DNA of 29,869 nucleotides from a virus, in the IMG/VR virus record IMGVR_UViG_3300044733_002821, positions 1-29,869 of that record; one strand, written 5' to 3'. Of the stretch, positions 1 to 29,869 are shown piece after piece. The notes under the pieces were generated by a model, which did no database searches, was not told the origin of the DNA, and was given only the letters and a program-made list of their open reading frames with translations. Position 1 is the stretch's first letter, and each line of letters starts with the position of its first letter. The position numbers and the translations under genes were made by a program.

Positions 1-138
1 CTCTAATCTGTATTTTTTTGATTCAATTTTTTGACATTCCCTACAATAACTTCTGACCCCACATTTGACTTTACTCATTTTGTTAAACTCTAACAATTCT
101 TTTTGGATACCACATTTGTTACAAATTTTTGTTTCCAT
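1..138 (-). CDS. Zinc-ribbon protein, possible HNH endonuclease N-terminus (partial)
   Basis: The reading frame opens at ATG 138 and runs off the left edge, leaving 46 codons. The visible protein has two close cysteine pairs: CNKC at residues 6-9 and CREC at about 32-35, with another Cys at 26. This CxxC...CxxC ribbon is common at the front of small phage HNH homing endonucleases and of some phage zinc-finger proteins. The catalytic part, if any, lies outside the window, so the nuclease call is only inference. The start lies inside the end of the preceding ribbon-helix-helix gene (20-base overlap), which suggests translational coupling. There is no Shine-Dalgarno sequence. Confidence 0.55.
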   Translation of the reverse strand, partial: METKICNKCGIQKELLEFNKMSKVKCGVRSYCRECQKIESKKYRLE

Positions 139-280
139 TTTTGATATAATCTTTTAATAATTTATTAACAAGGGAAGAAATGTTTATTGATCTGTCTTTA
201 AAGTATTTTGGTAAATCAGGATCAACTGATACACCAATTTTTACTTTTTTTTCATGATCTTCAATTTTTTTTCTTCCCAT
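119..280 (-). CDS. Small ribbon-helix-helix-like DNA-binding protein
   Basis: This 53-codon frame begins MGRKKIEDHEKKVKIGVSVD and ends at the TAA at 119-121. The pattern is a basic N-terminus, one short beta strand (about KVKIGVSV, residues 12-19), then two helices with a polar turn (about NISSLVNKLLKDYIKN). That is the layout of Arc/MetJ/CopG-type repressors, which bind DNA as dimers through the strand. It is probably a regulator, but no target is visible. A TATTTAT motif lies 8 bases before the ATG. A second protein of the same general shape is encoded at 24274-24435 on the plus strand. The fold is inferred from pattern only. Confidence 0.65.
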   Translation of the reverse strand: MGRKKIEDHEKKVKIGVSVDPDLPKYFKDRSINISSLVNKLLKDYIKNGNKNL

Positions 281-288
281 ATATATTA

Positions 289-295
289 ATAAATA
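289..295 (-). promoter_or_regulatory. TATTTAT promoter-like motif
   Basis: On the minus strand this reads GATATTTATTA, 8 bases before ATG 280, in the short gap after uvsX. It matches the motif seen before most other genes here. The spacing to the ATG is very short, so a transcript starting just downstream would be nearly leaderless. Confidence 0.45.
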
Positions 296-326
296 TCTAT
301 AAAAGTAGAATTATTATAATTTATAT

Positions 327-1331
327 TTAGTTTTCTTCTTTTTCTTCCTTCAAGTCAAAATCACCATCAACACCTATAATATCTTTCCAATAGTCGGCGT
401 ATTCTTTTTTATACTTTTCTATGTTTGTTTTTTCCTCGGCAGTATCTTTTCCCGCGATAAAACCGTGTGGTGTAACAATTATCCTACCGTCATCATATCC
501 AAGACCATTTATATGATTTTTCATAACCGAAACTTTTGTTCTTGCCGCAAATTTAATAGTTCTTTTATCTTTGGTTGCGGTAATTTTTGTAGTTCCAGAA
601 TCTTTTTGATTTCCAAATAAAAAAACTAAAGATGAATTTAACCATATCGCCTCACCACCCTTGCTTTTAATTTTTGGTTGCCCAAATGGGTTGTCTGGAA
701 GTTGGACCCATGGTTGATTAACAATTATTAAGGTATTTTCATATTTAGAATCCGCTTTACGAGATCCTGAAATCCTTTGGTTAATACCCATTCCAATTTT
801 GTCTGCCAAAGCACTTGCATTATGTTGTTTTCCACCCTTTCCTTCATAAGTCATTTTACATGGAACTGATCCAACTGAATCCCACATTATACAAAGTGAA
901 TAATCTAACTCACCTTTTTCTTGTGCGTCTAATAGTTCATTTATGTAATCTGTAATTTGTTCGATGTATTCAAAATTATTATTGAATAAAAAGAAACCGT
1001 CCCATGTCAATTCACCTGTTTCAGTATCAACCACTTCTTCACATTCAAACCCCATAAGTTTGGCGTGTTCAAAAGACCATTTCTGTTCTGTAATAATAAA
1101 CACGGGCAAAATACCTTTCTTTTGGGCGTCTACAGCGGTTTTAACAAGTGCTGTAGTTTTTCCTGTATCTGAGTGACCTAAATACATGTTAAGGTGTCCA
1201 ATTGCAGGTCCAGGGAGTCCAACCGCATCTAAAAAGTCAGATCCAAGATCAAAAAATCTTTGTGGTTTGTATTTAGCGTCGGAAGAGAATTTCTTCTTAA
1301 TTGAGCTAAAATCATTTTTTTTAAGAGCCAT
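327..1331 (-). CDS. uvsX: UvsX/RecA-like recombinase
   Basis: This 334-aa protein is a RecA-family strand-exchange ATPase of the phage UvsX type. Such proteins coat single-stranded DNA and drive recombination-dependent replication and repair together with gp32. Walker A is GHSDTGKT at residues 52-59. The likely catalytic glutamate is E82 in IITEQ. Walker B is the hydrophobic strand LCIMWDS ending at D151. A glycine-containing stretch near residue 225 (KSKGGEAIW) corresponds to the DNA-binding loop region. The C-terminus is rich in Glu and Lys, as in other RecA proteins. T4 UvsX is about 390 aa, so this one is shorter. The ATG overlaps the stop of the 73-aa gene (TAATG), so the two are probably co-translated. 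It belongs to the gp32 group. Confidence 0.93.
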   Translation of the reverse strand: MALKKNDFSSIKKKFSSDAKYKPQRFFDLGSDFLDAVGLPGPAIGHLNMYLGHSDTGKTTALVKTAVDAQKKGILPVFIITEQKWSFEHAKLMGFECEEVVDTETGELTWDGFFLFNNNFEYIEQITDYINELLDAQEKGELDYSLCIMWDSVGSVPCKMTYEGKGGKQHNASALADKIGMGINQRISGSRKADSKYENTLIIVNQPWVQLPDNPFGQPKIKSKGGEAIWLNSSLVFLFGNQKDSGTTKITATKDKRTIKFAARTKVSVMKNHINGLGYDDGRIIVTPHGFIAGKDTAEEKTNIEKYKKEYADYWKDIIGVDGDFDLKEEKEEN

Positions 1332-1552
1332 TATAGTTCAATAATTTGGAAATTGTTAATTGTATCTAACTTATCTTTTGCGTTTGTAAGTTGTTCTACT
1401 AAGTTGTCCATTTCTTCTGTGTGTTGGGGGTGTTCTCCGATCCCTACTGAACTTGTGAAATAAACATAAAGTCGTGCTTCTGCGTCTGCGATTTCTGCCT
1501 CATATTTTTTTACGAGGGCTTCTTTTAGTTTTTCTGCAATAAACCTGTTCAT
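1331..1552 (-). CDS. Hypothetical 73-aa protein between gp32 and UvsX
   Basis: A 73-aa acidic, mostly helical protein that starts MNRFIAEKLKEALVKKYEAE. Two helices rich in Glu, Lys and Ala (about residues 1-27 and 45-68) suggest a helical hairpin or short coiled coil. I do not recognise the family. Its stop shares a base with the uvsX start (TAATG), and it follows gp32 after a terminator-like hairpin. This points to a role linked to recombination, perhaps a small accessory protein, but that rests on position alone. No TATTTAT motif precedes it. Confidence 0.7.
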   Translation of the reverse strand: MNRFIAEKLKEALVKKYEAEIADAEARLYVYFTSSVGIGEHPQHTEEMDNLVEQLTNAKDKLDTINNFQIIEL

Positions 1553-1581
1553 ATTTTTTTATTTAAAAGATAAATGAAAAA

Positions 1582-1607
1582 GGGCACTTTGTCTATAAAA
1601 AGTGCCC
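1582..1607 (-). terminator. Rho-independent terminator after gp32
   Basis: A perfect 9-bp inverted repeat (GGGCACTTT at 1582-1590 with AAAGTGCCC at 1599-1607) has an 8-base loop. On the minus strand it is followed by TTTTT, 15 bases past the gp32 stop. The plus strand also has a T-run after it (1610-1616), so it could work both ways. Reading through it would be needed for gp32 and uvsX to share a transcript. Confidence 0.85.
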
Positions 1608-1622
1608 CATTTTTTTGTATAA

Positions 1623-2486
1623 TTAAAACGGTAGATTTTCGTCGATTTCGTCGTTTGACTGTGGGTCATTTACCTCGTTAATTGATTTTGAGGTTGACTT
1701 TCCACCCAAAGAAACTTCTGCGGTTTCATCATTCGAATAAACATACCCACCTTTTTCAGAATCCCAACGTGGAGTTTCTCCTCTTGCGATTGCTTCAAGA
1801 TATTCAACAGGTTTTTTAGAATACACATCTTCCCATGTCATTTTGTCCTCAACCCATTCTTTACCTTGAGTTTCGTCTTTTGAAATTGGTGATGGATCGT
1901 CATACATTACCGTTTGAATTACCGTATATGCCGCGCCTTTTGGAGTTTTTGCTTTGGTTAATTCTAAAATAAGATCTCGTCCATTGTCAGAATCTGTAAT
2001 ATCACCTTTTGCCTTCCAAATTGGAATAATTTTATCAAGGATTCCTTCTTGTTTATAATTGTGTTTGAAACGCCAGAATTTTACTCCGTCTTGTTCGTTG
2101 TCACGATCAATAACTTTAACAATATAAAACTTACGAGCTTTGTATTGTTTTGCAAGTTCTTTGTCAGACTCTCTTCCTGTTGACATAAGTTCTTCATAAA
2201 CCTCATTTAAAGGGGAACGCTCATTGTCATTTTTTGCTGGGTCATAAAATTTTTGCCATTTTCCATCTACTTGAACTTCGTGGAACCATACTTCTTTGAA
2301 CGGTGAAGATCCGTCGGACGTTGGTAAGATTCTTAGTTTTCTTTGCCCTTGTTTTTCGTTGTCTTTCAAAAGAGCCGCGAAGTATTTCTTCATTCGGTCT
2401 TCAGAAGACATTTTTGATGTAGTGTTAGAACTACTTTGAGATTTCTCATACTGTTGTAAAACTGCGTCTAATGAATTTGTCGCCAT
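1623..2486 (-). CDS. 32: gp32-like single-stranded DNA-binding protein
   Basis: This 287-aa protein resembles the T4-family gp32 (about 300 aa), the binding protein that coats single-stranded DNA in replication and recombination. A basic, Ser-rich N-terminal arm (residues 1-35) would serve cooperativity. The OB-fold core includes RKLRILPTSDG, KEVWFHEVQVDGKWQKFYDP and KARKFYIVKVIDR. A long acidic tail ends in DEIDENLPF, much like the protein-docking tip of bacterial SSB (DDDLPF). Oddly, it contains no cysteine at all, so it cannot form the His-Cys3 zinc site of T4 gp32; the zinc loop region reads YDPAKND instead. It is preceded by a TATATAA box rather than the TATTTAT motif, which would suit early or middle expression. 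Confidence 0.88.
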   Translation of the reverse strand: MATNSLDAVLQQYEKSQSSSNTTSKMSSEDRMKKYFAALLKDNEKQGQRKLRILPTSDGSSPFKEVWFHEVQVDGKWQKFYDPAKNDNERSPLNEVYEELMSTGRESDKELAKQYKARKFYIVKVIDRDNEQDGVKFWRFKHNYKQEGILDKIIPIWKAKGDITDSDNGRDLILELTKAKTPKGAAYTVIQTVMYDDPSPISKDETQGKEWVEDKMTWEDVYSKKPVEYLEAIARGETPRWDSEKGGYVYSNDETAEVSLGGKSTSKSINEVNDPQSNDEIDENLPF

Positions 2487-2567
2487 TGTGTAATTAAAAA
2501 TTAAAGGTTTATATATGTTAAAAGTATAATTGTATAAAAAGGTTTTGTCAAATAGTATTGTAAAAAA

Positions 2568-2594
2568 ATTAAGGTCGAAATTATCGACCTTAAT
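2568..2594 (-). terminator. Rho-independent terminator after the Pro/Ala-repeat gene
   Basis: A perfect 11-bp stem (ATTAAGGTCGA at 2568-2578, TCGACCTTAAT at 2584-2594) has a 5-base loop and begins 2 bases after the stop of the gene at 2597. On the minus strand it runs into a T-rich tract, and the left flank is an A-run (2562-2568). It separates the late structural genes from the gp32 group. Confidence 0.88.
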
Positions 2595-2596
2595 TT

Positions 2597-3286
2597 TTAT
2601 GAATTAAATTTGTTTAATAAAATATCGTCTTCATCTTCCATTGGTTCGTTGAATGAATTTTCAATTTCAGACGGACTAAAGTTTTCCACTTCGTCTTGTG
2701 TTAGGACATACTCATTTTTTCCTGTTTTTTCCATTTCCTCTTTTTTATCATTAAAAAAATCTGCCAAGTTTTGTTTAAAAGGTCCTGAATCTAAGCTTCT
2801 AAGAGCTAGTTTTTCTTGTGGTGTTTTTGGTCTAAACTTATCTACTTTATTTTCTAATGAATCAATTTTTGAGACCAAGGAGTCCATTTCCGCAAGTTTC
2901 TCTTCCATTTTTTTTATTTGGTCAAAAAGATTTGTAAAATATTCTTCTTGTTTATCGGCCATAGTTTTTTGTGTATCAACCAAATCCGTAATATCTAATT
3001 CTTCCGTCCCACCTTCTTCTCCTTCTTCTTCATCAGGATCAACAAGTTCAACATCAGGATCCGCCTCAGGTCCTCCTGCTGGTTCTTCTCCTGTCGGAGG
3101 TGGTGGAGGTGGTGCTCCCGCTGCTGCCGGATCTGCTGGTGGTGCTCCCGCGGCAGCCGGATCTGCTGGTGGTGCTCCTGCCGCTGCCGGATCTGCCGGT
3201 GGTGGGGGTGGTGCTTGTTCGTTAATATATCTATTTATAGAATTGTATCTTGCAATTTCTTCTAATATTCTATCATCTATTCCCAT
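2597..3286 (-). CDS. Pro/Ala-repeat protein with coiled coil, probably virion-associated
   Basis: A 229-aa protein of unknown family. Residues 1-24 are a short helix. Residues 25-70 are a flexible tract with three copies of a 10-residue unit (ADPAAAGAPP) between runs of proline. Residues 70-98 are strongly acidic (PDEEEGEEGG). Residues 98-150 form a heptad-rich coiled coil (DQIKKMEEKLAEMDSLVSKI). The C-terminus is charged and ends DDILLNKFNS. The tract's codons are much more GC-rich than the rest of the window. It follows the 74-aa gene with a 2-base gap, ends at a strong terminator, and belongs to the transcript downstream of the baseplate genes, so a scaffold- or spacer-like virion role is plausible. 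No enzyme motif is visible. Confidence 0.75.
   Translation of the reverse strand: MGIDDRILEEIARYNSINRYINEQAPPPPPADPAAAGAPPADPAAAGAPPADPAAAGAPPPPPPTGEEPAGGPEADPDVELVDPDEEEGEEGGTEELDITDLVDTQKTMADKQEEYFTNLFDQIKKMEEKLAEMDSLVSKIDSLENKVDKFRPKTPQEKLALRSLDSGPFKQNLADFFNDKKEEMEKTGKNEYVLTQDEVENFSPSEIENSFNEPMEDEDDILLNKFNS
3111..3200 (-). repeat. Three 30-bp tandem repeats encoding ADPAAAGAPP units
   Basis: Three contiguous 30-base units (3111-3140, 3141-3170, 3171-3200) differ from each other at only a few, mostly synonymous, positions. They encode the Pro/Ala decapeptide repeat. The GC content is far above the surrounding AT-rich DNA. Unit number may vary between relatives through slippage or recombination. 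Confidence 0.9.
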
Positions 3287-3288
3287 CT

Positions 3289-3513
3289 CTATCCGTTTAA
3301 TAATGTTTTTATACCTGATGTGGTTTCTACTTGAATTTTTTTGAATGTTTTCATGGTATTATCTACTCGTTCGATAAGACCGTCTTTCATTCTAAGGGTG
3401 TAGCAATCACCTGTGTCAAGATCACATACTTGTTTGGTTCCGTCACCCATGTCTTTTTCAGACACCCTTGTATTTTTTCCAAGGTAATTGTCTAATAAAA
3501 TTTTTGTGCTCAT
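3289..3513 (-). CDS. Hypothetical 74-aa protein
   Basis: A small protein starting MSTKILLDNYLGKNTRVSEK and containing VCDLDTGDCYTLRMKDGL, with two cysteines five residues apart. It appears to be mostly beta strand. I do not recognise it. A clear TATTTAT motif lies 12 bases before its ATG, immediately after the stop of the 2503-aa gene, so it likely starts a transcript that includes the Pro/Ala-repeat gene 2 bases downstream. A small virion or assembly protein is a reasonable guess from position only. Confidence 0.7.
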   Translation of the reverse strand: MSTKILLDNYLGKNTRVSEKDMGDGTKQVCDLDTGDCYTLRMKDGLIERVDNTMKTFKKIQVETTSGIKTLLNG

Positions 3514-3525
3514 AGTTTTTTATTT

Positions 3526-3532
3526 ATAAATA
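3526..3532 (-). promoter_or_regulatory. TATTTAT promoter-like motif (palindromic copy)
   Basis: The minus strand reads GATATTTATAAATAAA, 12 bases before ATG 3513. The site is a palindrome, so both TATTTATA and the T4 late box TATAAATA are present here. It fills nearly the whole gap between two genes. Confidence 0.6.
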
Positions 3533-6500
3533 TCATGTATTCCATAAAATCTCAAATTTATTATAAGCTTGTCCAATTTCTTGTCTTAATTTATTAAGTT
3601 GATTTGCGTCTTCGGTGATTTTCGTATAAACATCAGGATTCTGGTTAATAGGAAAACTTAAAACATACCTTTTAGCAAGTGCGTTTACATACGCAATTTT
3701 AGGATCGTTTGGAGTTTCATTTATTAATGTGTTAAAATCTTCATTTAAAAGAACGACAACACCTGACACTCTATTTACCACAAACTCAACAAAATCTCTA
3801 ATTGTTCTAAAACTTACAATTGGAATATTGTTATCATTTCCTCTTGATACACAAAAATATTTTCTATTTATAAATTCAAAAAATGAATCACCATATACTT
3901 CCTGTAAATTAATTGTGCTGTAATTGTTTTCAAAAGCATTTAGTTGAGATCCGTTTGAATTTCCTGAGTCAGCAAATGCAAAAGTAAATGTCATGGACGC
4001 AATACTGATTGCGGTGTCTCCAGTTATGTCATAATTTTTAGAAATTAAAACTGCCCTTATTAAACTTACAAAATCTTTAGCTGATACTGAAGTTGCTTGT
4101 GGAATTTCGACGGCGGTAAATCCGTTATATCTACTATTCAATTGATTTGCACAATCTTGATTTTTAGTTAAAGTATCTTCGGTTCCCAAGTTTGAAATGA
4201 TGTTTGCCGCTTGGAATATTACATTGGTAGAATCGGCTTTAGTTTTTTCTTCGTTTTCAACAATTTTAGATTGTAATTTACTTAATATTTCTATGTTTAA
4301 AGTCTGTAAAAAATTATCAACAGATGGTAAACTATAGAATGGTTGTCTTGTTCCTGAAAAAGTTGTTTGGAAATCTCCTTCTGTAATTGTATGTTCCACA
4401 CTTGTAATCATATATGGTCCTGAGAACATGGGGATATTTCTTATATTAAAATACATCATCGGTTGTATTAAGGCGCACCCCATCATATCAACCGAACAAC
4501 CATAACTTCTATTTTTATATAAGTTATATAATGAAACCGATTGTGTTGTGCTTCTTCTGTTTCTATCAATATTCGCCATTTGATTTAACATTTCCAAAGA
4601 TTCTGAAGTTGGTTTTCCTGGATCTTGTGACACATTAAAAGATTTAAAAATTTGTTGATTTTGTTTTGTGACATCCACGTTAAAACCAACCACTTTATTA
4701 GACTTTGCCCAATCTGTTTTATTAACTTGACTTTCTACTAATGGATTATCGCTTGCTCTTCTTAGATCGAATGCGTCGTCTCTATAACGATAATCAACAT
4801 TGTCGTTCATATTTAAATGTTCGCTTGGTTTAGAAACATAATAACAAAGAAATTTTGGCGAACTTTGTCTATAATCAACATTCAGAAAAGTTCCGAACAT
4901 CATATTTCCAACCTCTAAAGTTCCGTCAGGTCTAGGTGTTGGATTTTTAGCAGCATCTTGCACATTATAAAAATTAACATATGCCGGTAGCATAAAGTGT
5001 TGAAAATTATTTTGAACTAATATGGTCGTGACCATATCGAGTAAGGTATTTTTGTATGATGTGCTTCCTTGATTTTTATCTGACGCCCCATCTTCTAACA
5101 TATCAATAATACCGTAGATATCCACAATAATTTTGTCACCCACATTTCTACTAGCCCTATCAACTAAAAGAACATCCTCAAATAATGTTTTACTTTCAAA
5201 ATCAAATCCTGCGATCCATGAATCATTAAGGGCCTTGAATGTATCCCAAAGCTCGACTCTTGTTTGTTCTGTAAATCCGGCTTCTAGTGGAGCTCTAGTT
5301 GGTCCACCATCCTCTCCAACAAAAACATTAGGTAATTGTTTTCTAACTGCAGGTAATAAGACATTTAAAACATTACCAATATAAAGATTGTTTTGTTGTA
5401 TGTAGTTGTCCATCAATTTATAAAACTTACTTAGATTTCCACTACTTGTCTGAATAGACAGGTTTGTTGGGTATCCCACCGGCGCTTGTTGTTGTGTTGT
5501 TGTGGTAGTTGTCACTTGTGAGTTTTGAGATGATGGTAAAATATTTACGGTGCTTTTAACAAATTGAGGATCATTTTCATTTATAGATAATGAACCAAAA
5601 TAATTTTGAATTACTTGGTCTCTCAATTGTTGGTTTGTTGTATTTGATTGTGGAACATTTTGACCTTGCACAATTACCGTTAATGAAGGGTCTCGTAATA
5701 CCGCAAACTTATATGGTGTGTTTTGATAAATTACTATTGTGTCACCATTTGTTAAAGTTGATAACTCAACAGCGGTTCCTTGACCTGTTGGTGATGGTGG
5801 AACTTGTGTTGGTGTTGGGACATTTGACGGATTAGTAACCGCATTTGTTGGTGGAACATTCAAAGGTGGGGGAGACTCTGGCATCTTAAATCCATTTAAT
5901 TTTTGACTTGCATAAATCTTAATAAGTGGAGCAAAATCCTCTACATTTTTTTCACTGAACTGAACGTTCATATCGATAAAAAAGTCTGTAATGTATGAAC
6001 CTGAGTTTTTGTATTCTAACTCTGGTATTTGTGAATACCCAACAAAGTATTCTAATGCTTCCCATGTTTTTGGATTTTGTGTCTTTGATTGTGCCAATGA
6101 TACTTCAGGTGGTAAATTACCAAACTCATATGGACTATAGTTAATCGGATTTTCAATAAATTGTGTTGAAAATGTGTAGAACAATCTCTTATCAAAATTA
6201 CTTGGGTTTCCGAATTTGAATGCGATGTCGTAATTTAAAAACCCACTTAAAACTTGTTGAAAGGTTGTATTTTGATTATCTATTGCCGATTGTAGTTTTG
6301 TTTCGGGCGATGTCCCTACAGGTTTTGAAACTTTCATCAAATTTCTCATTAGTAGATGAAAGTTTTGGTAACTTTTTTCAACATCAGGAACTTGATTTTG
6401 ACTTTGTTGTGGTGTCACAATTAAACCATCTGTCGGTAAATTTGTGGGTAAAATATCAACATAATCATAAATTGATCGACTAAAATTTAAAAAGTGAGTT

Positions 6501-9500
6501 TCAAAATCATCTAATAATTGTGTTTCAAACGTTGTAAATAACTCTTCAAAATTGGTATAATCATCTATTTTACCGGAGATTAAAAAGTTTTGTTGATCTT
6601 TTTCATTATTTATAATTTGTTTCAAATATGTTCCAGGATCGTTTTTAACGAGTTTTTGATTATCAAACCAACCGTATTGAGGACAATTCCAAAATAACCT
6701 TACACTCCCATTGAAAAGGGATGGGTTGTTAGACAATTCAACTTTCATGTTTCCATTTTTAAACGCTTCTTCTTTTGCCTGATTTAAGTCGGACCCAAAT
6801 GAAGGAAGAATATAGTAATTGTCAGGTTCTTGATTTGATCTAACTAATAACGACCAAGGTGAAACCCTCATAGTTCTAGTTGCATTATTTGGATCGAATC
6901 CCGGCAATTCAAAAAGATTTGAATTTGTTGTGTTAAACATTAAAAGTTTTTCATCATTCAAATAACTTTGTATTGTTGTAGATGAAATTCCTTGAGTATA
7001 TGAGTTCAAAACTACGAATGACGAATTAGTTGGTGGGGCAATGTTTGTTGTTTGATATAAACCAACACCACCTGTTGTTCCTGATATTTGTGAAATGATT
7101 TGAACGTCACCGCTTAAAAAAGGTCCATTTATTATTGTTCCTCCCGATAAAACATTATTTGATATTTGAGTGACTTGTATTGGTGGGTTAATTACCGTAA
7201 AGTTAAAGGTCTGTGCCGATACTGAACTAACCTTACATACTAAATTGGGTGTTGATACTCCACTTACTATTTTTTGAATAGTGACTCCTGTTGTTGAGGA
7301 TCCGCTGAATATCTGACCCACCTGAACAGGAGCGGTAGAATTATTTGTAACGTTCGCATAAGTTCCAAGTATAAATGTTAAACCTGAAAATGAGACGTTA
7401 AATGGTAGTGGTGTTGTATAACTTCCTGTTCCTCCAGTTACACCGCTCACTTGTCCTGTGATTAAAATATTGGCGTTAAATTGTGGAATGAAAATTGTAT
7501 CACCACTTTGAATGAGATTATTGGTAATAGAACTAATCGTAATTCCTGTTCCGTTAGACTCACAAGTCCCTGTAACTTCGTAAGTTGTGCATGACCCTGA
7601 TATGTTTAACCCAAAACAATTTCCGTTGTTTTGTGTTTGACCACTAAATAATTTAAGACCTTGGATAAAGACATTATAATCATCTATTAGTTGTGGATAA
7701 AATCCTGTATTGATTTCGGTAAAGGATGGTGTGCCGGTGGTTTCGTCTAAAACTAAACTTCTTGGCGTTCCGTCTATTACTAAATTGTATGTGTAAGTAG
7801 TTGCCGAATTTGCTGGATCCCAATTTTTTTTATAATTAAAATCGGTCCAAACATCGTCTAAAATGTCTTTACCTGTTTTTTTATAAACCTTATACCTGTG
7901 CCATATTGATCCGTATTTCAATATCCAAGCGTATGGTAATTTATGAACCGCCCCGAATTTTTTTAACGTGGATATTATATAATCCAAGTCATTAACACTA
8001 CCATTACTTAAAGTTCTATATTTTTCTCTTAGGGTTGCTAAAGGCAAACTATTCAAAAATAGATAAGCCGCCAACTTATATGGTGAAGTTTCTCTTTGAT
8101 TGTATCTAAAATTATTAACCCCCTTTTGAATAGCGTTTATAAAGTAAGGACTATTCAACATAGACGTAGTTTGATTCCTACTTAAAAAATTATCATAATT
8201 TTCGTAAAACAAATTACCCTCAGTTGCAAATTGATTTTTATATGTTCTTCCATTATAAAAATCTTTAAATGATGGAATTGACGAATTACCTGTAAATGTT
8301 AGGAAGTTAAAATGAGTAAAAGGTCTCTTGTCATTTACGGTGTCATTTAGATCAAAGTTTGCTAAAGTTTTTTGAATGTCGTTATAACTGATTACATTTT
8401 TGGTGTCATAAACTTCATTAACGTTATTTAACGCCCTTCCGTTTGCTAAGTTATTTTTGTCCCATTTGAAATCTATAATTGGGTATGTATCAACAAAATC
8501 AAACTCATTCGTTATTGATGTTCCTGTAAAATACTTATCTAAATTTACTAAACTTTTTGCGTTTGATAATGAAACACTTGGTTGAGATTTTAACGCATCA
8601 AAAATATCTCCATTTAAAATAACGTTTGGATTGGCAACATCGTTTCTAATATATGGTGTTACGAATTCTCCTCTAACAAAGTTTTGCCAACTTTCTCCTT
8701 GTCCTTGATTTGATATGTGTTTTAAAAAAGGAACATAGTTTGTGCTATTTAATAGATACTCTTTAATTTTCTTAATTAAGAATGGATTGTCAGCACCCAA
8801 ACTTTGCAACATATTAACGGCCTCATTGTCGGCCTCAACCTCATACATAGAATAAACGTATCCTGATTTCTTGTTAAATCTCGCATAAAACGAATTTAAC
8901 ATCAATCGTTCATAAATTTCATAGAAATATTTTGACTCTTCTTTATTTTGAAAAACTTCATTAGAGACCGCAAAGTCGATTGAGTTTAGTGAGATTCTTG
9001 TTGGTTGTGAATTTGTTTCAAACACTACCGTATCGGCATTTGCCGTTGTTTGTCTTTGAGTATAACCTTTAATGAATTGTTCAACAAACTCAACTTCAGG
9101 CCAAACTTCAGGATTGTATGCTCGGTATGAAGACGCAACGGTTTGGTCTCCAGGGTATATAATTTCAAATTTTTCTTTTTTATCATCACCAACGGACTCT
9201 CTAATAACTTGTGGCCAAGGGTAAATTGGTTCGTTGTTCTGTGTTGATGTTTTGATATCCACACTTGGTGCGGTTGTTTGACTTCCAAAAATTGCAGCTC
9301 TTCTGTATGGGTTTTCTCTTTGATCCCAAGCTTTTTTATGAACATCATCTAACAAACGTAAAAAGGCTTCTCCTTGACAATAAAAAACTGCCAAAATATT
9401 TCTTACACTCGGGACAAAACCCAAACTTCCATTTCCTTGCCCATTAAATTTGGTTGCCAAACTGGCGGTTATTTCAGTTTCAACTTGTTTTCTTTTTTCT

Positions 9501-11044
9501 CCTGCCGTTTTTGCAACATCATCCGTTATAGTCATAAATGATTTTGGTCCTTCAAAGAAATAAGAAACATCAAAGTTTTTTAAGAGTTGTGCTTGAAGAG
9601 TTGTTTTGAATTGTTGAATAACAGCGTCACTTTCTTTAAAGTCTCCTGTAGGTGCATTTTTTTGAGACACATAAGTTTTTACTAAGTCTATTTCATCAAG
9701 AGATATTTTCTTTTGAAATGTCTGAAGTGTTATAGGAACTGGAATACTTGATGTTGTTGTAATACCTCCAATAGTATATTTTCCGTTGGCACCAAAGACA
9801 CTATTTTGAGCCAACACATCATTATATTTTTTTACCTCACTTTCTAATTTTGTTGCGGCATCCACTTTGAATGATGCGGTGGACTCTTTGAACAGATATA
9901 CGTTTTGAGAATTAGTTTTTAACACAATAGGGTTATCTTTATCCATATATGTTGCAAACCAAGATGAATTAGAAAATAAAAATATGTTTTGTTGGTAATT
10001 TAAAATATTATTTTGATATACAGTCATGTCGGTCAACACACCCATATTTTCATCTTGGAATTGTTGTAGAATTGTTTTTATAAAATTTTGTAGTCTATAT
10101 TGTAGTTGTTGTAGAGTTATTTCAGGAAAATTATCATCGATCAATCCTTTAGATTTATAGATTGAATAGACTTCTTTCATTTTTTGATATCCCCTACTAA
10201 CAACCACCGGAGTTGTTGCAGTTTGGGTTGATTTGATTTCATTTCCCTGTTCAACAGACACGGGTGTTTGTGTTACCACATTATTATACATTTGAGGAAC
10301 GGCCATTAACGCTCCAAAATTTACATATGATAAAAGTGTATATTTGTATCCATAAAATTGTAATGAAACACTAAAGTTATGGGTTGACGGATCGAATCTA
10401 GATGTGAAGGATTGTAACATTATTGGAAACTTTACTGCTTTTCCAAAGTATCCTTTTAGTGTTAGTGTAAATTGTGGATAAGGTAATTGAAAGAAAGCGG
10501 CGTAGGGTGAATCGTTTCCCCCTTCAAATAACGTCCTTCCTTTTACATCTTCAAGCTCAATATTGATGACAGGTAAAAATGATGTGTCAATTTTTAATTT
10601 AATTGATTTCATTCCTAATAGACCGTTATCAACCGCACCTGGTGTTCCGTTTGAGTAAAGATTTTGTTTTATATAGTAATCGTCAGACTTGTTTGGGTTT
10701 TTAACTGCGGTTTGTTTTGGTTGATTAACTCCCTGTCCTGTTAAAGTATCCTTCCCCGTTAATTCATCAGACCACGCTGTATTTAAAAACGTTTTATGTC
10801 CAGGATTTAAGAAGTTTATTTTACCAACTGAAATTGTTCGAGATGAATCATTCATTGCTGATCCTACGGCAAGTTTTGTTCTTGGAAGCACATTACATTC
10901 CAAGTTAGCATACATTACCAAATCTTCTTGTCTCACTAATCTATCACTTACATTACCTTCTTCATCAATAACTTTATTTGGATCGATAAGACTTATATTG
11001 TCGTAGTCTAATTCAACTAATATGTTTTCTTGTTTATCTACCAT
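3533..11044 (-). CDS. Giant baseplate protein (2503 aa), hub-like with adhesin-type repeats
   Basis: I call this a baseplate structural protein from its size, its place after the gp53-like gene (11-base overlap) and its sequence. Residues about 140-260 hold a beta-rich module (LPYPQFTLTLKGYFGKAV, then FSVSLQFYGYKYTLLSYV). Around 1160-1350 two repeats carry adhesin-like signatures, GQVSGVTGGTGSYTT and SQISGTTGGVGLYQTT, of a kind found in phage fibres. Proline-rich (about 1720-1758) and Thr/Gln-rich (about 1844) linkers follow. Near 2190-2225 a module reads MYFNIRNIPMFSGPYMITSV, then EHTITEG, resembling the end of gpD/gp27-type hub proteins, which fold into a ring at the tail tip. It is far larger than T4 gp27 (391 aa), so it may be several baseplate parts fused together. 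The frame is open throughout. Confidence 0.75.
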   Translation of the reverse strand: MVDKQENILVELDYDNISLIDPNKVIDEEGNVSDRLVRQEDLVMYANLECNVLPRTKLAVGSAMNDSSRTISVGKINFLNPGHKTFLNTAWSDELTGKDTLTGQGVNQPKQTAVKNPNKSDDYYIKQNLYSNGTPGAVDNGLLGMKSIKLKIDTSFLPVINIELEDVKGRTLFEGGNDSPYAAFFQLPYPQFTLTLKGYFGKAVKFPIMLQSFTSRFDPSTHNFSVSLQFYGYKYTLLSYVNFGALMAVPQMYNNVVTQTPVSVEQGNEIKSTQTATTPVVVSRGYQKMKEVYSIYKSKGLIDDNFPEITLQQLQYRLQNFIKTILQQFQDENMGVLTDMTVYQNNILNYQQNIFLFSNSSWFATYMDKDNPIVLKTNSQNVYLFKESTASFKVDAATKLESEVKKYNDVLAQNSVFGANGKYTIGGITTTSSIPVPITLQTFQKKISLDEIDLVKTYVSQKNAPTGDFKESDAVIQQFKTTLQAQLLKNFDVSYFFEGPKSFMTITDDVAKTAGEKRKQVETEITASLATKFNGQGNGSLGFVPSVRNILAVFYCQGEAFLRLLDDVHKKAWDQRENPYRRAAIFGSQTTAPSVDIKTSTQNNEPIYPWPQVIRESVGDDKKEKFEIIYPGDQTVASSYRAYNPEVWPEVEFVEQFIKGYTQRQTTANADTVVFETNSQPTRISLNSIDFAVSNEVFQNKEESKYFYEIYERLMLNSFYARFNKKSGYVYSMYEVEADNEAVNMLQSLGADNPFLIKKIKEYLLNSTNYVPFLKHISNQGQGESWQNFVRGEFVTPYIRNDVANPNVILNGDIFDALKSQPSVSLSNAKSLVNLDKYFTGTSITNEFDFVDTYPIIDFKWDKNNLANGRALNNVNEVYDTKNVISYNDIQKTLANFDLNDTVNDKRPFTHFNFLTFTGNSSIPSFKDFYNGRTYKNQFATEGNLFYENYDNFLSRNQTTSMLNSPYFINAIQKGVNNFRYNQRETSPYKLAAYLFLNSLPLATLREKYRTLSNGSVNDLDYIISTLKKFGAVHKLPYAWILKYGSIWHRYKVYKKTGKDILDDVWTDFNYKKNWDPANSATTYTYNLVIDGTPRSLVLDETTGTPSFTEINTGFYPQLIDDYNVFIQGLKLFSGQTQNNGNCFGLNISGSCTTYEVTGTCESNGTGITISSITNNLIQSGDTIFIPQFNANILITGQVSGVTGGTGSYTTPLPFNVSFSGLTFILGTYANVTNNSTAPVQVGQIFSGSSTTGVTIQKIVSGVSTPNLVCKVSSVSAQTFNFTVINPPIQVTQISNNVLSGGTIINGPFLSGDVQIISQISGTTGGVGLYQTTNIAPPTNSSFVVLNSYTQGISSTTIQSYLNDEKLLMFNTTNSNLFELPGFDPNNATRTMRVSPWSLLVRSNQEPDNYYILPSFGSDLNQAKEEAFKNGNMKVELSNNPSLFNGSVRLFWNCPQYGWFDNQKLVKNDPGTYLKQIINNEKDQQNFLISGKIDDYTNFEELFTTFETQLLDDFETHFLNFSRSIYDYVDILPTNLPTDGLIVTPQQSQNQVPDVEKSYQNFHLLMRNLMKVSKPVGTSPETKLQSAIDNQNTTFQQVLSGFLNYDIAFKFGNPSNFDKRLFYTFSTQFIENPINYSPYEFGNLPPEVSLAQSKTQNPKTWEALEYFVGYSQIPELEYKNSGSYITDFFIDMNVQFSEKNVEDFAPLIKIYASQKLNGFKMPESPPPLNVPPTNAVTNPSNVPTPTQVPPSPTGQGTAVELSTLTNGDTIVIYQNTPYKFAVLRDPSLTVIVQGQNVPQSNTTNQQLRDQVIQNYFGSLSINENDPQFVKSTVNILPSSQNSQVTTTTTTQQQAPVGYPTNLSIQTSSGNLSKFYKLMDNYIQQNNLYIGNVLNVLLPAVRKQLPNVFVGEDGGPTRAPLEAGFTEQTRVELWDTFKALNDSWIAGFDFESKTLFEDVLLVDRASRNVGDKIIVDIYGIIDMLEDGASDKNQGSTSYKNTLLDMVTTILVQNNFQHFMLPAYVNFYNVQDAAKNPTPRPDGTLEVGNMMFGTFLNVDYRQSSPKFLCYYVSKPSEHLNMNDNVDYRYRDDAFDLRRASDNPLVESQVNKTDWAKSNKVVGFNVDVTKQNQQIFKSFNVSQDPGKPTSESLEMLNQMANIDRNRRSTTQSVSLYNLYKNRSYGCSVDMMGCALIQPMMYFNIRNIPMFSGPYMITSVEHTITEGDFQTTFSGTRQPFYSLPSVDNFLQTLNIEILSKLQSKIVENEEKTKADSTNVIFQAANIISNLGTEDTLTKNQDCANQLNSRYNGFTAVEIPQATSVSAKDFVSLIRAVLISKNYDITGDTAISIASMTFTFAFADSGNSNGSQLNAFENNYSTINLQEVYGDSFFEFINRKYFCVSRGNDNNIPIVSFRTIRDFVEFVVNRVSGVVVLLNEDFNTLINETPNDPKIAYVNALAKRYVLSFPINQNPDVYTKITEDANQLNKLRQEIGQAYNKFEILWNT

Positions 11045-11357
11045 AATAGAAAAAATAATTTTCGTATGCGTTTTTATAATCTTGTAATGAAGCTATTAAA
11101 GGAAATGGAATTGTCAATATAGCACCATCGGGTATTGAGTATTCACTTCCAGAATATTGGGGGTTTGCCATTTGTATCAACCAACCAAAATAAGGTGTTC
11201 CATAAAATTGTTGTGATATTTTATCCAACCTACTTTGACCTACTTTATATATGTAATTTTTATCTGAAGTTTTTGATGGAACCTGAACAAATGGAAGAAC
11301 GGTTTGTTGCCCATTTATTAAAAAGTCAGAATATCTGTTCCAATATTGTAATGCCAT
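11034..11357 (-). CDS. gp53-like baseplate wedge protein with LysM-like core
   Basis: A 107-aa protein containing GQSRLDKISQQFYGTPYFGW, then LIQMANPQ, then IPDGAILTIP. This is the LysM-like pattern (ordered residues, small loop, W and N, then a G-hydrophobic-IP strand) shared with T4 gp53. That protein joins wedge sectors of the baseplate around the hub. T4 gp53 is about 196 aa, so this is a compact version. The ATG comes 1 base after the stop of the 1695-aa gene, and its end overlaps the start of the 2503-aa gene by 11 bases. The three are thus tightly coupled. A plain LysM-domain tail protein is the main alternative. Confidence 0.7.
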   Translation of the reverse strand: MALQYWNRYSDFLINGQQTVLPFVQVPSKTSDKNYIYKVGQSRLDKISQQFYGTPYFGWLIQMANPQYSGSEYSIPDGAILTIPFPLIASLQDYKNAYENYFFYYGR

Positions 11358-11358
11358 T

Positions 11359-14300
11359 TTAATTTAAAGTTACTTTACCATTGAAGGTTTGTTTATCTTG
11401 ATTTAAGTTTTGATTGGAATAAAGATCTTTCAATTTCTTTGTTCTGCCACTGACATCGTCAGTCGCGGGATAGAGGTAATTACAAGTTTTTACCGTATTA
11501 TCAGGAACTTTCCAAGTTGTTGCCGTTTTGAAGAAATCAGTTTCTTGTATTTTTTTGGTAAATTGGTCTTTGAATCCGTTTTGTAGTTGTGTATAATTAT
11601 CTCTTAAACTTTCTGATTTTAGTCTTATACCCTCAACCATTTTTGTATTTTGTTTTATTTCGGGACCATTAGATAAATCATTAATAAATGTCGTTAAAAA
11701 TTCAGGATTTGTAAATAATGGGGTGCAAAGTATATAAAATCTATTGGCCGCACAATCATTAATTGCGAATGGTGAAAATCCATTAACTTCTAATCTACAG
11801 TTTCCAGCATTTTCGACGGTAGAATTATTTTCTTTGTATAGATCTTTTGTCATTTCGAATGTTTGAAGTTCGGTTTCAAAATTATTTATTGTTGAAACAA
11901 CACTATAGGTCGCATCACTTGTATAAACATCGAATATTCCACCTTGATCATTTTCACCAAAAAAAGTATCACCACTAAGTTGATATACAAGTGGTTCGTT
12001 TGATGGACTCATATTCCCATCGGTTTGCGAACATATTACATCTAATTGTCTAAAAATATAATTCAGTTCATTTTGTATGTTGGTTATATTTGTGGTATTA
12101 TTTAATATAACATCCAAAATTGCATTTTGTCTTTGACTCACAATGTTTGATAATTTTTCTTGAAGTTCTCTTATTTGTTTTGCCGTTGGGTCAAACTCAG
12201 GACTATTCAAGTATGATGTGAAAGGATCGTTTTTATTTTCTATATCTTTTTTCACTTCAATCACAAGTTTTTCAACTAACTCCTGATATTGATTTGTTTT
12301 TCCATAAATTTTACCTTCTTTTTTCTGACTTGTGTATTCAGATAGTAATCCTTTGGTATAGTTTCTATTTTTATTTGCGATTTGTAATGCCCCATACCCA
12401 TAATCACTATTGATCTTGTATAGTGAATCATAATAAGTTTTAAAATATTGTTGGAGTTTCTCACTTAAAGAAGCATATAAACCTGAGTAGTCCATAACCG
12501 TTGTATCAACAATAGTTCCAATTGTTGAATCTCCTCGTCTTGGTTGGACGCTGTTAATTGCCTGTATTTGTTGTTCTCCAACAGGTGGTAATCCTCCTGT
12601 TATTTTTTCAACAACATATTTATCCAATTTACTCGTATCTTCAGTGGCTGTCGCTCTTTCGTCATAAATTTCAGTATTTGCGTAGTAGTTGAAAGAAAGG
12701 GCATTTTGTAATTCTTGAACCGGTTCTTTTAGTCCCATTCCTCCAATTATGTTGAATGACATTGTGATTTTCGCCAACATTGGTTGGACACCAATACCTT
12801 CAGGATTAATATCTAATCCTTCATATGTAATACCCAAACTATTAGGTATTATCTTTGTGTGGAAAAAATCTCCGATTCTCAACACTAAAACGGGTGGAGC
12901 TCCAAACGATGTGTTTAGTGCGTCATTATATTTGGGTCTACCATCAGGTCCAATAACAGGAATCGTTTGACCTGGTCTTGTGCATTGATGAAGAAAGTTT
13001 AATCTAGCATTCAAACCTTCGGGAGTCATCGAGTGAAATGCGGGGTTGAAGAACTTTATACGATCTTTAATTGTGTCATAGACCATTGGGTCTGTTTCTT
13101 TAATTACTTGGAAATAATCACATTCAGTAAATAAATTTCTAAGTATTTTTTTTGATATTCCGTCTTTAATTTTTTGTTCTACGGTAAGTTGTGGTTCAGG
13201 TTTGAAACTTTGTGTTGGTTGTGTTTGAATATTTTGAACTTTTTCTTCTGTTCTGTCTGTAGTTCCTTCTTGATTTTTAACAACAGTAGGTGGTGTTGGT
13301 TGTTCAACTTTATTTGCAATAATTTTTGTTATATATACTCTTCTACAAGCCATGGCAGGAATACTGAAGACTTGAGAAACTGGTTGAACCGGACTACCCG
13401 CAACATCCAAATTTTTTATGTCTTGAGTGCAATTCACTTCTGCGGTTAAAAAATCACCACCACTTGCGGTTGTGACAGTTGCATCATTAGGATCGGTTGT
13501 TCCTGATGCCGCAGCTCTTGATTTTGGTATTGATATTGTTTCACCTTTGGCTATCAAATTTACTTTGAAGTTACCGCTAGTAATATAGGTGCTAATTGCG
13601 GTTCCATCTTTCAAAACTTGTTTTGAAAACCATTGCTCCACGGAGTTATTTCTTCTTTGTGATAATTTTTCATTATAAGAAACGGATGCCGTTGGTGATG
13701 CAGACCCAACCATTTGTATTTCAACCTTTCCTTTATTTGTTAAAATATCGTCAATTTGTGGTAATAATTTGTCTTTTATTGCACTAAAATTACCCTCTAC
13801 AATTTCAGTAAAAAAGTTCGATACGTTTACTCCTGAAAAAATGGTTGAGCTTCCTTCTGGTTGCACTTTAGCCGGCGCTTTTTGTTGGTATAATGTTTTA
13901 TTTCCCACATAACCATTATACCAATAATCATACGGTTGACTTGCAACTACCGCAGTTGAGTTTTTACATTCAGGGCAATCATTGTCAAAATAAAAACCAA
14001 GTCCTTCATATTCTTTTAAATCAACTTCAACTTCAACTGGCTTGCCAGCCGTAGTAGTTCCATTATTAGTTTGACCTCCTGGAGTATCGGCACCGGTCGA
14101 ATCATTTGTCTTATTGGTTGCAACATTACTAGGAATACTCTGTAAAACCTGTATTTGTTCTTCAGTGGTTAGTCGTGGGTTATTTAGTATTTGTTGATAT
14201 GTAAATAAATCTTTTGTTGGGATTGTATTGAATTTAATACCTAACTCATATAAATCATATTTAACACAACCGGCATAAAAAGAATCAACAATACTTTGAA

Positions 14301-16446
14301 CTCTTTCTTTTCCCGCACCTTTCATTTGTTTTTCAATTATTGTATTCATCATTGCGGGGTTATCCACAATAATTGTCCAATTAAGTGATCCTGATCTTGA
14401 TGTATTTTTATATGTATATATTGGTTCTGGTCTTCCAATAAATGTTGTTGTTGCAAAATCGGGTTTTGCGTCATCAGAAAATTTTAAATCATAAGGTGGG
14501 AACCACATAATTCTCCCACCATTTGGGCCTCTTTCACAAACAGGTAAATCATCATACGTAAATCCTGGTCTATCAGAAGTTCTCCAAGCTAAGTTTTCTA
14601 ATGAAAACATATATTTTTTCACTTTACCATCAACAATATTTGTTGATCCAGGATTTCTTAATGGAGCAATATTCAAATTATATGTGTTATCAAATATTGA
14701 ATAGTCAAATCTTCTACCCGATTTTGTAATACCATCTGTTTTCTGTAGATCAGCAAATGTATAATATGGTGTGTCTTTTTGGAAAATTCTACAATATTCC
14801 AGTCCCGCTTGAGTTCCGTCCGCCTGATTCACATATGAAACTACTTGTGATCCTTTTGTTATTTCTTTATACCCATCGTTAAAAACTTTTGAAACTTGAT
14901 TGATCGCGGTTCCAACATGTTTTAATCTTGTTTGTCCTTGAACTTGATCTGCAGAATCAACAAGTCTTTGTGTTTCATAAAGAATTGATCCAGGTCTAAA
15001 CTCAATATCGGTTGATTGATATTGTAGATAGTCCGCAGAAATTTGATTAAATTCATCATCCAAACTACCCACACCACCACCAGCCGTGGCTCTAAAACCC
15101 GCATTTGGTTTATATTTTGGTGAAGTCCATACTAATTGACCTGAAGTTCCACCACCATCAGTATATGATCTACCTTTTAAACCAAACTTAATTGCCTCTT
15201 CATTTCCTTCATATAATATTCCCAATTCTTGTGGTCCATATACAATACTTTGTTGTTGGACTCCGAATTGATTTACAGGTAGTTGATTTGGTGGTCCATC
15301 AATTTGAGACGGTTCAGCGTTTTCACTACCAACGTAATACCCTGAAGATTGTGCTTTATCTTGATCGAATAGTCTATTTACGGCAGCTGACGCTCCCGCA
15401 ATTAGACCACCAATCAAACCTCTGTTATATGCCGGTCTATATAAATTGTAATCTAATGCGGAAAATAAGGCGGACCGTGTTCCATTACCTGTATTTGCAA
15501 CAAATACTTCAGATGGCGATCTATACTTGTTGAGTATAGGAGCTAAAAGACCTCCCGTTAAATTGTTTGCAACGCCTAAGGCGGCTTCGGTTTGTGGTTT
15601 ATTTATCGGATTATCGTCATCAAAATAATCACCAGGTATAAAAGAAACGGGAAAATAAGTTCCTGTTAGTCTATTTGCCAATGAAACTGCCGCCAACGCA
15701 GGGTTTTCAGGAACGGTAATTCTCCAATCACGTATGAAAAAAGGTTGTTGTCCTGTCGCCAATAGACTAGCAGAAAAGGGATCACTTATCGTATCTAAGT
15801 TTATAACACCAATTGTTGCTTGTTGTATTTCTTGAGAAACTCTTTCGTTAAACGCAAATTTTAATTGTGATGCACCTATTTGAGCTAAGAAGGTATCAGA
15901 TGAAAGTGGTCCATTTGATCCGATAGGGTCATCTTGAAATACAATGTTAAAGGTCGGATAAGACGAATAATTGTAATATCCCGGATCCCAATATGGTTGA
16001 TAGATGTTTCCTGCATTTTGTATGTCAGTGATTATAATTAAATCTTTATACCCACCGCTTGGTCCCCATTTATTTGAGACATACGCAGATTCAATAAAAA
16101 ATTCATTAACAACATCTAAGTTTGTTCCTTGTCTTGGATAATATGGTCCTTGATTAGTTCCCTCAGGGTTGTTGGTTGAAGCAACATTATTTAACCCTAT
16201 TGGACTTCCGAAACCACCTTCGGGTCCATATTCATTAAGGGGATATAATTCTGTTGCAAAAAGATTTGTTGAGACATAATTATTTGGGGAATCAATTACG
16301 TTTGAAACCGTTAAGTTTGTTTCATAATTAATTGGGTTTCCCGGTGAAGCGTAACTTCCAGGAACGTTATATGCCGGTAAGTTTCTTACCAACAATTGTT
16401 TTCTGAATGATTCAGAACTACCAAAAGACAAAAAACTTTCAGCCAT
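11359..16446 (-). CDS. Giant baseplate/tube-junction protein (1695 aa) with OmpA-like domain
   Basis: I recognise this as a tail/baseplate protein from its position after the tape measure and from two tube-like modules. The first, near residue 670, reads FIGRPEPIYTYKNTSRSG and SLNWTIIVDNP. The second, near 1185-1240, reads LVLRIGDFFHTKIIPNSLGI and ITMSFNIIGGMGL. These resemble the tube-initiator proteins between baseplate and tail tube (gp48/gp54 type). Between them, residues about 865-1035 look like an OmpA-type peptidoglycan-binding domain: EIQMVGSASP, then YNEKLSQRRNNSVEQWF, ending ACRRVYITKI. A Pro/Gln/Thr-rich linker follows, and the C-terminal 350 residues include a coiled coil (about 1440-1480). 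It is preceded by TATTTAT 10 bases upstream and leads directly into the gp53-like gene. Confidence 0.75.
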   Translation of the reverse strand: MAESFLSFGSSESFRKQLLVRNLPAYNVPGSYASPGNPINYETNLTVSNVIDSPNNYVSTNLFATELYPLNEYGPEGGFGSPIGLNNVASTNNPEGTNQGPYYPRQGTNLDVVNEFFIESAYVSNKWGPSGGYKDLIIITDIQNAGNIYQPYWDPGYYNYSSYPTFNIVFQDDPIGSNGPLSSDTFLAQIGASQLKFAFNERVSQEIQQATIGVINLDTISDPFSASLLATGQQPFFIRDWRITVPENPALAAVSLANRLTGTYFPVSFIPGDYFDDDNPINKPQTEAALGVANNLTGGLLAPILNKYRSPSEVFVANTGNGTRSALFSALDYNLYRPAYNRGLIGGLIAGASAAVNRLFDQDKAQSSGYYVGSENAEPSQIDGPPNQLPVNQFGVQQQSIVYGPQELGILYEGNEEAIKFGLKGRSYTDGGGTSGQLVWTSPKYKPNAGFRATAGGGVGSLDDEFNQISADYLQYQSTDIEFRPGSILYETQRLVDSADQVQGQTRLKHVGTAINQVSKVFNDGYKEITKGSQVVSYVNQADGTQAGLEYCRIFQKDTPYYTFADLQKTDGITKSGRRFDYSIFDNTYNLNIAPLRNPGSTNIVDGKVKKYMFSLENLAWRTSDRPGFTYDDLPVCERGPNGGRIMWFPPYDLKFSDDAKPDFATTTFIGRPEPIYTYKNTSRSGSLNWTIIVDNPAMMNTIIEKQMKGAGKERVQSIVDSFYAGCVKYDLYELGIKFNTIPTKDLFTYQQILNNPRLTTEEQIQVLQSIPSNVATNKTNDSTGADTPGGQTNNGTTTAGKPVEVEVDLKEYEGLGFYFDNDCPECKNSTAVVASQPYDYWYNGYVGNKTLYQQKAPAKVQPEGSSTIFSGVNVSNFFTEIVEGNFSAIKDKLLPQIDDILTNKGKVEIQMVGSASPTASVSYNEKLSQRRNNSVEQWFSKQVLKDGTAISTYITSGNFKVNLIAKGETISIPKSRAAASGTTDPNDATVTTASGGDFLTAEVNCTQDIKNLDVAGSPVQPVSQVFSIPAMACRRVYITKIIANKVEQPTPPTVVKNQEGTTDRTEEKVQNIQTQPTQSFKPEPQLTVEQKIKDGISKKILRNLFTECDYFQVIKETDPMVYDTIKDRIKFFNPAFHSMTPEGLNARLNFLHQCTRPGQTIPVIGPDGRPKYNDALNTSFGAPPVLVLRIGDFFHTKIIPNSLGITYEGLDINPEGIGVQPMLAKITMSFNIIGGMGLKEPVQELQNALSFNYYANTEIYDERATATEDTSKLDKYVVEKITGGLPPVGEQQIQAINSVQPRRGDSTIGTIVDTTVMDYSGLYASLSEKLQQYFKTYYDSLYKINSDYGYGALQIANKNRNYTKGLLSEYTSQKKEGKIYGKTNQYQELVEKLVIEVKKDIENKNDPFTSYLNSPEFDPTAKQIRELQEKLSNIVSQRQNAILDVILNNTTNITNIQNELNYIFRQLDVICSQTDGNMSPSNEPLVYQLSGDTFFGENDQGGIFDVYTSDATYSVVSTINNFETELQTFEMTKDLYKENNSTVENAGNCRLEVNGFSPFAINDCAANRFYILCTPLFTNPEFLTTFINDLSNGPEIKQNTKMVEGIRLKSESLRDNYTQLQNGFKDQFTKKIQETDFFKTATTWKVPDNTVKTCNYLYPATDDVSGRTKKLKDLYSNQNLNQDKQTFNGKVTLN

Positions 16447-16456
16447 TTTTTATTTT

Positions 16457-16463
16457 ATAAATA
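16457..16463 (-). promoter_or_regulatory. TATTTAT promoter-like motif
   Basis: The minus strand reads CTATTTATAAAATAAAA, 10 bases before ATG 16446, in the 52-base gap between the tape measure and the 1695-aa baseplate gene. Confidence 0.55.
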
Positions 16464-16498
16464 GATAATAGGCTAGTTTTTTTTATAATAAAATATCA

Positions 16499-18304
16499 CT
16501 ATGTGTTCTTTCCTCCTGTTGATGCAGAAACGGTTCCACCGGCTAATATCTTATTTAATTGAGTTGCGAACGTAGGATCATTCAACATAGCTTGTTTTAT
16601 TTTATCAATATCTGCAGAAGTCAGGTTAGCTCCAGAAACATTCAACCCAATATTGATGTTAGAATCTGCCTTTGCTTCAACCTTAAGAGGTTTTGAATAT
16701 GCGGTTTGTATATCTTGGACAATTTTCATTTGAGTTTCATTTACTGAAGTTTGGAATCTTGTTTCAAAATCACCTAAGGTTTTGAATATATTTTCATCTA
16801 ATTCTTTTGTTGATTTCACCATCATTTCTTTGTCTCCCGATAATCCACCCTGAACTATTCCTGAAACAGGTTGGTAAATTGATTCTTGAGCCTTTCTTTG
16901 TTGTTGTGTGGTTCCAATCACGTCAGCAGTGCTTTTTGCAATATTCTTATACGCACTTGATACTTGTCCATAAAACTTACTTAATGTTGGTGTAGTTGCT
17001 TTTGCAAACTTTGTTGCAACTACACCACTTTCTAACAAATTTTTAATTTGTTTAGTTTCATCCAATTGATTCATCGCAATATCTTCAATACTCTTTGAGG
17101 ACTCTTCGTTTGCCTTTTGTAATTCTTTTATATCGTCTGGTGTAAGTTCTTCTACCTTTTTTTCTTCAATTTTTCCTGTTTCCGAATCTTTTACTTTAAT
17201 AGTCGCAACACCATCTTTCATTTGTGCCATGGACGCTATTAGTTCTTTAGTTTCTTGATTACCACCAACAATGTCAGGCATTTTGATCTGTTTTAATTTC
17301 ATTTCGAAATCTGCAGATTTTAAGGCCATTTTCGAAAATTCTTCAGCAGTCATTCCTACGGCAGAGGCCACTTCTCTCATTCTTCGTTTTGCACCAGGTA
17401 AAATTTCCATCTTTCCTGTTTTTTCGTTGAATGTTGTAAATTCCTGTCCAAGTTTAACCATTTCTTTCTGAAGGGCTTCAGGATCGTTTTGCGCCATGTC
17501 CATAGCTCTTAAAGGATCAAGTAATCCTGATGATGTAACACCAAGTCTTTGAAGTGCCGATGACATGTCTATTGCTTTTTCAGGACTAAGTAAATCTTCG
17601 GCAGTTTGAAATACTTTGTCCATTGATATTCCCAACCTTTCCGAAGTGGCAGCCATTTTAGCCAATCCTACAACTCCATTTTCAAAATTAAATGTATTTA
17701 TCTTGGCCAAATTAGAAACAACTCCTTCTGAAACACCCTTTACTGACACACCTACGCTTCTGGCGTAATCCGTAACCTTTTTCATTTCTTCACCTACATC
17801 ATATATTGATACACCAACACCACGAAAGTTTTCTGCTAATGTCCCTACTTGTTGTCCAGTTACTTCTGCAGCGGCGGTTACTTCTATAATAGCATCTTCT
17901 GTAACACTTGCCGTAGTTCCCAACCCCTCCATAATACTTGTCATATTTGTAGTTATGTCTGACTCAGTTAACCCCATTTTGATTAGTTCGGGCCCCGCAT
18001 TCGCTATAGTGTCCTTGAATTCATCCATTCTGTTTTTAGCCAAACCAAATGTTCGTTGTATTTTGGTTCCATATTCATCCATGGCTTTAAAAGCGTCTGA
18101 ATCCAATGGATTCATGGCATCTATCAAAGAACTAAAAGTATTGTTAATTTCACCTGCAATAGCATTCATGTTGAGTGAAAAGGCATTAAAAGTTGTATTT
18201 GTAGAATTGGCCATGTCCGAAAACATTTTGGTCTGTTTCGAAGTCCAATCAGCATTCGCTTTGGTTGTTTCGTCTTGTAGTCTTGCGTATTCGTCCTCGT
18301 CCAT
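16499..18304 (-). CDS. Tail tape measure protein (gp29-like)
   Basis: At 601 aa it is almost the length of T4 gp29 (590 aa), the protein that sets tail length inside the tube. If about 0.15 nm of tail corresponds to one residue, the tail would be roughly 90 nm, similar to T4. The sequence is mainly helical, with long Ala/Ser/Met-rich segments (for example VTEDAIIEVTAAAEVTGQQV, and MAATSERLGISMDKVFQ around residue 220) typical of tape measure proteins. A charged stretch (KVKDSETGKIEEKKVEELTP) lies near residue 385. The C-terminus (ANLTSADIDKIKQAMLNDP) is a plausible site for contact with the baseplate. It lies directly after the tail chaperone and its frameshift extension, the usual gene order in tailed phages. 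Confidence 0.85.
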   Translation of the reverse strand: MDEDEYARLQDETTKANADWTSKQTKMFSDMANSTNTTFNAFSLNMNAIAGEINNTFSSLIDAMNPLDSDAFKAMDEYGTKIQRTFGLAKNRMDEFKDTIANAGPELIKMGLTESDITTNMTSIMEGLGTTASVTEDAIIEVTAAAEVTGQQVGTLAENFRGVGVSIYDVGEEMKKVTDYARSVGVSVKGVSEGVVSNLAKINTFNFENGVVGLAKMAATSERLGISMDKVFQTAEDLLSPEKAIDMSSALQRLGVTSSGLLDPLRAMDMAQNDPEALQKEMVKLGQEFTTFNEKTGKMEILPGAKRRMREVASAVGMTAEEFSKMALKSADFEMKLKQIKMPDIVGGNQETKELIASMAQMKDGVATIKVKDSETGKIEEKKVEELTPDDIKELQKANEESSKSIEDIAMNQLDETKQIKNLLESGVVATKFAKATTPTLSKFYGQVSSAYKNIAKSTADVIGTTQQQRKAQESIYQPVSGIVQGGLSGDKEMMVKSTKELDENIFKTLGDFETRFQTSVNETQMKIVQDIQTAYSKPLKVEAKADSNINIGLNVSGANLTSADIDKIKQAMLNDPTFATQLNKILAGGTVSASTGGKNT

Positions 18305-18317
18305 AGTATTTTACTTA

Positions 18318-18324
18318 ATAAATA
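18318..18324 (-). promoter_or_regulatory. TATTTAT promoter-like motif
   Basis: The minus strand reads GGTATTTATTAAG, 13 bases before ATG 18304 of the tape measure and just after the stop of the chaperone extension frame. Confidence 0.55.
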
Positions 18325-18336
18325 CCTTTTTAAGAA

Positions 18337-18519
18337 TTATTTTTTGTTGTCTTCCACGTATTTATTAACCAAATACTTTCTAACGTAAGTTGGCATATTT
18401 AGAAACTCAGAATATTGTGTTCTAAATATTCTAGAAAAATAATAAAACTCGTCTAAGATTACAGTTTTATACTGATAGGAAAGGCCGAAAAAACTCCACC
18501 CCAAAAGTAATGTCGACCA
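18337..18519 (-). CDS. Tail chaperone frameshift extension (GT-like), no ATG at its head
   Basis: Between stops, this frame is open from 18519 to the TAA at 18337-18339. It overlaps the end of the gp26-like gene in the +1 frame and continues past that gene's stop. There is no ATG before codon 42 (18396). The peptide after the overlap reads YKTVILDEFYYFSRIFRTQY, then SEFLNMPTYVRKYLVNKYVE, ending DNKK. An aromatic helix followed by an MPxYxRKYxxxK segment resembles the short C-terminal extensions or small proteins encoded between tail chaperone and tape measure genes. Lambda makes its gpGT in this way by frameshifting. A +1 slip at TTT TTT C would fuse 49 residues (from GGC 18486) to residue 250 of the chaperone, giving 299 aa. 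Independent starts (TTG 18504, ATG 18396) are possible but weak. Confidence 0.6.
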   Translation of the reverse strand, partial: WSTLLLGWSFFGLSYQYKTVILDEFYYFSRIFRTQYSEFLNMPTYVRKYLVNKYVEDNKK

Positions 18520-19237
18520 TTACTCTTTCTCCTGACGGGGCGATTACTTCTCGTGATAGATCTAATCTAGGTTCGTTGTCTAATAAAAATCTTCTGATAT
18601 ATTTTGAATCTCCAATTGGCATTTGTTGGACAAAGGTTGAAATTTTAGATTTATCTTTTTCCCCATCCAACTCAACGATATGATATAATAGTTTTGTAGT
18701 GATAGAAGGTGCGGTTCGTTCAGACGGATAAGATTGTAGTATTCTTGTAATTTCTACTTTGTCAGAACTAGTCAAAAATTTTAATTTAACTTTTTTTCCT
18801 GACACAGGAAGTGTTGTTTCTAAAAGACCTTCGTCGTTTGGATGAACGTTAGTTTTTTTAATGTTTAATTCATCTAATAGAATAGTTGCGAGAAATTTTT
18901 CGTCATTTGCCGGATCTATCGCAGAAATTTTATATTCAGGACCAAAAGATGTATTTCTTAAAAAAAGAAGTATCGCTTCAACATCACCGTCTAATAATTC
19001 TTCAGGTCTAAGATCTCTTTCATATAACTTGTTTCTTAGTAAAGGGAGAATAATACTTTCTTGAATACTTTTTTTAAAGTCGGCTTCTGCAATAATATTT
19101 TCATCCATCGCAGTTAAATAACCAACTTTAACCGATTTCTTTTTTGATTTGTAAAAAATTCCTCCCGATGGGAGTTGGACAACATCGTGTGGTAAATTAA
19201 ATTCTGCTTGTCCTGCTTTATATACATCTTCTTCCAT
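18467..19237 (-). CDS. gp26-like tail assembly chaperone / baseplate hub protein
   Basis: A 256-aa protein with the pattern of the T4 gp26/gp51 family (Pfam T4_baseplate type). It has an opening QLPSGGIFYKSKKKSVKVGY, a helical DFKKSIQESIILPLLRNK, and the marker LLFLRNTSFGPEYKISAIDP near residues 88-107. The last is the LRxxSxG motif of that family. T4 gp26 is 208 aa. In contractile phages these proteins act as tail assembly chaperones that hold the tape measure before tube polymerisation. The usual Cys pairs after that motif are absent. A terminator hairpin separates it from the tube gene; its own promoter is unclear, as only a degenerate TATTTTTATAA lies before the ATG. Its 3' end overlaps the extension frame described at 18337-18519. 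Confidence 0.8.
   Translation of the reverse strand: MEEDVYKAGQAEFNLPHDVVQLPSGGIFYKSKKKSVKVGYLTAMDENIIAEADFKKSIQESIILPLLRNKLYERDLRPEELLDGDVEAILLFLRNTSFGPEYKISAIDPANDEKFLATILLDELNIKKTNVHPNDEGLLETTLPVSGKKVKLKFLTSSDKVEITRILQSYPSERTAPSITTKLLYHIVELDGEKDKSKISTFVQQMPIGDSKYIRRFLLDNEPRLDLSREVIAPSGERVMVDITFGVEFFRPFLSV
18487..18493 (-). promoter_or_regulatory. Candidate +1 ribosomal frameshift site TTT TTT C
   Basis: On the minus strand the chaperone frame reads GAG TTT TTT CGG CCT. A Phe tRNA in the P site on TTT can re-pair with TTC after moving one base forward, while the next zero-frame codon is CGG, which appears to be rare in this AT-rich DNA. The new frame stays open to 18337. A backward slip on the same T-run would stop after a few codons at TAA. 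Confidence 0.5.
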
Positions 19238-19261
19238 ATTTCTTTTTATTATAAAAATAAA

Positions 19262-19295
19262 AAAGACCTACCACTAGTAAAGTGAATAGGTCTTT
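19262..19295 (-). terminator. Rho-independent terminator after the tail tube gene
   Basis: A 9-bp stem (AAAGACCTA at 19262-19270 with TAGGTCTTT at 19287-19295) continues after a small bulge with CACT/AGTG (19272-19275, 19281-19284). On the minus strand it is followed by a T-rich tract. It starts 21 bases after the tube stop and would let the tube be made in excess of the downstream chaperone. Confidence 0.8.
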
Positions 19296-19316
19296 GAAAT
19301 AGAAAAAAATATTATG

Positions 19317-19805
19317 TTAATATACCAATATACAACGGTCCATTCTCATATTACACGAAATTTTTGCTAAACCGTCACTTGAATATGTTAGGGATCCTCC
19401 ATCATAACCAGTTAAAAATGTCCCTTCTAATATCCATTTTTCAACAACAACTCCTGTTGGGTCCAACATTTCAAGGTCAACATTCTTTTTGTAACCCGCA
19501 GCATAACCCATACGACCTGTCACTGACTCAGCACATAATCTAATCCATTCCATAACAGCTTGAGAGGCTGAAGGTCCGATTGGATCACGAAAAGTCACAG
19601 GAAGTTCACCCCATGTAAATCTACCAGCAACATAGGTTGATGTGTTTAAAAATTGAATTTCCGTAGGTGTAATAGTAAGTTTAGGTCTTGATGTCGTCTC
19701 AACATACCACTCGTTAATACCAAGTGATGATGGAAACCTCAAAATCCATCGGTTCTCCCTTTTTGGCTCGTAGGGAATCGGCATTTTCATTAATAAATCA
19801 GCCAT
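19317..19805 (-). CDS. 19: Tail tube protein (gp19-like)
   Basis: At 162 aa it nearly equals T4 gp19 (163 aa), the protein whose hexameric rings form the inner tail tube. The pattern of the family is visible: an N-terminal NRWILRFPSSLGINEWYVET, then RPKLTITPTEIQFLN, GELPVTFRDPIGPSASQAV, and a C-terminal half EKWILEGTFLTGYDGGSL and ISCNMRMDRCILVY. It lies in the sheath - tube - chaperone - tape measure order expected for a myovirus. TATTTAT lies 33 bases upstream, the same spacing as for the sheath, with an A-rich leader and no Shine-Dalgarno sequence. A terminator follows. This suggests a strong single-gene late transcript. Confidence 0.92.
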   Translation of the reverse strand: MADLLMKMPIPYEPKRENRWILRFPSSLGINEWYVETTSRPKLTITPTEIQFLNTSTYVAGRFTWGELPVTFRDPIGPSASQAVMEWIRLCAESVTGRMGYAAGYKKNVDLEMLDPTGVVVEKWILEGTFLTGYDGGSLTYSSDGLAKISCNMRMDRCILVY

Positions 19806-19838
19806 GTTTTATTTTTTAATTTTGTTTTATTTTTTATT

Positions 19839-19845
19839 ATAAATA
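19839..19845 (-). promoter_or_regulatory. TATTTAT promoter-like motif of the tube gene
   Basis: The minus strand reads CAGTATTTATAATAAA, 33 bases before ATG 19805. Spacing and A-rich leader match those of the sheath gene. Confidence 0.65.
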
Positions 19846-19900
19846 CTGTGAAAATAAATTTTTTCTATTTACTTCCAATATTTTTCAAATTATATATTAA

Positions 19901-20743
19901 CTAGTCCGGTATTTTACTCAAATTTAGTTTTTCTCCTCCTCCAGTATGATAAATATCTAATCCACTTTCATCATCAAAATGCTTTTTCATTGCTTGAACA
20001 TTTTTTAAATCATCATCTGAAAACCCTATATAAGGTGTAAAGTAGTTTGAAATTTTGTTTTTGAAATATGCCTTTTCTTGTAGTCTATGAGATAGATTTT
20101 TTACATACTCCATAAATTGTTTCATTGCACTTACTTTAAGTTCTTCGGGATTGGCGGCCGAACCTTCACCAAAACTAACGGGGTGGTATTTACACATTTC
20201 TAAATATGTTTCTATAAGTTCGTCGTCTGTTAAATCCTCCTCATCAGTTATATCTCTATATTTTCTAAGGTTTTTAACAATTTCTTTTTTATTTAAACCA
20301 TACTTATTTTTGTTAATTAAATTATGAATAGTATCTTTTAAAACACTTGGGGTATGTCCTCTAGCGGTGATTATAGAAAAAATTGAACCGTTATTAACCG
20401 CCTCAACAAAATCGGACCATGCCGGACCAACTTGAGCGGTCATCGCATCGGTCATAAACTTTTTATCACCCGAAACACGGAAATCTCTAAAAGCATCATC
20501 GTCAAAATCCACAATTATGTTCCCCTCATATTTAAAAGGTTTTTTTCCTATTTCAGATCGATACTCCGCAAAATCTTCGGTGGACATACCAACAACCTTT
20601 CCCTTGTCACTTTTTAAATATATTTTAGTTGGCATATACATTAGATTATCATCCCAATCAAATGCATAATATTTCATAGTTGGTTTTAATTGGTCTTGAA
20701 TGATTTCTGATATAATTTTTTTTACTTTACTAGAATAACTCAT
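19901..20743 (-). CDS. HAD-superfamily phosphatase-like protein
   Basis: A 280-aa protein with the full set of haloacid dehalogenase-type motifs. Motif I is FDWDDNLMYMPT with D29 and D31 as nucleophile and general acid. Motif II is IITARGHT with T126. A likely motif III lysine lies in the KVSAMKQF region. Motif IV is GFSDDD (243-245). These enzymes remove phosphate from nucleotides, sugars or nucleic acid ends; the substrate here cannot be told. The insertion between motifs I and II would be the cap. I chose ATG 20743: the upstream extension to 20782 runs through the TATTTAT motif. ATG at codon 23, just before motif I, is an alternative. It sits between sheath and tube, with a terminator and a motif of its own in front, like a cargo gene. 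Confidence 0.82.
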   Translation of the reverse strand: MSYSSKVKKIISEIIQDQLKPTMKYYAFDWDDNLMYMPTKIYLKSDKGKVVGMSTEDFAEYRSEIGKKPFKYEGNIIVDFDDDAFRDFRVSGDKKFMTDAMTAQVGPAWSDFVEAVNNGSIFSIITARGHTPSVLKDTIHNLINKNKYGLNKKEIVKNLRKYRDITDEEDLTDDELIETYLEMCKYHPVSFGEGSAANPEELKVSAMKQFMEYVKNLSHRLQEKAYFKNKISNYFTPYIGFSDDDLKNVQAMKKHFDDESGLDIYHTGGGEKLNLSKIPD

Positions 20744-20747
20744 AACA

Positions 20748-20754
20748 ATAAATA
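20748..20754 (-). promoter_or_regulatory. TATTTAT motif 4 bases before the HAD gene start
   Basis: The minus strand reads AATATTTATTGTTATG. The motif is only 4 bases from the chosen ATG. If it is a promoter, either the message is leaderless or translation starts at the later ATG (codon 23). Confidence 0.45.
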
Positions 20755-20771
20755 TTATTAATATTAAAAAA

Positions 20772-20792
20772 GGGGAGAACATCGCCCCCCCC
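20772..20792 (-). terminator. Rho-independent terminator after the sheath gene, with a G8 tract
   Basis: On the minus strand a run of eight G (complement of C at 20785-20792) pairs with CCCC (20772-20775), followed by TTTTTT. It lies about 20 bases after the sheath stop. The homopolymer is a likely place for length variation or sequencing error. Confidence 0.75.
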
Positions 20793-20813
20793 TATTTTTT
20801 TATTTAAACCAAC

Positions 20814-23800
20814 TTATATATTTTCAAATGACGCTCCCGTTGGTGTGATATAGAACGTGATGTCTATAAATTCAAGAGCTCTTGTAGGTTTTATGTAAAT
20901 CTTACCTGTCAATTGATTTCTATCAATATCTTCAGGATCAGATGAAACCGTCACTCTAAAGTCATATAAACCTCGATCTCGTCTAATAGCATCTAAGATA
21001 GGATTGACCGCATTTAAGAAGTCTTGTCTAACTTGTGCATCGTTTTGTTCAAACAATAATCTTACCGATACTGCCGAAATTAATTTACGAGCTTGTAATA
21101 ACAATCTTCTAACGTTAATTCTATCAAGAGCCGATTCTCTTACTTGTAAAGTTTTATTACCCCAAATTACGGTTCCCACATCTGAGAAAGTTGCAATTGG
21201 GTTAATTCTACCAACATAAAGAATGTCTCTATCTTCTTGAGTCAATTTCTTACGAGCTTTGATACAATTTACAATACCACGAGTGTAACCCGCCGCAGCG
21301 AACCATGGGAATGCGATGTTATCTGTCAACGCTAAGTTTCTTGTTACCTGAGCTGTCGGTGGGATATAAATTTGAGTGTTATTCACACTATCTCTTGTCA
21401 AAACCCACGGATAGTAAGTTGCGGTATAGTTAGAGTCAATTCCTGTATTATCCAAATTATCAACAGCCTCAGTTGGGTAGATAAATATATCAGTTCCTGA
21501 GTTAGCCGGTGAGAATAAATCAACATCAGGTGTGGTGCAAACATATAGTGAATCCGCTCTGTTGAACTCGATCATTTGAACCGCATCTTCCACAAGATTA
21601 CTATTATTTACATAATCGATACCTGGAGTTACAAACACGTTGATGTTTGTTGCTTCAGGGTTTGCGAAAGTTTGTTGTCCTAAAAGATATGCGTAGTAGT
21701 CAGTATTTGCAAAGTTTTGTGTTCCATCACCTAAAGAAATTTCTTTAAATGCTCCCCAACCTGTTGCGTTCGGGTATCTTGTAGATGGACATGCACCATT
21801 CAAATAACCTGATCTACCAATTTGGAATCTATCTTCGTTGGTTCTCCATTCTCTATAAATGTCCCAACCATCAAAACCACCTTGAACTAATAAAGTGAAT
21901 TTACGTGCGAACAATCTATAATATGCATTTGTTGGTAATTCAGGTTCAGTAATGAACGGAGAGTTACCACAAATAAATCTTGGATCTCCACTTGTTGAGA
22001 ACTCAGGTCCGATTGTTAAACCACTTGCATTTACATCCATGTGGAAACCTGCCGATCTGTAATTGAATGGTAAACCTTCAATATCACAAGAATTAATTGG
22101 GTTTCTCTTACCAACATATTCAAAGTAAGCCGGATCCCATCCATAAGAGTTCGAAATACCTAAGTAAGTTCTTCTAACATTATCTCCTGGACTAACAAGA
22201 GCATTGTCATTACCTGATGATAAACCAAATGGAGGATTGTAAATAACCTCACCTGGGAAGTCATATTTACCCTTAATAATTGGGAAAGGTGATTGAGCTC
22301 CTGCGTAATTTCTAAAATTAAATCCGTTAAATCCACATGGTAAAGCATCTATCGGTGCGTCTTCTGACATCTCAACCATTACGTATTTAGAATTCAACAT
22401 ATATTCACCGTCCAATGTTCCTATTTTGTTGGCGATAAAGTTGTTTTGACCTGGATCCATGGTGCAGTTTGTAAATTTCTCCAATACTACAGGATTGGCA
22501 TCTGTATCAAAATAGTCACGAATCAATACGTCAAACGTAAGATTACTATATGTTTGATTAACAATAGATATTTTTATTAAAGTATTTGCCCCATCACCAT
22601 CAGAAATTGTGTAGAATCTAAATAAGTCATATACCTTATTACCTCTCAATTCTGAAACAACAAATGGTGAATTTGGTGTTTGCCATTTATCTAAATACCA
22701 ACCAATTGAGTCAGGATCTCCACTTTGTGCAGAATCTAATGAAATTAAATTGGGGTTCAAACCTTTAATGTAACCTTTTCTCCATGCGAAGTTTAACCAT
22801 GATTGGAAATTTTCTTCAGCAAATACTGGAACCTCAATTCTTGGTTTTTGGAAGTTAGTAACACCAAACACTTTTGACCAATATTCAGGATCATTTTGTG
22901 TGAAAGAAGTTTCAAAGAAATATGATGTTCCGAACTTATCAACAACATTAACACCAAAAGTTGAATATGGATTTTTAAGAACCCCTGAGTATTGTCCTGT
23001 CATATTCAGTGTAACATCAGTAATTCCTGTTACAGAATACGCTGGGTTAGTAGAATTCACATAAGTCGCAACACCTCTTGATCTTAGCGTTCCTACAACA
23101 ACATTATCATAATCGCTATAAGAAGTTCCTGTATAATAATAAACTTTTAACAATAAATTACCTGAGTAACAATTTACAGGTAAAGTTGTTGTTGTAGTTG
23201 TGCTTGTTGTTGGAACAGGAGTCACACAAGGATTGGTAGTTGTAGTCGTTGTAGATGGAACTATCGTTGTTGTTGTTGTGATAGGGGATAAAGTCAAACC
23301 TGAAACATATGTAAAGAAAGAATACCCACTATAATTAGTATTTCCTGTTGTGTTGAATAATGCGTAATACCAAGCGTCATTTAAAGGAGATAATAAATTA
23401 GTATCATCTAAAGAAACCGATGGAACACCAAATACATTTGTAGATGCTGTCCAACCTGCATTTGTTAATACGTCATAATCATTTGTTGGAATTGAACCGA
23501 AGTAAGAAATAAATTCATCTTCAGCAACAAATGGGTTAGAACTGGTGATTACATCAAATATAAGACTTCGTATATTATCATCTAATGTTGATGTTCCTCC
23601 GTTGAATTGTTCATATTGTTGGTATAAAATATCCTGAATTTCACTCGGGAAAGATGAAAGATATGAAATTGTTGATATATCATTATTACATCCGGTGAAA
23701 GGGATTGAATATACCTCATCATAATAATCAACACAAGTTGTTTCACAAGTTGCGGTGCTTGTGACTGAACTTAAACACCATAAACCTACTGTTGATGGAT

Positions 23801-24149
23801 CCACATTCGCTACTGTTGTTACAGACCAAGAAGGTCCCGCATCATAACCAGATAAACCTAAGATTCTTGTTACAAACAATTGGTTTGATTGTTGTAAATA
23901 TGCTTGAGCGATATAAGCGGCCTCATATTTAGGTATTGTTGTGTTGATAAATTTCTCAGGAGACGTTCCCCCAAATACTGTTTGAAATTCATCAAAATTT
24001 CTAATAAAGATCGGCTCAAATGCCGGACCTATCAATGTTTCTCCCACGATGCCCAGTGTTGTTACACCGACACTTTGAGCGACAAAACTTAAGTCAACCT
24101 CAGAGGTGTAAACACCTGGAGAAACAAAAACTTTACTGTTAGTTGCCAT
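20814..24149 (-). CDS. 18: Tail sheath protein (gp18-like), enlarged
   Basis: The contractile sheath subunit. The N-terminus SPGVYTSEVDLSFVAQSVGV, followed by GIVGETLIGPAF, is the classic start of myovirus sheath proteins. The C-terminal domain is the conserved part that clicks onto neighbours: VWGNKTLQVRESALDRINVR, then LLFEQNDAQVRQDFLNAVNP, and GKIYIKPTRALEFIDITFYI. At 1111 aa it is much longer than T4 gp18 (659 aa). The extra mass lies in the middle and would sit on the outside of the tail. It includes a Thr-rich stretch at about residues 290-322 (TTTTTIVPSTTTTTTNPC, then TTSTTTTTTLPVNC). The ATG is preceded by an A-rich 33-base leader and a TATTTAT motif, and a terminator follows the gene, so it is likely a strong late transcript. 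Confidence 0.95.
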   Translation of the reverse strand: MATNSKVFVSPGVYTSEVDLSFVAQSVGVTTLGIVGETLIGPAFEPIFIRNFDEFQTVFGGTSPEKFINTTIPKYEAAYIAQAYLQQSNQLFVTRILGLSGYDAGPSWSVTTVANVDPSTVGLWCLSSVTSTATCETTCVDYYDEVYSIPFTGCNNDISTISYLSSFPSEIQDILYQQYEQFNGGTSTLDDNIRSLIFDVITSSNPFVAEDEFISYFGSIPTNDYDVLTNAGWTASTNVFGVPSVSLDDTNLLSPLNDAWYYALFNTTGNTNYSGYSFFTYVSGLTLSPITTTTTIVPSTTTTTTNPCVTPVPTTSTTTTTTLPVNCYSGNLLLKVYYYTGTSYSDYDNVVVGTLRSRGVATYVNSTNPAYSVTGITDVTLNMTGQYSGVLKNPYSTFGVNVVDKFGTSYFFETSFTQNDPEYWSKVFGVTNFQKPRIEVPVFAEENFQSWLNFAWRKGYIKGLNPNLISLDSAQSGDPDSIGWYLDKWQTPNSPFVVSELRGNKVYDLFRFYTISDGDGANTLIKISIVNQTYSNLTFDVLIRDYFDTDANPVVLEKFTNCTMDPGQNNFIANKIGTLDGEYMLNSKYVMVEMSEDAPIDALPCGFNGFNFRNYAGAQSPFPIIKGKYDFPGEVIYNPPFGLSSGNDNALVSPGDNVRRTYLGISNSYGWDPAYFEYVGKRNPINSCDIEGLPFNYRSAGFHMDVNASGLTIGPEFSTSGDPRFICGNSPFITEPELPTNAYYRLFARKFTLLVQGGFDGWDIYREWRTNEDRFQIGRSGYLNGACPSTRYPNATGWGAFKEISLGDGTQNFANTDYYAYLLGQQTFANPEATNINVFVTPGIDYVNNSNLVEDAVQMIEFNRADSLYVCTTPDVDLFSPANSGTDIFIYPTEAVDNLDNTGIDSNYTATYYPWVLTRDSVNNTQIYIPPTAQVTRNLALTDNIAFPWFAAAGYTRGIVNCIKARKKLTQEDRDILYVGRINPIATFSDVGTVIWGNKTLQVRESALDRINVRRLLLQARKLISAVSVRLLFEQNDAQVRQDFLNAVNPILDAIRRDRGLYDFRVTVSSDPEDIDRNQLTGKIYIKPTRALEFIDITFYITPTGASFENI

Positions 24150-24182
24150 GTTAAGTATTATTTTTAAATTATTTATTTTTCT

Positions 24183-24189
24183 ATAAATA
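24183..24189 (-). promoter_or_regulatory. TATTTAT promoter-like motif of the sheath gene
   Basis: The minus strand reads AAGTATTTATAGAAAAA, 33 bases before ATG 24149, exactly the spacing found at the tube gene. Confidence 0.65.
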
Positions 24190-24225
24190 CTTGATAAAAC
24201 ACCAAAAACTTTACATCTACAAAAC

Positions 24226-24232
24226 TATTTAT
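24226..24232 (+). promoter_or_regulatory. TATTTAT motif of the plus-strand ribbon-helix-helix gene
   Basis: CTATTTATATTATGG lies 41 bases before ATG 24274. A second plus-strand copy is at 24170-24176. Together with the sheath motif, the gap between the two genes is a divergent control region. Confidence 0.5.
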
Positions 24233-24273
24233 ATTATGGTATGATTTTATTCTGCCTTTTTTCTACCAACCCT

Positions 24274-24435
24274 ATGGACGACAACAAGAAGATAAAAAAT
24301 TTAAAAATAGACTCCAAAGTTCATGAAGTCCTAAAAAAATATTGCGACAAAAGAGGAATTAAAATGTATAGATTTTTAGAGTCTTTAATATTGGAGAAGT
24401 GTAAAGAAAAAAAAGACATATACGGAGAGGACTAA
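24274..24435 (+). CDS. Small ribbon-helix-helix-like DNA-binding protein
   Basis: A 53-aa basic protein, MDDNKKIKNLKIDSKVHEVL onward. A short strand (KNLKIDSKV) is followed by two helices (VHEVLKKYCDKRG, then MYRFLESLILEKCKE), as in Arc/CopG-type repressors. I chose ATG 24274 rather than 24241, because the upstream 11 codons do not fit the fold and the first ATG is only 8 bases from the promoter-like motif. It is the only plus-strand gene inside the tail region and it converges on the 347-aa gene, overlapping its end by 4 bases. It could regulate the sheath or junction genes next to it, but nothing in the sequence proves this. Confidence 0.68.
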   Translation: MDDNKKIKNLKIDSKVHEVLKKYCDKRGIKMYRFLESLILEKCKEKKDIYGED

Positions 24436-25475
24436 ACTAACTTTTGAGAAAAAATCAATTTAGGAATTTCCAATCCCATTCCCACAATAATATCAATTCT
24501 TAAAATATCATTTGTATTAATTTGAATTAAATCAACATCGTCCCCATAATATTCATCATTAATATAAACAGAATAAGAATCAATATTAGTTGATTGGGTA
24601 AAATACAAATTACAAGTGTATTCAAAATTATATTCTTCAGATGTGGATCCACTAAGATATTCTAAAACAATTTGTTCTAACTCAACTGGTTCTCTTTTTT
24701 TCTGTGGTCGTTTAATGTTTCTTTGATCTACTTCTATTACGGTTAAAGTTCGTGAAATCGCAGGACTTACTTCGAATTCATTTTCATCAATCAAAAATCC
24801 CATCATTGTAAAATCATATTTTTGAATATAATATTTTCTTTTCTCTAAGTCCATTGAAGATTCGTCTGTGAATCCATCATTAATAATTGGAATATAATGT
24901 CCGTTGATTGTTTGATATGCTTGTCGAGAAGCAAAAGTTTCCATTACTCTTTGATTTAATGTATTAACCTCTCTCATTCTATTACAAACAATTGCCACAG
25001 AATACTTTAAATCTATTGGGACTGGTTGTGGTATTTTATAGATATCAGCGCCCACTACATTTCCATTCCATGTTGGAACTTCCATATAATAATACATTCT
25101 TCTGTTTGGTATATTATACATAACAGCAGGATTATTACCGTATTTTACTTCAGGACTTCTAATAACAGTAATAAAAGGGGGTTCTAAATTTTTGTCTATG
25201 TTTTGAAAATCCCAAGTTTCAACAAACTGAGACCAATTTTGTGTTGTAACCAAAATATCAACAACAGGAATATTAACACCTTCTGAAACTATTTTGAATT
25301 TTTCTTTCACAAAATCTAAAAACCCACGATCCAAATCAGCATGAAGTAACGACTTAGGAAGATACGTTCCATCTTTTGTAATCATATCTTTGATTTGTTC
25401 CCGTCTTGGTAAAAGAGTTTTCGGGTAAGTCAAAGGTAAAGTAGGTTTAACAGGTCCTTTTTTTGGTAATGCCAT
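24432..25475 (-). CDS. Probable tail completion/terminator protein (347 aa)
   Basis: The protein has an alpha/beta core with PVVDILVTTQNWSQFVETWD near residue 70, RSPEVKYGNNPAVMYNIPNR near 107, and YSVAIVCNRMREVNTLNQRV, which would be a helix packing on strands. A C-terminal strand-rich region is separate (TCNLYFTQSTNIDSYSVYIN). I do not have a firm family match. Its position, before the sheath in the direction of transcription and in a tight set with two smaller genes, fits the proteins that cap the tail tube and sheath (gp3/gp15 roles). A neck protein is the alternative. The start is 1 base after the stop of the 90-aa gene. Confidence 0.5.
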   Translation of the reverse strand: MALPKKGPVKPTLPLTYPKTLLPRREQIKDMITKDGTYLPKSLLHADLDRGFLDFVKEKFKIVSEGVNIPVVDILVTTQNWSQFVETWDFQNIDKNLEPPFITVIRSPEVKYGNNPAVMYNIPNRRMYYYMEVPTWNGNVVGADIYKIPQPVPIDLKYSVAIVCNRMREVNTLNQRVMETFASRQAYQTINGHYIPIINDGFTDESSMDLEKRKYYIQKYDFTMMGFLIDENEFEVSPAISRTLTVIEVDQRNIKRPQKKREPVELEQIVLEYLSGSTSEEYNFEYTCNLYFTQSTNIDSYSVYINDEYYGDDVDLIQINTNDILRIDIIVGMGLEIPKLIFSQKLV

Positions 25476-25476
25476 T

Positions 25477-25749
25477 TTACTTGTTGAAATTTTTATAACC
25501 TTGTTGTAATTTATCGTTAAAATGACCTGAAATTAAAATTGTAATTTCGTGCCAATTATATTCTACTTTTGGGTGGTTTTGTTCTAACAACTGTCTAACC
25601 AATCCGATAATTTTTGATTCATAAATACCAAAATTTTTTGGTTTTTTATATAAATCTTTTGCGGTTTTAATTGCATAATTTACATACTTCTCAATATCTT
25701 GTAGTCGTCTCAACAACTGTATTTGAGATTCTTTAATTATTATTTTCAT
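25477..25749 (-). CDS. Hypothetical 90-aa protein with MKIIIKES N-terminus
   Basis: A short basic, largely helical protein: MKIIIKESQIQLLRRLQDIE, then KYVNYAIKTAKDLYKKPK and a more mixed C-terminus. No family is recognised. The first residues contain IKES, which fits the (I/L)xE-(A/G/S) cleavage pattern of the T4 prohead protease; the same IKES sequence occurs between the domains of the gene at 29017. It overlaps the 171-aa gene by one base (TAATG) and is 1 base from the next, so it is part of a three-gene translational unit for the head-tail junction. Confidence 0.7.
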   Translation of the reverse strand: MKIIIKESQIQLLRRLQDIEKYVNYAIKTAKDLYKKPKNFGIYESKIIGLVRQLLEQNHPKVEYNWHEITILISGHFNDKLQQGYKNFNK

Positions 25750-26264
25750 TATAATCCTCTAAATTCATTTGGTCCAACAGGAGCCGCGATTATGGTCTTA
25801 AAAAATGGTTTGAAACCTTTATATGTGTGTTTTGTGTCTGATACAACACGACCATCATTTACAACCGTATAATAACGAACAAAGTTTTCACTATCGTAAT
25901 ATCCAATATAGTCACCAAAGTCGATATCGATTTGTAAATCTTGTAAAGTTTTTAAATAAACCGATATTGTGATGTTTCCTGGCTCGACCTGATCCATTTT
26001 TGTTGATGTCCCAATAAATTTGTTTTCGGGTGCCGCAATTGTAACTTGAGCATTAAACTCAACAGGAGGTAAAAATTTTATTCCGTCACTCACAACCTCA
26101 CCATAGACATCATCGGTTTTAATTTTGTTTCTATCTATTTTGTATAAAACACAAGTATAGTTCATGTCTCCGATCAACCACTCTTGACCCATACCGATTT
26201 CCAATTCAAAATCACGATCTCCAAAAAATTTACCTAACCTTGTTATAGGAACATTACTTTTCAT
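25749..26264 (-). CDS. Probable neck/head-tail connector protein (171 aa)
   Basis: A strand-rich 171-aa protein: PITRLGKFFGDRDFELEIGM, DMNYTCVLYKIDRNKIKTDD, then DIDFGDYIGYYDSENFVRYY and GFKPFFKTIIAAPV at the C-terminus. I do not recognise the family with certainty. It opens a minus-strand unit running into the tail genes, which in T4-like phages is where the neck and stopper proteins are encoded. TATTTAT lies 15 bases before its ATG in a shared divergent control region. A minor virion protein is the general alternative. Confidence 0.5.
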   Translation of the reverse strand: MKSNVPITRLGKFFGDRDFELEIGMGQEWLIGDMNYTCVLYKIDRNKIKTDDVYGEVVSDGIKFLPPVEFNAQVTIAAPENKFIGTSTKMDQVEPGNITISVYLKTLQDLQIDIDFGDYIGYYDSENFVRYYTVVNDGRVVSDTKHTYKGFKPFFKTIIAAPVGPNEFRGL

Positions 26265-26279
26265 TTGGTTGTTTTATTG

Positions 26280-26286
26280 ATAAATA
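26280..26286 (-). promoter_or_regulatory. TATTTAT promoter-like motif (divergent, minus)
   Basis: The minus strand reads AAATATTTATCAATAA, 15 bases before ATG 26264. It overlaps by two bases the plus-strand copy at 26285-26291, forming a near-palindrome between two divergent genes. Confidence 0.6.
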
Positions 26287-26291
26287 TTTAT
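26285..26291 (+). promoter_or_regulatory. TATTTAT promoter-like motif (divergent, plus)
   Basis: The plus strand reads AAATATTTATTTTATT, 30 bases before the proposed TTG start of the helicase gene. Its overlap with the opposite motif means the two directions may compete for the same polymerase. Confidence 0.55.
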
Positions 26292-26321
26292 TTTATTGTT
26301 ATTTTTAGTAAAAGACTTGAA

Positions 26322-28082
26322 TTGGATAATATATCGTCTTTAGTTGAACACAAAGCTCTTGAACTGCTTGATTCTTATAGTGGTGCAAATAACTACATAC
26401 TTTTTTTAAAACAAAAAAAAGAAACATCCAAAAAGTTTTACCCCACCCGAGCTCAAGCGGATTATATTGTGAATTACTTTGAAACAACACCAAAGGTTGC
26501 AAGAAAGTGGGTTGATTTGGATACATACTTTTCTAAAAAGTTTGCTGAAGAAAAATATTTGTTAGAGACTCCTTCACAGATTTATATAGAAAAGTTATTG
26601 GTAGAAAAAGAAAAATCATATCATATTTGGGGAAAGTTTTTTGAAAAAGACCAATTGTCCGAATTTTGGGTTCCCAAATCAGCACTTATCAAAACACATA
26701 ATGTCCAAAGTGTTGAAATTGATTATTCAAAGTATTCTCACCGACCACCATTAAATCATCAAAAAATTGCAATTGAAAAATTGGCAGGTTCAAAAAGATT
26801 TATTCTGGCCGATGACATGGGCCTTGGAAAAACAACCTCAACAATTATTGCATCATTAGAAACAGGATCCAAAAAAATATTAATTGTTTGTCCCGCTTCA
26901 TTAAAAATAAATTGGCAAAGAGAAATTGAAAATTATTCAGATCGTTCTGTTTTTATTTGTGAAGGAAAAAAGTTTTCTACCGAACATGATTTTGTGATTA
27001 TCAATTACGACATATTAAAGAACTTTCACGATCCAAAAAGTAAGGAACCAACCTTATTAGAACAATGCAATTTTGATTTAGTTATTTTGGATGAAGCTCA
27101 TATGATTTCAAATGCTCAAGCTCAAAGAACAAAAATCATAAATAGTTTTGTTAAAAAGATTAATAGAGTATGGTTGTTAACGGGAACACCGATGACTTCA
27201 CGACCTATGAATTATTACAATCTTTTGAGTATCATCGAAAGCCCTGTCGCGCAGAATTGGATGGCTTATGCCATTCGATACTGTCAAGGGTATCAGTTTA
27301 AGGCGGGAAATAGAAAAGTGTGGAATGTTACAGGAGCATCTAACTTAGAAGAGTTAAGAGATCGGACCTCAAAACAAATTCTTAGAAGATTAAAAGAAGA
27401 GGTTTTAGATTTACCTGATAAAATTATTACACCTGTTTATTTAAGATTACAATCAAAAGAATATGAAAATCTAATGGGTGAATACTATGATTGGTATGAT
27501 AGAAATCCTGACGAATCTTCATCACTTACCGTTCAGTTCTCAAAATTAATGAAAGTTCGAAAAGTAATTGCAAATGAAAAAACAAAACAAACAATTGAAT
27601 TTGCGGAAAACATATTAGAACAAGGAAAGAAAGTTATTATTTTTACCAACTTTACAGACTCACTTCAAACAATCTATCAACATTTTAAAAAACAAGCGGT
27701 TTATTTAGATGGTAGTTGTTCAAACTCAGTTCGTCAACAAGCCGTCGACTCATTTCAAAATGACGATAAAATAAAAGTTTTTGTTGGTAATTTAAAGGCC
27801 GCTGGTGTTGGTTTAACTTTAACATCTGCTGAGGTTGTTATTATGAATGATTTATCATTTGTTCCCGCAGAACACGCACAAGCTGAAGATAGGGCCTATC
27901 GTTATGGTCAAAAATCAAATGTATTGGTATATTATCCTTTATATGAAAATACAATTGAGGGTGTGATTTATGATATTTTAAACAAGAAAAAAGAAATTAT
28001 CAGAACCGTGATGGGTGATCAAATACCTGAAAATGTTGGTGATGTTGCTGAGGAAATACTAAACCTAATCAACAAAAGGTGA
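26322..28082 (+). CDS. SNF2-family DNA helicase/ATPase
   Basis: A superfamily 2 helicase of the SNF2 type, resembling the SMARCAL1-like group that rewinds or remodels branched DNA. The motifs appear in order (numbering from TTG 26322): Q-like region PPLNHQKIAIEKL, motif I DDMGLGKTT at 164-172, motif Ia LIVCPASLKINWQRE, motif II DEAH at 257-260, motif III LLTGTP, then KKVIIFTNFTDSLQTIYQHF (motif IV), AAGVGLTLTSAEVVI (V) and QAEDRAYRYGQ (VI). All are intact. T4 UvsW has a related recombination role but belongs to a different group. The frame has no ATG before the domain. TTG 26322 is the best candidate, 30 bases after the TATTTAT motif; TTG 26265 lies upstream of the motif. It is the first gene of a plus-strand set. 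Confidence 0.88.
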   Translation: MDNISSLVEHKALELLDSYSGANNYILFLKQKKETSKKFYPTRAQADYIVNYFETTPKVARKWVDLDTYFSKKFAEEKYLLETPSQIYIEKLLVEKEKSYHIWGKFFEKDQLSEFWVPKSALIKTHNVQSVEIDYSKYSHRPPLNHQKIAIEKLAGSKRFILADDMGLGKTTSTIIASLETGSKKILIVCPASLKINWQREIENYSDRSVFICEGKKFSTEHDFVIINYDILKNFHDPKSKEPTLLEQCNFDLVILDEAHMISNAQAQRTKIINSFVKKINRVWLLTGTPMTSRPMNYYNLLSIIESPVAQNWMAYAIRYCQGYQFKAGNRKVWNVTGASNLEELRDRTSKQILRRLKEEVLDLPDKIITPVYLRLQSKEYENLMGEYYDWYDRNPDESSSLTVQFSKLMKVRKVIANEKTKQTIEFAENILEQGKKVIIFTNFTDSLQTIYQHFKKQAVYLDGSCSNSVRQQAVDSFQNDDKIKVFVGNLKAAGVGLTLTSAEVVIMNDLSFVPAEHAQAEDRAYRYGQKSNVLVYYPLYENTIEGVIYDILNKKKEIIRTVMGDQIPENVGDVAEEILNLINKR

Positions 28083-28089
28083 TATTTAT
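28083..28089 (+). promoter_or_regulatory. TATTTAT promoter-like motif
   Basis: GATATTTATTTAG begins right after the TGA of the helicase gene and 17 bases before ATG 28107. This separates the fibre-like gene from helicase expression. Confidence 0.55.
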
Positions 28090-28106
28090 TTAGAAATAGA
28101 TAAATT

Positions 28107-28811
28107 ATGCCAACAAAATTAGATCAAGATCAGATTAGTGGGTTAAGTGAAGAACTTAATTCGTTGGATTCAATAGACGAATCATTAGAAACAAAAATTT
28201 CTACGGAAGATTCAATAAATGATGCTGTTGACGCATCACTAGAAACTTCACTTTTAAGTAAACAAAATACTTTAGTTAGTGGGACAAATATTAAAACAAT
28301 AAACGGAACTTCTTTACTTGGAAGTGGAAACATATCCATAACTGGAGTTGCCAACCCAATAACATTATCTACTAAAGTTGGTTCTAATTTAATAGGAACT
28401 ACAAATCAGATTAGTGCGTTTGTTTTAATACCGGCAGGAACAATCAACACAAACAATTCAATTTATATTCGTAATTTATTAACTAAGACGGCAGGATCAA
28501 CAACATCTACCGCAAGAATTTACATAAACACTTCTAATAGTTTAACAGGAGCAACATTGTTGGGAACCGCGGGAGCAATGAACTCGACAGTCTATATCCA
28601 AAGGTTTGAAAGAAATTTCTTTTTTGACGGAACAAATTTATACGTATATAACCCGTCAAACGGTATAAGCACAGATTTAACTTCAGGAACTATAACTTTA
28701 GTTCCATTTAATCCGGCGATTGATTATTACTTATTGTTTGCGGTCCAAAACTCATCAACAACACCAGACAATCAAGGTCATAAAAGAGTAATCGTTCAGA
28801 TATATGAATAA
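28107..28811 (+). CDS. Fibre-like virion protein
   Basis: A 234-aa protein. The N-terminal 50 residues are helical and acidic with a repeated Ser/Leu/Glu pattern (SIDESLETKISTEDSINDAV), typical of a trimeric stalk. Then comes SGTNIKTINGTSLLGSGNIS (about residues 57-76), a segment found in many phage tail fibres and structural proteins. The remaining 140 residues are strand-rich with Thr/Asn-rich loops (TSTARIYINTSNSLTGATLL) and probably form a beta-sandwich head. A role as a fibre, tail spike or decoration protein follows. It is short for a full tail fibre. The 66-aa gene begins within its last codons (8-base overlap). Confidence 0.65.
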   Translation: MPTKLDQDQISGLSEELNSLDSIDESLETKISTEDSINDAVDASLETSLLSKQNTLVSGTNIKTINGTSLLGSGNISITGVANPITLSTKVGSNLIGTTNQISAFVLIPAGTINTNNSIYIRNLLTKTAGSTTSTARIYINTSNSLTGATLLGTAGAMNSTVYIQRFERNFFFDGTNLYVYNPSNGISTDLTSGTITLVPFNPAIDYYLLFAVQNSSTTPDNQGHKRVIVQIYE

Positions 28812-29004
28812 TTTAACCAAAATCCAAAATGGGTTTAAACTATCAAACATTGACTACATATTTGAAGGTAATTTTGAAATTATAAATGAAACTCAGTCTC
28901 ACGTCCCAACCAATAAAGGTATATTACTTATTGACACCACTATGACAGTAAACGGCAATAGTTTCACAACCATAGATCAATTACTACAAGAACTATACAA
29001 ATAA
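28804..29004 (+). CDS. Hypothetical 66-aa protein
   Basis: A small protein (MNNLTKIQNGFKLSNIDYIF ...) ending FTTIDQLLQELYK. Its start overlaps the end of the fibre-like gene by 8 bases, so it is likely translated by re-initiation. The strand-turn pattern with a final short helix is compatible with a fibre-associated or assembly protein, but I do not recognise it. It ends 12 bases before the peptidase-superoxide dismutase gene. Confidence 0.65.
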   Translation: MNNLTKIQNGFKLSNIDYIFEGNFEIINETQSHVPTNKGILLIDTTMTVNGNSFTTIDQLLQELYK

Positions 29005-29016
29005 AAGTTCATACAA

Positions 29017-29869
29017 ATGAAAGTATCATTCAGTTACGAAAATAAAGATTTTAAAAAACATTCTGACTTTGTTAATAAGTTCATAAAACTTTTGCAACGA
29101 GAATTTCCCTTAAAAAATGATTTAAGAATAATTTTTTTAAATCAAAAAAAAGGTGAAATGTCAACAGGTAGTAGAAGATCGGATAATGTTATTAAAGTCT
29201 TAGTTGGTGATCGAATGAATCGAGACATCATGAGAACCTTAGCTCACGAATGGGTTCACGAACATCAAATGGATGTTTTAAAAAGAGAAAAAGGTCCGGA
29301 CATTGGTGGTAAAAATGAAGATGAGGCGAATGCTTTTGCAGGAAGACTTATTAAAATTTTTGAAAAAGAAAATCCTGATTTTGAACCGAGAATGTATGAA
29401 TATAAAAGTTTAGAAAATAAACTAACTCTAATTAGAGAAAACATACAACGAAACGAAAAATCTTTAATCAAAGAAAGTTTGATTGCTGAGATGAAAAAAA
29501 TTGGAATTGATAAATTACCATACTCATACTCTTCACTTCAAAAATTTATTGACTCTAAAACGATGGATGTTCATTATAACAAACACTATAAGGGTTATGT
29601 TGATAAATTAAATAAGGCACTTAAGAACGAAAGTGGTGATATGGAGTTAGAGGAGATTATCAAATCTATAAGTAAATTTGATAATACCGTTAGAAATAAT
29701 GCCGGAGGTGCCTTTAATCATGCGTTGTTTTGGAAAATGTTATCACCTAAAAAACAAATCCCAAAAGGTGAAATATACGATCAAATAAAAAAAGATTTTG
29801 GTAACATTAAAAAAATGAAAGATGAGTTCAATCAAGCCGCCAAGGATCGTTTCGGTTCAGGATGGGCTT
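29017..29869 (+). CDS. HExxH metallopeptidase fused to Fe/Mn superoxide dismutase (partial)
   Basis: The frame starts at ATG 29017 and is open to the right edge (284 codons). The first half is a zinc metallopeptidase-like domain: LAHEWVHEH holds HExxH (H77, E78, H81), followed by NEDEANAFAGRLIK with E103 as likely third ligand, in the E-x-A-N-x-F-A style of the ImmA/IrrE family. A helical linker leads to an iron/manganese superoxide dismutase domain starting LPYSYSSLQKFIDSKTMDVH. It has H186 in VHYNKHYKGYV, then NNAGGAFNHALFW with H235, LSPKKQIPKGE and DRFGSGW. These align well with E. coli SodB. The Gly at 231 where SodB has Gln suggests the Mn or cambialistic type. The Asp/His ligands of the DxWEHAY motif lie past the edge. 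No frameshift or stop separates the domains. Confidence 0.85.
   Translation, partial: MKVSFSYENKDFKKHSDFVNKFIKLLQREFPLKNDLRIIFLNQKKGEMSTGSRRSDNVIKVLVGDRMNRDIMRTLAHEWVHEHQMDVLKREKGPDIGGKNEDEANAFAGRLIKIFEKENPDFEPRMYEYKSLENKLTLIRENIQRNEKSLIKESLIAEMKKIGIDKLPYSYSSLQKFIDSKTMDVHYNKHYKGYVDKLNKALKNESGDMELEEIIKSISKFDNTVRNNAGGAFNHALFWKMLSPKKQIPKGEIYDQIKKDFGNIKKMKDEFNQAAKDRFGSGWA

Follow-up and report, generated by a model that had tools for sequence, protein, structure and literature searches.

Zincin-bearing polyvalent proteins are an established kind of phage protein (Iyer et al. 2017, PMC5512222), and the internal proteins of phage T4 provide a model for protein packaging (PMC3012670, PMC9026906), with gp21 of T4 cleaving after the motif L/I-x-E (PMC9026906). 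Phages from freshwater metagenomes encode superoxide dismutases which, in the part of the study drawn on here, are reported as host-protecting genes (Kavagutti et al. 2019, PMC6802176). Superoxide dismutases in phages, which an earlier note on this DNA called rare, thus have precedents.

The DNA that we analysed, referred to here as the window, is a stretch of 29,869 nucleotides (positions 1 to 29,869 of IMG/VR virus record IMGVR_UViG_3300044733_002821), the end of which (29017-29869, plus strand) consists of a single open frame, 284 codons long, that runs off the contig edge. These codons (29017..29868) are the 5' part of a polyprotein gene of 733 codons, the rest of which lies beyond the window and which is found at full length in L002 (8001-10202) and L004, two of the 176 relatives returned by a scan of viral contigs. 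Both are 100% identical to residues 1-284 of the window protein and reach a stop at 733 residues, giving the order HExxH zincin, complete Mn-type superoxide dismutase, third module. The earlier note had described a continuous frame fusing the first two, and this is what we find: the frame is open, and a search for the same two-domain order in phage proteins recovered it in 78 different ones whose core is complete. What the two-domain picture did not capture is that the fusion is a portion of a larger modular chain joined by linkers, the third part of which lies past the end of the window and can be exchanged. Among the best 80 loci in each of three scans, the zincin-dismutase core is constant in all contigs that are long enough, and neither the zincin nor the dismutase was found standing alone in these phages. 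The relatives are 347-958 residues long, a few of the shorter ones being cut by contig ends; in one contig (L010, 8001-8573) the frame closes at 190 residues, within the dismutase, through a frameshift or sequencing error.

An assembly chimera is ruled out by the identical, independent contigs L002 and L004 together with the 78 distinct proteins. We looked for an assembly junction between the two halves, which is contradicted by the two 100% identical contigs that run on to the stop; moreover, the 78 proteins share the same order, dN/dS in the dismutase is ~0.03-0.07 and the core is present in every contig that could be judged, and for these reasons we conclude that there is no such junction. 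The earlier note knew of no fusion of this kind, and the open-access literature that we searched likewise yielded no report of a metallopeptidase-dismutase fusion in phages. The possibility that this phage superoxide dismutase was already present in isolate genomes was discarded, as a tblastn search of INPHARED returned 15 records of which 0 covered the fusion. The freshwater record H13 has a plain dismutase gene on a contig with bacterial-looking genes.

The first module (residues 1-128; 29017..29400, plus strand) is a minimal zincin metallopeptidase domain, as judged from an AF2 model and Foldseek. The motif HEWVH (29245..29259, plus strand) supplies the zinc ligands H77 and H81 together with E78, and E103 (29323..29325, plus strand) is the third zinc ligand; each is invariant in 56 of 56 relatives. 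In the model (pLDDT 84.5) the HExxH motif and the third glutamate lie on two successive helices (68-86 and 99-118). The best Foldseek match is Wss1 (probability 1.00, E 9e-3, TM 0.52-0.60), below which come thermolysin-type, IrrE and BepA zincins. All of the residues that the earlier note had named (H77-E78-x-x-H81 and E103) are therefore in place, and its label of an ImmA/IrrE-like peptidase fits as far as the H-H-E ligand set goes; the match to M78 is weak, however, and the nearest fold is that of Wss1. Of 18 members, two had a match to Pfam M78 (PF06114) that fell short of the cut-off (E 0.0086 at best), L002 had no such match, and none of the zincin families in Pfam was matched above its cut-off, so that an ImmA/IrrE identity is unproven. 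Like SprT/Wss1-like and ImmA/IrrE zincins, the phage domain has an HExxH motif and a Glu ligand, with a predicted fold nearest to Wss1 and also close to IrrE, yet it differs from them in reaching no family's Pfam cut-off. A match to OST-HTH within the domain was below cut-off and was discarded.

The second module (residues 164-284 in the window; 29506..29868, plus strand) comprises the N-terminal hairpin domain of a superoxide dismutase and the start of its C-terminal domain (PF00081 and PF02777). The window protein matches Sod_Fe_N with E=6.9e-22 (residues 164-243) and a truncated Sod_Fe_C with E=9.1e-7, whereas in L002 Sod_Fe_C is full (E=2.7e-41) and both families score above their Pfam cut-offs (PF00081, 75.5 bits against 27; PF02777, 140.2 bits against 20.9). 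Compared with solved Mn/Fe superoxide dismutases, the domain (residues 164-356) gives E-values down to 6e-66. The first metal ligand, H186 (29572..29574, plus strand), is invariant in 56 of 56 relatives and the second, H235 (29719..29721, plus strand), in all 55 whose sequence extends over it; these residues and the GSGW motif had been pointed out before and are present in the window frame. Past the edge there is no immediate stop, and L002 continues into DVWEHAYYLKY, which brings the remaining ligands, D321 and H325, within the full Sod_Fe_C domain. The four ligands and the second-sphere tyrosine Y194 are invariant, and overall the eight ligand or catalytic residues of the two enzymes (H77, E78, H81, E103; H186, H235, D321, H325) are invariant across 55-56 distinct relatives. 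The sequence has Gly at the position of the Fe-type Gln (AGGAFNH) and Gln in NQD, which we take to be the Mn-type arrangement, and dN/dS is 0.025-0.073 where computable. In sequence the dismutase is complete and of the Mn type, and its activity is predicted. Among the best 80 bacterial dismutases identity reaches 53-54%, and the best-scoring match is from Maribacter (53%).

Beyond the dismutase, the relatives carry a third module of type A (~350 residues), B (~370 residues, the type of the window's own phage), C (~100-150 residues) or D, or none, in which case a stop follows directly after the dismutase; one chain (L343) runs zincin, dismutase, C, C', A. Module B (L002, 9078-10199; ~370 residues) has a WSNKGQRGCDEKR motif and gave a confident model (82.9), with no match above the Pfam cut-off and none in PHROGs, PDB sequences or PDB folds; no free paralog of it was found. 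Module A contains the motifs GD..NDRKKGQD...QVKP and module D the motifs FEALVSGLLGG...DVI...ISCK, and, judged by eye from these motifs, both look like PD-(D/E)xK nucleases. Assignment of module A to a known nuclease family was rejected, Pfam and PDB giving no match and the resemblance being at the level of motifs (D...QVK).

The zincin and the dismutase are joined by linker 1 (residues 129-158; 29401..29490, plus strand), within which (L/I)xE sites end at E141, E153 and E158. Across 27 dereplicated proteins the density of [LI]xE per 100 residues is 0.5 in the zincin, 8.8 in linker 1, 0.6 in the dismutase, 6.2 in linker 2 and 1.1 in the third module, and the proteome background is 1.3. Composition-preserving shuffles gave 46 such motifs in linker 1 and 15.9 in linker 2, against 95 and 47 observed, with 0 of 300 shuffles as high in either linker, and reversed and frame-shifted control motifs were not enriched, except for [LI]xxE in linker 1. 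At least one (L/I)xE is present in all 78 linker 1 regions and all 67 linker 2 regions. A T4-type S77 protease (E ~1e-24) is encoded on relatives' contigs, rather than in the window, in three of seven cases, and Gp23 in four of seven; the protease was not seen in four of the seven, and these contigs are incomplete. One gp21 homologue lies in L091 (4046-4774, minus strand). Where T4 gp23 reads ...FLTE-AEIGG, gp23 of the relatives reads ...FLINE-ASSDG, so that its propeptide appears to end in FLINE as the T4 counterpart does in FLTE. The linkers look like prohead-protease sites, at which cleavage is putative; E/L/K-rich helical linkers could also bear short (L/I)xE motifs for other reasons.

In a 272-kb relative, many proteins begin with one of a few repeated kinds of short leader ending in (L/I)xE (MKIIITEDQ, MKRIIRLTESDLARIVRRVINEE, MKELIRHILKEE and MNSLHEDIRRIKKLMNLLEGE), and across the proteome the enrichment of [LI]xE is highest near N-termini. 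In T4, Alt starts with MELITEL, and IPII and IPIII start with MKTYQEFIAE. Dozens of proteins in G001 (L082-L095) and G002 (L096-L103) carry the leaders MKIIITE.Q, LTESDLxRIVxRVIxE, xIRHILKE and EIxRIKxLMGL; akin to T4 capsid targeting sequences, these leaders are a possible catalogue of packaged proteins. The window itself encodes a free protein of 90 residues (25477..25749, minus strand) whose leader, MKIIIKESQ..., belongs to this class (compare the MKIIITESQ leaders of relatives). A conserved FDWDDN-type (HAD-like) gene that lies between the tail sheath and tail tube genes, both in the window (19901-20782, minus strand) and in G001 (115139-115969), begins with a leader-like KIISEII/IITEI, and its G001 copy has no Pfam match. 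The polyprotein has no N-terminal capsid targeting sequence (~7-19 residues ending in (L/I)xE), its start (MKVSFSYENKDF...) being already zincin, and capsid targeting would therefore need the internal linkers or docking of the zincin to the core; this is the weakest point of a packaging reading.

Free-standing versions of modules A, C and D exist as well, preceded by short leaders and without a zincin, and module C in this form sometimes makes up a tandem array that immediately follows the polyprotein gene. In L324, L346, L343 and L080/L081 there are between two and four such copies of module C, each with an MKIIITE-type leader and mostly lying directly downstream of the polyprotein gene; such arrays are likely the raw material for fusions. 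When fused and free copies are aligned, the linker site coincides with the leader site, both in L324 (fused KKKNIITENQSDKIN, free MKIIITENQSDKIN) and in L080 (fused KKPLNESISLKEKLLGLIKK, free YKLIKENVSLKEKLLGLIKK). As read from these alignments, the linker in L324 is a leader fused within the chain, and the cassettes are fused cargo genes.

Mapping the type of third module onto a tree of 60 core sequences takes 17 changes, and well-supported branches force at least nine changes for A, at least eight for B and at least five for none. Between L148 (type B) and L154 (type A), identity is 98.7% across a stretch of 6,097 bp that ends 19 bp beyond the core; their cassettes are unrelated, and 97.8% identity resumes immediately downstream of the stop codon. 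Clean breakpoints of this kind are also found in L058/L067, L024/L142, L024/L036, L064/L070 and L005/L149. In L058/L067, dS is 0.03 in the zincin as compared with 1.67 in the dismutase, and in L148/L154 the corresponding values are 0.06 and 0.37. By these sequence comparisons, near-identical phages have swapped the third module on many occasions, the breakpoints falling within the linker, and the dismutase segment too has evidently been replaced at linker 1, the zincin staying in place.

Upstream of the polyprotein gene lie a fibre-like, possibly wac/fibritin-like, gene of 234 residues (28107..28811, plus strand), an open frame with a weak PHROG match of unknown function that has the same position in G001 and G002, and a 66-residue open frame (28804..29004, plus strand) of unknown function, a homologue of which is in the same place in G001. 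The gene downstream of the polyprotein specifies a head-tail adaptor (phrog_211, E=1.7e-8). A late-promoter-like motif, ATATTTAT (in GATATTTAT), precedes the cluster of fibre-like, 66-residue and polyprotein genes at 28082..28089 (plus strand). In two relatives 34-38% of genes have TATTTAT no more than 60 nt in front of them, compared with 2.3-2.9% of random stretches; it precedes the genes for gp21, terminase, portal, sheath, tube, head-tail adaptor and fibre-like proteins and is absent before those for DNA polymerase, UvsW, DinB, the other metabolic genes examined and gp23. Of 60 polyprotein genes, 48 have it no more than 80 nt away and 58 no more than 1.1 kb away. TATTTAT/GATATTTAT has the appearance of a late promoter for these phages. 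In the window this motif is found upstream of structural genes at 28082, 24190, 20755, 19846, 18325, 16464 and 3533, as it is in relatives; on the coding strand, it corresponds to a portion of the T4 late consensus TATAAATA in reverse complement. Upstream of G001 genes there is also a ~6.6-fold enrichment of a separate motif, TATATTTG, which resembles the Bacteroidota -7 consensus TAnnTTTG; this enrichment and the Bacteroidota-like dismutase together hint at a Bacteroidota host.

We infer that the protein is packaged in the virion from the (L/I)xE sites in its linkers, the free paralogs with leaders, the motif resembling a late promoter and the neighbouring gene for a head-tail adaptor. The earlier note had taken the fibre-like neighbour as a hint of this; virion cargo is indeed plausible, and the case now leans less on that neighbour. 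The gene probably specifies, in our judgement and with modest confidence, a late-expressed, virion-packaged, protease-processed cargo polyprotein of a T4-like phage. The polyprotein would enter the prohead core alongside other leader-bearing proteins, where the prohead protease (the gp21 homologue) would cut the (L/I)xE linkers and so turn the peptidase, the dismutase and the third module into separate internal proteins, which would leave the particle together with the DNA. Once inside the cell, the dismutase may remove superoxide arising at infection, or else it may shield the packaged genome within the virion; the zincin may cut host proteins or aid processing, and the nuclease-like modules A and D may act on nucleic acid. 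Our fuller picture is a tentative one that we would sooner doubt than assert: the protein could be a head-borne, cleavable, cassette-swapping loading rack for injected enzymes in T4-like phages of environmental bacteria, with an active Mn superoxide dismutase as a fixed passenger that would neutralise a superoxide burst at infection, as an anti-oxidative counter-defence, or guard the packaged genome.

Were the gene instead an auxiliary metabolic gene, its product would stay unpackaged in the infected cell, where the dismutase would shield the host from superoxide and the zincin would release itself or regulate release. Freshwater phage superoxide dismutases were earlier read in this way, in the part of that study used here (PMC6802176), the dismutase of this locus is Bacteroidota-like among the best 80 bacterial dismutases, and the zincins of polyvalent proteins have been proposed to autoprocess (PMC5512222). 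We nonetheless consider an unpackaged enzyme unlikely, given that the late-type motif is common to head and tail genes and not to replication genes, that the gene sits between a fibre-like gene and a head-tail adaptor, that the linkers match the prohead protease motif, and that linker 2 aligns with, or descends from, the leaders of other proteins. The linkers also bear on whether the chain is packaged and injected whole, with the zincin, not the prohead protease, freeing the dismutase and third module in the host: what is enriched in them is the motif of the S77 protease, and the free leader-bearing paralogs share that motif without any zincin. Such autoprocessing strikes us as improbable, even though the polyvalent proteins of phages are centred on a zincin, which has been proposed to cut them (PMC5512222), and even though the dismutase is always accompanied by a zincin among the best 80 loci per scan in three scans. 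Least probable of all, in our estimate, is a structural role in which the protein would be a neck, collar or tail part with the dismutase fold as a dimer scaffold, as its fibre-like and head-tail adaptor neighbours and its invariant core might suggest; the catalytic ligands of both enzymes are all invariant and dN/dS is very low, the third module is missing or unrelated in close relatives, which is unexpected in a structural part, and the modules are separable, with free paralogs.

If a packaged cargo polyprotein is the correct reading, the list of injected phage proteins would gain an oxidative-stress enzyme, and the use of superoxide by bacteria against phages, and the phage answer to it from the first minute, would become testable. 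One gene would load several enzymes into the head, by a route leading from free leader-bearing cargo genes to fused modules and then to exchange at protease-site linkers, and the leader peptides combined with the late-type motif would offer a way to predict the injected repertoire of a large group of uncultured phages. Neither a polyvalent protein with a dismutase, nor leader-derived protease-site linkers, nor capsid-targeting leaders in metagenomic phages turned up in the open-access literature that we searched; on our best reading, a dismutase module in a cargo protein of the polyvalent or T4-internal-protein kind is without an earlier report in that literature.

The dismutase domain is like the Mn/Fe superoxide dismutases of Bacteroidota in its full domain, four metal ligands and Mn-type Gln in NQD, and differs from them in sitting between two linkers in a phage protein of ~360-958 residues. 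With the freshwater phage genes for defence against reactive oxygen species it has in common that the superoxide dismutases are phage-encoded and come from freshwater metagenomes; the part of that report considered here does not describe a fusion or virion cargo for them (PMC6802176). The T4 internal proteins IPI, IPII, IPIII and Alt have short leaders ending in (L/I)xE (MELITE in Alt, MKTYQEFIAE in IPIII), and the phages described here have (L/I)xE sites and the same protease and capsid families in the genome, with the protease on relatives' contigs. The T4 proteins, however, are single proteins with an N-terminal leader each, and none is a dismutase, whereas the phage polyprotein is leaderless and carries several domains on internal sites. 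Polyvalent proteins likewise combine several unrelated enzyme domains per chain (here a zincin and a dismutase in all, with third modules A-D), regularly include a zincin with HExxH and a downstream Glu, and are encoded beside late virion genes, as here beside a head-tail adaptor gene and with a late-type motif (PMC5512222). Packaging, processing and injection were proposed for them and are suggested by sequence for the present protein; superoxide dismutase is not mentioned among them (0 matches for 'superoxide' in PMC5512222). Our polyprotein differs from them, finally, in that its linkers carry (L/I)xE and align with the leaders of free paralogs, and in that whole cassettes swap between near-identical T4-like phages.
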